A DNA stretch of 64,000 nt from Staphylococcus sp. IVB6240. Lineage in GTDB: Bacteria; Bacillota; Bacilli; Staphylococcales; Staphylococcaceae. The stretch lies in the NCBI RefSeq assembly GCF_025558425.1, contig NZ_CP094718.1, positions 248,001-312,000 of the forward strand, in the 5' to 3' direction. Position numbers and translations under genes: made by a program. This document shows, piece after piece, positions 1-64,000 of the stretch (position 1 is the first letter of the stretch; every line of letters begins with the position of its first letter). Under the pieces are notes generated by a model, which saw only the letters and a list, made by a program, of their open reading frames with translations, was not told the DNA's origin and did not search any database.

Positions 1-279
1 GGTCGCTTACCAGTTGTTAACTTTGCGGCAGGTGGTGTTGCAACGCCACAAGATGCGGCATTGATGATGGAACTTGGTGCGGATGGTGTGTTTGTTGGTT
101 CAGGTATTTTTAAATCAGAGGATCCAGAAACATTTGCTAAGGCGATTGTACAAGCAACAACACATTACCAAGATTATGAATTAATTGGTCGTCTTGCGAA
201 AGATTTAGGTGCGGCAATGAAAGGCTTGGATATCAATCAACTTTCATTAGAAGAACGCATGCAAGAGCGTGGTTGGTAA
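1..279 (+). CDS. pdxS: PdxS, PLP synthase subunit (3' part only)
   Basis: C-terminal 92 residues of the pyridoxal 5'-phosphate synthase lyase subunit; the gene enters from the left edge already in frame. PdxS builds PLP from ribose 5-phosphate, glyceraldehyde 3-phosphate and ammonia, in the cytoplasm, as a dodecamer decorated by PdxT. Visible family motifs are the phosphate-binding FAAGGVATP near the start of the fragment and GSGIFKS around residues 33-39. It ends one base before pdxT starts, the normal pdxST operon arrangement in Firmicutes. Confidence 0.95.
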
Positions 280-280
280 G

Positions 281-838
281 ATGAGAATTGGTGTATTAGC
301 ATTACAAGGGGCTGTTCGTGAGCATATGCGACAAATTGAAGCATGTGGTCACGAGGCGGTCGCTGTGAAGACTGTCGCACAGTTAGAGACGTTAGATGGT
401 TTGGTGATACCAGGTGGTGAGTCTACAACGTTACGTCGTCTGATGACGTTATATGGTTTCAGAGAGGCATTGCGTGAATCTTCACTACCGATGTATGGTA
501 CTTGTGCAGGACTCATCGTGCTTGCAGATGATATTGAAGGCGAAGAAGGGTACTTGAAAAAGTTGAATATTACGGTTGAACGTAATTCATTTGGTCGCCA
601 AGTAGATAGCTTTGAAGCGATGTTAGATATTGAAGGGATTGAACAACCAGTAGAAGGTGTTTTTATCCGTGCGCCACATATCCAATCTGTACGTGAGGGT
701 GTTGCTGTACTTGGTACCATTGATGACAAAATCATTGCGGTACAACAGGGACGTTACTTAGGTGTGTCATTCCATCCAGAATTAACAGAAGATATATCGA
801 TGATGCGTTACTTTATTGAAAAAGTAGTCTCATTATAA
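281..838 (+). CDS. pdxT: PdxT, glutaminase subunit of PLP synthase
   Basis: Class I glutamine amidotransferase of 185 aa that supplies ammonia to PdxS. The nucleophile lies in MYGTCAG (Cys about 75) and the His-Glu pair in SFHPELTED (about 165/167); GGEST near residue 45 is the oxyanion region. ATG 281 is chosen over an in-frame GTG at 269 because it gives the family N-terminus ([10 protein letters not shown]) and sits one base after the pdxS stop, implying translational coupling. Length is normal. Confidence 0.96.
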
Positions 839-918
839 TTGAAAAAGTAAAGTTTAAAGCAGGACGTTATCAATGATTGATAAATACTGTTTTAGAAACC
901 GTATCTTTCCATAAGAAA

Positions 919-957
919 AAGCCATTCGAGTTCGATAATGAACTTGAATGGCTTTTG
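919..957. terminator. Bidirectional terminator between pdxT and nupC
   Basis: Inverted repeat of about 15 bp (AAGCCATTCGAGTTC / GAACTTGAATGGCTT, one G-T type mismatch) with A and T runs at its ends, between two converging genes. It can serve both pdxST (+) and nupC (-). Confidence 0.8.
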
Positions 958-963
958 TCATAT

Positions 964-2169
964 TTAAATAAAGAATCCTGCGATTGTTGCAGAGATGAAT
1001 GATACAAGTGTTGCACCGAATAAAAGTTTTAATCCGAAGCGGGCAACAACGTCACCTTTTTCATCGTTTAATGATTTGATAGCACCTGAGATGATACCGA
1101 TTGAGCTGAAGTTGGCAAATGATACTAAGAAGACAGATACAACACCAACAGCGCGTTCTGATAAGCCTTGTACTTTAGCAAGTTCTGTCATTGCAACGAA
1201 CTCATTTGATAATAATTTTGTTGCCATAATTGAACCAGCGTCAACAGCATCGCTCCAAGGAATCCCTGTTAAGAATGCAAGTGGTGCGAAGATGAATCCG
1301 ATTAATGTTTGGAAGTTCCAATCTAATGAACCGCCTGAAACCATTGCGATAATACCGCCTACGATACCATTTAATAATGAGATCAATGCGATATAACCAA
1401 TTAACATAGCACCTACGATTACAGCAACTTTGAAACCATCTAAAATGTATTCCCCTAACATTTCAAAGAATGATTGTTTTTTTTCTTCAGTATCGATTAA
1501 TAACTTATCATTCTCTTCATCTACTTTATATGGATTGATAATAGATGCGATGATGAAACCGCCGAATAAGTTTAAGACAACGGCTGTTACTACATATTCC
1601 GGTTTAATCATTGTGAAGTATGCCCCAACGATTGACGCAGAAACTGTTGACATAGCTGATGCTGTTAATGTGTATAAACGGTGTTTTGGAATGAATGGCA
1701 GTTGTTTTTTCAATGAAATGAATACTTCAGATTGTCCCAAGATAGCTGAAGCAACTGCGTTATAAGACTCTAAACGTCCCATTCCGTTTACTTTTGAGAT
1801 TAAGAAACCAAGTACATTAATGATGACTGGTAAAATTTTTAAGTATTGTAAAATACCGATTAATGCTGAAATGAATACGATCGGTAATAAAACGTTAATG
1901 AAGAAAGTTGATTCGCCTTCGTTCATTAAACCACCGAATACAAAGTTAATCCCTTCTGCTGCTTGTTTAAGCAAGTATCCAAATCCGGCAGCGACACCAC
2001 CGACAATTTTAATCCCAATGCTCGTTTTGAGTAAGAAAAAGGCTAAAACGACTTGGATAGCAAGCATAAGACCAATGTATTGCCAGCGAACATTCTTTCT
2101 GTCTGAACTTGCAACTAGCGCAAGGGCTAAGAAAACAAGGATGCCGACAATCCCAATAATAATATGCAT
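964..2169 (-). CDS. nupC: NupC-family concentrative nucleoside transporter
   Basis: Integral membrane symporter (CNT family, 401 aa) expected to import nucleosides with protons or sodium. The protein is almost wholly hydrophobic, with a gate/core region containing GQSEVF (about residues 143-148) and SFANFSSIGI near residue 350, both typical of the CNT family. The start ATG follows an AGAGGTG ribosome site. It lies alone, converging on pdxT and divergent from ctsR. Substrate specificity (pyrimidine or purine) cannot be decided from sequence. Confidence 0.9.
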   Translation of the reverse strand: MHIIIGIVGILVFLALALVASSDRKNVRWQYIGLMLAIQVVLAFFLLKTSIGIKIVGGVAAGFGYLLKQAAEGINFVFGGLMNEGESTFFINVLLPIVFISALIGILQYLKILPVIINVLGFLISKVNGMGRLESYNAVASAILGQSEVFISLKKQLPFIPKHRLYTLTASAMSTVSASIVGAYFTMIKPEYVVTAVVLNLFGGFIIASIINPYKVDEENDKLLIDTEEKKQSFFEMLGEYILDGFKVAVIVGAMLIGYIALISLLNGIVGGIIAMVSGGSLDWNFQTLIGFIFAPLAFLTGIPWSDAVDAGSIMATKLLSNEFVAMTELAKVQGLSERAVGVVSVFLVSFANFSSIGIISGAIKSLNDEKGDVVARFGLKLLFGATLVSFISATIAGFFI

Positions 2170-2274
2170 GTATTACACCTCTAATTCAAATTTATTATTT
2201 TTTTCACTAACTCTATAATACAACATAAATGTAAGCATTAACATGACAAAATTAAGAAATAAAAAACATATTGT

Positions 2275-2303
2275 TTGAAAAAGGTCAAAGTTGGTCATAT
2301 AAT
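2275..2303 (+). promoter_or_regulatory. SigA promoter of the ctsR operon
   Basis: TTGAAA (2275-2280), 17-bp spacer, perfect TATAAT (2298-2303), about 30 bp before the ctsR start. The first CtsR box fills the spacer, so repressor binding would block polymerase directly. Confidence 0.85.
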
Positions 2304-2323
2304 ATAGTCAAAGATGGTCAAAA
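2282..2323 (+). promoter_or_regulatory. Tandem CtsR operators
   Basis: Two matches to the CtsR heptad direct repeat (A/GGTCAAA-NAN-A/GGTCAAA): one at 2282-2299 between the -35 and -10, reading GGTCAAA-gtt-GGTCAta, and one at 2306-2323 just downstream of the -10, reading aGTCAAA-gat-GGTCAAA. This implies negative autoregulation of the whole clpC operon, as known for CtsR in Firmicutes. Confidence 0.85.
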
Positions 2324-2334
2324 GGGGTGATATG

Positions 2335-2796
2335 ATGCACAATATGTCAGATATTATAGAGCAATACATTAAGCAATTGTTTGAAGAGGCACAGGCGGAT
2401 GTTGTGGAAATACAACGTGCGAATATTGCCGAACGTTTTGATTGCGTACCATCTCAGCTCAATTATGTAATAAAGACAAGATTTACGAATGAACACGGTT
2501 ATGAAATAGAAAGTAAACGTGGTGGCGGTGGTTATATTCGTATCACTAAGATTGAAACGAAAGATCACGCCAACTACATTAAACACTTGATGTCACTGAT
2601 TGGTACATCGTTATCGCAACAGCAAGCTTACTATATTATAGATGGCTTGTTAGAGAATGACTTAATTTCAGAGCGTGAAGCGAAAATGATTGCAGCAGTG
2701 ATTGATCGTGAAACATTGAAATTAGATGTGGCTGCACGTGATATTATTCGTGCCAATATCATGAAACGATTGTTACCAGTGATTAATTATTATTAA
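2335..2796 (+). CDS. ctsR: CtsR, heat-shock transcriptional repressor
   Basis: Repressor of class III heat-shock genes (clpC operon, clpP, clpB), 153 aa. The N-terminal winged helix-turn-helix includes [13 protein letters not shown] and the glycine-rich GGGG wing (about residues 61-64), where heat is sensed in the family; the C-terminal part carries dimerisation helices and McsB-dependent control. ATG 2335 ([12 protein letters not shown]) is preferred to GTG-frame extensions and ATG 2332 because of the AAAGGGG ribosome site at 2321-2327 and the conserved N-terminus. First gene of ctsR-mcsA-mcsB-clpC. Confidence 0.97.
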
Positions 2797-2816
2797 AGGT
2801 GAGAAGGTGATGCGTC

Positions 2817-3353
2817 ATGTATCGTCATGAAGAAGAGCAACAATTGAAAAAAGCAAATTCACATAAAGAAACGGACATTCATCTGTCTCAAGATCATTCA
2901 CATGGACATTCAGATGCACAGTGGCATGAAGGTGATGATGTAGAAGGTACATTTGTCATTCAGCAAATCTTACAACATCTTGCAGCAAAACACGGTATTA
3001 ATGTAGATCAAATGATGTATCGTGAAGAAAAGCGCTGTCCAACTTGTCAGATGACATTAAAGGATATCGCACACGTTGGTAAGTTTGGATGCAGAGATTG
3101 TTATGACACATTTCGTGATGATGTGGCTGATATTGTACGCCGTGTACAAGGGGGTCACTTGGAGCATTCGGGTAAGTATCCGAAGTCATCACATAACAAA
3201 CGTTTATTAAGACGTCAAATTGAAGAAAAGCGTGCCCACTTAGAAAAACTCGTTGCACAACAAGCTTTTGAAGAAGCGGCTGTTGTCCGTGACGAAATCC
3301 AAGCATTAGAAGAAACGAAACAAAGCGAGGTGTTGAGACAAGATGACGAATGA
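2817..3353 (+). CDS. mcsA: McsA, McsB activator, N-terminal cysteine pairs absent
   Basis: Adaptor that activates the arginine kinase McsB and links it to ClpC/CtsR; 178 aa. The central part keeps one pair of CXXC motifs (CPTC 74-77, CRDC 92-95), and a C-terminal UVR-like helix ([18 protein letters not shown]) is intact. The N-terminal 40 residues, which in Bacillus and S. aureus McsA hold two further CXXC motifs, contain no cysteine and instead seven histidines (HSHGH near 27-31). No alternative frame upstream supplies the missing cysteines. Overlaps mcsB by 11 bp. Confidence 0.93.
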
Positions 3354-4344
3354 ATATGATGCACCGTTGCAAAATGAACAACAGGAAGTTCTTCAACCAG
3401 TCGTTATGTCTTCACGCATTCGCTTAGCACGTAACCTTGAAAATTACGTTCATCCTTTGATGTTTCCTAATGAAGATGAAGGACATCGTGTCGTGAATGA
3501 GGTACAAGATGCACTCACAGATTTAAAAGTGAAACGATTATCTGATATGGATCAACAAAGTGCCTATAAGCTTGTAGCAAAGCATTTGATCAGTCCAGAA
3601 CTCACAAAACAGCCCGCTGCGGCAGTTTTGTTGAATGACGATGAAACAGTGAGTGTCATGGTTAATGAGGAAGACCATGTACGCATCCAAGTAATGGGCA
3701 ATGACTTAGCACTAGATGACCTGTATCAACGTGCATCAGATATTGATGATCAGCTAGACGCAGAGGTTGATATTAGCTATGATGAGACGCTTGGCTATTT
3801 GACAACTTGCCCAACAAATATTGGAACAGGTATGCGTGCTAGTGTGATGTTACACCTTCCTGCCTTATCCATTATGAAACGCATGAACCGTATTGCCCAA
3901 TCCATCAACCGTTTTGGCTTTACGATTCGTGGTATTTATGGTGAGGGGTCACAAGTGTATGGTCATGTGTACCAAGTGTCGAATCAGCTCACACTTGGTA
4001 AGTCAGAAGAAGAGATTATTGAGGCATTAACAGAGTTGGTGTCACAAATTATTAATGAAGAATTAGAAGAACGCCAACGCTTGTTAGCACACAAGGAGAA
4101 TGAGACGCTAGATCGCATTTACCGTTCTCTCGGTATTTTAAAATATGCTCGCCGTATTTCTGTAGAAGAGGCGTCTTATCGTTTGAGCGATATTAAGCTA
4201 GGTATTGATCTCGGTGTGTTAGATATGCCGGAATTTGATTTTAATGCAATGATGATTGCGATACAATCACCATTTTTAATAGATGAGGAAACAGCGCATC
4301 CAATCGAAGCAAAACGCGCATATATTTTAAGACAGTATTTATAA
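3343..4344 (+). CDS. mcsB: McsB, protein-arginine kinase
   Basis: Phosphagen-kinase-fold enzyme (333 aa) that phosphorylates arginine residues, marking proteins for ClpC-ClpP and inactivating CtsR. The N-terminal [13 protein letters not shown]-binding arginines, the NEEDH loop and [10 protein letters not shown] with the conserved catalytic-site cysteine are all present. The C-terminal half carries the pArg-binding/dimer region. Start ATG lies inside mcsA, so the two are probably coupled. Nothing appears missing. Confidence 0.96.
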
Positions 4345-4360
4345 AATTGGAGGTTAACTT

Positions 4361-6808
4361 ATGTTATTTGGTAGATTAACAGAACGTGCACAACGTGTAT
4401 TAGCACATGCACAAGAAGAAGCAATTCGATTCAATCATTCGAATATTGGAACAGAACATTTATTATTAGGTTTAATGAAGGAACCAGAAGGCATTGCAGC
4501 AAAAGTATTAGAAAGCTTTGATATTACTGAAGAAAAAGTAGTCAATGAAGTTGAAAAATTGATTGGTCACGGACAAGAACACATCGGTACATTGCACTAT
4601 ACACCACGTGCAAAAAAAGTCATTGAACTATCAATGGATGAAGCACGTAAACTTCAACACAACTTTGTTGGAACAGAACACATCTTACTTGGATTAATTC
4701 GTGAAAATGAAGGTGTCGCAGCACGTGTATTTGCGAACTTAGATTTAAATATTACAAAAGCACGCGCACAAGTTGTTAAAGCACTTGGTAGCCCAGAAAT
4801 GGCATCAAATAATGGTCAAGTTTCTAAATCAGACAATACACCAACATTAGATAGTTTAGCACGTGACTTAACAGTGATTGCTAAAGATGGCACATTAGAT
4901 CCTGTTGTGGGGCGTAGCAAAGAAATTACACGTGTGATTGAAGTATTAAGTCGTCGTACGAAAAATAACCCAGTATTAATTGGTGAACCAGGTGTTGGTA
5001 AAACAGCGATTGCAGAAGGATTAGCACAAGCAATTGTTAACAACGAAGTACCTGAAACATTAAAAGGTAAACGCGTCATGTCATTAGATATGGGGACAGT
5101 GGTAGCAGGTACAAAATACCGTGGTGAATTTGAAGAACGCTTGAAAAAAGTAATGGAAGAAATTCATCAAGCGGGCAATGTCATTCTCTTTATCGATGAA
5201 TTACACACATTGATTGGTGCAGGTGGTGCAGAAGGTGCAATCGATGCATCAAACATTTTAAAACCAGCTTTAGCACGTGGAGAAATCCAATGCATTGGTG
5301 CAACAACATTAGATGAATACCGTAAGCATATCGAAAAAGATGCAGCGCTTGAGCGTCGTTTCCAACCTGTACAAGTAGACGAACCAAGTGTTGAAGATAC
5401 CATTTCAATCTTAAAAGGATTAAGAGATCGTTATGAAGCGCATCACAGCATTAACATTTCTGATGAAGCAATCGAAGCAGCAGCGAAGTTAAGTGACCGT
5501 TATGTTCAAGACCGTTTCTTACCAGACAAAGCGATTGACTTAATCGATGAAGCAAGTTCAAAAGTACGCTTAAGACATCATACAACACCAACGAACTTAA
5601 AAGATCTTGAGCAACAAATTGAACAAGTGAAAAATGAAAAAGATGCGGCAGTTCATGCGCAAGAATTTGAAAATGCAGCTAACTTACGTGATAAACAAAC
5701 AAAATTAGAATCACAATATGAAGCGGCAAAAAATGAATGGAAAAATAATCAAGGTGAGCAGCATACAAAACTTGTAGCGGATGATATTTCAGAAGTAATC
5801 GCAGGTTGGACAGGCATTCCGTTAACACGATTGAATGAAACGGAATCTGATCGTTTACTCAACCTTGAAGAAACATTACATGAGCGTGTCATTGGTCAAA
5901 AAGATGCCGTGACTTCAATTTCTAAAGCGGTACGTCGTGCACGTGCAGGACTTAAAGATCCAAAACGTCCAATCGGTAGCTTTATCTTCTTAGGACCAAC
6001 AGGTGTTGGTAAAACTGAACTCGCACGTGCTCTTGCTGAATCTATGTTCGGTGAAGAAGATGCGATGATTCGTGTTGATATGAGTGAATACATGGAGAAA
6101 CATGCTGTGAGTCGTTTAGTCGGAGCACCTCCTGGATATGTAGGTCATGATGACGGAGGTCAATTGACAGAAAAAGTACGTCGCAAACCTTACTCAGTTA
6201 TTTTATTTGATGAAATTGAAAAAGCACATCCAGATATTTTCAACGTATTATTACAAGTACTAGATGATGGTCATTTAACAGATACAAAAGGTCGCCGTGT
6301 TGATTTTAGAAACACAGTGATTATCATGACTTCTAACGTTGGGGCACAAGAATTACAAGATCAACGTTTTGCAGGTTTTGGTGGCAAATCAGAAGGCAGC
6401 GACTATGAAACAATTCGAAATACAATGATGAAGAGTCTTAAAAATGCCTTCCGTCCAGAGTTCTTAAACCGTGTAGATGATATTATCGTCTTCCACAAAT
6501 TGGATAAAGACGAATTAAAAGAAATCGTTACAAAAATGGTAAATCAATTAACAAAACGCTTATCTGAACAAAATATTCATGTAAGTGTGACAGAAGCAGC
6601 AAAAGAAAAAATTGCAGCTGAAGGTTATGACCCGGAATATGGTGCACGTCCACTCGTTCGTGCAATCCAAAAAACAGTAGAAGACAACTTAAGTGAATTA
6701 ATTCTTGAAGGAAAAGAATTAGATGGTAAATTGGTAACAGTTGATTACGATGGTGAAACATTCCAATACAATGTAACAGAACGTGAATCAGCAGAGCCAA
6801 CAGCATAA
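4361..6808 (+). CDS. clpC: ClpC, AAA+ unfoldase
   Basis: Hsp100 ATPase (815 aa) that unfolds substrates for ClpP. Two Clp-N repeats occupy about residues 1-145; AAA module 1 has Walker A GEPGVGKT (about 208-215) and Walker B FIDELH; a UVR-type middle domain lies near 425-455; AAA module 2 has GPTGVGKTE (about 545-553) and FDEIEKAH; the D2-small domain ends with [13 protein letters not shown] 4361 follows a GGAGG site. Last gene of the CtsR operon, closed by a strong terminator. Confidence 0.97.
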
Positions 6809-6817
6809 TATATGTTT

Positions 6818-6873
6818 AAAGATTGAGATGGCGGAACCTTTTAATATAGAGGTTTCGTGCTCAATCTTTTTTT
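6818..6873 (+). terminator. Terminator of the ctsR-clpC operon
   Basis: Stem AAAGATTGAG / CTCAATCTTT with an inner AACCT / AGGTT stem, followed by eight T. Ten bases after the clpC stop. Confidence 0.88.
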
Positions 6874-6899
6874 TGTTTAAATGTATGATAGTGTCGCCG

Positions 6900-6928
6900 T
6901 TGTCAAGTAACGGTCACCAGTATAAAAT
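6900..6928 (+). promoter_or_regulatory. Probable radA promoter
   Basis: TTGTCA (6900-6905), 17-bp spacer, TAAAAT (6923-6928), 36 bp before the radA start and after the clpC terminator. No CtsR box is seen here. Confidence 0.6.
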
Positions 6929-6964
6929 AGATGAGGAGATAAAAGAGATGGAGGTGTTATCGGT

Positions 6965-8326
6965 ATGGCGAAAAAGAAAGTAACCTTTGAATGTACAGCG
7001 TGTGGTTATCAATCTCCCAAGTGGATGGGTAAGTGCCCAAATTGTGGCGCATGGAATAGTATGGAAGAGACGATTGAACAGAAGACAACGAGTGCGAAAC
7101 ATGGTGTACGCTCTGAATCAACAGCAAAAGTTCAAAAATTGAATGATGTGAAACAAGAACAAGCACCTCGTATTTTGACGAAAAGTCGAGAATTAAATCG
7201 TGTATTAGGTGGGGGCATTGTCCAGGGGTCACTTGTATTAATCGGTGGTGATCCAGGAATTGGGAAATCAACCTTGTTATTACAAATGTGTGCGTCATTA
7301 TCTAAAGAACGTAAGATTCTGTATATCACAGGTGAGGAATCATTAAACCAAACAAAATTGCGCGCAGATCGTTTAGAAGAAGATGCGAGTGCTTTAAATG
7401 TTTTTGCGGAAACGAATTTAGAAATTATTCATGAAGCCGTGAAAAAATTAGAGCCAGAGTTGATTGTTGTCGACTCGATTCAAACGATTTTTCATCCAGA
7501 TATTACATCAGCGCCAGGGTCAGTGTCACAAGTACGAGAGAGTACACAAAGTTTGATGCATATTGCTAAACAAATGAATGTGGCGACATTTATTGTAGGT
7601 CATGTGACAAAAGAAGGTCAGATTGCAGGGCCACGTTTGTTAGAACATATGGTAGATACTGTTCTCTATTTTGAAGGGGACGAGCATCATGCGTATCGTA
7701 TTTTACGCGCGGTGAAAAACCGTTTTGGTTCTACAAATGAAATGGGCATTTTTGAAATGAAACAGTCAGGGTTACATAGCGTTGTGAATCCATCAGAAAT
7801 GTTTCTGGAAGAGCGCTCATCTAATGTGCCAGGATCGACAATTGTTGCTACGATTGAGGGGACACGCCCATTATTAATTGAAGTTCAAGCACTTGTTACA
7901 CCAACTACCTTCAACAACCCACGTCGTATGGCAACGGGGATCGACCATAATCGCTTAAGCTTGTTAATGGCTGTGCTAGAGAAGAAAGAAGGCTACTTGT
8001 TACAACAGCAAGATGCCTATATTAAAGTGGCAGGGGGCGTGAAATTAACAGAGCCTGCTGTCGACTTAGGGATTATTATCGCGACAGCAACAAGTTTCAA
8101 AGATCGTGCTGTAGATGGTTTGGATTGCTTTGTAGGCGAAGTGGGGCTTACAGGGGAAGTGCGACGTGTGTCACGTATTGAACAACGTGTGCAAGAAGCA
8201 GCTAAGTTGGGATTTAAACGTGTCATTATTCCTCAAACAAATATCGGGGGATGGACGTTCCCTGAAGGTATTGAAGTAATTGGTGTCACGTCGGTACATG
8301 AAGCATTGAAATATGCGTTGAAATGA
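6965..8326 (+). CDS. radA: RadA (Sms), DNA repair and recombination ATPase
   Basis: Branch-migration helicase-like protein of 453 aa acting in recombination. An N-terminal four-cysteine zinc finger (C10, C13, C24, C27), RecA-like core with Walker [10 protein letters not shown] (94-102), the RadA-specific KNRFG motif (about 251-255) and a C-terminal Lon-protease-like domain are all seen. Downstream, ispD follows after 43 bp. The disA and yacL genes found here in Bacillus, and the yacL-like PIN/TRAM gene I recall here in S. aureus, are absent. Confidence 0.96.
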
Positions 8327-8369
8327 TAAAAATCAGACATAGCAATAAAATAAAAAGGTGGCTAAGTGA

Positions 8370-9068
8370 ATGACAGATTATCATGTGATTATCCCAGCGG
8401 CTGGTAAAGGGACGCGTATGGGACGTACGTATAATAAATTACTTATTGAAATTTCACAGCAAACGATCATTGAACATACTGTCCATGTGTTCCAACAAGA
8501 TCCAGCTTGTAAAGGCATATATCTTGCTGTTCAACCTGAGGATCAACAGATATTGACAACGCGCCTTGCATGCTTTGATAAAGTAAAGGGATTCATCGAG
8601 GGTGGTCGAGAGCGTCAAGAAAGCATTCATAAAGTTATTGATCAATTAGAACTGCCGGGTGAGGATGTTGTATTAGTACATGATGGTGCACGTCCATTTA
8701 TCACACAATCAGCAATTCATGACCTCGCAGATGCAATACATACACACGGTGCAGCAGTGATTGGTGTGAAAGCCAAAGATACAATTAAAGTCGTTCGTGA
8801 TCAATTCGTGACTGAGACGTTAGATCGCAATTATTTGTGGCAAGTACAAACGCCACAGGGTGCCACTTATCAAGTATTAAAAGATGCATATGATCAGGCA
8901 CGTACAAAAGGTATTGTTGGTACAGATGATGCCTCTCTACTTGAGTATGCAGGACATTCAGTATTTATGGTAGAAGGCAATTACGATAATATTAAAGTAA
9001 CAACAGAAGAAGATTTAACAAATGCACAGGCAATTATTGAAAAAAGGAGTGGCATAGATCATGTTTAG
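8370..9068 (+). CDS. ispD: IspD, MEP cytidylyltransferase
   Basis: 2-C-methyl-D-erythritol 4-phosphate cytidylyltransferase (232 aa), third step of the non-mevalonate isoprenoid pathway. Nucleotide-binding [12 protein letters not shown] (8-19), [21 protein letters not shown] and GTDDASLLE motifs are present. The related TarI ribitol-phosphate enzyme is an alternative for staphylococcal homologues, but the 8-bp overlap with ispF makes IspD secure. Start ATG follows an AAGGTGG site. Confidence 0.95.
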
Positions 9069-9543
9069 AGTAGGGTTAGGATACGATGTCCATGCTTTTG
9101 ATGAAACACGACCTCTCATTATTGGAGGAATTGAAGTTCCACATACACATGGACTTAAAGGACATAGCGATGCCGATGTTTTGTTACACGCAATAACAGA
9201 TGCAATGTTAGGTGCATGTGCGCTTGGAGATATTGGTAAATTATTTCCAGATACGGATATGGCCTTCAAAGATGCCGATTCAAAAGTATTATTAAAAGAA
9301 GCATATAAAGAAGTAAAAGCATTAGGCTATGTCATTAATAATGTAGATGCAACCATTATTGCAGAGCGACCAAAATTCCGTCCACACATCGATACAATGC
9401 GTCAAGTGATTGCGGATTTATTTGAAATCGGTATTGAATGGGTCAATGTGAAAGCAACGACAAGTGAAAAACTTGGATTTACAGGTCGCCAAGAAGGTAT
9501 TGCAGCACAAGCCATTGTTTCAGTTGTACAAAAACAGGGGTAA
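9061..9543 (+). CDS. ispF: IspF, MEcPP synthase
   Basis: 2-C-methyl-D-erythritol 2,4-cyclodiphosphate synthase (160 aa), fifth step of the MEP pathway; a zinc-dependent trimer. GYDVHAF carries the Asp and His metal ligands, [15 protein letters not shown] the third ligand region, and the C-terminal [18 protein letters not shown] the CDP-binding loop. Overlaps ispD. Its presence shows that this organism uses the MEP route, unlike most staphylococci. Confidence 0.96.
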
Positions 9544-9610
9544 AAGGTGAGCGTAGTTGACTTAAAATCAAAAGATGTCAGTGTTCAAGGAGCAGGTTTT
9601 TCAGAAAAAT

Positions 9611-9840
9611 AGGGAGTATTACAGAAAACATAAACATTCCCTGTAAAGGTGATTAGATATGTGACAAGTCTTAAAAGACACGAACGCATATCAATCAACT
9701 ACTACACGTAATTCGACAAAATCAAAAAGCAATTTTTCTCATTGTTCTGATTCTGCTCAAATCCAAAGCGCTTCCCTCATACCTCATAAGCACTACGATG
9801 AAATCTTTGTTAAAACATGAGATTTCTGTAGTGTTCCCGT
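9611..9840. repeat. Mosaic intergenic repeat, copy 1
   Basis: The 339 bp between ispF and gltX hold no convincing gene. Positions 9611-9710 match 61038-61155 (shared core: AAAGRTGATTAGATRTGTGA and CATATCAATCARCTACT). Positions 9717-9780, inverted, match 46340-46400 (GGATTTGAGCAGAA). The end forms a hairpin CACTAC..GAAATCT / AGATTTC..GTAGTG (9791-9833), which may terminate ispDF transcripts just before the gltX promoter. Confidence 0.75.
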
Positions 9841-9848
9841 GTTATAAT
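9840..9848 (+). promoter_or_regulatory. Extended -10 promoter of gltX
   Basis: TGT-TATAAT at 9840-9848, 34 bp before the gltX start; no good -35, consistent with an extended -10 promoter. It abuts the hairpin of repeat copy 1. Confidence 0.6.
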
Positions 9849-9882
9849 ATAAAAATTGAAGATAAAAACAGGAGTGAATACG

Positions 9883-11337
9883 ATGAGTGAACGAGTAAGA
9901 GTAAGATATGCACCAAGTCCAACAGGATATTTGCATATTGGTAACGCACGTACAGCATTATTTAACTATTTATTCGCTAAACATTACGGTGGCGATTTTG
10001 TAATTCGCATTGAAGATACGGATTCAAAGCGTAACTTAGAAGATGGTGAATCATCACAATTTAATAACTTACAATGGCTAGGTCTTGATTGGGACGAATC
10101 AGTGGATAAAGATAAAGGCTACGGTCCTTATCGCCAATCAGAGCGTGGACACATTTATCAACCATTAATCGATCAGTTGTTAGCAGAAGATAAAGCATAC
10201 AAATGTTATATGACAGAAGAAGAATTAGAAGCGGAACGACAAGAGCAAATCGAACGCGGTGAAATGCCAAGATACGGTGGTAAGCATGCACATTTAACAG
10301 AAGAAGAACGTGCACAATTTGAAGCGGAAGGTCGTCAACCATCTATCCGTTTCCGTGTACCACAGGATCGTACGTACAAGTTTGATGATATGGTTAAAGG
10401 CGAAGTGTCTTTTGAATCAGATAACTTCGGTGACTGGGTGATCGTGAAAAAAGACGGTGTCCCAACATATAACTTTGCGGTAGCAGTGGATGACCACTAC
10501 ATGGAAATTACAGATGTAATTCGTGGAGATGACCATATTTCAAATACACCAAAACAATTAATGATTTACGAAACATTCGGTTGGGAACCACCACGTTTCG
10601 GTCACATGACATTGATTGTGAATGAACAACGTAAAAAGCTAAGTAAACGTGACGGTCAAATTTTACAATTTATCGAGCAATATCGTGATTTAGGTTACCT
10701 TCCTGAAGCGATTTTTAACTTTATCGCGTTATTAGGTTGGTCTCCAGAAGGTGAAGAAGAAATTTTCTCTAAACAAGAATTCATCGATATCTTTACTGAA
10801 AAACGTCTTTCAAAATCACCTGCATTTTTCGATAAACAAAAGCTTGAGTGGATTAACAACCAGTACATGAAAGAAAAAGATGCAGAGACAGTATTTGAAA
10901 TGACATTGCCACATATGATTAAGGCAGGTCTATTACCGGAGTCTCCATCTGAAGCGGACCTTGAATGGGGTCGCAAGTTGGTTGCTTTATACCAAGAACA
11001 AATGAGTTATGCGGGTGAAATTGTACCACTTTCTGAGTTGTTCTTCCGTGATGAAAAAGAACTTGATGAAGCTGCTCAAGAAGTATTGAATGGGGAGCAA
11101 GTTCCTGAATTGATGCGCGTATTGAGTGCGAAATTAGAAGCACTTGAAACTTTCAAAGCAGAAGATATCAAAAAAGAAATTAAAGCGGTCCAAAAAGAAA
11201 CAGGTATTAAAGGGAAAAATCTGTTTATGCCAATTCGAGTTGCTGTGACAGGACAAATGCATGGACCAGAGTTACCGAATACAATTGAAGTATTAGGTAA
11301 AGACAAAGTATTGACACGTATTCAAAAGTTACTATAG
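9883..11337 (+). CDS. gltX: GltX, glutamyl-tRNA synthetase
   Basis: Class I aminoacyl-tRNA synthetase (484 aa) charging tRNA-Glu, and probably tRNA-Gln for later GatCAB amidation. The HIGH motif is in [12 protein letters not shown] and the KMSKS motif is KLSKRDG (about residue 255). ATG 9883 with the GGAGTGA site is chosen over an in-frame ATG at 9856, giving the usual [15 protein letters not shown] start and usual length. Confidence 0.97.
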
Positions 11338-11345
11338 TGTTTAAC

Positions 11346-11374
11346 TTGATATCGGTAGTTAAATCGACTACTAT
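11346..11374 (+). promoter_or_regulatory. Promoter of the cysE T-box transcript
   Basis: TTGATA (11346-11351), 17-bp spacer, TACTAT (11369-11374), directly upstream of the T-box leader. Confidence 0.72.
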
Positions 11375-11380
11375 TAAAGT

Positions 11381-11600
11381 GAATTTGGAATAAAGGATTA
11401 GTAAGCTATTACAAGTGTTTCAGAGAGTGTACGGATGCTGCGAGTACATCACCTGTATAGTCGAATGCACCTTTAGGATAACAGTTTTATAAAACCAATA
11501 AGTGAATATACAATACATGATTTGATGTGTGTATATTAATTGAGAGTGGAACCGTGCAATAGCACCTCTGACAAATTGATGTTAGAGGTGCTATTTTTAC
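11381..11600 (+). promoter_or_regulatory. T-box riboswitch, tRNA-Cys type
   Basis: Stem I landmarks are visible (AGAGAG near 11421, GGATGCTGCGA distal region), a probable UGC cysteine specifier occurs in GAATGCACC (near 11464), and the T-box sequence GAGTGGAACCGTGC lies at 11543-11556. A terminator (AGCACCTCT / AGAGGTGCT plus T-run, 11561-11597) follows, able to be replaced by the antiterminator when uncharged tRNA binds. It controls cysE-cysS, fitting cysteine biosynthesis and charging. Confidence 0.88.
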
Positions 11601-11636
11601 AAAGCACATTAAAACCGTGAGAAAAGAGGGAACGAT

Positions 11637-12278
11637 ATGTTAAGACGCATGATGGATGATGTGAAGATGGTATTTGAACAGGACCCAGCTGCACGTTCAA
11701 CCTTTGAAGTCATTACGACATATGCTGGTTTGCATGCTGTATGGAGTCATTTAATCGCGCATAAATTGTATCAAAAAAAGCATTACGTATCAGCGCGCAT
11801 TATTTCACAAATTTCACGCTTTTTTACAGGTATTGAAATACACCCAGGTGCCAAGATTGGACGTCGTCTATTCATCGATCACGGGATGGGTGTTGTTATC
11901 GGTGAAACGTGTACAATCGGAGACAATGTAACGATCTATCAAGGTGTTACTTTAGGTGGTACAGGTAAAGAAAAAGGAAAGCGTCACCCTGATATTGGTG
12001 ATAATGTACTGATTGCAGCGGGTTCTAAAGTTTTAGGGAACATTACAGTGCATTCGAATGTGAATATCGGAGCAAACTCTGTTGTATTAAGAGATGTTCC
12101 AAGTTTTACAACAGTTGTAGGTATTCCTGGACGTATTGTAAAACAAGGTGGCAAGCGCATCGGTAAAAACTTCGATCACTTGAACTTACCAGACCCAATT
12201 TACGAACAAATTAAACAACTTGAAAGACAACTCGAACAAACGAAAAACGGAGAGATTAAAGATGATTACATTATATAA
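11637..12278 (+). CDS. cysE: CysE, serine O-acetyltransferase
   Basis: First step of cysteine synthesis from serine and acetyl-CoA, 213 aa. An N-terminal helical domain is followed by the left-handed beta-helix hexapeptide repeats: [22 protein letters not shown], then [17 protein letters not shown]. Start ATG follows AAAGAGGG. Overlaps cysS by 17 bp and shares its T-box leader. Confidence 0.96.
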
Positions 12279-13662
12279 TACATTAACGCGCCAAAAAGAG
12301 CCCTTTAAGCCCATTGAACCAGGAAAAGTAAAAATGTATGTATGTGGACCAACCGTCTACAACTACATCCATATCGGTAATGCACGACCAGCAATCAATT
12401 ATGATGTAGTAAGACGTTATTTAGAATATAAAGGTTTTGAAGTGAATTATGTATCGAACTTCACAGACGTAGATGATAAACTCATCAAACGTTCACAAGA
12501 ATTGAATGAAACCGTTCCGGAAATTGCTGAAAGATATATTAAAGCATTCCATGAAGATACAGGGGCATTGAATGTTAAGCCTGCAACAGCGAACCCACGT
12601 GTTATGGATCATATGGATGAGATTATTGCATTCATTAAAAAACTTGTTGATGAAGGATATGCTTATGAAAGTGGCGGCGATGTCTACTTCAGAACACGCA
12701 AGTTTGATGAGTATGGGAAGTTAAGCCATCAATCATTGGACGATTTAAAAGTCGGTGCGCGTATTGAACAAGGTGAAAATAAAGAAGATGCTTTAGACTT
12801 CACATTGTGGAAAAAAGCGAAACCTGGTGAAATTAGTTGGGAAAGTCCTTTTGGTGAAGGGCGTCCAGGCTGGCATATTGAATGCTCTGTAATGGCATTT
12901 GAAAAACTTGGGCCAACAATTGATATTCATGCAGGTGGTAGTGATTTACAATTCCCACACCATGAAAATGAAATCGCACAATCTGAATGTCATAACCATG
13001 CCCCATTTGCAAACTATTGGATGCATAACGGCTTCATTAATATTGATAATGAGAAGATGAGTAAGTCACTTGGGAACTTTATTTTAGTTCATGACATTAT
13101 TAAAGAAGTAGATCCGGATGTATTACGCTTTTTCATGATCAGTGTTCATTACCGTAGCCCGATTAACTATAACTTAGAGCTTGTTGAAGCTGCGAAGAGT
13201 GGACTAACACGTATTCGCAATAGTTATGAGGCACTGATTGCACGTGAATCAGCTGCGACAGACTTAGTAGTTGCACAGGATTATATCGACCAAATTGATG
13301 CGATTTTAGCACAATTTGAAAAAGTGATGGATGATGACTTTAACACAGCGAATGCTATTACTGCTTGGTATGACTTAGCAAAATTAACAAATAAATACTT
13401 GTTAGAAGATAATACAGCAACAGCCGTTATCACACGCTTTAAAGAAGTATTCCAAATCTTTAGCGATGTATTAGGTGTTCCACTTCAATCATCACGTACA
13501 GAAGAATTGCTGGATGCAGATGTTGAAGCATTAATTGAAGAACGTAATGAAGCGCGTAAAAACAAAGACTTTGCTCGTGCAGATGAGATTCGCGACCAAC
13601 TCAAAGCACAAAATATTTTATTAGAAGATACGCTACAAGGTGTGAGATTTAAACGTGTGTAA
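12262..13662 (+). CDS. cysS: CysS, cysteinyl-tRNA synthetase
   Basis: Charges tRNA-Cys; class Ia synthetase of 466 aa. [16 protein letters not shown] contains a zinc-ligand Cys and the HIGH motif; EKMSKSLGN is the KMSKS loop; GWHIECSVM and the HHENE region supply the remaining zinc ligands. ATG 12262 ([10 protein letters not shown]) after AGAGATTAAAG is chosen over an upstream in-frame start at 12220. Overlaps cysE and mrnC, so the genes are coupled. Confidence 0.97.
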
Positions 13663-14056
13663 TCCGAATGATTTCAAACAATTAAGCCCACTCACACTTG
13701 CCTATATGGGAGATGCGGTGCTTGATCAGTTTGTTCGTCAGCACATTATTTTAAAGTATCAAAGTAAACCGAACCGTTTGCATCAAGAGGCCAAACGGTT
13801 CGTTTCTGCTAAAAGTCAAGCACAGACATTAGAAACGTTGTTAGCAGATGATTGGTTTACAGAGGAAGAATTAGCTATTGTAAAGCGTGGTCGCAACGCT
13901 AAAAGTCATACAAAAGCAAAAAATACGGATATTCAAACATATCGCAAGAGCTCAGGGCTTGAAGCGGTAATTGGCTATTTACATTTAACAGAACAAGCAT
14001 CACGAATGGGTGCATTGTTAAGTGAAATTGTAAGACAAGTAGAAAAGAGGTGTTAG
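13655..14056 (+). CDS. mrnC: MrnC, mini-ribonuclease III
   Basis: RNase III catalytic domain without a dsRNA-binding domain (133 aa); matures 23S rRNA in Firmicutes. [16 protein letters not shown] carries the acidic metal-binding residues, and [12 protein letters not shown] and EAVIGYLHL are typical of the family. Start is GTG 13655, overlapping cysS by 8 bp; the other GTG at 13657 is followed at once by a stop. Confidence 0.94.
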
Positions 14057-14059
14057 ATA

Positions 14060-14809
14060 ATGGAATCAGAAGTAATCGTTGGACGTCATGCCGTTCGTGA
14101 AGCTATTACGAGTGGCCATGCTGTGAATAAAGTCTTAATTCAAGAGGGTGTAAAAAAGCAGCAGATTGACGATATTTTAAAATATGCGAAAGATTTAAAA
14201 TTGGTGGTACAAACCGTCCCAAAATCGAAATTAGACCAAATTTCAACAGCGCCTCATCAAGGGGTTGCAGCATATATTGCGCCATATGAATATGAGACAT
14301 TAGAAAATTTCTTGGCACAACAAGGAAAGAAAGAAGGACTTTCAACCGTTCTTATTCTTGATGGTTTAGAAGATCCTCATAACTTGGGTTCTATTCTGAG
14401 AACAGCGGATGCAACGGGTGTAGACGGGATTATTATTCCTAAGCGTCGTTCAGTTGCACTGACACAAACAGTTGCTAAAGCATCAACAGGCGCCATCCAA
14501 CACGTACCAGTAATACGTGTTACAAATTTATCTCAAACAATTGATGTACTGAAAGACCAAGGATATTGGGTGGCAGGTACAGAAGCCGATCATGCAACGG
14601 ATTATCGTCAAATGCAAGCAGATATGCCACTTGCAATTGTCATCGGCAGTGAAGGGCAAGGAATGAGTCGTCGTGTCAAAGAGAAGTGTGATTTCTATAT
14701 TAAGATTCCAATGGTCGGTCATGTGAATAGCTTAAATGCGTCAGTTGCAGCAAGTTTGATGATGTATGAGGTGTTGAGAAAACGTCAACCTATTGGCGGT
14801 GACAAGTAA
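14060..14809 (+). CDS. rlmB: RlmB-type 23S rRNA 2'-O-methyltransferase
   Basis: TrmH-family SPOUT methyltransferase (249 aa), expected to methylate G2251 of 23S rRNA using SAM. A short N-terminal substrate-binding domain precedes the SPOUT knot with [23 protein letters not shown] and [14 protein letters not shown] motifs. Begins 3 bp after mrnC and ends 3 bp before rae1, clearly one operon. Confidence 0.93.
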
Positions 14810-14812
14810 TTC

Positions 14813-15334
14813 ATGAAAGATTATTATGTGATTATTGACGGTTATAATATGATCGGCCAATCACCAGAATTAATGCGCCTTGCCAAGGAAAACCTTGAGG
14901 AAGCACGAGAACAATTACTCATTGAAATCGCAAACTATAATGCACTCGTGAAGGGGCATATCATTTGTGTGTTTGATGCATACGAACAAGGCTCACCACA
15001 GTCAGAGACAGTGTATCATGGCGTGAGGGTGATATTTACAAAAGAGGGAGAAACGGCAGATAGCTTTATTGAACGCTATGTTTATAATATCTATAATAAA
15101 CATTTAACGCATATTACCGTTGTAACGAGTGATATGAGCGAGCAACATGCTATCTTTGGTACGGGGGCTTACCGTATTTCTTCTAGAGAAATGTGGCGCC
15201 ATTTAAAAGAAAATAAAACAGCTGTTACCAAAACGCTCTCATCTTTTGAAGCACAAAAACCACGTACACGAATGCACTTGTCGGAAGAAGTCTTAACAGA
15301 ATTTGAAAAAATAAGACGTGGTAAACATCAATAA
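14813..15334 (+). CDS. rae1: Rae1 (YacP), ribosome-associated endoribonuclease
   Basis: NYN/PIN-like nuclease of 173 aa; the Bacillus homologue cuts mRNA in the ribosomal A site. IIDGYNMIG (residues 7-15) has the first catalytic Asp; VFDAYEQG and VTSDMSEQ supply further acidic residues. Position between rlmB and sigH is conserved across Firmicutes. Function in this organism is inferred from homology. Confidence 0.9.
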   Translation: MKDYYVIIDGYNMIGQSPELMRLAKENLEEAREQLLIEIANYNALVKGHIICVFDAYEQGSPQSETVYHGVRVIFTKEGETADSFIERYVYNIYNKHLTHITVVTSDMSEQHAIFGTGAYRISSREMWRHLKENKTAVTKTLSSFEAQKPRTRMHLSEEVLTEFEKIRRGKHQ

Positions 15335-15341
15335 TTGAAAG

Positions 15342-15407
15342 GTCTCGATTTGATTTTTTGGGAGGATATTCATACGCTAATATCCCACCCTGTAAATAAA
15401 GCGAGGC
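15342..15407 (+). promoter_or_regulatory. Predicted sigH leader structure hiding the ribosome site
   Basis: G15342-UCUCG pairs with CGAGGC (15402-15407), the only Shine-Dalgarno-like sequence before sigH. Inside it, GGATATT (15364-15370) pairs with AATATCC (15379-15385). Both helices would keep sigH translation low. An inverted repeat repressing sigH translation has been described in S. aureus; identity with that element is inferred. Confidence 0.55.
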
Positions 15408-15413
15408 GATTCA

Positions 15414-15996
15414 ATGAATCAAATTGAAAAATCCCCATGTCCTTATCTTCCAGCTTCCTCGGCTAGTGAATTCCACCACCTAGAACTACAACTGAAAGAT
15501 ATCCGAAAGCGGGCGACCCAGTCTTTTGATGATTTTAGTATTCATGATTATGAGCGTGAAGACTTAGTTCAAGAGACGGTCATTCGCTTATATCAAAAAT
15601 TATGTCATTCTCCTGAGACGCACTCAGCCCCCTTTGAACATTACATCAATCGAACAATTCGTAGACGCAAGTTAGACTATCGACGCAAAAAAAATGAACA
15701 GACAACGTATTTTTGATTTGTATATGCAATCTACACAATATCAAAATGCTTACAAATGTCATGTTTATGAAAATCCGGTAGATGCAGCCATTTACAATGA
15801 TATGTTATGTTCGGTAAATAAAGAGTCATTTAGAACATTTACACCAATTGAAAGACAAGTGTGTGAATATTTATACCAAGAGTGGAAACCGGCAGAAATA
15901 GCACGAGAGATGGCATTGCCCCCAAAGAAAATATATAATACGATCTACCGTGTACGAGAGAAATTGAAAGCTGTATTGCATGTGAATGTAGATTGA
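15414..15996 (+). pseudogene. sigH: sigH, competence sigma factor, split by a frameshift at A8
   Basis: Sigma-70-family factor SigH by position and content. Frame 1 (15414-15716) covers region 2-like sequence (YEREDLVQETVIRLYQKL) and stops soon after a run of eight A at 15687-15694. A second frame (from 15694) continues with a region 4-like helix-turn-helix (TPIERQVCEYLYQEWKPAEIAREMALPPKK) to 15996. Removing one A joins them into 193 aa, near the S. aureus SigH length. It may be a true pseudogene, phase-variable, expressed by slippage, or a sequencing error. Confidence 0.8.
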
Positions 15997-16022
15997 CAAC
16001 TGAACGTGACCTTATGTATAGT
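15993..16022 (+). promoter_or_regulatory. Promoter of rpmG-secE-nusG
   Basis: TTGACA (15993-15998) with 18-bp spacer and TATAGT (16017-16022). The -35 overlaps the sigH stop codon, so the essential secE-nusG genes have their own promoter. Confidence 0.7.
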
Positions 16023-16054
16023 TAATGAGTATTATAGGATTAAGGTGAGTTAAA

Positions 16055-16198
16055 GTGAAAAAAGTACCGCTTAATTGTGAAAAATGTGGAAGCCGCAACT
16101 ACCATCTTCCAAAATCAACCAATCGAACAGATCGATTAGAATTAAAGAAGTTTTGTGCGGCATGTCAAACACATACGCTTCATAAAGAATCCAAATAA
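16055..16198 (+). CDS. rpmG: Ribosomal protein L33 (rpmG type 2)
   Basis: Small 50S protein of 47 aa: begins MKKVPLNCEKCGSRNYHL and keeps the zinc-binding CXXC pairs (C8/C11 and C34/C37), so it is the zinc-containing form. Start is GTG 16055 after an AAGGTGAG site. Position just before secE is conserved in Firmicutes. Confidence 0.93.
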   Translation: MKKVPLNCEKCGSRNYHLPKSTNRTDRLELKKFCAACQTHTLHKESK

Positions 16199-16216
16199 TT
16201 GGAGGGAAAGACGACT

Positions 16217-16396
16217 ATGGCTAAAAAAGAGAGCTTCTTCCAAGGTGTCAAGTCAGAGATGGAAAAAACAAGTTGGCCTACCGGTCCCGAACTTGTAAAA
16301 TATACAACAATCGTAGTACTTACAGTAGTGTTCTTCTTGCTATTTTTCTACGGTTTAGATATTGGAATTGGTCAAGTAATTAAAATGATAAAATAG
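16217..16396 (+). CDS. secE: SecE, preprotein translocase subunit
   Basis: Single-span Sec61-gamma-type subunit (59 aa) of the SecYEG channel. [18 protein letters not shown] is the amphipathic cytoplasmic helix, followed by one transmembrane segment (about residues 30-50). ATG 16217 is chosen after the GGAGGG site at 16201; an upstream TTG in frame overlaps that site. Confidence 0.95.
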
Positions 16397-16415
16397 TGAG
16401 TGAGGAGATGTCAGC

Positions 16416-16964
16416 ATGTCTGAAGATTTCGGTGCGAAACATTGGTATGCAGTTCATACCTATTCAGGATATGAGAATAAAGTAAAACAAAATTTGGAAA
16501 AACGTGTTGAGTCTATGAATATGACTGAACAAATTTTCCGCGTTGTGATTCCTGAGGAAGAGGAAACACAAGTAAAAGATGGTAAAGCAAAAAAATCAAT
16601 GAAGAAAACATTCCCAGGGTACGTACTAGTAGAATTAGTTATGACAGATGAGTCTTGGTACGTTGTACGTAATACACCTGGTGTAACAGGTTTTGTTGGA
16701 TCAGCAGGGGCAGGTTCTAAACCGAACCCATTATTACCTGAAGAAGCACGCTTTATCTTGAAACAGATGGGCATGAAAGAAAAAACAATTGATGTTGAAG
16801 TTGAATTAGGCGAACAAGTACGTGTTACTTCTGGCCCATTTGCAAACCAAGTTGGTGAAGTAGAAAGTATTGAAGCAGACAAATTCAAATTGACAGTATT
16901 GGTAGATATGTTTGGTCGTGAAACACCAGTTGAAGTAGAATTTGACCAAATTGAAAAACTTTAA
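16416..16964 (+). CDS. nusG: NusG, transcription elongation factor
   Basis: 182-aa factor binding RNA polymerase and influencing pausing and termination. The NGN domain (WYAVHTYSGYENKVK to about residue 120) and a C-terminal KOW domain (VRVTSGPFANQVGEV) are present. Start after a GAGGAGATG site; operon with secE. Confidence 0.96.
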   Translation: MSEDFGAKHWYAVHTYSGYENKVKQNLEKRVESMNMTEQIFRVVIPEEEETQVKDGKAKKSMKKTFPGYVLVELVMTDESWYVVRNTPGVTGFVGSAGAGSKPNPLLPEEARFILKQMGMKEKTIDVEVELGEQVRVTSGPFANQVGEVESIEADKFKLTVLVDMFGRETPVEVEFDQIEKL

Positions 16965-16994
16965 ATCAGTGTAATAAGAAAATAAAGTTTTGTG

Positions 16995-17023
16995 TTGTAA
17001 TCTAAACATCTAGATGATATAAT
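16995..17023 (+). promoter_or_regulatory. Promoter of the rplK-rplA operon
   Basis: TTGTAA (16995-17000), 17-bp spacer, TATAAT (17018-17023). A perfect 8-bp hairpin (17049-17067) follows in the leader. Confidence 0.75.
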
Positions 17024-17072
17024 AACGAGGTCGCGCATTTATAGCGCTACATTTCGTCACGAAATGTTAAGA

Positions 17073-17103
17073 GTGGGAGGGCAAAAATGAGCCCTGTGAC
17101 CAC
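17073..17103 (+). promoter_or_regulatory. L1-binding motif in the rplK leader
   Basis: Helix GTGG (17073-17076)/CCAC (17100-17103), 5' loop GA, inner helix GGGC/GCCC, and 3' loop TGTGA. This copies the L1 site of 23S rRNA (GGUGGGAGGC ... ACCACC), suggesting feedback by ribosomal protein L1 on the L11-L1 mRNA. It lies 26 bp before the rplK start. Confidence 0.7.
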
Positions 17104-17129
17104 ATCACGATATCAAGGAGGTGCACATC

Positions 17130-17552
17130 GTGGCTAAAAAAGTTGAAAAAGTAGTTAAGTTACAAATTCCAGCAGGTAAAGCAAACCCAGCACCACCAGT
17201 TGGTCCTGCATTAGGTCAAGCCGGTGTGAACATTATGGCTTTCACAAAGGAATTTAACGCACGTACGCAAGAACAAGTAGGTTTAATCATTCCAGTAGAA
17301 ATTTATGTATATGAAGACCGTTCATTTACATTCATTACTAAAACACCACCTGCAGCAGTTTTACTTAAAAAAGCAGCAGGCGTTGAAAAAGGTTCTGGTG
17401 AGCCTAACAAAACAAAAGTTGCTACTGTAACTAAAGATCAAGTACGTGAAATTGCTAACACAAAAATGCCAGACTTAAACGCTGCTGACGAAGAAGCGGC
17501 TATGCGTATCGTTGAAGGTACTGCACGTAGTATGGGTATTGTTGTTGAGTAA
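17130..17552 (+). CDS. rplK: Ribosomal protein L11
   Basis: 140-aa protein of the GTPase-associated centre. The proline-rich N-terminal domain ([22 protein letters not shown]), site of thiopeptide contact, and the C-terminal 23S-binding domain are complete. GTG 17130 fits the strong AAGGAGGT site at 17115-17122 and gives the usual VAKKVEK start. Confidence 0.96.
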
Positions 17553-17607
17553 TTGTATTAACGTCAACACGTAATTAAAACGAACAAATGATAAATTTTG
17601 TAGTGAA

Positions 17608-17674
17608 CGCAGATAGACCCCTTTGTTATGTCAGATGACATTGTAAAAGCGCAAAGACGCATGGGCTATCTGCG
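17608..17674 (+). other. Long intergenic stem between rplK and rplA
   Basis: CGCAGATAG (17608-17616) pairs with CTATCTGCG (17666-17674), continued by CCC/GGG after a bulged A: 12 base pairs. A second hairpin ACTTGC/GCAAGT follows (17679-17697). No T-run, so an RNA processing site or leader structure is more likely than a terminator. Confidence 0.5.
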
Positions 17675-17701
17675 CTCAACTTGCTATTAAGGCAAGTAAA
17701 C

Positions 17702-17726
17702 GTGGGAGGACATTCCGATAACACCA
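17702..17726 (+). promoter_or_regulatory. Second L1-binding motif, before rplA
   Basis: GTGG (17702-17705)/CCAC (17723-17726) outer helix, 5' loop GA, inner helix GGA/TCC, 3' loop GATAACA. Same architecture as the motif before rplK and as the L1 site in 23S rRNA. It sits 19 bp before the rplA start, next to its AAAGGAGG site. Confidence 0.7.
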
Positions 17727-17745
17727 CTAAAGGAGGACAATAATA

Positions 17746-18441
17746 ATGGCTAAAAAAGGTAAAAAGTATCAAGAAGCAGTTAGCAAAATTGATCGCCAAG
17801 CATTCTACGCTGTAGAAGAAGCGATTAAATTAGCTCAAGAAACTTCAGTTGCTAACTTCGATGCTTCAGTTGAAGTAGCATTCCGTTTAGGAATTGATAC
17901 ACGTAAAAACGACCAACAAATCCGTGGCGCGGTAGTATTACCACACGGTACTGGTAAATCACAACGTGTATTAGTATTCGCTAAAGGCGACAAAATTGCA
18001 GAAGCAGAAGCAGCAGGCGCTGACTACGTTGGTGACGCTGAATACGTGAACAAAATCCAACAAGGTTGGTTTGATTTTGACGTTGTTGTTGCAACACCTG
18101 ACATGATGGGTGAAGTTGGTAAATTAGGTCGTGTATTAGGACCTAAAGGTTTAATGCCAAACCCTAAAACAGGTACAGTAACAATGGATGTTACAAAAGC
18201 TGTTGAAGAAATCAAAGCTGGTAAAGTTGAATACCGTGCTGAAAAAGCAGGTATCGTACATGCATCTATCGGTAAAGTATCATTCGATGCTGACAAACTT
18301 GTAGACAATTTCAAAACATTATTAGATGTTTTAACAAAAGCGAAACCAGCATCAGCTAAAGGTACTTACTTCAAATCAGTTTCAGTTACAACTACAATGG
18401 GCCCTGGTGTCAAAGTAGATACTGCAACTTTCAAACTATAG
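17746..18441 (+). CDS. rplA: Ribosomal protein L1
   Basis: 231-aa L1-stalk protein, likely also the translational repressor of its own operon. Family signatures include [14 protein letters not shown] and [15 protein letters not shown]. Start ATG follows AAAGGAGGA. Separated from rplK by 193 bp of structured RNA. Confidence 0.96.
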
Positions 18442-18513
18442 TTTATTGATACAAGCGTAAAATGATCACTAGATTGTTTTGCGCTTTATTTTAAACAAAG
18501 TTAGAAATAATTG

Positions 18514-18542
18514 TTGACTAATGAGAAGAAAACAGTTATATT
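18514..18542 (+). promoter_or_regulatory. Promoter of rplJ-rplL
   Basis: TTGACT (18514-18519), 17-bp spacer, TATATT (18537-18542). Confidence 0.75.
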
Positions 18543-18549
18543 TAACTTT

Positions 18550-18677
18550 GTTGAATATTTTACCTAAGACAGTAGGAGTATGAATATACTTAAAAGATCA
18601 TCCTACCGAGGCTAAATTGACTTGAACGTGAAAACTTTCAAGCACTTTTTGCCCTGGGTAAAAAGTGCTTTTTTTAT
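18550..18677 (+). promoter_or_regulatory. L10 leader with attenuator terminator
   Basis: Leader of rplJ carrying the CCTACCGAGG motif (18602-18611) typical of L10 leaders, then a perfect 10-bp terminator hairpin AGCACTTTTT / AAAAAGTGCT (18641-18669) with a T-run. This fits autoregulation by the L10-(L7/L12) complex as known in Firmicutes. Confidence 0.82.
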
Positions 18678-18732
18678 TCGAGAGACATCTTGGATATTTA
18701 AAAGCATAAAAATTATCTATGGAGGTGTCTAA

Positions 18733-19233
18733 ATGTCTGGAATCATTGAAGCGAAAAAACAACAAGTTGACATCATCGCAGAGCAACTTAAATCTTCTGT
18801 TTCTACAGTAGTAGTTGACTACCGTGGTTTAACAGTAGCTGAAGTGACAGAATTACGTAAGCAATTACGTGAAGCAGGCGTACAATACAAAGTTTACAAA
18901 AACACATTGTTACGTCGTGCAGCTGAACAAGCTGGTATCGAAGGTTTAGATGAACATTTCACTGGACCAACTGCAGTTGCTTTCACAACTGAAGATGTCG
19001 TTGCACCAGCTAAAGTTATCGCTGGATTCGCTAAAGAACACGAAGCTTTAGAAATTAAGACAGGTGTCATGGAAGGTAGCGTAATCACTGCTGAAGAAGT
19101 TAAAACAGTTGGTTCATTACCATCACACGACGGTCTTGTATCAATGCTTCTTTCTGTATTACAAGCGCCAATCCGCAACTTCGCTTATGCAGTTAAAGCT
19201 GTTGGTGAAAACAAAGAAGAAAACGCAGAGTAA
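18733..19233 (+). CDS. rplJ: Ribosomal protein L10
   Basis: 166-aa stalk base protein that anchors L7/L12 dimers. N-terminal RNA-binding domain ([20 protein letters not shown]) and C-terminal helix for L7/L12 contact are complete. ATG 18733 follows GGAGGTG. Cotranscribed with rplL from an attenuated leader. Confidence 0.96.
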
Positions 19234-19277
19234 TCAATACATTAAACAAATTAGTTAAAAAATGGAGGAATATTAAC

Positions 19278-19643
19278 ATGGCTAATCAAGAGCAAATCAT
19301 TGAAGCAATTAAAGAAATGTCAGTTTTAGAATTAAACGACTTAGTTAAAGCAATCGAAGAAGAATTTGGTGTAACTGCAGCAGCACCAGTTGCAGCAGCA
19401 GGCGCAGCAGGTGGAGACGCAGCTGCTGAAAAATCTGAATTTGACGTTGAGTTAACTTCAGCTGGATCATCAAAAATCAAAGTTGTTAAAGCTGTTAAAG
19501 AAGCAACTGGCTTAGGCTTAAAAGACGCTAAAGAATTAGTTGACGGTGCTCCAAGCATCATCAAAGAAGCTATGCCTAAAGAAGAAGCTGAAAAACTTAA
19601 AGAACAATTAGAAGAAGTTGGCGCTTCAGTAGAATTAAAATAA
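19278..19643 (+). CDS. rplL: Ribosomal protein L7/L12
   Basis: 121-aa acidic stalk protein that recruits translation factors. N-terminal dimerisation helices, an Ala/Gly-rich hinge (about residues 36-52), and a C-terminal domain with [25 protein letters not shown] ribosome site. Closed by a strong terminator. Confidence 0.97.
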
Positions 19644-19657
19644 TTCATTGATAAGTG

Positions 19658-19692
19658 AAAACCCGCTATTTCATGAAAATAGCGGGTTTTTG
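19658..19692 (+). terminator. Terminator after rplL
   Basis: Stem AAAACCCGCTATTT / AAATAGCGGGTTTT with a TCATG loop and T-run. Confidence 0.9.
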
Positions 19693-19884
19693 AATATATA
19701 AATGAGTCAGAAATATCATGAATGTGTATTGAGCAAACAATTAAATGATGTTTCGGAAGTGGGACTTTCGATAAGGTGCAGAACATAGTTTATACATTGT
19801 TCGATTCATTTTAAATCGTCAACGCTTTTATCCTAACCTCATTTATATTAAAAGAATTTATATAGAAATAAGGTGTGAAGGTCT

Positions 19885-20493
19885 ATGAGTCATTATTATG
19901 ACGCACATCCTGATGCACAATCTGATGAAAGAGAAATCGTTTATGAGTGCTATAAACAGCGCCTAACATTAACGACAGATGCAGGGGTCTTTTCAAGAGA
20001 TAAGGTTGATTTTGGTTCTGATTTATTAGTGCAAACATTTTTGAGTGAGCATCCACCAGGTCAAGCGAAGTTAATTGCGGATGTTGGGTGTGGGTATGGT
20101 CCGATTGGATTGTTACTTGCTAAAGTTGCGCCGCACGATCAGCTTACAATGCTTGATGTCAATCATAGAGCGCTTGAGTTAGCACGTAAAAATGCAAAAC
20201 GTAATCAGATTGATAATGTATCAATACAAGAAAGTGATGGATTAGCTGAAGTAGCAGCGGCATCGCAACACTATATCTTAACCAATCCACCTATTCGTGC
20301 TGGAAAGCAAGTTGTACATCAGATATTGGAAGATGCTTATGATAAGCTGATGCATGAAGGTGAATTATATGTTGTTATTCAAAAGAAACAAGGGATGCCT
20401 TCAGCTAAGAAAAAGATGATGGCAGTCTTTGGAAATGCAGAATCAATTAGGAATAGTAAAGGCTATCATATATTGAAAAGTGTTAAATGTTGA
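19885..20493 (+). CDS. RsmC/YbxB-like class I methyltransferase
   Basis: SAM-dependent methyltransferase of 202 aa, related to RsmC 16S rRNA guanine-N2 enzymes. SAM-binding motif I is ADVGCGYGPIGLLLA (about residues 65-79) and the N-PP-Y/F-type motif is TNPPIRAGK. Only the catalytic half of E. coli RsmC is present, as in other Firmicutes. Conserved location between rplL and rpoB. The exact rRNA target is inferred. Confidence 0.85.
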   Translation: MSHYYDAHPDAQSDEREIVYECYKQRLTLTTDAGVFSRDKVDFGSDLLVQTFLSEHPPGQAKLIADVGCGYGPIGLLLAKVAPHDQLTMLDVNHRALELARKNAKRNQIDNVSIQESDGLAEVAAASQHYILTNPPIRAGKQVVHQILEDAYDKLMHEGELYVVIQKKQGMPSAKKKMMAVFGNAESIRNSKGYHILKSVKC

Positions 20494-20604
20494 TTTTGAT
20501 ATATATGTATGGTAAAGTAATAAGATGAAAAATTTATGTTCAACAAGTGTGTACTTTTACGGGTAAAGTTTCATTGTAACATTGAAAAATAGCGTGATTA
20601 GAAC

Positions 20605-20646
20605 AGAAAATGGTGTCATCAAACATGTGCTACCGTTTTCTTTTTG
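20605..20646 (+). terminator. Terminator/attenuator upstream of rpoB
   Basis: AGAAAATGGT (20605-20614) pairs with ACCGTTTTCT (20632-20641), followed by TTTTT. It lies 57 bp before rpoB, so it may end the methyltransferase transcript or attenuate rpoBC. Confidence 0.6.
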
Positions 20647-20702
20647 TCTTGATATGCAATATAGCTGTAAAGTACGACACAATATTTGAGGGGTGAATCT
20701 GT

Positions 20703-23700
20703 TTGGCAGGTCAATTTGTCCAATATGGAAGACATCGTAAACGTAGAAACTACGCAAGAATCTCAGAAGTTCTAGAATTACCAAACTTAATTGAGATTCA
20801 AACAAAATCATATGATTGGTTCTTGGAAGAGGGCCTTTTAGAGATGTTTAGAGATATCTCACCAATCGAGGACTTTACAGGCAACTTGTCTTTAGAGTTC
20901 GTTGATTACAGACTAGGCGAACCTAAGTATGATTTAGAAGAGTCTAAAAACCGTGATGCGACTTATGCAGCACCATTACGTGTGAAAGTTCGTTTAATCA
21001 TTAAGGAAACAGGCGAAGTAAAAGATCAAGAAGTATTTATGGGTGATTTCCCATTAATGACTGAAACAGGTACTTTCGTGATCAATGGTGCAGAACGTGT
21101 TATCGTTTCACAATTAGTGCGTTCGCCATCAGTATACTTCAATGAGAAGTTAGATAAAAATGGTCGTGTGAACTATGACGCGACAGTGATTCCAAACCGT
21201 GGTGCATGGTTGGAATATGAAACAGACGCTAAAGATATTGTTTATGTGCGTATCGATAGAACAAGAAAACTCCCACTAACAGTATTATTACGTGCTTTAG
21301 GTTATTCAACAGATCAAGAGATTATCGACTTGATTGGTGATAACGAATACTTACGCAATACGTTAGAAAAAGACAGCACTGAAAATACAGATCAGGCATT
21401 ATTAGAAATCTATGAGCGTCTACGTCCAGGTGAACCACCAACACTTGAAAATGCGAAGAGCTTATTATACTCACGCTTCTTTGATCCAAAACGCTATGAT
21501 TTAGCAAGCGTTGGACGTTACAAAGCAAACAAAAAATTACATTTAAAACACCGTTTATTTAATCAGAAGTTAGCGGAACCAATCGTTAATACTGAAACGG
21601 GTGAAATCGTTGCTGAAGAAGGTACAGTTCTTGATCGTCGTAAATTAGACGAAATTATGGATGTGCTTGAATCAAATGCGAATGCACAAGTGTATGAGTT
21701 ACCAGATAGCATTGTTGATGAGCCAGTTGAAATTCAATCAATCAAAGTATACGTACCAAACGATGAGGAAGGTCGTACAACAACAGTGATTGGTAATGCA
21801 TTCCCTGATTCTGAAGTGAAATGTATTACACCAGCTGACATCGTTGCATCTATGTCATACTTCTTTAACTTATTACATGGTATTGGTTATACAGACGATA
21901 TTGACCATCTTGGTAACCGTCGTTTACGTTCTGTAGGTGAATTATTACAGAACCAATTCCGTATCGGTTTATCACGTATGGAACGTGTTGTGCGTGAGAG
22001 AATGTCAATTCAAGATACTGAATCAATCACACCACAACAATTAATCAATATCCGTCCAGTTATTGCGTCAATTAAAGAGTTCTTTGGTAGTTCTCAATTA
22101 TCACAATTCATGGACCAAGCGAACCCACTTGCTGAGTTAACGCACAAACGTCGTCTATCAGCATTAGGGCCTGGTGGTTTAACACGTGAACGTGCACAAA
22201 TGGAAGTGCGTGACGTACACTACTCTCACTATGGTCGTATGTGTCCGATTGAAACACCAGAGGGACCAAACATTGGTTTAATCAACTCACTATCTAGTTA
22301 TGCGCGTGTCAATGAATTTGGTTTTATTGAAACACCATATCGTAAAGTAGACATTGAAACGAATACAATTACTGACCAAATCGACTACTTAACAGCTGAT
22401 GAAGAAGATAGCTATGTAGTTGCACAAGCGAACTCACGCTTAGACGAAAATGGTCGTTTCATTGATGATGAAATCGTATGTCGTTTCCGTGGTAACAACA
22501 CAACTATGGCAAAAGAAAAAATGGATTACATGGACGTATCACCGAAGCAAGTTGTTTCTGCTGCGACAGCATGTATCCCATTCTTAGAAAACGATGACTC
22601 TAACCGTGCCTTAATGGGTGCAAACATGCAACGTCAAGCGGTGCCATTGTTAAATCCTGAATCACCATTTGTTGGTACAGGTATGGAACACGTAGCAGCA
22701 CGTGACTCTGGTGCAGCAGTCATTGCAAAACATCGTGGTCGTGTTGAACACGTTCAATCAAAAGAAATTTTAGTAAGACGTTTAATTGAGGAAAATGGCC
22801 AAGAGTATGAAGGTGAACTAGATCGCTATCCATTAGCGAAGTTCAAACGTTCAAACTCAGGTACTTGTTATAACCAACGTCCAATCATTAAAGCTGGCGA
22901 TGTTGTATCTAAAGGCGAAATTTTAGCTGATGGTCCTTCTATGGAACTTGGTGAAATGGCCCTTGGGCGTAACGTAGTCGTTGGATTTATGACTTGGGAC
23001 GGTTATAACTACGAGGATGCCGTAATCATGAGTGAACGTCTTGTGAAAGATGATGTTTATACATCTATTCACATTGAAGAGTACGAATCTGAAGCACGCG
23101 ATACAAAACTTGGACCTGAAGAAATTACACGTGATATTCCAAACGTATCTGAAAATGCACTTAAAAACTTAGATGATCGCGGTATTGTTTATGTTGGTGC
23201 AGAAGTTAAAGATGGTGACATCCTTGTTGGTAAAGTAACGCCTAAAGGTGTGACTGAATTAACAGCAGAAGAACGTTTATTACACGCTATCTTTGGTGAA
23301 AAGGCTCGTGAAGTACGTGACACGTCACTACGTGTACCACACGGTGCTGGCGGTATCGTATTAGATGTTAAAGTGTTCAACCGTGAAGAAGGCGATGATT
23401 CGCTTTCTCCAGGTGTTAACCAATTAGTACGTGTTTATATCGTTCAAAAACGTAAAATCCACGTTGGGGATAAGATGTGTGGTCGTCACGGTAACAAAGG
23501 TGTCATCTCTAAAATCGTACCTGAAGAAGACATGCCTTACTTACCAGACGGAACACCAATTGACATCATGTTAAACCCACTTGGTGTACCATCACGTATG
23601 AATATCGGACAAGTATTAGAGTTACACTTAGGTATGGCTGCTAAGAACTTAGGTATTCACGTTGCTTCACCAGTATTTGATGGTGCGAACGACGATGATG

Positions 23701-24257
23701 TATGGTCAACAATTGAAGAAGCTGGTATGGCACGTGACGGTAAAACAGTCCTTTACGATGGCCGTACAGGTGAACCATTCGACAACCGTATTTCTGTTGG
23801 TGTGATGTACATGTTGAAACTTGCACACATGGTTGACGATAAACTTCACGCACGTTCAACAGGACCATACTCACTTGTTACGCAACAACCACTTGGTGGT
23901 AAAGCGCAATTCGGTGGTCAAAGATTTGGTGAGATGGAGGTATGGGCACTTGAAGCATACGGTGCTGCATACACATTACAAGAAATCTTGACTTACAAAT
24001 CAGATGATACAGTCGGTCGTGTGAAAACTTACGAAGCAATTGTTAAAGGTGAAAACATTGCAAGACCAAGTGTTCCAGAATCATTCCGCGTATTAATGAA
24101 AGAGTTACAAAGTTTAGGATTGGATGTTAAAGTGATGGACGAGCAAGATCAAGAAATCGATATGAGTGATATCGAAGACGATGATGCTCAAGATCAAAAA
24201 TTCAATGCACAGCAACCAGCTGCTGTTGAAGAAGCTCCAGTCGAAACAAACGAATAA
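20703..24257 (+). CDS. rpoB: RNA polymerase beta subunit
   Basis: 1184-aa catalytic beta subunit. The start is TTG 20703 after GAGGGGTGA, giving the staphylococcal [20 protein letters not shown] start. The rifampicin region (about residues 462-493) is wild-type, including Q468, D471, H481 and S486, so no rifampicin-resistance substitution is seen. Conserved [12 protein letters not shown] and [19 protein letters not shown] regions are intact. The acidic C-terminal tail varies between species. Confidence 0.98.
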
Positions 24258-24283
24258 TCACTAACTGTCAAATAGAAGTGTAT

Positions 24284-24418
24284 GCTGAGAGTGTTTCATC
24301 TAAACCATGCCCATGCGTGTTTTGGATGAACGTCTCAGCTATACAATAACGATATAAATCAGACGTTGTTATCAATCAATTTGCATAGCTAATTTAAACT
24401 AAAGGAGGTAGGCTCCTT
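24284..24418 (+). promoter_or_regulatory. rpoB-rpoC spacer: two RNA structures, one over the rpoC ribosome site
   Basis: A long hairpin pairs GCTGAGA (24284-24290) with TCTCAGC (24333-24339) and TTCATC with GATGAA inside it. Then AAGGAG (24402-24407) pairs with CTCCTT (24413-24418), enclosing the rpoC Shine-Dalgarno and reaching into the TTG start. Opening of this 6-bp helix would be needed for initiation. Confidence 0.55.
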
Positions 24419-27400
24419 GATTGATGTAAATAAATTCCATTACATGAAAATAGGACTCGCTTCACCAGAAAAAATCCGCAAATGGTCTAAAGGTGAAGTT
24501 AAAAAACCAGAAACAATCAACTACCGTACATTAAAACCAGAAAAAGATGGTTTATTCTGTGAAAGAATCTTCGGACCAACAAAAGACTGGGAATGTAGTT
24601 GTGGTAAATACAAACGTGTACGTTACAAAGGTATGATCTGTGACCGTTGTGGTGTAGAAGTTACAAAATCTAAAGTACGTCGTGAACGTATGGGCCACAT
24701 CGAACTTGCAGCACCTGTATCACATATTTGGTACTTCAAAGGTATTCCAAGTCGTATGGGCTTATTATTGGATATGTCACCACGTTCATTAGAAGAAGTT
24801 ATTTACTTTGCTTCATATGTTGTGGTAGATCCAGGTCCAACAGGTTTAGAGAAAAAATCATTGCTTTCTGAAGCAGAATTCCGTGATTATTACGATAAGT
24901 TCCCTGGTCAATTTACAGCTAAAATGGGTGCTGAAGGTATTAAAGACCTATTAGAAGAAATTGACTTAGATGAAGAACTTAAACTTTTACGCGATGAATT
25001 AGAGTCTGCAACAGGTCAACGTTTAACACGTGCGATCAAACGTTTAGAAGTTGTTGAATCATTCCGTAACTCAGGAAACAATCCTGCTTGGATGATTTTA
25101 GATGTACTTCCAATCATCCCACCAGAGATTCGTCCAATGGTACAACTTGATGGTGGCCGTTTTGCAACAAGTGACTTGAATGACTTATACCGTCGTGTTA
25201 TCAACCGTAACAACCGTTTAAAACGTTTATTAGACCTTGGTGCACCTGGCATCATCGTACAAAACGAAAAACGTATGTTACAAGAAGCTGTTGATGCTTT
25301 AATCGACAACGGTCGTCGTGGTCGTCCAGTTACAGGTCCAGGTAACCGTCCACTTAAATCATTGTCACACATGTTAAAAGGTAAACAAGGACGTTTCCGT
25401 CAAAACTTACTTGGTAAACGTGTTGACTATTCAGGTCGTTCAGTTATCGCCGTTGGTCCAAACTTGAAAATGTACCAATGTGGTTTACCAAAAGAAATGG
25501 CACTTGAATTATTCAAGCCATTCGTTATGAAAGAGTTAGTGCAACGTGAAATTGCAACAAACATCAAAAATGCGAAAAGCAAAATTGAACGCATGGAAGA
25601 TGAAGTATGGGATGTATTAGAAGACGTTATCGTTGAACACCCAGTATTGCTTAACCGTGCACCAACACTTCACAGACTTGGTATCCAAGCATTCGAACCA
25701 ACACTTGTAGAAGGTCGTGCGATCCGTTTACATCCACTTGTTACAACAGCATACAACGCGGACTTTGACGGTGACCAAATGGCCGTACACGTACCGTTAT
25801 CAAAAGAAGCACAAGCAGAAGCACGTATGTTAATGCTTGCGGCACAAAACATCTTGAACCCTAAAGATGGTAAGCCAGTAGTTACACCTTCTCAGGATAT
25901 GGTACTTGGTAACTACTACTTAACATTAGAGCGTGAAGATGCTGTAAATACAGGTATGTTATTTAATGATACAAATGAAGTGTTAAAAGCGTATGCTAAT
26001 GGTTATGTACACTTACACACACGTATTGGTGTACAAGCGGCATCATTTAACAACCCAACATTTACAGAAGAGCAAAACCGTAAAATCTTAACAACATCAG
26101 TTGGTAAAGTAATTTTCAATGAAATCATTCCTGATTCATTTGCATATATTAACGAACCAACTGCAACAAACCTAGAAAAGAATACGCCAGACAAATACTT
26201 TGTTGACGCAACTGAACTAGGTGAAGGTGGATTAAAAGCATACTTTGAAAATACTGAACTTGTACCACCTTTCAATAAAAAATTCTTAGGAAATATCATC
26301 GCAGAAGTGTTTAACCGTTTCAGCATTACAGATACGTCAATGATGCTTGACTTAATGAAAGACTTAGGATTCAAGTACTCATCAAAAGCAGGTATTACTG
26401 TAGGTGTTGCCGACATCGTTGTATTACCAGACAAACAAGAAATCTTAGACGAATCAGAAAAACTTGTTGAACGCGTACAAAAACAATTCAGCCGTGGTTT
26501 ATTAACTGAAGAAGAACGTTATAATGCAGTTATTGAAATTTGGACACAAGCGAAAGATAGAATCCAAGAGAAACTGATGAAATCTCTTGATAAAACAAAC
26601 CCAATCTTTATGATGAGTGACTCAGGTGCCCGTGGTAACGCATCTAACTTCACGCAACTTGCAGGTATGCGTGGTCTGATGGCCGCTCCATCTGGTAAAA
26701 TTATCGAACTTCCAATCACATCATCATTCCGTGAAGGTTTAACAGTATTAGAATACTTCATCTCAACTCACGGTGCGCGTAAAGGTCTTGCCGATACAGC
26801 ACTTAAGACAGCCGACTCAGGTTACTTAACACGTCGTCTTGTTGACGTTGCACAAGATGTTATCGTGCGTGAAGAAGATTGTGGTACTGACCGTGGTTTA
26901 CTCGTTTCAGATATCAAAGAAGGTACAGAAATGATCGAACCATTCATCGAGCGTATTGAAGGCCGTTACTCTAAAGAGACAATTCGTCATCCAGAGACAG
27001 ATAAAGTCATTATTCGTCCAGACGAATTAATTACAGCTGAAATCGCTAAAGAAATTACAGATGCAGGCATTGAAGAGATGTACATCCGTTCAGCATTTAC
27101 TTGTAACACACGTCACGGTGTATGTGAAAAATGTTACGGTAAAAACTTAGCGACAGGTGAAAAAGTTGAAGTGGGTGAAGCAGTTGGTACAATTGCCGCT
27201 CAATCAATCGGTGAGCCTGGTACACAATTAACAATGCGTACATTCCATACTGGTGGGGTAGCCGGTAGCGATATCACGCAAGGTTTACCTCGTATCCAAG
27301 AGATCTTTGAAGCACGTAATCCGAAAGGTCAAGCCGTGATTACTGAGATCGAAGGTGTGGTAGACAACATTACAGTTGGTAAAGACAGACAACAAGAGAT

Positions 27401-28034
27401 TGTGATTAAAGGTGCGAACGAATCACGTTCATATCTTGCATCAGGTACATCACGCTTGAAAGTAGAAATCGGACAATCTGTTGAACGCGGTGAAGTATTA
27501 ACTGAAGGTTCAATTGAGCCGAAAAACTACTTAGCGGTAGCTGGTTTGACAGCAACTGAAGCGTACTTACTTAAAGAAGTACAAAAAGTTTACCGTATGC
27601 AAGGTGTAGAAATTGATGACAAACACGTTGAAGTAATGGTACGTCAAATGTTACGTAAAGTACGTATCATTGAAGCTGGCGATACGAAGTTATTACCAGG
27701 TTCATTGGTAGACATCCATCACTTCACAGATGCAAACCGTGATGCATTCAAAGAGCGTAAACGCCCAGCGACTGCAAAACCAGTATTACTTGGTATCACG
27801 AAAGCATCACTTGAAACAGAAAGTTTCTTGTCTGCAGCTTCATTCCAAGAAACGACACGTGTTCTTACAGATGCAGCAATCAAAGGAAAACGAGATGACT
27901 TACTCGGCTTGAAAGAGAACGTTATCATCGGTAAATTGATTCCTGCAGGTACAGGTATGAAACGTTACAGTGACGTATCTATTGAGAAAGAAGAAGCACC
28001 AGAAAACGTTGAAACACAATTTATCACTGAGTAA
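24417..28034 (+). CDS. rpoC: RNA polymerase beta' subunit
   Basis: 1205-aa beta' subunit. N-terminal zinc finger ([20 protein letters not shown]), the Mg-binding [12 protein letters not shown] loop in the active site, and the C-terminal zinc site (CGTDRG...[13 protein letters not shown]) are present. Start TTG 24417 overlaps a hairpin holding the AAAGGAGG site. Followed by a terminator, so rpoBC ends here. Confidence 0.98.
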
Positions 28035-28043
28035 TCATATAGT

Positions 28044-28081
28044 GAGAGCATGGGGCACAATGTGGCCCCATCTCTTTTCTT
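28044..28081 (+). terminator. Terminator after rpoC
   Basis: ATGGGGC / GCCCCAT stem, extended by GAG / CTC with a bulge, followed by TTTTCTT. Confidence 0.82.
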
Positions 28082-28153
28082 ATAAATATTGTTAAAATGA
28101 AATAGTGAGTACTGTTAGAACTATAAAATCCTGTGATTTATTAGCAATAAGTG

Positions 28154-28183
28154 TTGACGAACTGTTGATAGAGATGATAATAT
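28154..28183 (+). promoter_or_regulatory. Promoter upstream of the L7Ae-like gene
   Basis: TTGACG (28154-28159) and TAATAT (28178-28183) with 18-bp spacing, or GATAAT with 16. May serve rpsL-rpsG as well. Confidence 0.55.
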
Positions 28184-28223
28184 AGTAAAGGTTGATGCAA
28201 GCAGTACTTTGGAGGATATGAAA

Positions 28224-28478
28224 ATGTCTAATGAAAAAGTCACACGCTTAGATAATGAAACCTATGTTGTGGGTCTCAAGCAAACGCTTAAAGCGTTAAA
28301 GAGACAGCAAGTCAAGGAATTGATTATAGGTGAAGATGTTAATATTCATTTATTAGCACGCGTGTTAAGCTTTGCCAATCAAAATACGATACCTATTACG
28401 TTCTTTCCAAGCAGAAAACGACTTGGAGAACATGTTGGTATAAAGGTAAAAGCAACAGTTGTTGCATTACTGAAATGA
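28224..28478 (+). CDS. rplGB: L7Ae/YbxF-like K-turn RNA-binding protein
   Basis: 84-aa member of the L7Ae/L30e family; Bacillus YbxF binds kink-turn RNA. The sequence shows the alternating fold LKALKRQQVKELIIGEDVN and a hydrophobic C-terminus. ATG 28224 is 8 nt after GGAGG. Located between rpoC and rpsL, the usual place. Precise role unknown. Confidence 0.85.
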   Translation: MSNEKVTRLDNETYVVGLKQTLKALKRQQVKELIIGEDVNIHLLARVLSFANQNTIPITFFPSRKRLGEHVGIKVKATVVALLK

Positions 28479-28480
28479 GA

Positions 28481-28510
28481 TTAGTAAGTGTAATGCTTAC
28501 TAAATTTTAT
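28481..28510 (+). terminator. Weak terminator after the L7Ae-like gene
   Basis: TTAGTAAG (28481-28488) / CTTACTAA (28496-28503), then ATTTTATTT. An AT-rich 8-bp stem, so probably partial termination before rpsL. Confidence 0.55.
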
Positions 28511-28572
28511 TTAACTTAAAAATGAACCACCTGGATGTGTGGAATTAAGAGGACAAGAGAGGAGGACAATAA

Positions 28573-28986
28573 ATGCCTACTATTAACCAATTAGTACGTA
28601 AACCAAGACAGAGCAAAACTAAAAAATCAGACTCACCTGCTTTAAATAGAGGTTTCAACAGTCAGAAAAAACAATTCACTAAGTTAAATTCACCACAAAA
28701 ACGTGGTGTATGTACACGTGTGGGTACAATGACACCTAAGAAACCAAACTCTGCGTTACGTAAATATGCGCGTGTGCGTTTATCAAACAACATTGAAATC
28801 AACGCATACATTCCTGGTATCGGACACAACTTACAAGAACACAGTGTTGTACTTGTTCGTGGTGGACGTGTAAAAGACTTACCTGGTGTGCGTTACCATA
28901 TCGTACGTGGTGCATTAGATACTTCAGGTGTTGAAGGTCGTATGCAAAGCCGTTCATTATACGGTACTAAAAAACCTAAAAAATAA
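28573..28986 (+). CDS. rpsL: Ribosomal protein S12
   Basis: 137-aa decoding-centre protein. [11 protein letters not shown] carries the wild-type Lys56 (streptomycin-sensitive form), and [13 protein letters not shown] is intact. Start after GAGGAGGACAA. First of rpsL-rpsG-fusA-tuf. Confidence 0.97.
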
Positions 28987-29051
28987 GTTTAATCGACATT
29001 AAACTCAAATAGAACAATAATCAACTATAATAGGAAGGGAGGACTTGTATT

Positions 29052-29522
29052 ATGCCTCGTAAAGGATCAGTACCTAAAAGAGATGTGTTACCAGATCCAA
29101 TTCACAACTCTAAATTAGTTACAAAATTAATTAACAAAATTATGTTAGATGGTAAGCGTGGGACTGCTCAACGTATTCTTTATTCAGCATTCGACTTAGT
29201 TCAAGAACGTTCTGGTCGTGATGCAATGGAAGTATTCGATGAAGCAATCAACAATATTATGCCAGTACTTGAAGTTAAAGCACGCCGTGTAGGTGGTTCT
29301 AACTACCAAGTACCTGTAGAAGTTCGTCCAGAGCGTCGTACTACTTTAGGTTTACGTTGGTTAGTAAACTATGCGCGTCTTCGTGGTGAAAAAACTATGG
29401 AGGAACGTTTAGCTAACGAAATCTTAGACGCAGCCAACAACACTGGTGGAGCCGTTAAGAAACGTGAAGACACACACAAAATGGCAGAAGCGAACAAAGC
29501 ATTCGCTCACTACCGCTGGTAA
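29052..29522 (+). CDS. rpsG: Ribosomal protein S7
   Basis: 156-aa 30S head protein that starts head assembly. N-terminal [16 protein letters not shown] and the [19 protein letters not shown] region are typical. GGAAGGGAGGA ribosome site. Likely translational regulator of the str operon in other bacteria; no S7 site was identified here. Confidence 0.97.
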
Positions 29523-29536
29523 GATAAACGCTAATC

Positions 29537-29613
29537 CCCTGAGCACTTATCGTATAAATGATGATCAGCAAGCTGCATAAGCAGTTTGGTGTTTGTCTTA
29601 TACATGCTTAGGG
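29537..29613 (+). other. Long imperfect stem between rpsG and fusA
   Basis: CCCTGAGCA (29537-29545) pairs with TGCTTAGGG (29605-29613); GTATAA pairs with TTATAC inside; GCTGC/GCAG closes the tip. No T-run follows, suggesting a leader or processing element rather than a terminator. Confidence 0.5.
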
Positions 29614-29667
29614 TAAAGCTATATCTGACTATATAATCCAATTATTCTGGAAGGAGAAAGAATACCC

Positions 29668-31749
29668 ATGGCAAGAGACTTTTCGTTGAAGAACACTCGT
29701 AATATCGGTATCATGGCTCACATCGATGCTGGTAAAACGACGACTACTGAACGTATTCTTTATTACACTGGCCGTATTCATAAAATTGGTGAAACACATG
29801 AAGGTGCTTCACAAATGGACTGGATGGAACAAGAGCAAGACCGTGGTATCACTATCACATCAGCTGCAACAACAGCTGCATGGAATGGTCACCGCGTAAA
29901 CATCATCGATACACCTGGACACGTAGACTTCACTGTAGAGGTTGAACGTTCATTACGTGTACTTGATGGTGCAGTAACAGTACTTGACGCACAATCAGGT
30001 GTAGAACCTCAAACTGAAACAGTTTGGCGTCAAGCAACAACTTACGGTGTACCACGTATCGTATTTGTAAACAAAATGGACAAAATGGGTGCGAACTTCG
30101 AATACGCAGTAAGCACTTTACATGACCGTTTACAAGCGAACGCAGCACCTATCCAATTACCAATTGGTGCTGAAGATGAATTTGAAGCAATCATTGACTT
30201 AGTTACAATGAAATGTTTCAAATACAACAATGACTTAGGTACTGAAATCGAAGAAATCGAAATCCCAGCTGACTACCAAGAACGCGCTGAAGAAGCTCGT
30301 GAAGCGTTAATCGAGGCAGTTGCTGAGACAAACGATGACTTAATGGAAAAATACTTAGGTGGAGAAGAATTAACTGTTGAAGAGCTTAAAGACGCTATCC
30401 GTCAAGCAACAACAGATGTTGAATTCTACCCTGTATTATGTGGTACAGCATTCAAAAACAAAGGTGTTCAATTAATGTTGGACGCAGTTATTGACTACTT
30501 ACCATCACCATTAGACGTTAAACCTATCATTGGTCACCGTTCTGATAACCCTGAAGAAGAAGTAGTCGCTAAAGCTGATGATGATGCAGAATTCGCAGCA
30601 TTAGCATTCAAAGTTATGACTGACCCTTACGTTGGTAAATTAACATTCTTCCGTGTGTACTCAGGTACATTAACTTCAGGTTCATATGTTAAAAACTCAA
30701 CTAAAGATAAACGTGAACGTGTAGGTCGTATCCTACAAATGCACGCGAACTCTCGTGAAGAGATCAGCACTGTTTACTCAGGTGATATCGCTGCTGCTGT
30801 AGGTCTTAAAGACACTGCAACTGGTGACACGCTTTGTGGTGAGAAAAATGACATCATTCTTGAGTCAATGGAATTCCCAGAGCCTGTAATTCACTTATCA
30901 GTTGAACCTAAATCTAAAGCTGACCAAGATAAAATGGCACAAGCTTTACAAAAATTACAAGAAGAAGACCCAACATTCAAAGCACATACTGATGAAGAAA
31001 CTGGTCAAGTTATCATCGGTGGTATGGGTGAGCTTCACCTTGACATTATCGTTGACCGTATGAAGAAAGAATTTAATGTAGAAGCTAACGTTGGTGCGCC
31101 AATGGTATCTTACCGTGAAACGTTCAAACAATCCGCTGCAGTACAAGGTAAATTCTCTCGTCAATCTGGTGGTCGTGGTCAATACGGTGACGTTCACATC
31201 GAATTCACACCTAACGAAACTGGTGAAGGTTTCGAATTCGAAAACGCTATCGTTGGTGGTGTTGTTCCTCGTGAATACATCCCTTCAGTTGAACAAGGTC
31301 TTAAAGATACAATGGAAAACGGTGTATTAGCTGGATATCCATTAATCGATGTAAAAGCAAAATTATTTGACGGTTCATACCATGATGTCGATTCATCTGA
31401 AATGGCCTTCAAAATTGCTGCATCATTAGCACTTAAAGAAGCTGCTAAAAAATGTGATCCTGTCATCTTAGAACCAATGATGAAAGTTACAATCGAAATG
31501 CCTGAAGAATACCTAGGCGATATCATGGGTGACGTAACAGCACGCCGTGGACGCGTTGATGGTATGGAAGCACGCGGTAACGCACAAGTAGTTAACGCTT
31601 ATGTTCCACTTTCAGAAATGTTCGGTTATGCAACATCATTACGTTCTAACACACAAGGTCGCGGTACTTACACAATGTACTTTGATCATTATGCAGAAGT
31701 ACCAAAATCAATTTCTGAGGAAATTATCAAAAAGAATAAAGGTGAATAA
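29668..31749 (+). CDS. fusA: Elongation factor G
   Basis: 693-aa translocation GTPase. G1 [16 protein letters not shown]3 DTPGHVDF, G4 NKMDKMG; domains II-V complete, ending in a short charged tail. GGAGAAAG ribosome site. I saw no obvious fusidic-acid-resistance change, but this was not checked residue by residue. Confidence 0.97.
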
Positions 31750-31780
31750 TTCATTCGTTTAATTATCACTTGTTTATAAA

Positions 31781-31809
31781 TTGATTTTTTCATTAAAATG
31801 CTTTATAAA
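31781..31809 (+). promoter_or_regulatory. Promoter of tuf
   Basis: TTGATT (31781-31786), 17-bp spacer, TATAAA (31804-31809), between fusA and tuf. EF-Tu can therefore be made independently of the str operon. Confidence 0.7.
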
Positions 31810-31822
31810 GGTAGTAAAGAAA

Positions 31823-31861
31823 ATATGCCTCATGAAGGTGAGTAACTTTCATGAGACATAT
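31823..31861 (+). other. tuf leader hairpin
   Basis: ATATG-c-CTCATGAA (31823-31836) pairs with TTCATGAG-a-CATAT (31848-31861). A strong stem with no T-run, just before the tuf ribosome site; perhaps an mRNA stabiliser. Confidence 0.5.
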
Positions 31862-31902
31862 TAAAAAATATAATTCTTAATTTGAATAGGAGAGATTTCA
31901 TA

Positions 31903-33090
<1,188 letters not shown>

Positions 33091-33115
33091 GATAAAATTT
33101 TATCTTTGAGATAAT

Positions 33116-33148
33116 AGAAAAGGCTAGCGCATTTGCGCTAGCCTTTTT
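33116..33148 (+). terminator. Terminator after tuf
   Basis: Near-perfect palindrome AAAAGGCTAGCGCA / TGCGCTAGCCTTTTT. Confidence 0.92.
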
Positions 33149-33207
33149 GTATGTATTCCAATTGATGATGTATTGCATAAAAAAGTAAACTATGCTACAT
33201 TTAAAAT

Positions 33208-33321
33208 ATAAAAGGGACATGCTGTTACATGTCCCATGAGCCCGTTAAAAAGACGGTGACTATCATTAGTACTTAAAAAATAACTACCAATTCCGGTCAA
33301 AGAAAGTGGTGGTTATTTTTT
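33208..33321 (+). ncRNA. SprF-like antitoxin RNA, copy A
   Basis: Predicted transcript from a promoter TTGCAT (33173-33178), 17-bp spacer, TACATT (33196-33201). It contains a perfect hairpin GGGACATG/CATGTCCC (33214-33235), a CCGT/ACGG hairpin within GAGCCCGTTAAAAAGACGG, a sequence I recognise from staphylococcal type I antitoxins, and a terminator stem shared with the convergent toxin mRNA (33275-33321). The 3' overlap would let the RNA pair with the toxin message. Confidence 0.72.
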
Positions 33322-33420
33322 ATGGTCGAGTTTTATTATTGCGACAACAAGTCCTAATAAAGATACGACAAAAGTGCCGAATGCAATCATTAAGATTAAT
33401 GCGTCTGCAATACTTACCAT
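33313..33420 (-). CDS. SprG/TxpA-like (Hol-Tox family) type I toxin peptide
   Basis: 35-residue peptide: MVSIADALILMIAFG, then a hydrophobic span TFVVSLLGLVVAII, ending KLDHKK. One transmembrane helix with a basic tail is typical of putative holin-like toxins that damage the membrane. AAAGGA lies 8 nt upstream. Opposite to the antitoxin RNA, with overlapping 3' ends. Too short for usual gene callers. Toxicity is inferred from the family. Confidence 0.8.
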   Translation of the reverse strand: MVSIADALILMIAFGTFVVSLLGLVVAIIKLDHKK

Positions 33421-33461
33421 ACGGGCTTTTCCTTTCTAAAGATTTCAGTTATGCCGTTCAT
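33414..33461 (-). CDS. Leader peptide ORF coupled to the toxin
   Basis: 15-codon frame (MNGITEIFRKEKPVW) with the best ribosome site in the locus, AAGGAGGT, 7 nt before its ATG. Its TAA overlaps the toxin ATG region, so ribosomes finishing here could restart on the toxin. Other in-frame starts at 33467 (ATG) and 33470 (GTG) are too close to the ribosome site. Confidence 0.5.
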   Translation of the reverse strand: MNGITEIFRKEKPVW

Positions 33462-33516
33462 AGGCATCACCTCCTTATACTCAGATAGCCACCATCCACT
33501 TAACTTGCTCGATAAT

Positions 33517-33525
33517 ATTCTAGCA
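33517..33525 (-). promoter_or_regulatory. Extended -10 promoter of the toxin mRNA
   Basis: TGC-TAGAAT on the minus strand, 56 nt before the leader-peptide start. Transcript predicted to run from about 33510 to 33275. Confidence 0.5.
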
Positions 33526-33769
33526 CAACGTTCTTTTTAAAACTATATATTTATTTTTATTAAATAAGAATTGTGTGAAAATATGGGTACATAGCGTATA
33601 TTAAAGACGATGATTATCGTGTGATGACACATTAATAAAGAAATTAATTATCAGGTTCTATGGTAGAGAAAAATTTTAATTTCAAAGATGATATTTAAAG
33701 CTATTTAATTAATAAGACAAAATCATGCATATTGCGTTCTGAAATAAATTATGTTAAAAATTGTATCTA

Positions 33770-33880
33770 AATAGGACATGCTGTTACATGTCCCATGAGC
33801 CCGTTAAAAAGACGGTGACTATTATTGATAATTAAAAAATAACTACCAATTCGCGTCAAAGAAAGTGGTGGTTATTTTTT
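33770..33880 (+). ncRNA. SprF-like antitoxin RNA, copy B (solitary)
   Basis: Near-identical to copy A from GGACATGCTGTTACATGTCC through GAGCCCGTTAAAAAGACGG to the terminator stem (33834-33880). Upstream TTGCGT, 17 bp, TAAAAA could be a promoter. Its toxin partner is reduced to a C-terminal stub, so this copy may act as a spare antitoxin. Confidence 0.68.
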
Positions 33881-33910
33881 ATGGTTTAATTTAATGATTG
33901 CGACAATTAG
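33872..33910 (-). pseudogene. Remnant of a second toxin gene (3' end only)
   Basis: Minus-strand codons read LIVAIIKLNHKK-stop, matching the toxin A tail (VVAIIKLDHKK). Nothing upstream encodes the rest: the sequence runs directly into the amidohydrolase terminator, which marks the deletion junction. Confidence 0.75.
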
Positions 33911-33950
33911 AAAAGACCTTAAATTTCAGTTATGAGATTTAAGGTCTTTT
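33911..33950 (-). terminator. Terminator of the M20 amidohydrolase gene
   Basis: Perfect 14-bp stem AAAAGACCTTAAAT / ATTTAAGGTCTTTT, six bases after the gene's stop on the minus strand. Confidence 0.85.
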
Positions 33951-33956
33951 CGTCAT

Positions 33957-35123
33957 TTAAAGTACATTTTCTAATTCTAATATTTTCATAAATGTGCTCA
34001 CTGTGTATTTCATGGCTGATTCATCAATATCAAAGTGAGGACTATGGTGAGGCCAGTCTGTTTGTTTTTCTGCATTACCACAACCAGTAAAGAAAAAGGC
34101 ACCAGGTAAAGCGTGTAAGTAATAAGAGAAGTCCTCACCAATCATCATTAAATCAGAATCATGGTACCGGAAGTTTAAGTCATTGGCAGCTGTTTTAACA
34201 ATTTCTGCTGAAGCTTCATGATTATAAACAGGTAGATAACCATTAACATAATCTAAGTCATAAGTGATATCATTAGCCACAGCTAGACCTTGTAGCAGTT
34301 TGTCTAACTTTACATGTATATGTTTTTGTACGTTTGTATCAAAAGTACGAACAGTTCCACGACAATGTGCTGTATCTGGTATCACATTATCTGCATCACC
34401 AGCTTCAATTTTACCAAATGAGATGACTGCTTGTTTTACTGGATCAAGTGTACGAGAAATAATTTTTTGTGTACTTAAAATAAACTCTGCCATGATGACA
34501 ATCGGATCAATTGTCTCGTGAGGTTTTGCACCATGCCCCCCTTTACCATAAATTGTAATATTAAATTCATCTGGTTGTGCCATCATAGCACCAGGGCGTG
34601 TATGGATTGTCCCAGTAGGATAGCCACTCCATAAGTGATTGCCATATACTTTATCAACACCGACAAGTGCATTATCAGCAATCATGCCTTGTGCACCACC
34701 AGGCATTTCTTCTTCGCCATATTGGAAGATGAGTACAACGGCTCCTTTTAGTTCTGATTGATGTTCATGTAGGAGTTCGGCAACGGTTAATAAGATGGCA
34801 GTATGACCGTCATGACCACAAGCATGCATCACTCCAGGGATTTTTGAGCGATAAGGGACCTCTTTCATATCATCTATTGGCAATGCGTCAAAGTCTGCAC
34901 GCAAAGCAATGGTTGGTCCTTGTTCAGTATTACCAATCGTTGCAACAATACCATTTTCACCCACACGTTCTTGAATGTCGAAGTCAAGTTCTTTTAACTT
35001 TTCAAGAATATATGCATGTGTTTTTGTTTCTTGAAATGAGCGCTCTGGATATTGATGCAAGTGACGGCGTATCGCAATGGTTTCATGTTCTTTTTCGATA
35101 GCACGTTGAAACCAATCCGTCAT
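33957..35123 (-). CDS. M20-family amidohydrolase (N-acyl amino acid hydrolase type)
   Basis: 388-aa dinuclear metallohydrolase of the HipO/AmaA group, removing acyl groups from amino acids or related amides. Metal-binding motifs: HACGHDGH (about 101-108), QYGEEEMPGGA (about 134-144), GNHLW and the C-terminal GEDFSYY. The dimerisation lid lies at about 180-290. No signal peptide. Conserved between tuf and kbl in staphylococci. Substrate unknown. GGAGTG ribosome site precedes the start. Confidence 0.88.
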   Translation of the reverse strand: MTDWFQRAIEKEHETIAIRRHLHQYPERSFQETKTHAYILEKLKELDFDIQERVGENGIVATIGNTEQGPTIALRADFDALPIDDMKEVPYRSKIPGVMHACGHDGHTAILLTVAELLHEHQSELKGAVVLIFQYGEEEMPGGAQGMIADNALVGVDKVYGNHLWSGYPTGTIHTRPGAMMAQPDEFNITIYGKGGHGAKPHETIDPIVIMAEFILSTQKIISRTLDPVKQAVISFGKIEAGDADNVIPDTAHCRGTVRTFDTNVQKHIHVKLDKLLQGLAVANDITYDLDYVNGYLPVYNHEASAEIVKTAANDLNFRYHDSDLMMIGEDFSYYLHALPGAFFFTGCGNAEKQTDWPHHSPHFDIDESAMKYTVSTFMKILELENVL

Positions 35124-35157
35124 GGGTCATCCACTCCTTTATAAAGATTATGATAAT

Positions 35158-35186
35158 ATTATACACTTGCTTTTAACTTTCTTCAA
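35158..35186 (-). promoter_or_regulatory. Promoter of the amidohydrolase gene
   Basis: Minus-strand TTGAAG, 17-bp spacer, TATAAT. It lies in the 112-bp divergent space shared with kbl. Confidence 0.7.
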
Positions 35187-35235
35187 AATACGATATGATA
35201 AGGGTGTATTAGCAAATAGGAAAGGGGAATGAATC

Positions 35236-36426
35236 GTGGTACAAAGATTACACGACTTTCTAGAAGAAAATATTAACTATTTGAAAGACAATGGATTATA
35301 CAACGAGATTGACACAATTGAAGGTGCAAATGGCCCTCAAATCAAAATTGCAGGCAAAGAATATATCAACTTATCTTCTAACAACTACTTAGGCCTTGCG
35401 ACAGATGCAGACTTAAAAGCAGCAGCTAAAGAAGCTGTAGATTCTCATGGTGTGGGTGCAGGTGCTGTTCGTACAATCAACGGAACACTTGACTTACATG
35501 ATGAATTAGAAAAAACTTTAGCAGAATTTAAAGGTACAGAAGCAGCAATTGCTTACCAATCAGGTTTTAACTGTAACATGGCAGCAATCTCAGCTGTAAT
35601 GAACAAAAATGATGCAATCTTATCAGATGAATTAAACCATGCATCTATTATTGATGGTTGCCGTTTATCAAAAGCGAAAATCATTCGTGTAAACCATTCA
35701 GATATGGATGATTTACGTCAAAAAGCAAAAGAAGCTGTAGAATCTGGTCAATATAATAAAGTAATGTACATTACAGATGGTGTATTCAGTATGGATGGCG
35801 ATGTTGCCAAATTACCTGAAATTGTAGAAATCTGTGAAGAATATGGCATTATGGTTTATGTGGATGATGCGCATGGTTCTGGTGTAATGGGTAAAGGTGC
35901 TGGAACAGTAAAACATTTTGGATTACAAGATAAGGTTGACTTCCAAATTGGTACATTATCTAAAGCCATTGGTGTTGTAGGTGGATATGTTGCGGGTTCT
36001 CAAAAATTAATCGACTGGTTAAAAGTTCAATCACGTCCATTCTTATTCTCAACATCTTTAGCACCTGGAGACACAAAAGCTATTACAACAGCAGTGAAAA
36101 AGTTAATGGCGTCTACAGAACTTCATGATAAACTATGGGATAATGCAAATTATCTTAAAGAAGGCTTAAATAAATTAGGCTTCAATACAGGTGAATCAGA
36201 AACACCAATCACACCAGTTATTATTGGTGATGAGAAGAAAACACAAGAATTTAGTAAACGTTTAATGGAAGAAGGCGTTTATGTTAAATCAATCGTCTTC
36301 CCAACGGTACCACGTGGCACAGGCCGTGTACGTAATATGCCAACAGCTGCACATACAAAAGAAATGTTAGATGAAGCATTGGCTGTATATGAACGTGTTG
36401 GTAAAGAATTAAATGTTATCTCATAA
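35236..36426 (+). CDS. kbl: Kbl, glycine C-acetyltransferase
   Basis: 396-aa PLP enzyme of the alpha-oxoamine synthase family: 2-amino-3-ketobutyrate + CoA gives glycine + acetyl-CoA. PLP lysine is in [22 protein letters not shown] and [13 protein letters not shown] SSNNYLGLA motifs are present. GTG 35236 follows AAAGGGGAA. Together with the downstream dehydrogenase it forms the two-step threonine-to-glycine route. Confidence 0.92.
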
Positions 36427-36440
36427 TTAATATACACATA

Positions 36441-36474
36441 AGCGTAGTGACTCATAAAAGTTGCTGCGCTTTTT
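36441..36474 (+). terminator. Terminator after kbl
   Basis: 11-bp stem GCGTAGTGACT / AGTTGCTGCGC with G-U pairs, then TTTT. Confidence 0.72.
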
Positions 36475-36536
36475 AAATATAAGGAGATATCGTCATGTTT
36501 TATAGAGAAATGTAAACTTTAGGTGTTTTCCCTACG

Positions 36537-36572
36537 TGTACAAGTAAGCGCTTAAATGTTATAATGTGTACA
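36537..36572 (+). promoter_or_regulatory. tdh promoter with internal cre-like site
   Basis: Perfect TATAAT (36560-36565); weak -35 TGTACA (36537-36542) at 17 bp. The spacer holds AGTAAGCGCTTAAA (36543-36556), close to the CcpA cre consensus with its CG centre, implying glucose repression. TGTACA occurs again at 36567-36572. Confidence 0.6.
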
Positions 36573-36645
36573 AAGAGTTAGTTAATGAGCATAACAAGAA
36601 AACATTTGTGTTTATCAGAAAGACAGTTAGGAGATGTCATCATTT

Positions 36646-37605
36646 ATGAAAAGAATATTTATCACTGGTGCATTAGGTCAAATCGGTACAGAACTTGTTG
36701 TAAAATGTCGTGAAATTTATGGGAATGAAAATGTTTTAGCAACAGACATTCGTGAGCCAGAAGCAGGCTCTATTGTCGCTGAAGGTCCATTTGAAATTTT
36801 AGATGTAACTAATGCTGAAAAAATGGAACAATTAATTGCTGACTTTAAACCAGACACAATGATGCATATGGCAGCATTACTATCAGCAACTGCTGAACAA
36901 AAACCATTACTTGCATGGAACCTAAATATGGGTGGTTTAGTGAATGCTTTAGAAGCTGCACGTAAATATGATTTACAATTCTTCACACCAAGCTCAATTG
37001 GTGCATTTGGTCCGAATACACCTAAGAAAAATACACCTCAAGTTACAATCCAACGTCCAAACACAATGTATGGTGTGAACAAAGTTTCAGGTGAGTTATT
37101 ATGTGATTACTACTTCACAAAATTTGGAGTAGATACGCGTAGTGTACGTTTCCCAGGCCTTATTTCTTATGTAAAGGAACCAGGTGGCGGAACAACAGAT
37201 TATGCTGTTGATATTTATTTCCAAGCAGTTCGTGAAGGTAAGTATACAAGCTATATTAATCGTGGAACATATATGGACATGATGTTCATGGATGATGCCA
37301 TTGATGCCATTATTAAGTTGATGGAAGCAGATGGCGGCAAATTAATTAACCGTAACGCATATAACGTAAGTGCAATGAGTATTGAACCAGAAATGGTTAA
37401 AGCAGCCATTCAAGAACATGATCCAAACTTCACTTTAGACTATGATGTAGATCCTGTACGTCAGGGTATTGCTGAGAGCTGGCCGGATAGTATTGATACA
37501 AGCTGTGCGCGTGGCGAATGGGGCTTTGATCCAAAATATGACTTAGCAGCAATGACAAAACGTATGCTTGATGCAATTAGAGAAAAAGAAAATCAAAAAG
37601 CTTAA
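36646..37605 (+). CDS. tdh: Short-chain-type L-threonine 3-dehydrogenase
   Basis: NAD-dependent epimerase/dehydratase-fold enzyme (319 aa) of the extended SDR family. [10 protein letters not shown] (residues 8-17) is the NAD-binding glycine motif; YGVNK (catalytic Tyr-x-x-x-Lys) is in [10 protein letters not shown]. It would oxidise threonine to 2-amino-3-ketobutyrate for Kbl. Often labelled only as UDP-glucose-epimerase-like; the neighbouring kbl supports Tdh. ATG 36646 fits the TTAGGAGA site better than ATG 36634. Confidence 0.85.
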
Positions 37606-37619
37606 TACTGATAACTTAT

Positions 37620-37660
37620 GAGATAGTGCATGTTTAGAAGGCGTGTACTGTCTCTTTTTT
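37620..37660 (+). terminator. Terminator after tdh
   Basis: GAGATAGTGCA / TGTACTGTCTC stem with G-U pairs, followed by six T. Confidence 0.82.
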
Positions 37661-37707
37661 CATATTTAGATAATGAGTATGAATATATTAAATTTTCTAA
37701 AAACTCA

Positions 37708-37736
37708 TTGAATTATTATGATTGAGTTGTTATAAT
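37708..37736 (+). promoter_or_regulatory. Promoter of ilvE
   Basis: TTGAAT (37708-37713), 17-bp spacer, perfect TATAAT (37731-37736). Confidence 0.8.
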
Positions 37737-37776
37737 GCTTGTATTACATTTACATATTTTACAGGGGGCATTTATT

Positions 37777-38859
37777 ATGACAGATTTAGTGAAATTAGAA
37801 CAACGCCAAGAGTTAAAAGAGAAACCAGATCAATCCTCTTTAACATTTGGTGAAGTATTTACAGACTATATGTTAAGTTTTGAATATACAGAAGGCCAAG
37901 GCTGGCATGATTTGAAAATCGTTCCATATGCGCCTATTGAAATCTCACCAGCTGCACAAAGTGTACATTATGGTCAATCTGTATTTGAAGGGTTAAAAGC
38001 ATATAAACATAACGGAGAAGTTGTCTTATTTAGACCAGATGAAAACTTCAAACGTATTAATGTCTCATTAGAGCGTTTAAAAATGCCACGCATTGATGAG
38101 GACTTATTATTAGAAGGTTTAAAACAGCTTGTTGACGTAGACCGTGATTGGGTTCCTGAAGGTGAAGGACAATCATTGTATATCCGTCCAGTTGTTTTTG
38201 CGACAGAAGGTATATTAGGAGTAGCCCCGTCTAAAAATTACCGTTTATTAATTATTTTATCACCATCAGGATCTTATTATGGTGGAGACTCATTACGTCC
38301 TACAAAAATTTATGTTGAGGATGAATATGTTCGTGCAGTACGTGGTGGTGTTGGTTTTGCGAAAGTTGCGGGTAACTACGCAGCTAGCTTACTAGCACAA
38401 GCAAATGCGAATGCACTTGGATTTGACCAAGTACTTTGGTTAGATGGTGTAGAACAAAAATATGTTGAAGAAGTTGGAAGCATGAACATCTTCTTCGTAA
38501 TTAACGGAAAAGTTGTGACGCCATCATTAAATGGTAGTATCTTACCTGGTATCACACGTAAAACAGTACTTGCATTAGCTGAAACACTCGGCTATGAAGT
38601 AGAAGAACGTCGTGTATCTATTGATGAGTTATTCGAGCACTATGAAAAAGGTGAATTAGAAGAAGTCTTTGGTACAGGTACAGCAGCCGTGATTTCTCCA
38701 GTTGGTGAATTACAATTTAAAGATCAAAAAATGGTTATCAATAATAATGAAACAGGAAAAATCACTCAAGCGTTATATGACAACTATACAGGTATTCAAA
38801 GTGGTAAGTTAGATGATCCACATAACTGGCGTTTAGTCGTACCACATTATGAAAGATAA
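37777..38859 (+). CDS. ilvE: IlvE, branched-chain amino acid aminotransferase
   Basis: 360-aa class IV PLP aminotransferase interconverting Leu/Ile/Val and their keto acids; it also supplies precursors for branched fatty acids. PLP lysine in [25 protein letters not shown] and [12 protein letters not shown] are family signatures. ATG 37777 after CAGGGGG is chosen over an upstream in-frame ATG at 37735, which lies at the promoter. Confidence 0.95.
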
Positions 38860-38881
38860 GTAATCATTCTTATAGATGAAG

Positions 38882-38918
38882 GCATCCCATATCAAAATGA
38901 TGGTGTGGGGTGTTTTTT
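38882..38918 (+). terminator. Terminator after ilvE
   Basis: CATCCCA..ATC / GAT..TGTGGGGTG stem with six T. Confidence 0.75.
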
Positions 38919-39095
38919 GTTTTGAAGAACGGAAATAAAACACTCATTCAACTGGAAGATCAAACATGTTATGGTGTATATAAAGAAGATAGTTGAAGGT
39001 ATTAGAGGGAGTAAGAGACCCAAATCATTATATCTAACTTCCTTTGTACATAATGGTTGATGAAGAACGAAAATTCCAGGAAATAGGTGACAAGG

Positions 39096-39833
39096 ATGGC
39101 AATTAAATGGTTATTATTTGATAAAGATGGTACGCTGATTCAATTTGATCAAAGTTGGGTCAAGGTTGGTATTCAGTTAGTAGACGATGTGTGTGAACAT
39201 TTTGAAATAGCAGAACGCAGCATAGTTTATGATGCTATTGGAATAGAAGAGCAGGCATTTCGATCAGGAAGTGTCATGGCATCTGGCTCACTTGAAGAAA
39301 TGACAGCCATATTTAATCAATATACTCATGTAGATACATATGACTGGGTTTGCGCACGTAGTCAACAGTTAATTGATACTCGCGAACCTGAAAGTAAGTT
39401 GTATCCCGGGGTTCGTGAAGCTTTGATTCAACTAAAAAGCCATGGTTATCAATTGGCAATTGTGACAGGGGATAATGCTCAAGGCGTGTCGCACTTTTTG
39501 AACGAAACAGGGATGGAAGATGTGTTTTCATGTGTGATTTCAACAAATGGCGATAATTATGAAAAACCAGATCCACGTCTTCTACAGCCACTATGGTCAC
39601 TTGGGGTAGAGGGAGAAGAGATGATTATGATTGGTGATACAGATTTAGATATGGAAACAGGGAAGCGCGCTAGATGTGCTAAAAACATTGGTGTGAAAAC
39701 TGGTTTGGGACGTGAAGCGACATTTGACGAAGCGGATGTTGTATTAGAAGATGTCACACAATTGATAGATTATCTGGAGGGGTGGAATAATATTGTATTA
39801 AAAGATGTGAAGCAGAGTGAAAAAGAAAAGTGA
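39096..39833 (+). CDS. HAD-family phosphatase (phosphoglycolate phosphatase-like)
   Basis: 245-aa hydrolase. Motif I DKDGTLIQ (11-18; the nucleophile and +2 Asp are present), motif II VTGDN, motif III lysine near NYEKPDP, motif IV GDTDLDMETGKRA. A helical cap lies between motifs I and II. No signal peptide. ATG 39096 after AGGTGA is preferred to GTG 39087. Conserved after ilvE in staphylococci; substrate unknown. Confidence 0.82.
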   Translation: MAIKWLLFDKDGTLIQFDQSWVKVGIQLVDDVCEHFEIAERSIVYDAIGIEEQAFRSGSVMASGSLEEMTAIFNQYTHVDTYDWVCARSQQLIDTREPESKLYPGVREALIQLKSHGYQLAIVTGDNAQGVSHFLNETGMEDVFSCVISTNGDNYEKPDPRLLQPLWSLGVEGEEMIMIGDTDLDMETGKRARCAKNIGVKTGLGREATFDEADVVLEDVTQLIDYLEGWNNIVLKDVKQSEKEK

Positions 39834-39900
39834 GCACAATAATACATTTATTTCTGTATCGAACTGGATATGATTTACTGTTATATTGTATATGCAATTC

Positions 39901-39909
39901 TGTTATAAT
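39901..39909 (+). promoter_or_regulatory. Extended -10 promoter of the YfhO gene
   Basis: TGT-TATAAT; a weak TTATAT lies 17 bp upstream. About 150 bp before the start codon, leaving a long leader with no structure I can assign. Confidence 0.55.
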
Positions 39910-40058
39910 GAGTGCGAGTGTGACAATTAAAAGCTCTGAAATAAATGTTGTGAGATATATTACGATTATCTTTTAGGAGAATCATTATTTTATAAAAGAT
40001 AAATACATAATTTGATGCGTATAGTCATATTTAAAGAGTGAAGAAAGAAGGAATACTA

Positions 40059-42653
40059 TTGAAAAAAGATTTTCCGTATGCTAAATGGCTAAAATTACTG
40101 GGCATGGCACTTTTTGTTGGGGCGCTTGTGTATGTTCCAGTGCTTTATCGCTATGTTGTTCATGGAATTATTTACAGTGGAAAGTTTGATGGTGTTAAAC
40201 AAATGATACCATTTCAAGCCTATTTATATGAGCGAATGTCTAATTTTTCGTCTCTATATGATATTGGATTTGGTTTAGGTGGAGATTACTTTACAGATCT
40301 TGCTTATTATTACACGACTTCTCCTATCATGTATGCCAATTTTTTAGGTATTAAAATATTCGATATATTAGGTCTTGTGGACCCATCTAGTCTTGATTTT
40401 TGGGCAATGAACCAAATTGTTGTGGCTTACTTTAAATGTGTACTTACCTTTTTGGCTGCATATGGGATGTTAAGAATGTTCCAAATGGAGAAACCATATA
40501 GATTTCTAGGTGCAATGCTTTATAGTGCTTCAACAGTGTTTTATTTCTTTAATTTTGCATGGTCGTTTTTTGGAGATGTCATGCTATACTTGCCACTTGC
40601 TATTTGGGGAATGGAGCGCTTTTTCAAAACACGTAAGATTGGATTGTTTATTGTTGCGATTGTATTAACATTATTTACGAATTTTTACTTTAGTTATTAT
40701 GTTGCACTTGGTCTGATGGCATATCTTGTTTATCGTATGATTGATACGCACCCTGAAGACATTGTGCCACGTTGGAAAAAATTATGGCTACTTTTTCCAT
40801 CTGTATTAATTAGTCTGTTCCTCGCTTCATTTGGTTTCTTAACAGGTGTACGTTCTTTTCTTAATAATGATCGTAAACTGATTGATTTTGAAGTGCCACT
40901 GTTGATCGACTTTTCACCAAGATATCACATCTTTTCAAGTGGTCTTGAGTTTACCATTACATTTATTGCATTAGTTGCATTGTTTACGTTTAAACTTTAT
41001 CGCCATTATTATTATCGTATGTTTGCGATACTGTCTTGGATTTTATTAATTGGTTCATTGACACCTTATATGGATAGTTTATTCAATGGTCTATCATTTC
41101 CAGAAAGACGATGGGGATTCTTATTAATATTATCGACAAGTGTTATGATCGCATTATGGTTAAAACACATTACAGAGTTAATGTGGCGTAATTATTTAGT
41201 ATCATTAGTGCCGATTGTTCCATTAGTAATTGCAACAATTAATATGTCTGTAGGTCGTTTATCGTGGATGTTTGTAGCTGCATTGATTTTATGTGTCATT
41301 GGTTACTGTATTTATTCACAAAAAGGTTTTTCAAAAAATATGATCTACCTTATAATTGGACTCTTTGTTGTTCAACAATTTGTGCTTCTTCTAAATTATC
41401 GAGCTAATTGTATGACGATATATGAGAGAGATGAATCAATACTACACACAGAGGATTATCATAGTGAAGTGTTACAAAAGAAAATAGATGAAATTAAGAA
41501 AAAACAAGATTCTCCAATGGAGCGTATCGATTATATGAGTCATTTTGCAGTTAATTCTGGTATGCTATATGACTTCAATGGTGTTTCTCTTTATTCTAGT
41601 ATCTTTGATGGTGAGATTTTAGACTACTATGATAAACAAATGCAGATTAACATGGGATATGATGGTAATAGTCTCTATCGTATGTTAGGTAATCGTGCAA
41701 ACTTATACGCATTATGGAATGTCTCTGATCGTATCAAGAGAAGTGAGGATATAGCTGATGTTTATGGCATGGGGCCACAAAAGAAAATTAAAGATAGAAC
41801 ATTTACATGGTCACATAGTCACAATACAATTGATTATCCGTCAGCACATTTAACATCAAAAGTGTTTGAGGCAGAAGATTTAAAATCACCATTAGACAGA
41901 GAGCATGCAATGCTTGAAGGTGTTGTAATGGAAGGAGAAAAAGCGAATACGCTATTCTATCCAAATCCGAATATGGTTAAACTTGCAGAAATCACACCAC
42001 GTGATGCAAAACAGAAAGGATTTAATTTAACAGTTTCAAAAGATTATGGTGGACTCGATATCTCTATGCCATCTGATTTTTCAGAGAGATATAAAGATTA
42101 TTACTTAGAAATGGATGTTGAATTATTGCATCCTGATGTTCCACACTACTTAATTGTAGATGATTTCCGCCAAGATCGTAAGGAACTTACCCAACGTTAT
42201 AGACGTTTTGTCACACCAGTAACGGTTCGAGTACCTGCTAAAGAGCCTATGCAGCTCAAGCTTAAAAAGGGTACATACCGTGTCAATATTAAAGGTATTT
42301 ACGGTGAGGATTATTCAACTTTAGAAAAAGCAAAAGACGATGTGAAGCCAGTCAAAGTAACGAAAACAAAGCGTGATATTAAAGTTAAGATGAATCCAAC
42401 GAAGAAGTCTTACCTTGTGCTTCCAATGCCATATCGTGATGGTTTAAAAGCAGAATTAGACGGTGAGAAGAGAGAAGTGAAAAAAGGAAATGGTATTCAA
42501 ACCATTATTCCAGTTAATAAAGGTGAAAAAGAAGTTGTGATTCATTATGAATTACCACATTGGCCTTTATATCTTATTATGACAATCTTAGGTCTTATTG
42601 CTGCTTTCGTTTACCGTAAGTGGTTACGTCGAGATATCAAATCAATTCATTAA
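40059..42653 (+). CDS. YfhO-family polytopic membrane glycosyltransferase-like protein
   Basis: 864-aa membrane protein: about 12-14 transmembrane segments fill residues 10-460, then a large extracytoplasmic domain, a final transmembrane helix (about 838-857) and a basic tail. The N-terminal loop GFGLGGDYFTDLAYYYTTSP resembles the GT-C fold. YfhO proteins of Firmicutes are implicated in glycosylating teichoic acids; that role is inferred here. TTG 40059, 7 nt after AGAAGGA, is preferred to GTG 40038. Confidence 0.82.
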   Translation: MKKDFPYAKWLKLLGMALFVGALVYVPVLYRYVVHGIIYSGKFDGVKQMIPFQAYLYERMSNFSSLYDIGFGLGGDYFTDLAYYYTTSPIMYANFLGIKIFDILGLVDPSSLDFWAMNQIVVAYFKCVLTFLAAYGMLRMFQMEKPYRFLGAMLYSASTVFYFFNFAWSFFGDVMLYLPLAIWGMERFFKTRKIGLFIVAIVLTLFTNFYFSYYVALGLMAYLVYRMIDTHPEDIVPRWKKLWLLFPSVLISLFLASFGFLTGVRSFLNNDRKLIDFEVPLLIDFSPRYHIFSSGLEFTITFIALVALFTFKLYRHYYYRMFAILSWILLIGSLTPYMDSLFNGLSFPERRWGFLLILSTSVMIALWLKHITELMWRNYLVSLVPIVPLVIATINMSVGRLSWMFVAALILCVIGYCIYSQKGFSKNMIYLIIGLFVVQQFVLLLNYRANCMTIYERDESILHTEDYHSEVLQKKIDEIKKKQDSPMERIDYMSHFAVNSGMLYDFNGVSLYSSIFDGEILDYYDKQMQINMGYDGNSLYRMLGNRANLYALWNVSDRIKRSEDIADVYGMGPQKKIKDRTFTWSHSHNTIDYPSAHLTSKVFEAEDLKSPLDREHAMLEGVVMEGEKANTLFYPNPNMVKLAEITPRDAKQKGFNLTVSKDYGGLDISMPSDFSERYKDYYLEMDVELLHPDVPHYLIVDDFRQDRKELTQRYRRFVTPVTVRVPAKEPMQLKLKKGTYRVNIKGIYGEDYSTLEKAKDDVKPVKVTKTKRDIKVKMNPTKKSYLVLPMPYRDGLKAELDGEKREVKKGNGIQTIIPVNKGEKEVVIHYELPHWPLYLIMTILGLIAAFVYRKWLRRDIKSIH

Positions 42654-42669
42654 ATATGTTGCAAAAGGA

Positions 42670-42704
42670 AATCCCCTGGCTATCTGTTAGCGAGGGGATT
42701 TTAG
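42670..42704. terminator. Shared terminator between yfhO and the kinase pair
   Basis: AATCCCCTgGCTA / TAGCgAGGGGATT with T-run on the plus strand and A-run on the other side; the genes converge here. Confidence 0.82.
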
Positions 42705-42707
42705 CTA

Positions 42708-43370
42708 TTATCGTGGGTCGATTTGACGATGTGTTTGGATAATATGTGAAATTTTAGCAATAACCTTATCAATTGAATCTGGGTCGTCATATAAGTCATA
42801 TTCATTAATATTTACACGAACAACAGGACATGCATTAAATTGATTAATCCAATTGTCATAGCGTTTGAATAGCATTTGCCAATATTCTGGATCTGTATCC
42901 ATCTCCATTTGACGGCCACGTGTATTAATGCGGTCAATCACACTGTCATAATCTGATTCTAAGTAAATGAGTACATCTGGTTTTGGAAAGTATGGTGTCA
43001 TCACCATGGCGTCGAACAGGTTTGAATATGTTTCAAAATCCTCTTCTGTCATTGTACCTTGTTCTTGATGCATTTTTGCAAAGATATCAACATCTTCATA
43101 AATGGAACGGTCTTGAATAAAGCCGCCACCATATTCAAACATACGTTTTTGTTCTTTGAAGCGTTCAGCTAAAAAGTAAATTTGTAGGTGAAAGCTCCAA
43201 CGACGAAAATCATCATAAAATTTATCTAAATATGGATTGTGATCAACGTTTTCATAAGATGTACGAAAGTTTAGTTTGTCAGCAAGTGCGCGTGTGAGTG
43301 ATGATTTACCAACACCTACTGTACCAGCAATTGTAATAACCGCGTCTGACGGTATGTTATAGTTTGTCAT
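42708..43370 (-). CDS. Deoxyadenosine/deoxyguanosine kinase, first of a pair
   Basis: 220-aa deoxynucleoside kinase. P-loop GTVGVGKSS (about 16-24), DRSIYEDVDIFAK, and the RGRQMEMD lid region identify the family. It salvages purine deoxynucleosides to monophosphates. Overlaps its paralogue by 14 bp, and the two likely form the dGK/dAK heterodimer described in lactobacilli; pairing here is inferred. Confidence 0.88.
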   Translation of the reverse strand: MTNYNIPSDAVITIAGTVGVGKSSLTRALADKLNFRTSYENVDHNPYLDKFYDDFRRWSFHLQIYFLAERFKEQKRMFEYGGGFIQDRSIYEDVDIFAKMHQEQGTMTEEDFETYSNLFDAMVMTPYFPKPDVLIYLESDYDSVIDRINTRGRQMEMDTDPEYWQMLFKRYDNWINQFNACPVVRVNINEYDLYDDPDSIDKVIAKISHIIQTHRQIDPR

Positions 43371-43980
43371 GTGATTGTCCTCCGATTAATTCATTAATAC
43401 GTGATAATACTTGGTCATAGTCTTCAGGATTGCTTACGAAGTCAATATCTGTTGTGTCGATCCAGAGTACTTGATGACCGTCTTCTGTTAATTGTTTATA
43501 ATACGTGGCGTAGTCTTCTTTGAGTTTTAATAAGTAGTCATCTTCAATATGTGCTTCGAAGCTACGATCACGTTTAGCGATACGTTTCTTTAATACAGAT
43601 AAATCTGCATCGAGGATAATTGTATAGTCTGGTGTGATTAAGTCCTCAGTCAAGATATCATAAATACGAGAAAACTTCTCATATTCCGTTTGTGAAAGTG
43701 TATTGCGTGCAAAAATTTTATTTTTATAAATATGGTAGTCACATACAATGCCATCGTGAAGTTCTGCCAAATCTTGATAAGCTTTGTAGCGATTGCAGAG
43801 AAAGAACATTTCTGTTTGAAAGCTCCACTTGGAAATATCTTCATAAAAGTCAGATAGGAAAGGGTTCTCTCCGACAATTTCTTTTGCCTCATAAAAATGG
43901 TAAGATTGACTCAACTTGTGTGTGAGTGATGATTTACCAACACCAATCGGTCCTTCAATAACAATAAAAGGTTTTGTCAT
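43357..43980 (-). CDS. Deoxynucleoside kinase, second of a pair
   Basis: 207-aa paralogue of the downstream gene, with P-loop GPIGVGKSS (about 9-17), CDYHIYKNKIFA in place of DRSIYEDVDIFA, and lid KRIAKRDRSFE. The start MTKPFIVIEGPIG at 43980 is chosen over a longer frame from 44091 that would overlap tadA and lack homology. Located 65 bp from the divergent tadA. Confidence 0.87.
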   Translation of the reverse strand: MTKPFIVIEGPIGVGKSSLTHKLSQSYHFYEAKEIVGENPFLSDFYEDISKWSFQTEMFFLCNRYKAYQDLAELHDGIVCDYHIYKNKIFARNTLSQTEYEKFSRIYDILTEDLITPDYTIILDADLSVLKKRIAKRDRSFEAHIEDDYLLKLKEDYATYYKQLTEDGHQVLWIDTTDIDFVSNPEDYDQVLSRINELIGGQSHDKL

Positions 43981-44033
43981 TTGTTTTCGCTCCATCTCAT
44001 AGTAGTCAGTATTACAAATTTTAACATAAGTGA

Positions 44034-44522
<489 letters not shown>

Positions 44523-44606
44523 AAAAAATAAGTTAAATTTTGTTAAAATAAAGGTATCTGAGTATATCTATATATATAATAAGTAAATAAAAAGTGAGGA
44601 AATGTG

Positions 44607-45464
44607 ATGGTCAAGTTAATCGCAACAGATATGGATGGGACGTTGTTAAATGCATCGCATGAGATTACATCTGAGAATATTGAAGCTATCAAATATGCCC
44701 AATCAAAAGGTGTAACAGTCGTCATTGCGACAGGGCGTGCATTTTATGAGGCGAGTAGACCCGTGACGGAAGCAGGATTAAAAGTCCCTTATATTTGTTT
44801 GAATGGTGCAGAGGTTAGAGATGAAAGCTTTAATATCGTACATACTGCAAGTTTGAACAAAGAGATGTCTGATGCTATTCAGAATAAATTAAAACAAGCA
44901 GATGTATATTATCAAGTGTATACAAACAGAGGGATATATACAGAAGATCCTGAGAAAGATTTAGCAATTTATGTAGATATTGCAAAACATGCAGGACAGC
45001 ATGCAGATGAAGAAGTGATACGCCAACACATCCAGTCCCGTATTGATAATGGCACGTTGAAAGTGGTATCAAGTTACGAACAAATTGAGTCTGTACCAGG
45101 CGAATTAATTATGAAAATATTGGCATTTGATACAGATTTACAGAAAGTGGCACGTGTTAAAGAAGAACTTTCTGAGCACGTGAACTTGGCTGTCTCATCT
45201 TCTTCTATTGGTAATATTGAAGTGACGCATGCAGAAGCTCAAAAAGGAATGGCACTTCAAGCGATAGCAGATCAATTGAATATTGATATGCAAGATGCAA
45301 TGGCTGTGGGTGATAATATGAATGATGCCTCCATGTTAGAGCGTGTAGGGCATCCGATTGCTATGGATAATGGTGTTGAGGCGATTAAAGAACTTGCTAC
45401 ATTCACGACAGCTTCAAATGAAGAAAGTGGTGTCGCAAAAGCCATCTATCATGTATTAAAATAA
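44607..45464 (+). CDS. Cof-type HAD phosphatase
   Basis: 285-aa HAD hydrolase of the Cof/YkrA group. Motif I DMDGTLLN (8-15), motif II ATGRAF, lysine in AEAQKGMAL, motif [12 protein letters not shown]. The C2-type cap domain lies between about residues 85 and 195. Probable sugar-phosphate or flavin phosphatase; substrate unknown. ATG 44607 lies 6 nt from GTGAGGA. Confidence 0.85.
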
Positions 45465-45495
45465 GAAGGAAAACTATAAAGGGAGTTTTGGAAAG

Positions 45496-46062
45496 ATGAA
45501 AGGACTTATTATTGTAGGAAGTGCACAACGCGGTTCACATACAAATGCATTAGCACAATATTTAAAAGAACAAATTGAATCACATAATGAAGAAGTAACT
45601 ATTTTTGATTTAGCAGAACAACCACTTCATACATTGGATTTTACTGGTCAGAACCCTGTGCCAGAAAATTATCAAAATAATGCAGAACGTCTTAAAAGTT
45701 TAGCACGTGAAGCGGACTTTATTATTTTAGGAACACCAAATTATCATGGTTCATTCTCTGGCATCTTAAAAAATGCTTTAGATCATTTAACAATGGATGA
45801 CTTCAAAATGAAACCAGTGGGATTAGTGAACAACAGTGGTGGTATTGTAAGTGCAGAGCCACTTTCACATTTACGTGTGATTGTTCGTTCATTACTTGGT
45901 ATTGCTGTACCAACACAAATCGCAACACATGATTCAGATTATGATAAACATGAAGATGGTACGTTGTACTTATCAAACGATGAATTCCAACTTCGTGCAA
46001 AATTATTTATTGATCAAATCTTGTCGTTTGCTAACAACAGTCCATATGAACATTTAAAATAA
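45496..46062 (+). CDS. azo1: Azo1, FMN-dependent NADPH azoreductase
   Basis: 188-aa flavodoxin-fold reductase. [13 protein letters not shown] is the FMN phosphate loop and [11 protein letters not shown] the isoalloxazine-contact loop. The C-terminus ([13 protein letters not shown]) closely resembles the S. aureus Azo1 I recall. Reduces azo compounds and probably quinones. AGGGAG ribosome site. Confidence 0.88.
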
Positions 46063-46069
46063 GAAAAAA

Positions 46070-46108
46070 TAAAGGTACCGAATCATTATTTTTGAATCGG
46101 TACCTTTA
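46070..46108 (+). terminator. Terminator after azo1
   Basis: AAAGGTACCGA / TCGGTACCTTT 11-bp stem. No long T-run on the plus strand; an A-rich 5' flank could make it work in the other direction too. Confidence 0.7.
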
Positions 46109-46326
46109 GTATTGCCGGATGATAGCACATTTATGAAGTTTTACTGATTTTAAATAACAGGTAGGAATTTTTAATGATATATTGAAATAATAATCAGAAG
46201 CGAAGTGGATATTTAATAATTTAAGGATATATCATAACGAAAATTCACAGAATCAAATGTGACGAAAATAAACGTGCGTGATAATATCAAATCATCGCCA
46301 AAACTTTTGGCGTCGAATTGACGTTG
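46109..46326. other. AT-rich spacer with no gene
   Basis: No open frame with a ribosome site and no clear promoter. AAAACTTTTGGCGTCGAATTGACG near 46300 includes a CGTCAATTCGACG-like palindrome (TTGGCGTCGAATTGACGTTGA region) of unknown meaning. Confidence 0.4.
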
Positions 46327-46460
46327 AAAGGAGGAGGTTGGGACAAAAGCGCTTAGGATTTGAGCAGAACAGAACGATGAGCAAAATTGCTTTTCAAATT
46401 TTGCCGAAATCGTGTCAGTTCTGCCGAAAATCCTGCTTTTGGGACACCGTTTATTGGTTT
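46327..46460 (+). repeat. Mosaic intergenic repeat, copy 2 (long hairpin)
   Basis: About 104 bp (46341-46444) fold as one imperfect hairpin: CAAAAGC/GCTTTTG, AGGATTT/AAATCCT, CAGAAC/GTTCTG, ACGAT/ATCGT, CAAAATT/AATTTTG. The left arm matches copy 1 inverted. Open frames across it on both strands are artefacts of the palindrome. Confidence 0.75.
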
Positions 46461-46492
46461 CCCAGAGCACAAATTTATTATGTCTCAACACC

Positions 46493-46582
46493 GTGGTAGA
46501 AAATATTGTAGCCACAATTATAAGTGGCTGTTTTGTTGCGATATTTGCTCAATGGCTAGGTAATCGCAACAAGCAAAAATAA
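46493..46582 (+). CDS. Fst/Ldr-like type I toxin peptide, probably disrupted
   Basis: 29 residues: MVENIVATIISGCFVAIFAQWLGNR then NKQK. The hydrophobic ISGC..VAIFA core and charged tail match the Fst family of membrane toxins. The only in-frame start is GTG 46493 and no ribosome site precedes it; repeat copy 2 lies 33 bp upstream. The ATGGCGATGATAGCCATCATCAC repeats and terminator downstream fit a par-type locus. Activity doubtful. Confidence 0.6.
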   Translation: MVENIVATIISGCFVAIFAQWLGNRNKQK

Positions 46583-46608
46583 TGGCGATGATAGCCATCA
46601 TCACTAAT

Positions 46609-46642
46609 AAAGCCCAACACTACGGCAATAGTGTGGGGCTTT
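46609..46642. terminator. Bidirectional terminator of the Fst-like locus
   Basis: AAAGCCC-a-ACACTA / TAGTGT-g-GGGCTTT with one mismatch. In par loci such a stem is shared by convergent toxin mRNA and antitoxin RNA. No antitoxin promoter was identified with confidence. Confidence 0.7.
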
Positions 46643-46733
46643 GGTGCTTAAAATGATTCATACAATGTAGTTGAATTATACTACCATAATAAATATGAAA
46701 GCAAGTAACCTTCTACATATTTTTCATTCACTA

Positions 46734-47615
46734 CTATGGTTGACGATATGTTAATTTTGCAAAAGCATCGTGTTGATGAATGGATTCTTCATTACGACAT
46801 TCGATATCAAAACCTGTGAGCCATGATACTTCTACTAAGTCTGCTGCAATAAGTCGAATTAAATCTTCAACAAATCGTGGGTTTTCATAGGCACGTTCTG
46901 TCACACTTTTTTCATCCGGTCTTTTTAAGATAGGATATAGCATTGAACTCGCATTGGCTTCCATAGCATCTAATAATACTTCTTTGTAATCTGATGGAAG
47001 CGGCGCCTCTTTATCAATATAAGCTTTAACGGTGATGATACCACGTTGATTGTGTGCAGAATACTCGCTGATTTCTTTAGAACATGGGCACAGTGTCGTT
47101 ACAGCAGCTGTTAAAGTCAATGTTTTACGTGTGACGTTATCGCCTTGAACAGCTAAGCCATATGATACATCGGCATGACCAACTGCTTTGATACCAGTAA
47201 CAGGACTGAGTCGATTAAAAAACCATTTGCCTGTTACATCCACTCCAGCACTATGTTGATTCATACGTGATTTGAGTGTGTGCAATAATGATGTAAGTGC
47301 ATCAAATTCTAAACGAATCCCATTATCATATTCTGATTCTACCGCTTCTAAAATACGGCTCATATTAATGCCTTTTTCATCTTGATTTAAGCTTGTTGAA
47401 AAGCTGAAGTTACCCGCAGTTTGAAACTGGTCAATCCATACGGGATAAACAAGGTTCTTAATGCCTACTTGTTCAATTTCAAACAAAAAGTTTTTATGCG
47501 TACTTTGAAGATCCGTCATTTCTGCTTTGGTTGTTGGCTTTGTTCCTTTAATAGGATCCACTGAACCAAAATGTTTCCAACGGCCTTCACGCGTTGATAA
47601 ATCAAATTCAGTCAT
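46734..47615 (-). CDS. folE2: FolE2, type IB GTP cyclohydrolase
   Basis: 293-aa tunnelling-fold enzyme making 7,8-dihydroneopterin triphosphate for folate from GTP. The conserved catalytic cysteine is in [10 protein letters not shown] (about 175-184) and SAHNQRG follows. It is the metal-flexible replacement for FolE. Start ATG follows GGAGGAAG. Upstream on the same strand is bshB2, separated by 70 bp. Confidence 0.92.
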
Positions 47616-47685
47616 GTTACTTCCTCCACTAAAATGTCAGGTGTTGAGACAACATACTTTGCGCTTTCATCTCAACCTCTGCAAT

Positions 47686-48363
47686 TTATTCAAAACGATA
47701 AGTCCAATAAAATTCTTTAGATAAGTATGTTTCCGCATCATTTGGTGCACCAGAGACATCTCTATCAGGGTTTGCCAATTGTTCCAGGAATGGTCCCGTT
47801 TGAGAAGCGTGTGCTTTGAATGCACGTAATTTATGGTCTTTGTATGCTGAAACATCATTAACAACATCAGGTTCACCAAGCGCATCAAACGCATCATTAC
47901 TAAATGCGACAAGCCATAATTTTGGGCGCTCTCCTTCAGGCATGCGACCAACAGTACGAACGACTGCATCTGCTGTTGCTTCGTGATCCGGGTGTACAGC
48001 ATATCCAGGATAAAATGAAATAATTGTAGTTGGTTGTGTCTCATTGATAAGTGATTGAACCATGGCATCCATTTCGTCATATGGCTCAAATTCTACCGTT
48101 TTATCGCGTAATCCCATTTTACGTAAATCAGTTACCCCGATTTCCTTCATTGCTTGTTCTAGTTCACGTTCACGAATTGTTGGCAGTGATTCACGTGTCG
48201 CAAAAGGTGGGTTTCCGAGATGTCTTCCCATTTGTCCGAGTGTTAAGCAAGCATAAGTCACAGGGATGCCTTGATCGACAAAGCGTGCCAATGTACCTGC
48301 TGAAGAGAAAGTCTCATCGTCAGGGTGTGGAAAGATGACCAATACATGTTTTTCAGATGTCAT
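47686..48363 (-). CDS. bshB2: BshB2, bacillithiol biosynthesis deacetylase
   Basis: 225-aa zinc-dependent N-deacetylase of the LmbE/PIG-L family; removes acetyl from GlcNAc-malate in making bacillithiol, the low-molecular-weight thiol of staphylococci. Metal motif PHPDDE (about 12-17) and AVHPDHEA (about 107-114) are present. AAGGGAG ribosome site. Lies 18 bp after yojF, the arrangement of Bacillus yojF-yojG. Confidence 0.9.
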   Translation of the reverse strand: MTSEKHVLVIFPHPDDETFSSAGTLARFVDQGIPVTYACLTLGQMGRHLGNPPFATRESLPTIRERELEQAMKEIGVTDLRKMGLRDKTVEFEPYDEMDAMVQSLINETQPTTIISFYPGYAVHPDHEATADAVVRTVGRMPEGERPKLWLVAFSNDAFDALGEPDVVNDVSAYKDHKLRAFKAHASQTGPFLEQLANPDRDVSGAPNDAETYLSKEFYWTYRFE

Positions 48364-48381
48364 AAAATTTCAACTCCCTTA

Positions 48382-48750
48382 TTATGTTTCAAATGGATGG
48401 TGGCTGATTTCAAGTGCTGCTGCCAACTGTCCTTCATAGTTAAAACCAGCAAGTAAAAATTCACCATTGTCGTTTAATTCGTAATGTGTGAGCCCTTGTA
48501 CGTAGACCCAACCATTGTTTTTTAACTTTAAGCCTACACGAAACGGATCTTTGTCGCCACCTTTTAGCTGAGCATGTTGATAAGTGACTTGAATATTACG
48601 TAAAAAAGTTCCTGCATTAAAAACGCGTTGATCGAAATGGTTGGCATATGCGCCGTTAGTTGTTTCAACGTGTAAATAGACAGGCTTATTCGCAAATTGA
48701 TCTAATAACGCTTGAACGGCTTCATTTGTAATCGGTTGCAAATCTTTCAC
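48382..48750 (-). CDS. YojF/DUF1806 family protein
   Basis: About 122 aa, no known catalytic motif. Body FANKPVYLHVETTNGAYANHFD and RVGLKLKNNGWVYVQGLTHYE is typical of DUF1806. GTG 48750 has GAGG 6 nt upstream; ATG 48762 (126 aa) has no ribosome site and TTG 48741 is also possible. Fixed linkage to bshB2 suggests a part in bacillithiol metabolism; this is inference. Confidence 0.8.
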   Translation of the reverse strand: MKDLQPITNEAVQALLDQFANKPVYLHVETTNGAYANHFDQRVFNAGTFLRNIQVTYQHAQLKGGDKDPFRVGLKLKNNGWVYVQGLTHYELNDNGEFLLAGFNYEGQLAAALEISHHPFET

Positions 48751-48844
48751 TGCCTTCCTCATCAGTTTATCTGTTTATTTTACTAAAAACTCACCTAAAT
48801 TTATATACCTCTGCTCACTTTATTGCGTAAAACCAGTAGAATTT

Positions 48845-49651
48845 TTAATGACTATGTTTTGAAATGAGTTCCTGATAACTTCTTGAATAGTGTTCAAGGC
48901 ATGTAGGATCTTGTAGCAAATGGTAACTGATAAGGTCAATAATAAATTGATTAGAGAGTTGACTATTGATGAAGTAAGCGTCTTGTGTATGACGTTTATC
49001 AGCTGTTGTGATAATACGTGTACAATTCTGTGTAAGTGCCTCTGTCTCAAAATGAGAGAGGGCAATGACTTTTGCACCACTGGCACGTCCATGAGCAATA
49101 CTGGCAATAATTTCTTTTGTAGCGCCACTGTTCGTCAAAGCGATAATTGTTGTTTGTGCATTACACATTTGACCGACAATGGACATTAAATGTGCATCTG
49201 TTATCGCAATGGTATTAAAGCCCATACGTGCAGTACGGAAATATAATTCTTGTGCACTTAAACCAGAACTGCCAATACCGATGAAGATGACTTTATCACT
49301 CTGTTGTATGGCCTGTACTAAATACATTAAATCTTCTTCTACGATAAATTCACCAGTATGGTTCAGAATGGACGTATAGTGCTGATGTAACACTTGAATG
49401 GATGGACTGTTATTGATTGTTTCAGTTTGTCTTTCTTGTAAAACAGCAAAGCGAAAAGATTGGAAACTATCATAGCCGAGTTTATAAACAAAGCGTGTGA
49501 TGCTAGATGGTGAAGCGTCGACAGCCATAGCTATTGTATGGATTGCACCAATATCTGTATGGTTTTCTAGTTTCAAAATATAGTTCGCAATTTTTTGATC
49601 AGTTTTTGTCAAAGTATGACGATATTTTTGAATGCGATTTTCAATTTTCAT
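48845..49651 (-). CDS. RpiR/MurR-family regulator of the amino-sugar cassette
   Basis: 268-aa transcription factor: N-terminal HTH_6 (KTDQKIANYILKLENH ... SPSSITRFVYKLGY, residues 15-62) and C-terminal SIS domain (FIGIGSSGLSAQE, LTNSGATKEI) that binds phosphosugars. Divergent from the PTS gene, so it probably controls it in response to ManNAc-6P, GlcNAc-6P or a similar effector. AAAGGGAGA ribosome site. Confidence 0.87.
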   Translation of the reverse strand: MKIENRIQKYRHTLTKTDQKIANYILKLENHTDIGAIHTIAMAVDASPSSITRFVYKLGYDSFQSFRFAVLQERQTETINNSPSIQVLHQHYTSILNHTGEFIVEEDLMYLVQAIQQSDKVIFIGIGSSGLSAQELYFRTARMGFNTIAITDAHLMSIVGQMCNAQTTIIALTNSGATKEIIASIAHGRASGAKVIALSHFETEALTQNCTRIITTADKRHTQDAYFINSQLSNQFIIDLISYHLLQDPTCLEHYSRSYQELISKHSH

Positions 49652-49671
49652 CAGATTCTCCCTTTTTCCTC

Positions 49672-49700
49672 AGTATATTTGAAAAGAAATTCCGATTCAA
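49672..49700 (-). promoter_or_regulatory. Promoter of the rpiR-type gene
   Basis: Minus strand TTGAAT, 17-bp spacer, TATACT, 21 bp from the start codon. Confidence 0.7.
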
Positions 49701-49709
49701 TGCTATATA

Positions 49710-49737
49710 TTGAGAAAAAATTGCAGAGTGGTATATT
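49710..49737 (+). promoter_or_regulatory. Promoter of the PTS-nanE-nagB genes
   Basis: TTGAGA (49710-49715), 16-bp spacer, TATATT (49732-49737). The two divergent promoters lie back to back, so one bound regulator could cover both; I could not define the operator. Confidence 0.6.
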
Positions 49738-49773
49738 TAAGGTAATCATTAGATGAAAAGTGGGTGAATGCGT

Positions 49774-51300
49774 ATGAGTAAAATGTTTGATAGAGCTCAG
49801 CAGTTTGGGAAGTCATTTATGCTGCCTATTGCAATCTTGCCAGCAGCAGGTCTTTTACTAGGGATTGGTGGCGCATTGAGCAATCCGAATACGATCAAAG
49901 CGTATCCGGTGTTAGACATTCCATTGTTACAACATATTTTTGTATTGATGAGTGCGGCGGGTAATATTGTTTTTCAAAATCTACCAGTACTCTTTGCGAT
50001 AGGTGTTGCAGTCGGACTCGCAAAAAGTGATAAGGGGACGGCAGGGCTCGCTTCTATGTTAGGGTTCCTCATTATGAATGCGACGATGAATGCACTGCTC
50101 ACTATTACAGATAACCTAGCTGCAAGTGACGAACTTGTTAAGGCAGGTCAAGGTATGGCACTTGGAATACAAACAGTAGAAACAGGTGTGTTTGGTGGGA
50201 TTATTGTAGGGATACTAACGGCAGTCTTACACAATAAATATAACAAGGTTAATTTACCACAGTTTTTAGGATTTTTCGGTGGTTCTCGCTTTGTTCCAAT
50301 CGTTACATCATTTGCTGCTATCTTTTTAGGTGTTGTGATGTTCTTTGTATGGCCAGCCGTACAAGCTGTTATTTTTGGTGCAGGTGGCTTAGTGAATAAA
50401 ACAGGTGTGATTGGTACATTGATTTACGGCTTTATTTTACGTATGCTCGGACCTTTTGGATTGCATCATATTTTCTATCTACCATTCTGGCAAACAGCAT
50501 TAGGTGGCTCATTAGAAATTAATGGCAAATTGGTACAAGGTACGCAAAATATCTTCTTTGCACAATTGGGAGACCCAAATGTTCAGCACTATTATGAAGG
50601 GGTATCTCGCTATATGTCGGGTCGTTTTATTACGATGATGTTTGGCTTGTTAGGCGCAGCATTAGCGATTTATCATACTGCTAAACCAGAAAAGAAAAAA
50701 GTGGTGGGTGGTTTAATGCTTTCAGCTGCATTAACATCATTTTTAACAGGAATTACAGAACCACTTGAGTTTAGTTTCTTATTTGTGGCGCCATTATTAT
50801 ATGTAGTTCATGCTGTATTAGATGGTTTGGCATTTATGATGGCAGATATTTTTAATATTACAGTTGGACAAACATTTAGTGGCGGTTTTATTGACTTTAT
50901 CTTATTCGGTGTTTTACAAGGACAAGCAAAAACCAATTATCTGTGGATTATTCCACTTGGGCTTGTTTGGTTTGTACTGTACTATGTGATTTTTAGATTT
51001 TTAATTACAAAATTTAACTTTAAAACACATGGACGTGAAGAGGAAGAAACGGTCCAATCAGTAGCGAAAAGTGAACGTGCACAAACAATTATTGAAGGTC
51101 TAGGTGGTGCTGACAATATTGAAGTTGTCGATTGTTGTGCAACACGATTGCGTGTGACGTTAAAAGATGGTACACAGGTAGATGAGGAGAAATTAAAATC
51201 AACAGAATCGAGAGGGATTATTTGCAAGGGCAATGGTGTTCAAATTGTATATGGTCCCCACGTCACATCTATTAAAAATGAAGTAGAAGAAGCTTTATAA
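49774..51300 (+). CDS. PTS EIICB permease, glucose/N-acetylhexosamine family
   Basis: 508-aa phosphotransferase component: EIIC (about 1-400; SGGFIDF and [10 protein letters not shown] motifs) and EIIB (about 430-508; [10 protein letters not shown] with the phosphorylated Cys). No EIIA domain, so it must use one supplied in trans. Neighbouring nanE and nagB point to ManNAc or GlcNAc rather than glucose. ATG 49774, 6 nt after GGGTGA, is preferred to ATG 49768. Confidence 0.88.
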
Positions 51301-51317
51301 GAGGAGAGAAAAATATT

Positions 51318-51986
51318 ATGAAATTACCAAAAGGATTAATCGTATCTTGTCAGGCATTAGAAGATGAACCGCTTCACTCATCATTCATTATGAGTAAGAT
51401 GGCACTCGCAGCAAAAGAAGGCGGTGCAGTTGGTATTAGAGCAAATTCAAAAGAAGATATTATCGCAATTAAACAAGAAGTTGACTTACCAGTCATTGGT
51501 ATTGTGAAACGTGATTACGATAACTCTTCTGTATTTATTACCGCAACGAAAAAAGAAGTGGATGAATTGTTAGAAAGTGGTTGTGAAGTAATCGCATTGG
51601 ATGCTACATTACGACAACGTCCAGCAGAATCATTAGAAGAATTAGTGCAATATATTAGAAATGAAGCACCAGAAGTGGAATTAATGGCAGATATTGCCAC
51701 ATTAGAAGAAGCGAAAAATGCAGATCAATTAGGTTTTGATTATATTGGGACAACATTACACGGCTATACCGAAGATACAAAAGGAAAGTTACTTTATCAT
51801 GATGACTTTGCCTTTTTAACAGATGTCTTAAATCATGTACAACAAAAAGTGATTGCAGAAGGAAATGTGATCACACCTGAAATGTTGAAAGCTGTTTTTG
51901 ATAAAGGTGTCTATGCCTCTGTTGTAGGAGGCGCAATCACACGTCCACGTGATATTACCAAACGTTTTGTCAGCATGATTCAATAG
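51318..51986 (+). CDS. nanE: NanE, ManNAc-6-phosphate 2-epimerase
   Basis: 222-aa TIM-barrel epimerase turning N-acetylmannosamine-6-P into GlcNAc-6-[25 protein letters not shown] with the catalytic Lys, [10 protein letters not shown] and GGAITRP motifs are present. Seventeen bp after the PTS gene and 10 bp before nagB. No nanA or nanK nearby, so the substrate seems to arrive already phosphorylated through the PTS. Confidence 0.92.
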
Positions 51987-51996
51987 GAGGTTAGGT

Positions 51997-52722
51997 ATGA
52001 AAATAACAAATTTAGGCTCAATGAAACAAGCATCATTTTATGTCGCAACAGAACTGTATAAACAGATACTACAAAAAAAAGAAAGTAAGTTAGGCTTGGC
52101 AACAGGCGGCACGATGATTGAAATGTATGAGTCATTAGTTTCATTGTTAGAGAAAAATCAACTAGATGTGAGTCAGGTTGAGACATTTAACCTAGATGAG
52201 TATGTTGGATTAGAGGCAGACCATCCAGCGAGCTATCATCAATATATGAATGAGATTTTATTCAATCAATATGAAGGTTTTGACCCAGAGAAACGTTATT
52301 TGCCAAATGGTGCAGCTGAAAATCCGGAGTCGGAAGCAGAACGATATGAAGCATTATTAGATGAAAAAGGACCAGTGGATATCCAAATATTAGGGATTGG
52401 TCAAAATGGACACATTGGTTTTAATGAACCGGGAACACCATTTGATAGTGTGACTCATCGCGTTGACTTAACAGATAGTACGATTGAAGCAAACAGTCGC
52501 TATTTTGATGATAGAGCAGATGTTCCTAAACAAGCCATATCGATGGGGTTACGTTCTATTATGAAAGCAAAACGCATTATTTTACTGGCATTTGGAGAAC
52601 ACAAAAAAGAAGCCGTGACACAATTGGCATCGGGACACATCACACCAGACGTGCCAGCAACCATTTTACATCTGCATCCAAACGTTGAAGTGTATGTTGA
52701 TGATGCAGCAATGCCAGATTAA
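51997..52722 (+). CDS. nagB: NagB, glucosamine-6-phosphate deaminase
   Basis: 241-aa isomerase-deaminase giving fructose-6-P and ammonia. GLATGGTMIEMYE (phosphate loop), FNLDEYVGL, and GIGQNGHIGFNEPG with catalytic Asp/His region are present. GGAGG ribosome site. GlcNAc-6-P deacetylase (nagA), needed between NanE and NagB, is not in the window. Confidence 0.95.
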   Translation: MKITNLGSMKQASFYVATELYKQILQKKESKLGLATGGTMIEMYESLVSLLEKNQLDVSQVETFNLDEYVGLEADHPASYHQYMNEILFNQYEGFDPEKRYLPNGAAENPESEAERYEALLDEKGPVDIQILGIGQNGHIGFNEPGTPFDSVTHRVDLTDSTIEANSRYFDDRADVPKQAISMGLRSIMKAKRIILLAFGEHKKEAVTQLASGHITPDVPATILHLHPNVEVYVDDAAMPD

Positions 52723-52734
52723 TATATAAAACAA

Positions 52735-52786
52735 ACGACCGTATCGTCACAAGCTAGAAAATAGTGCGTGAGACGGTCGTTTTTTA
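52735..52786 (+). terminator. Terminator after nagB
   Basis: ACGACCGT (52735-52742) / ACGGTCGT (52773-52780), then TTTTT. Confidence 0.82.
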
Positions 52787-52926
52787 AATTTTATGCCTAA
52801 AAAATATGGCGTTTCTTATGTATTTTATTCGATTAAATTTATCGGATATGTTTAATAAGTATACACAATGGTACAACATTAAATGTATCATGTTAGATAA
52901 AATTGATGTAGGAGTTGAGTAGAACG

Positions 52927-53562
52927 ATGGAATTACAATTAGCAATTGATTTATTAAATAAAGAAGAAGCGGCAAAATTAGCCAAACAGGTGACAGATTA
53001 TGTGGATATTGTAGAAATCGGTACACCAATTGTAATCAATGAAGGGCTACCAGCCGTACAACATTTAAAAGATAACGTGAAAGATGAAGATGTTAAGGTA
53101 CTAGCAGACCTTAAAATTATGGATGCGGCTGATTATGAAGTGAGTCAAGCTGTGAAGTTTGGCGCAGATGTTGTCACAATTTTAGGTGTTGCTGAAGATG
53201 CATCTATTAAGAATGCAGTGGCAGAAGCGCATAAACAAGGTAAAGAATTATTAGTGGACTTAATTGCGGTACAAGATTTAGAACAACGTGCCAAAGAAAT
53301 AGATGATATGGGTGCAGACTACATTGCTGTACACACAGGATATGACTTACAAGCTGAAGGACAATCTCCATTAGAAAGCTTACGTCGTGTTAAATCTGTT
53401 ATTAACAATGCGAAAGTAGCAGTAGCTGGTGGTATTAAACCAGATACAATTAAAGAAGTTGCAGCTGAGAACCCAGACCTTATTATTGTAGGTGGCGGTA
53501 TCGCAAATGCAGATGATCCTCGTGAAGCAGCAAGACAATGCCGTGAAGCGATTGAAGGGTGA
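52927..53562 (+). CDS. hxlA: HxlA, 3-hexulose-6-phosphate synthase
   Basis: 211-aa OMP decarboxylase-superfamily enzyme joining formaldehyde and ribulose-5-P (RuMP pathway), for formaldehyde removal or pentose balance. ELQLAIDLL, VLADLKIMDA (Asp-x-Lys-x-x-Asp) and AGGIKPDTI are present. ATG 52927 is 12 nt after GGAG; a TTG at 52915 would touch the site. Overlaps nothing; hxlB follows after 4 bp. Confidence 0.93.
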   Translation: MELQLAIDLLNKEEAAKLAKQVTDYVDIVEIGTPIVINEGLPAVQHLKDNVKDEDVKVLADLKIMDAADYEVSQAVKFGADVVTILGVAEDASIKNAVAEAHKQGKELLVDLIAVQDLEQRAKEIDDMGADYIAVHTGYDLQAEGQSPLESLRRVKSVINNAKVAVAGGIKPDTIKEVAAENPDLIIVGGGIANADDPREAARQCREAIEG

Positions 53563-53566
53563 TTCA

Positions 53567-54112
53567 ATGTTTACTCGTAACTATCAATTAATCCTTGATG
53601 AACTGTCACAAACATTGAAGCAAGTAGATACAGAAGCGACAGACCATTTTGTAAAACAAATCTTGCAAGCAGATAAAGTCTTCGTATCGGGTAAAGGTCG
53701 CTCTGGCTTTGTAGCGAATAGCTTTGCGATGCGTTTGAATCAGCTAGGCCAACAAGCGTATGTGGTAGGTGAAACAACAACACCTTCAATTCAAGAGGGT
53801 GATTGCTTGATCATCGTATCTGGTTCAGGTTCCACAACGCATTTACAATTGCTTGCAGATAAAGCCGTTGCAGTAGGTGCGCATGTCTTACTATTATCAA
53901 CTGTAATGGACAGTCCAATTGGTCAATTAGCTGATACAACAGTTGTGTTACCGGCGAGTACGAAACAACGTGCAGAAGGTTCTCAACAACCATTAGGTAG
54001 TTTATTTGAACAGAGTGCACAAGTGTTATTAGATAGTCTTGTCTTAGATATACAGACACAGTTAAACATTAGCGAAGAAACCATGCAAGAAAATCATGCA
54101 AATTTAGAATAA
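53567..54112 (+). CDS. hxlB: HxlB, 6-phospho-3-hexuloisomerase
   Basis: 181-aa SIS-domain isomerase converting hexulose-6-P to fructose-6-P, partner of HxlA. VSGKGRSGFVANSFAMRL and IIVSGSGSTTHL are the SIS phosphosugar motifs. ATG 53567 after AGGGTGA is chosen over a frame from 53492 running inside hxlA. Confidence 0.93.
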   Translation: MFTRNYQLILDELSQTLKQVDTEATDHFVKQILQADKVFVSGKGRSGFVANSFAMRLNQLGQQAYVVGETTTPSIQEGDCLIIVSGSGSTTHLQLLADKAVAVGAHVLLLSTVMDSPIGQLADTTVVLPASTKQRAEGSQQPLGSLFEQSAQVLLDSLVLDIQTQLNISEETMQENHANLE

Positions 54113-54121
54113 ATCGTGTAG

Positions 54122-54162
54122 GAGCCATTGGGAGCGATATTGTTGTAACCAGTGGCTTTTTA
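54122..54162 (+). terminator. Terminator after hxlB
   Basis: AGCCATTGG (54123-54131) / CCAGTGGCT (54149-54157), then TTTT. Confidence 0.75.
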
Positions 54163-54168
54163 TATTGC

Positions 54169-54209
54169 CTTTGAACATTATGATAGAATATAAGAAAACT
54201 TGTTCAAAG
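54169..54209 (+). promoter_or_regulatory. Inverted repeat upstream of vraA, possible operator
   Basis: Perfect 9-bp arms CTTTGAACA (54169-54177) and TGTTCAAAG (54201-54209), 23 bp apart, ending 13 bp before vraA. Possible binding site for a regulator of the vra genes; also able to form a hairpin near the ribosome site. Confidence 0.45.
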
Positions 54210-54222
54210 AAGTGAGTGTCAA

Positions 54223-55581
54223 ATGGAATTATTAAAACGTATTGCCTATTATGCAGAGCAACAGCCACATGAAGTGGCACTTTATATAAATCAAACAGCA
54301 GTCACGTATGAAGCATTATGGAGCTGCGTTCAACAAGCAGCATTATTGTTACCAGATGAATGTCATGCCTGTGGTGTCGCTGTGTCTTTTAATAATATGG
54401 AGAAGTTTATTGTGTCGTATCTTGCACTATTGCATAAGGGAGCCGTCCCTTGTGTTATGGACCCACACTGGACGGAACAACGTCGTGATGCATTATACGT
54501 AAAGTATGCATTTTCTTATATTTGGGATGATGATGGTTTAAAACAAACCAATTATCAAGGGTTACGATACGATAGAGATCATTTATTACATATTGGATTT
54601 ACATCGGGAACAACGGGCTTACCGAAAGCATTTTATCGTGATGAACCATCCTGGATTGCATCATTTCTAGAAAATGAACGCTTATTATCTGAACCCGATA
54701 TTCAACACAGACCCGTGATGGTTGCTTTAGGACCTTACGCCCATTCATTGACATTATATGTGCTCGTGTATGCATTATTTTATGGTCGTACATTTATTGG
54801 TCAAGATGATTATGATATTGAACAATGCCAATATGCGATACAACAGTTTTATCGACCAAGCTGCCTTTTTCTCGTACCGACTATGGTTCATGATTGGTTG
54901 CATCAATCATCATTGAATGACTTAAAAACATATCTGTTTGTATCCGGAGATAAATTGTCTGTAAAACTGCATCATCAGTTAAAAACGAAATTCCCGGCAA
55001 TGACGATTTATGAGTTTTTTGGAACGTCCGAAGCAAGCTTTATTAGTGTGAATCGAGATCAAACGTCACCACTTCAATCAGTTGGTCGATTATTTCCAAG
55101 TGTTGAAGTGCGCATTGATGATCAAGATGCGCAAGGTGTAGGAAAACTATACGTTAGAAGTCCTATGACGTTTTCTGGTTATATGGGTGAACCCGTACCT
55201 AAATGGATAGAAACAGGGGATTATGCATCAATTAAAGAAGATATTTTATATTTACATGGCCGCACTCAAGATCGCATGATTATTGGTGGTAAAAATATTT
55301 CTCCTTATATGATTGAACAGACACTTAAAACAATAAAGGGGATTGATGAAGTGGTGATCATATTTCAGACACATCAAAAGTTTGGAGAACTTGCATTCGG
55401 ACTTTATGAAGGCGATGACCAACTCACTTACCGAGAGATACGTCGTCAATTAGAAAGTGAATTATCACGCTACGAATTTCCTTCCAAACTGATTTGTGTG
55501 CCCAAGTTACCACGTACAGCAAGTGGGAAGATTTCAAGACGTGCAGCACAACTTTTATATGAACAGGGGGCTTGGCAATGA
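54223..55581 (+). CDS. vraA: VraA, AMP-forming acyl-CoA ligase-like protein
   Basis: 452-aa ANL-superfamily enzyme, expected to activate a carboxylic acid as acyl-AMP then acyl-CoA. P-loop GFTSGTTGLPKAF (about 125-137), YEFFGTSEASFI, ETGDYA, RTQDRMIIGGKNI hinge and catalytic Lys in TASGKISR are all present. Shorter than typical fatty-acyl ligases (about 500 aa). Substrate unknown. Its TGA overlaps the vraB ATG. Confidence 0.87.
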   Translation: MELLKRIAYYAEQQPHEVALYINQTAVTYEALWSCVQQAALLLPDECHACGVAVSFNNMEKFIVSYLALLHKGAVPCVMDPHWTEQRRDALYVKYAFSYIWDDDGLKQTNYQGLRYDRDHLLHIGFTSGTTGLPKAFYRDEPSWIASFLENERLLSEPDIQHRPVMVALGPYAHSLTLYVLVYALFYGRTFIGQDDYDIEQCQYAIQQFYRPSCLFLVPTMVHDWLHQSSLNDLKTYLFVSGDKLSVKLHHQLKTKFPAMTIYEFFGTSEASFISVNRDQTSPLQSVGRLFPSVEVRIDDQDAQGVGKLYVRSPMTFSGYMGEPVPKWIETGDYASIKEDILYLHGRTQDRMIIGGKNISPYMIEQTLKTIKGIDEVVIIFQTHQKFGELAFGLYEGDDQLTYREIRRQLESELSRYEFPSKLICVPKLPRTASGKISRRAAQLLYEQGAWQ

Positions 55582-56738
55582 ATGAAGCGGTGATTGTTGC
55601 AGCCAAACGTACACCGATTGGGCGTTATGGTGGCAAATTGCAGAAGTTAGAACCAGAGGATTTGGTGAAACCATTGATACAGTACTTTCAAGAAACATTG
55701 CCAGTCGATTGGCACCAACTTGATGATGTTATCTTAGGGAATATTGTTGGAAATGGTGGCAATATCGCAAGAAAAAGTTTATTGGAAGCAGGACTTGATA
55801 TATCTATACCAGGTGTGACAGTCGATCGTCAATGTGGTTCGGGACTTGAAGCGATTCACTATGCGTGTCGGATGGTTGAAGCAGGCGCAGGGCATTTATA
55901 CATCGCAGGTGGTGTAGAAAGTACCAGTCGAGCACCATGGAAGATGAAGCGGCCAACATCACTCTATGAAAATGAACCACCGCAGTTTTATGAAAGGGCT
56001 TCTTTTGCACCTGAAGGACAAGATCCAACAATGATTGAAGCAGCTGATAATGTTGCACGCATCTATGATATATCTCGTGAAGACCAAGATCAATTTGCAT
56101 ATGACAGTTATGCGAAAGCAACTCAGGTATTTAATGCAGGATATTTAGATGAGGAAATTTTGCCACTTAAAGTAAACGGTGAATGGATGGCACAAGATGA
56201 AGGGATGCGTCATAATGTTCGCCTGAATCTGTTAACACGTCTGAAACCTATTTATCCAAATGGGACAGTCACTGTAGGGAATTGTTGTGCTAAAAATGAT
56301 GGTGCAGCATTAGTGGTTGTGATGTCTAAGAAATATGCATTGTCATTAGGGATAACAGAAGGATTAAAATTTATCGATTATGCGATTAACGGTGTGGATC
56401 CCAACATACTAGGGATTGGTCCTGTGCCAGCTGTATCTCATTTATTAAGTAAACATGATTTAAATGTCACAGATATTGATGCTATAGAGTTGAATGAAGC
56501 TTTTGCATCACAAGTACTTGCCTCACAGCGTGCGTTGAATATTAAGACATCACAGTTAAATCAGTACGGTGGTGCCATTGCGATTGGCCATCCGTACAGT
56601 GCAAGTGGTGCGATTTTAGTGACACGGTTATTCCATATGAAAAAGCAGCAACTGACACTTGCTACGATGGGCATTGGAGGAGGAATGGGAAATGCCGCAT
56701 TATTCGAACGTTGGTCAGAAGGAGACAAGACACATTAA
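55578..56738 (+). CDS. vraB: VraB, thiolase-family protein with altered C-terminal motif
   Basis: 386-aa acetyl-CoA C-acetyltransferase fold. The nucleophilic cysteine is kept in DRQCGSGLEA (about 87-96); NEAFAS and GHPYSASGA supply Asn/His. The usual second catalytic Cys in the C-I-G-G-G motif is absent: here it reads TMGIGGGMGNAALF. My recollection of S. aureus VraB shows the same, so it may be a subfamily trait. ATG 55578, coupled to vraA. Reaction uncertain. Confidence 0.85.
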   Translation: MNEAVIVAAKRTPIGRYGGKLQKLEPEDLVKPLIQYFQETLPVDWHQLDDVILGNIVGNGGNIARKSLLEAGLDISIPGVTVDRQCGSGLEAIHYACRMVEAGAGHLYIAGGVESTSRAPWKMKRPTSLYENEPPQFYERASFAPEGQDPTMIEAADNVARIYDISREDQDQFAYDSYAKATQVFNAGYLDEEILPLKVNGEWMAQDEGMRHNVRLNLLTRLKPIYPNGTVTVGNCCAKNDGAALVVVMSKKYALSLGITEGLKFIDYAINGVDPNILGIGPVPAVSHLLSKHDLNVTDIDAIELNEAFASQVLASQRALNIKTSQLNQYGGAIAIGHPYSASGAILVTRLFHMKKQQLTLATMGIGGGMGNAALFERWSEGDKTH

Positions 56739-57048
56739 AGTCGATGTATCATCCTTACATGCGTACCAAGCGCTATTTGAAATGCCATTGACTCAGGAAA
56801 TGCCACTACTCTATTTTGCGCGTTATTGGTGTGACTTTGAGATTTTTAGATCATTTATGGGGATAGAAATAATGTTAGTTGAAACGGTATTAAAAGAGGC
56901 GGAAAAACTTTTTTGTCATGAAACGATTAAAGCTACATTAACTTTTAAATCTGTGAAACAAGTTAAAAATTTTGAGCGATTCCTGTTTGAACTGGTATTA
57001 AATGATCAAAATGTGATTCAACAAACCTTTGTACGGAGGGTAAAATGA
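56692..57048 (+). CDS. vraC: VraC-like small protein
   Basis: 118-aa protein of unknown function, recognised by position and by similarity to staphylococcal VraC (MPLLYFARYWCDFEIFRSF and TLTFKSVKQVKNFERF segments). It may be half of a split MaoC-type hot-dog unit with the next gene; this is inference. ATG 56692 follows GGAGGAGGAATGGGA inside vraB, so the frames overlap by 47 bp. Confidence 0.72.
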   Translation: MPHYSNVGQKETRHIKVDVSSLHAYQALFEMPLTQEMPLLYFARYWCDFEIFRSFMGIEIMLVETVLKEAEKLFCHETIKATLTFKSVKQVKNFERFLFELVLNDQNVIQQTFVRRVK

Positions 57049-57305
57049 TGAAGTTTTCAAAAGATGATGTAACGCAGTATTTGAAAATAGTGAGAGATGA
57101 CAATCCAATTCATAATCATATTGTGCCAGGTCAAATGGTTGTACAAAAAGTATTACAGGACTATGGTATGCAAAATATGGCTTGTAACGTACGCTATAAG
57201 CAGCCCGTGTATATCAATGAGCCATTAAACGTGTATCAAGAGAGCTGCAGCTTTGTTGTGAAGAACGAGCAAGGTGTAGTAAAAGTGAAAATGATAGTAG
57301 TGTGA
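57048..57305 (+). CDS. MaoC-like hot-dog domain protein
   Basis: 85 aa (86 if ATG 57045 is used). KFSKDDVTQYLKIVRDDNPIHN matches the start of MaoC/R-hydratase domains, with the Asp-x-N-x-x-H region that holds the catalytic pair; VPGQMVVQKVL follows. Too short for a full hydratase. It follows vraC directly, and the cluster looks like a small acyl-CoA module. Confidence 0.72.
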   Translation: MKFSKDDVTQYLKIVRDDNPIHNHIVPGQMVVQKVLQDYGMQNMACNVRYKQPVYINEPLNVYQESCSFVVKNEQGVVKVKMIVV

Positions 57306-57627
57306 CGTTAGCAAAATTGAATTTTAGAGAAGGTAATTGAAGTATGTTAAAAAGTTGTATTTTATATTGATTAATAGTGACTGCTTATGAAATGTGTATG
57401 ACAGATAGGCAGCGTAACTGTTAAGAAAAACCACCGAAAAATACAATTAGGTATGCAATATGATGAGTTAAGAATGATTTAACACGACATGAAAAAGATA
57501 AGATATCGTGTAGTTAACAAAATCGCAATATGATTGATGAAACATTTTCTAATATTGATAAAGAAAGTGTTGATATATTTTGGGTACATATACCAAAATA
57601 AATTTGTAATTGAAGGTGGATCATATT
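57306..57627. other. AT-rich spacer with possible gene remnant
   Basis: No complete gene. A short frame at 57530-57601 (MIDETFSNIDKESVDIFW, then VHIPK) has no ribosome site and could be the tail of a decayed gene. A vraX-like gene, which I recall near here in S. aureus, was not seen. Confidence 0.4.
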
Positions 57628-58128
57628 ATGAAAATATTAAAAAAATCACTTCTTCTTATTGCTAGTATGATGCCTTATTTAGTTTCATCAATCATGTTAT
57701 TTTACACTTATACTGCTAATCAATCAAATTTACAAAAACAGGTGGAAACAATTCAGCAATCATTAAGTATGACAGAAACACAAATGCATTTCTTTACAAC
57801 TATCGTTGTGTTGCTTTCCAATATTTTAGTTTTTATCTTTACTTTCTTTTTAATTAAGTTATTGCTTCTAATATTTGATAGAAACAAAGAAAGTAAAAAT
57901 GAAGATTTATTTTTTGCACTGGTGCTTGGATATACTGCTGCAAATATGACAGCATTAATATTAAATGATTGGTTCCATATTTCATTTAGTATCTTTAAGA
58001 ACTATATACCTATTATAGACCTTATCACATTTACATCCCTGTATTATTTCTTTAGTAAATCTAAAAAGTTTACAACTATTGTTTTTGTTATTAAAACAAT
58101 TATCATTTTAATGGGTGTCATTTTATAG
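57628..58128 (+). CDS. Small polytopic membrane protein, unknown function
   Basis: 166 aa, about five hydrophobic spans (roughly residues 6-28, 59-86, 97-117, 121-143, 146-166) and a short polar segment QSNLQKQVETIQQSLSMTE outside the first span. No recognised motif. AAGGTGG ribosome site before ATG 57628. More AT-rich than its neighbours, single-gene unit with its own terminator, in a stretch that looks accessory. Immunity-type or permease-subunit roles are possible but unsupported. Confidence 0.65.
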   Translation: MKILKKSLLLIASMMPYLVSSIMLFYTYTANQSNLQKQVETIQQSLSMTETQMHFFTTIVVLLSNILVFIFTFFLIKLLLLIFDRNKESKNEDLFFALVLGYTAANMTALILNDWFHISFSIFKNYIPIIDLITFTSLYYFFSKSKKFTTIVFVIKTIIILMGVIL

Positions 58129-58136
58129 TAAGGAAA

Positions 58137-58177
58137 AGGGGCTTAACACATTCTTTACAATGTGTTGGGTCTTTTTG
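58137..58177 (+). terminator. Terminator after the membrane protein
   Basis: AACACATT (58145-58152) / AATGTGTT (58159-58166), with flanking GGGC / GGTC pairs, then TTTTT. Confidence 0.78.
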
Positions 58178-58241
58178 TATGTTTTTAGAAAACCTAAGTA
58201 ATTTCATCATTCAATAAACCAATGTTGATATGGGCGGTTAA

Positions 58242-58271
58242 TTGACGTATGCTTGATTTATTGACTATGTA
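58242..58271 (+). promoter_or_regulatory. Promoter of the PBP4-like gene
   Basis: TTGACG (58242-58247), 18-bp spacer, TATGTA (58266-58271), 23 bp before the start. Confidence 0.5.
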
Positions 58272-58293
58272 TGGAGTTAAGGAGTAGCAGGGT

Positions 58294-59475
58294 ATGAGGA
58301 CTAAGTTTTTAAAAGTAATAATGGCTTTTACGATGTTACAGTTATTATTGGTTGGAACTGTTGAAGCAGAGACGGCACCGTATGAGATAACTAAAAGACA
58401 TGAATCTCAGGCCGCTAGTCAGTATCAACCACAGTCTGCAATGACAACAACACAGACAGGTCAAATACTCTATGACTATCATGGCGAGGAAACACTTTAC
58501 CCAGCATCAGTAGTCAAGCTGATGACTTTTTATCTTGTTTATGATGCGGTTGAAAAAGGTGAATTAAAACTTACAGATCAGGTGAAAATTACAAAAGACC
58601 ATCAAGCCGTGGCACAGTTACCTGATGTATCAACTTATCCAATTAAAGAAGGTCAAGAAGTGACGATAGAGGCATTGTTGCAACAAGCGATTATGGTGTC
58701 GAGTAATGCGGCGACAATGGTACTAGCGGATAAAGTTTCAGGGGATGTTTCCACATTTACGAAACAAATGAATGATAAAGCCCGTGAATTTAAGATGAAT
58801 GATACATATTTTACAAATCCAGCTGGTCTAGATAATGCATGGTTGAAACAGTATGCACCTAAAGATTTTATGAATGCAGGCAAACCTACTTCATCTGCGT
58901 ATGATTTATCCATCTTAGCAACACGTCTTGTGAATGATCATCCAGAAATTCTCGACATCACAAAACAGCGAACGCTCAATCAAGAAGGTGGCATGCAAAA
59001 GACGACAAATTATTCATTGCCGGGTGAAGCGAATGGCATGCCAGGTGTTGATGGTTTGAAGACAGGAACGAGTGATGAGGCTTATCATTTTATGTTGACG
59101 GCAAAACAGCATAATCTCAGACTTCAAACAGCAGTGTTACAAGTGGCACCTTACAATGATAATCGAGCAAAACATGCACGACATCTTATAGCAAATGGTA
59201 TAACACAAGAGATGTTCGATCGCTATACGTATAAGAAAGTTTTATCAAAAGGGGAGCATCGTATTCAAGATCAGAAGTATGATGTGAAAAAGGATTTATA
59301 CGATGTTGTCCCTAAAAACATGAACGTTTCAGATAAGGATTTTAAAATTGATGAGGAAAATGGACGTATTTCATTGAAGTATAATCGTCAATTTTTATTA
59401 GGCTATCAAGTACCAACAGTCTCTATTGAGAAAAAGGGTTTGAGTTATTTGGCAAGGAGCCATGGCCATTTATGA
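58294..59475 (+). CDS. PBP4-like D,D-carboxypeptidase, C-terminal anchor lost by frameshift
   Basis: 393-aa low-molecular-weight penicillin-binding protein. Signal peptide residues 1-25 (cleavage after VEA); S-x-x-K in PASVVKLM (about 71), S-x-N in SSNAA (about 139), K-T-G in GLKTGTSD (about 255). The frame ends LARSHGHL. In another frame, 59436-59552 encodes KEPWPF then a hydrophobic helix and WWRKKMRV, the anchor type of S. aureus PBP4. One extra A at the A5 run 59431-59435 would restore it. As written, the enzyme would be exported but not anchored. Confidence 0.85.
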   Translation: MRTKFLKVIMAFTMLQLLLVGTVEAETAPYEITKRHESQAASQYQPQSAMTTTQTGQILYDYHGEETLYPASVVKLMTFYLVYDAVEKGELKLTDQVKITKDHQAVAQLPDVSTYPIKEGQEVTIEALLQQAIMVSSNAATMVLADKVSGDVSTFTKQMNDKAREFKMNDTYFTNPAGLDNAWLKQYAPKDFMNAGKPTSSAYDLSILATRLVNDHPEILDITKQRTLNQEGGMQKTTNYSLPGEANGMPGVDGLKTGTSDEAYHFMLTAKQHNLRLQTAVLQVAPYNDNRAKHARHLIANGITQEMFDRYTYKKVLSKGEHRIQDQKYDVKKDLYDVVPKNMNVSDKDFKIDEENGRISLKYNRQFLLGYQVPTVSIEKKGLSYLARSHGHL

Positions 59476-59556
59476 TTATCGGAAGCGGCGTATTTTTGGT
59501 AATATTACTTATCATTTTTATAATGTGGTGGCGTAAAAAAATGCGTGTATAATTTA

Positions 59557-59610
59557 AAGGCGTACAAGATAGCAGCGTTTTATCTCTGCTACCTTGCACG
59601 CCTTATCTTA
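59557..59610 (+). terminator. Terminator after the PBP4-like gene
   Basis: AAGGCGT..AAG.TAGCAG / CTGCTA.CTTG.ACGCCTT stem, then a T-rich tail. It lies 4 bp past the out-of-frame anchor stop, as expected if that stop were the original gene end. Confidence 0.8.
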
Positions 59611-59734
59611 TTTTATTTTATTTTATAGATTGAGAAAAATACCAGTTAAAAAATTATTGTAATTTTCAGAAAATAATTTTATGATTTAATTATACATGTT
59701 TTTAATTCATTGCAAAACAAAGGGGGGTTATGTA

Positions 59735-60934
59735 ATGAAAAAGGCAATCATATTAGTATTATTCGATATTGTATCGAATTTTGGATCGCGTGTTTTTAGT
59801 TTTGCTTGTGCATTTTACATACTGCAGTATACGGATACAAGTTATACATATAGCGTGTATTTAGCGCTAATTGTACTGTGTGGAATTAGCGCAAGTCCGA
59901 TAATTGGGGTGTTTACAGATAGTATCAATAATCGACGGTTGGTGATCATAGCACAGACAGCGACGATTGGGATACTTGCGGTGTTTTTCTTTTTATTTGA
60001 TATAGCAGGCATACAATTAATCATTATTACTGGGATGATCCTCACGATAACGGATAGTGTGAACATGTTGATTCTGCAATCCAATTTACAAACGATTGTA
60101 GGTGAATATTTGGAACGCATCGTATCGCTAAGACAAACGATTATTACAGTCGTTACGTTTTTATCACCAATGGTTGGGGGTGTCTTGATTGCTATGTTAT
60201 CAATACAAACATTAGCGACACTTACGCTGCTAACAGAAAGTATTTCACTTATTTTATTATTACTATTACCGCTAAAAAGTTATTTGGAGAAGGGGGAGCG
60301 TGCTTCTTTTACGACGAACTTTAAAGAAGGTATCTCGTATATGAAGCAGCAAAAAATAATTTTACTATTTATTTGTGTTGGACTTAGTGTGAACTTTTTT
60401 GTTAACTCAGTTGTAGTCGGTGTGCCTATTATTGCTATCCAAACATTGTCACTTAACTCTGCACAGTTTGGTGTCATTGAAGGATCCTTAACAATTTCTA
60501 TTTTTTTAACATCCTTACTATTTTCAGTATTTCCTATTCAAGCGCATTTGTTCAGAAATTTAAAGGTTGCCATTGCACTTTATAGTATGATTTTAAGCGG
60601 ATTAGGTATTTTCTTATTTTTTGAAACCTCAAGCAATATAGCATTTATTTTTCTAATTGGTGTATATGTGGCGATTGGTTTCACTATGCCTTATCTTAAT
60701 ATTCCGTACAGCATATATTTGCAAAAAACAGTAGATGATGCGTATAAAGGACGTGTTTTCTCAATGAATCAATCTATTGTTCAAGCGTTAATGTCTATTT
60801 CAATGCTATTTTATGGATTGATATTAAATCAATATGAAGGCATCATCTTTCTCGTTACTGGAATGGCATTATTAGTCGTACTTCTCATATTTTCTATTGT
60901 CTCTAATCGTTATGAAAATAGTGCAGAAGCATAA
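59735..60934 (+). CDS. MFS transporter, efflux type
   Basis: 399-aa major facilitator protein with about 12 transmembrane segments. Similar in layout to Mef-type macrolide/drug efflux MFS proteins: short N-terminus, GVFTDSINNRRLV loop between helices 2 and 3 (motif A-like), KGRVFSMNQSI in the second half. Substrate unknown; resistance is not implied by sequence alone. ATG 59735, 7 nt after AGGGGGG, chosen over an upstream in-frame ATG. Confidence 0.8.
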   Translation: MKKAIILVLFDIVSNFGSRVFSFACAFYILQYTDTSYTYSVYLALIVLCGISASPIIGVFTDSINNRRLVIIAQTATIGILAVFFFLFDIAGIQLIIITGMILTITDSVNMLILQSNLQTIVGEYLERIVSLRQTIITVVTFLSPMVGGVLIAMLSIQTLATLTLLTESISLILLLLLPLKSYLEKGERASFTTNFKEGISYMKQQKIILLFICVGLSVNFFVNSVVVGVPIIAIQTLSLNSAQFGVIEGSLTISIFLTSLLFSVFPIQAHLFRNLKVAIALYSMILSGLGIFLFFETSSNIAFIFLIGVYVAIGFTMPYLNIPYSIYLQKTVDDAYKGRVFSMNQSIVQALMSISMLFYGLILNQYEGIIFLVTGMALLVVLLIFSIVSNRYENSAEA

Positions 60935-61037
60935 AAGAAACGTGGCTGAGACATAGTGCTCGGTTCCTTCCTTTTGAATATAGATATAAGTTTAGGGCAG
61001 TAGGTGTCTGAAGTGAAAATACGTTTTTGAAAACTTT

Positions 61038-61230
61038 GGGAGCACTACAAAAATCATAAACATTTATAATGATTTTGTCGTAGTGCCCCTGCAAAGATGA
61101 TTAGATGTGTGACAAGTTTATTAAGTATACGTAGTCACATATCAATCAGCTACTGCAAAACTTCTAGTCACCCTTGCCGGGGGGGACGACGAAATCTTTT
61201 ATAGTAATAAAGATTTCTGTCCCACTCCCA
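61038..61230. repeat. Mosaic intergenic repeat, copy 3
   Basis: The 344 bp between the transporter and pdxK hold no gene. Hairpin GCACTAC..AAAATCAT / ATGATTTT..GTAGTGC (61041-61087), then the core shared with copy 1 (TGATTAGATGTGTGACAAGT, CATATCAATCAGCTACTGCA), then a hairpin with GACGAAATCTTT / AAAGATTTCTGTCCC (61187-61225). The last part resembles the GGGACAGAAAT..CGTCGTCCCA repeats common between staphylococcal genes. Confidence 0.75.
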
Positions 61231-61234
61231 AAAG

Positions 61235-61268
61235 AAACGCCATGTGGTTAAGATAACCCATGGCGTTT
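61235..61268 (-). terminator. Terminator of pdxK
   Basis: AAACGCCATG.GGTT / AACC.ATGGCGTTT stem; minus-strand read ends in TTTCTTTT. Directly after the pdxK stop. Confidence 0.78.
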
Positions 61269-61278
61269 AGAATTGTGA

Positions 61279-62109
61279 TTAAATTTCAGTCACTTCAACG
61301 TCAATTTTTTCAATACGGTTGTATGCACCGTGATCAACAGGACCTACAAAGTCATTCATTTTCCAACCGTTTTTGATTGCTGAAGCAACGAACGCTTTAG
61401 CATTTACAACGGCTTCTTTTGGTGATTGTCCATTTGCAAGGTTTGCTGTTGTAGCAGCTGCAAATGTACATCCAGCACCGTGGTTATAGCTTTGTTGGAA
61501 CATATCCGTTGTTAATTGATAGAATGTTTGACCATCATAGTATAGATCATATGATTTATCTTGATCGAGTGCTTTACCACCTTTGATGACAACGTGTTGT
61601 GCACCTTGTTCGTGGATGATTTCAGCTGCTTTTTTCATATCATCCATTGATTTTAATAATCCAAGTTTTGATAATTGACCTGCTTCAAAAAGGTTTGGTG
61701 TTACAACCGTTGCTTTTGGTAATAAATATTGAATCATTGCTTCAGTATTACCTGGATTTAATACTTCATCGTCCCCTTTACATACCATTACAGGGTCTAC
61801 AACGAAATATTGTGCATCAGATTCTTCAAACGCTTCCCCAGCACGTTTGATCACTTCTTCTGTTCCTAACATACCTGTTTTAATTGCATCTGGACCAACA
61901 CTGATTGCAGTTGCAAGTTGTTTGTTGAATACTTCAAATGGAATTGGTGAAACATCATGTGACCATGTTTCTTTATCCATTGTTACGATAGCAGCAAGTG
62001 CCACCATACCGTATGTGTCTAATTCTTGGAATGTTTTAAGATCGGCTTGCATTCCTGCGCCACCACTTGTATCTGATCCTGCGATTGTTAATACTTTTTT
62101 TAATGCCAT
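61279..62109 (-). CDS. pdxK: PdxK/ThiD-like pyridoxal and HMP kinase
   Basis: 276-aa ribokinase-fold enzyme. TIAGSDTSGGAGMQADLKTF (residues 8-27) is the substrate loop; VVIKGG and GAGCTFAAA (anion hole with Cys) close the ATP site. In S. aureus the homologue phosphorylates pyridoxal and hydroxymethylpyrimidine, so either B6 salvage or thiamine assignment is possible. With pdxST at the other end, the cell has both B6 synthesis and salvage. GGGAGTGG ribosome site. Confidence 0.88.
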   Translation of the reverse strand: MALKKVLTIAGSDTSGGAGMQADLKTFQELDTYGMVALAAIVTMDKETWSHDVSPIPFEVFNKQLATAISVGPDAIKTGMLGTEEVIKRAGEAFEESDAQYFVVDPVMVCKGDDEVLNPGNTEAMIQYLLPKATVVTPNLFEAGQLSKLGLLKSMDDMKKAAEIIHEQGAQHVVIKGGKALDQDKSYDLYYDGQTFYQLTTDMFQQSYNHGAGCTFAAATTANLANGQSPKEAVVNAKAFVASAIKNGWKMNDFVGPVDHGAYNRIEKIDVEVTEI

Positions 62110-62266
62110 GTTATAGCCACTCCCTTTTTTAAACTTCTATTCTAAATGCGAATTCATACTTAACTACTATCATATCATGGTCGTGCGTGGCTGCAAACAT
62201 TTCCAAACGATATCATCAACGTTCTTCTATAAATTTTATGTTAAAATGTGGAATGAGGTGAAGATG

Positions 62267-62926
62267 ATGGAATGGTCTACTATTTTTCATGACATTACAT
62301 CCAGACATGATTTTCAAGAGATGCACGATTTTTTAGAAAAAGAATATACAACAAAAGTGATATATCCTGCACGGGAGAATATTTATCAAGCATTTGATTT
62401 AACACCATTTGATCGAGTGAAAGTGGTTATTTTAGGACAAGATCCATATCACGGTCCAAATCAAGCGCATGGGTTAGCCTTTTCAGTACAACCTGAGGCG
62501 AAGATGCCACCGTCATTGCGTAATATGTATCAAGAACTCGCTGATGATCTTGGGTGTCGGCGTACATCGCCCCATTTACAAGATTGGGCGCGAGAAGGTG
62601 TTTTACTGTTAAATACCGTTTTAACAGTACGTCAAGGGGAGGCGCATTCACACCGCAATATTGGTTGGGAAATATTTACAAATGAAGTGATTGAAGCCAT
62701 CTCAAAACATAAATCAGATGTCGTCTTTATACTATGGGGGAAACCTGCACAACAGAAAGAACGTCTGATCGATACAACAAAACACCATATTATTAAGTCA
62801 CCACATCCAAGCCCTTTATCAGCGTATCGTGGTTTCTTCGGTTCAAAACCTTATTCAAAAGCGAATGCTTATTTGGTATCACGAGGGATAGAACCTATTC
62901 AATGGTGTGAAAGAGAGGAGTTATAG
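62267..62926 (+). CDS. ung: Ung, uracil-DNA glycosylase
   Basis: 219-aa family 1 glycosylase removing uracil from DNA. Catalytic [18 protein letters not shown] (Asp and His loop), LLNTVLTVR and the [14 protein letters not shown] intercalation loop are intact. ATG 62267 ([10 protein letters not shown]), 7 nt from GAGGTG, chosen over ATG 62264 and a long upstream extension. Confidence 0.97.
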
Positions 62927-62927
62927 C

Positions 62928-63248
62928 ATGCAAAAAGAAAAGTTAATTCAATTGTTAGAGCATGAATTGATGCAAGCGGATCAAGCCACAACAGATGCTG
63001 CATTTGATAAACATATCTACGCAATTCATGCCTTAACAGCTTTATATACAGATCAAGAAACACCTAAAGCAACATCAAGTGTCGTAACCCCTACACAGAC
63101 ACCTGTATCGTCTACAAAAGTATCAGAAGAAGAAATTCGCTTGATGGGTGGACGTGTGACAGAATCCAGTACGGTACCAAAAACAGCGGATAATCGTTTA
63201 GTAACAGATGATGCGATTGGTAATGGCGAATCTATTTTTGATTTTTAG
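62928..63248 (+). CDS. DUF5327-like small soluble protein
   Basis: 106 aa. N-terminal helical part (KLIQLLEHELMQADQATTDA ... HIYAIHALTALY), a Thr/Ser/Pro-rich linker (about 52-72), and a C-terminal KVSEEEIRLMGG and GNGESIFDF. No catalytic motif. GAGGAG ribosome site; starts right after ung, likely same transcript. Function unknown. Confidence 0.75.
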   Translation: MQKEKLIQLLEHELMQADQATTDAAFDKHIYAIHALTALYTDQETPKATSSVVTPTQTPVSSTKVSEEEIRLMGGRVTESSTVPKTADNRLVTDDAIGNGESIFDF

Positions 63249-63263
63249 AGGAGGAAGTAAAGC

Positions 63264-63626
63264 ATGAAGATTTTTATTATTTTAGGTGCACTTAACGCAA
63301 TGATGGCAGTGGGAACAGGCGCTTTTGGTGCACATATGTTAGACGGTAAGCTTTCTGAGCATTACATGTCTGTTTGGGAAAAAGCAACGATGTATCAAAT
63401 GTACCATGGTCTGGGGCTCATTTTAATTGGTATTATCGGTGGTGCGTTTGACTTGAATGTTAGTTGGGCTGGATGGCTTATGTTCTTCGGTATTGTCTTC
63501 TTTAGTGGATCACTTTACATTTTGTCAATAACGCAAATCAGCGTATTAGGTGCCATTACGCCAATTGGTGGTGTATTATTTATTGCTGGATGGCTCATGC
63601 TGATTATTGCATCTTTTAAAATATAA
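63264..63626 (+). CDS. DUF423 family membrane protein
   Basis: 120 aa with four predicted transmembrane helices. N-terminal [17 protein letters not shown] and [19 protein letters not shown] are signatures of the DUF423/YgdD-YwdK family. GAGGAGG ribosome site, 15 bp after the previous gene. Role unknown. Confidence 0.85.
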
Positions 63627-63638
63627 GGGTGATGTATG

Positions 63639-63734
63639 ATGGAAGCAATTTTTAATTTTCTAAGTCATATTTTTAGTGCACTTGCTTCGGCATTATGGAA
63701 GCGAAATGAAGATAATCCCGAAGATAAGGAATAA
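63639..63734 (+). CDS. Small amphipathic peptide, unknown
   Basis: 31 residues (32 if ATG 63636): MEAIFNFLSHIFSALASALW, then acidic tail KRNEDNPEDKE. Residues 3-20 could form an amphipathic or membrane-seeking helix. AAGGGTGA precedes it and a strong terminator follows 20 bp later, so it is the last gene of the ung transcript. Reminiscent of small staphylococcal membrane-active peptides, but no family is recognised. Confidence 0.6.
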   Translation: MEAIFNFLSHIFSALASALWKRNEDNPEDKE

Positions 63735-63754
63735 CACAGTGAGAATGGCTAAAT

Positions 63755-63804
63755 GAGTGAGGTGTAACGTCTCTTGAACGAGGCGCCACACCTCACTCTT
63801 TTTT
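63755..63804 (+). terminator. Terminator of the ung-to-peptide transcript
   Basis: Perfect 11-bp stem GAGTGAGGTGT (63755-63765) / ACACCTCACTC (63788-63798), then six T. Confidence 0.9.
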
Positions 63805-63929
63805 GTACATTGTATGACAAATTTTTGATATGTTTCAATTTTTAATGTATGATTAATGGCTCAAATACTCAAAAATAGTTAATAAAATTTTATCTAGGGT
63901 ATATAGGATATTAGAGGTGAAATATATTT

Positions 63930-64000
63930 ATGGCAAAGAAAAATAAAAAGCCAGATCGAGGCGATTTGCAACAGAACTTATCTGAAAAGTTCGTTTGGGC
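63930..64000 (+). CDS. Start of a probable APC-family amino acid permease (partial)
   Basis: Only 23 codons are in the window: MAKKNKKPDRGDLQQNLSEK then FVW. TAGAGGTGA precedes ATG 63930. The basic N-terminus followed by NLSEKFVW resembles the cytoplasmic lead-in of some staphylococcal APC permeases, but no transmembrane segment is yet visible. Confidence 0.45.
   Translation, partial: MAKKNKKPDRGDLQQNLSEKFVW

What the first reader, a model, noticed from the sequence alone, without database searches (positions are those of the whole stretch)
15414..15996. sigH interrupted at an A8 run: phase variation, slippage or decay
Two frames joined by removing one A give a 193-aa SigH with regions 2 and 4. 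Homopolymers of this length are prone to replication and transcription slippage, so this could switch competence genes on in a subpopulation. Staphylococcal sigH is already known as cryptic with rare activation.
Basis: partly seen in the sequence, partly recalled or inferred. Interest (0 to 1): 0.7.

Follow-up and report, generated by a model that had tools for sequence, protein, structure and literature searches.

The report
Broken competence sigma gene, decaying pathway
In this Staphylococcus strain the gene for the sigma factor that switches on DNA uptake is split in two, and three other DNA-uptake genes are broken as well, so this looks like recent loss of the ability to take up DNA rather than a hidden on/off switch.

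Summary
sigH is split at an A8 run (15687-15694) into a region-2 piece (15414-15716) and a region-4 piece (15694-15996). An intact 193-aa SigH from the same or a very near species exists (P0003: 99/100 to the C piece, 88/100 to the N piece).

Decay explains it best. In the same chromosome comK1 and comGF are each in two frames and comGA has an in-frame TAA at codon 108. Among 185 sister-conserved genes compared, interior breaks fall in 4 of 14 competence genes and 0 of 170 others, one antisense ORF dropped (Fisher P 2e-5). Random assembly error would not cluster so. Of 88 A8-or-longer runs in the chromosome, only sigH's breaks a gene.

An intact, almost identical ComGA (P0015, origin not shown) suggests that the loss is recent. 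A switch at sigH alone could not restore competence here, and the nearest sisters lack the A run. sigH is broken in 3 of 83 genus genomes, by three different lesions. This is ordinary pathway decay, mildly interesting for its recurrence.

The parts
15414..15716 (+). sigH N piece, 100 aa: sigma region 2 (first frame), ends at TGA shortly after the A8 run
   Evidence: Pfam Sigma70_r2 E 6e-8
15687..15694 (+). A8 run at which the two frames part
   Evidence: longest A run in the 30 bases at this site is 8 here and at most 7 in the 83 other aligned copies
15694..15996 (+). sigH C piece, 100 aa: sigma region 4 (second frame); its ATG is inside the A8 run and has no Shine-Dalgarno-like sequence just upstream (by eye)
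   Evidence: Sigma70_r4_2 below cut-off; 99/100 identical to intact P0003
15360..15390 (+). inverted repeat in the sigH leader (GGGAGGATATT...AATATCCCACCC), similar in kind to the 13-base leader repeat of S. aureus sigH
   Evidence: sequence; leader 15336-15440 folds with z -1.86, 7 of 200 shuffles as stable; S. aureus element: passage in PMC3486894
14813..15334 (+). upstream neighbour (yacP-like, 173 aa), open
   Evidence: name from recall
16416..16964 (+). nusG, downstream neighbour, open; used as anchor for named relatives
   Evidence: name from recall

Best explanation
sigH in this strain is a young pseudogene and one of at least four lesions in the competence (DNA-uptake) pathway. The likely course is that competence lost its selective value, or became costly, in this strain. 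An A-rich codon stretch after region 2 lengthened to A8 by replication slippage and broke the frame, while comK1, comGA and comGF were lost by other mutations. The product is a region-2 fragment without the region-4 half that recognises -35 elements, so SigH-dependent comG and comE transcription should fail; even if it did not, the ComGA pilus ATPase is cut at codon 108. Shown: the four breaks, intact near-identical alleles of SigH and ComGA elsewhere, and no interior breaks in the 170 other genes counted. Inferred: the order of events, the loss of function, the conspecific status of those alleles, and the cause.
For: comK1 in two frames; comGA in-frame TAA at codon 108 and comGF in two frames. 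Identities from sister ORFs: ComGA to ComGD over NCBIfam cut-offs, ComGE and ComGF just below (47.3 of 49; 69.5 of 80); ComGF and ComK over Pfam cut-offs. Background: 185 of 222 sister ORFs had a co-located homologue; 4 of 14 competence genes have interior breaks against 0 of 170 others, one antisense ORF dropped; Fisher P 2.2e-5, or 2.8e-4 with sigH left out. Intact ComGA P0015 (contig of 2.26 Mb) differs from the own sequence at the stop and one other residue. Intact SigH P0003. Across the genus, broken sigH and broken comGA coincide in G000 and G007: hypergeometric P 0.005, or 0.009 if G031 is counted broken, of 82 genomes.
Against: The genus association without the own genome has only P 0.07. 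S. xylosus NJ (G082) has a broken sigH but an intact comG operon, and G056 has a decayed comG and comK1 with sigH open. In this strain comGB to comGE, comEC, comFA, comFC, coiA, dprA and comK2 still read open, so much of the pathway remains. The blocks compared were chosen round competence genes, and 37 of 222 sister ORFs had no qualifying homologue and were not judged. The sources of P0015 are not shown, so that it comes from another strain is an inference. No reads were seen and only one genome of this species was read as DNA. SigH may have duties outside competence.
Confidence: 0.86

Rival explanations
1. The A8 run is a contingency locus: replication slippage reversibly switches SigH, and thus competence, on and off in the population.
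For: An intact allele of the same or a very near species exists (P0003); S. aureus sigH has been described as contingency-like, through a reversible duplication (passages in PMC3486894 and PMC7911514).
Against: comGA, comK1 and comGF are also broken, so switching sigH would not restore competence. The nearest sisters L002-L005 have no long A run here. The tract is one of 88 runs of A8 or more in the chromosome.
Confidence: 0.05
2. RNA polymerase slips on the A8 run and makes some messenger of another length, giving a little full-length SigH from the broken gene (as for C. rodentium tssM1).
For: Slippage on A runs is established. Nine bases is the length at which selection against it shows in many bacterial genomes, eight is suggested for IS elements of Deinococcus and Nostoc, and a human gene with a run of eight A yields about a tenth full-length product (passages in PMC1088944). 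tssM1 has 11 A (passages in PMC4256274).
Against: Eight is at the low end for bacteria; the tract is not conserved; the rest of the pathway is broken too.
Confidence: 0.04
3. The A8 is an assembly error and the strain's sigH is intact.
For: Single-base errors in A runs are typical of long-read-only assemblies (general knowledge); how this genome was sequenced is not known to me; P0003 is intact.
Against: 47 of 88 A8+ runs lie inside long open frames; taken as 0 broken of 47, the upper 95% bound is 6%. 0 of 170 non-competence genes show interior breaks. The comGA lesion is a nonsense codon, not an indel.
Confidence: 0.05
4. The two pieces are made as separate proteins that work together, like the two-part sigma SigO/RsoA of B. 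subtilis (recalled).
For: The break separates region 2 from region 4, and the C piece has its own ATG. In two other genomes sigH breaks at nearly the same place.
Against: No Shine-Dalgarno-like sequence before the second ATG (by eye). The relatives' breaks are a stop codon and a 97-base deletion, not a conserved split. The pathway is broken elsewhere.
Confidence: 0.01

Closest known systems
Staphylococcal SigH (competence sigma factor)
   Same: Position upstream of rpmG/secE/nusG, region 2 and region 4, leader inverted repeat; the N piece finds a relative in 83 of 84 genus genomes
   Different: Not one open frame; split at an A8 run
Prophage-disrupted comGA in S. pseudintermedius ST71, and prophage-disrupted comK in L. 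monocytogenes (passages in PMC7029219)
   Same: Strain-level loss of a competence gene while other strains of the species keep it
   Different: Here small mutations in four genes; the sequences across the breaks show no inserted prophage
S. aureus sigH duplication switch and leader control (passages in PMC3486894)
   Same: sigH as a locus whose activity varies within a species
   Different: There a reversible tandem duplication and a leader element control an intact gene; here the gene is broken
Transcriptional slippage genes: Thermus dnaX, C. rodentium tssM1 (passages), Shigella mxiE (recalled)
   Same: A-run at a frame change
   Different: dnaX has 9 A and tssM1 11; here 8, not conserved, no evidence of use
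B. subtilis SigO/RsoA two-part sigma (recalled; search listing only)
   Same: Region 2 and region 4 on separate ORFs
   Different: Here a recent break, no ribosome-binding site by eye, no conservation

Membership tests
Staphylococcal SigH | sigma-70 region 2 and region 4 | tested here: inconclusive
   Region 2 over cut-off; region 4 below cut-off in the C piece and in intact P0003, over it in sister L002; the homology of both pieces to intact SigH is clear
Staphylococcal SigH | One open frame of about 190-220 codons | tested here: not met
   Two frames; 80 of 83 genus genomes with a match have an open frame of at least 170 codons
Competence pathway decay | More than one gene of the pathway broken in the same strain | tested here: met
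   sigH, comK1, comGA, comGF
Competence pathway decay | Intact alleles in other strains or near relatives | tested here: met
   P0003 for SigH, P0015 for ComGA, both taken as same or very near species by identity; comK1 and comGF intact in sister species G074, not tested within the species
Phase-variable contingency locus | Tract maintained in relatives | tested here: not met
   Longest A run in the 30 bases at the site: 8 in the window, 7 in 11, 6 in 8, 5 or less in 64 of 84 aligned copies; L002-L005 have A5 or less
Phase-variable contingency locus | Frequent reversible length change in one population | not testable with these tools
   Needs reads from many colonies
Phase-variable contingency locus | Switching restores a working function | tested here: not met
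   For competence: comGA, comGF and comK1 also broken; other roles of SigH not tested
Programmed transcriptional slippage | Conserved frame break at the tract | tested here: not met
   Of the 82 other genomes compared, two are broken, one by an in-frame stop and one by a deletion, none at an A run
Two-part sigma (SigO/RsoA type) | Second ORF with its own translation start signals | tested here: inconclusive
   ATG present, no Shine-Dalgarno-like sequence by eye

The most novel reading that the evidence does not exclude
Loss of competence is actively selected in staphylococcal strains. In at least two lineages (this strain and S. auricularis DSM 20609) sigH and comGA are both broken while close relatives keep intact copies. 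In three lineages, by three different lesions, sigH is cut within the ten residues after region 2, which would leave a region-2 fragment that might still touch core RNA polymerase and act as an off-switch.
Probability: 0.1. Interest if true: 0.55.

Novelty: new member of a known kind. Interest (0 to 1): 0.3.

Why it matters
It shows that a tempting homopolymer 'switch' in a master regulator is, in context, one mark of a pathway being lost. That check (are the target genes still working?) is cheap and should precede a phase-variation claim. The recurrence of broken sigH, comK1 and comG genes in several staphylococci bears on why natural transformation is found in some strains and not in others.

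Tried and rejected
A search with the N piece alone in the protein collection gave no hit (1 candidate, none scored); the collection's length rule hides full-length proteins, so I searched with an intact sister SigH instead. I suspected that comK2 was missing, because the Pfam search did not list it; a search with the sister's protein found it open at 73% identity. The named-genome scan was capped at 80 of 384 loci and may leave out records near the window's genome.

Background comparison, sister to own: 15 of 185 genes flagged. Four are the competence breaks; ten are stops within 30 residues of the start or within 10 of the end; one ORF is antisense to another. Reverse control, own to sister: 3 of 185 flagged; two are stops at residues 2 and 3, and one 101-aa ORF in the comE block with two stops was not followed up. 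Short genes under 100 aa were outside this count; comGE was judged apart and comGG was not judged.

Searches for print on competence pseudogenes or sigH frameshifts in staphylococci. No listed title or abstract start described this case; the library lacks most subscription papers. Structure prediction was not used, since it would not separate the explanations.

Full report
What is there. The window is part of a 2,195,277-bp Staphylococcus chromosome (genus neighbours). At 15414-15996 two overlapping 100-aa ORFs in different frames meet at an A8 run, 15687-15694. The first carries sigma region 2 and the second a region-4 match below the Pfam cut-off. A metagenome protein of 193 aa, P0003, matches the C piece at 99 of 100 residues and the N piece at 88 of 100, the mismatches including residues after the run. 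So an intact allele exists in the same species or one very near it.

Is the A run special? In 84 aligned copies (the window's and 83 others from 82 genomes), the longest A run in the 30 bases at the site is 8 in the window only, 7 in eleven and 6 or less in 72. The closest sisters L002-L005 have A5 or less. The chromosome has 88 distinct A8-or-longer runs; 47 lie inside open frames of at least 150 codons, and sigH is the only one with a two-frame signature and no long frame across it. The tract is neither conserved nor unusual in length here.

The rest of the pathway. Competence genes were sought with Pfam and NCBIfam models and compared with sister genomes. comEC, coiA and dprA read open and pass the model cut-offs; comFC reads open but is below the strict NCBIfam comF cut-off, as in all 7 genomes searched. 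comK2 is open. comK1 is in two frames. comGA has an in-frame TAA at codon 108 of 324, and comGF is in two frames; comGB to comGE are open. Sister ORFs of the comG operon were named by NCBIfam (ComGA to ComGD over cut-off; ComGE 47.3 of 49 and ComGF 69.5 of 80), ComGF and ComK by Pfam.

Background. Sister G074 ORFs of at least 100 aa were compared with the own genome in six blocks (the window, 80, 60, 20, 12 and 8 kb; about 244 kb). Of 222 such ORFs, 185 had a co-located homologue at 50% identity or more over 70% of their length; the other 37 were not judged. Interior breaks (two frames, or a stop more than 30 residues from the start and 10 from the end) are in 4 of 14 competence genes: sigH, comK1, comGA and comGF (comFA, comEA and comEB are counted by position). 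They are in 0 of 170 others, after one ORF with a stop was dropped because it is antisense to another. Fisher P is 2.2e-5, and 2.8e-4 without sigH, which was the reason to look. The blocks were chosen round competence genes; the other genes in them were not chosen. The lesions are thus concentrated in one pathway. Random assembly error would not do this, and the comGA lesion is not an indel.

Age. The intact ComGA P0015 (six member sequences, longest contig 2,261,574 bp; sources not shown) is identical to the own sequence at 322 of 324 positions: the stop and one other residue differ. If it is, as I take it, another strain of the species, the loss is recent and not shared by the whole species.

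The genus. comK1 is broken in 2 of 84 by the listed matches (G000, G056). comGA is clearly broken in G000, G007, G056 and G046, partly matched in G031 and not found in G064. Broken sigH and broken comGA coincide in two genomes (P 0.005, or 0.009 with G031 counted; 0.07 without the own genome). G082 has an intact comG operon and G056 an open sigH with decayed comG, so the two do not always go together. The three sigH breaks lie within residues 93-102 of the sister protein; if uniform, P is 0.007 to 0.014, but this is post hoc with n = 3.

Mechanism. S. aureus comG and comE are under SigH and ComK (passage in PMC12570499). Without region 4 the fragment should not recognise promoters (general knowledge of sigma-70 proteins). 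A change of tract length could at most affect SigH, not ComGA, ComGF or ComK1. Decay explains all four lesions with one cause; phase variation, slippage and a two-part sigma explain only one of them.

Against this reading. Most competence genes examined are still open, only one genome of the species was read as DNA, no reads were seen, the origin of P0015 is not shown, and SigH may have other duties. These limits hold the confidence at 0.86.

Noticed in passing
   Followed up: partly
   Followed up: partly
L334 (G056): comGA with 6 stops against G026, comGC with 3, comGF in two frames and comK1 split, yet sigH open: competence decay that spares sigH.
   Followed up: partly
   Followed up: no
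window 15360-15390: Inverted repeat just upstream of sigH, similar in kind to the leader element that represses S. aureus sigH; the sisters' leaders look weaker by eye.
   Followed up: partly
G021:C1: Two matches to sigH at 7406-7582 and 2676629-2676805, near the two ends of the contig; perhaps an assembly overlap of a circular chromosome.
   Followed up: no
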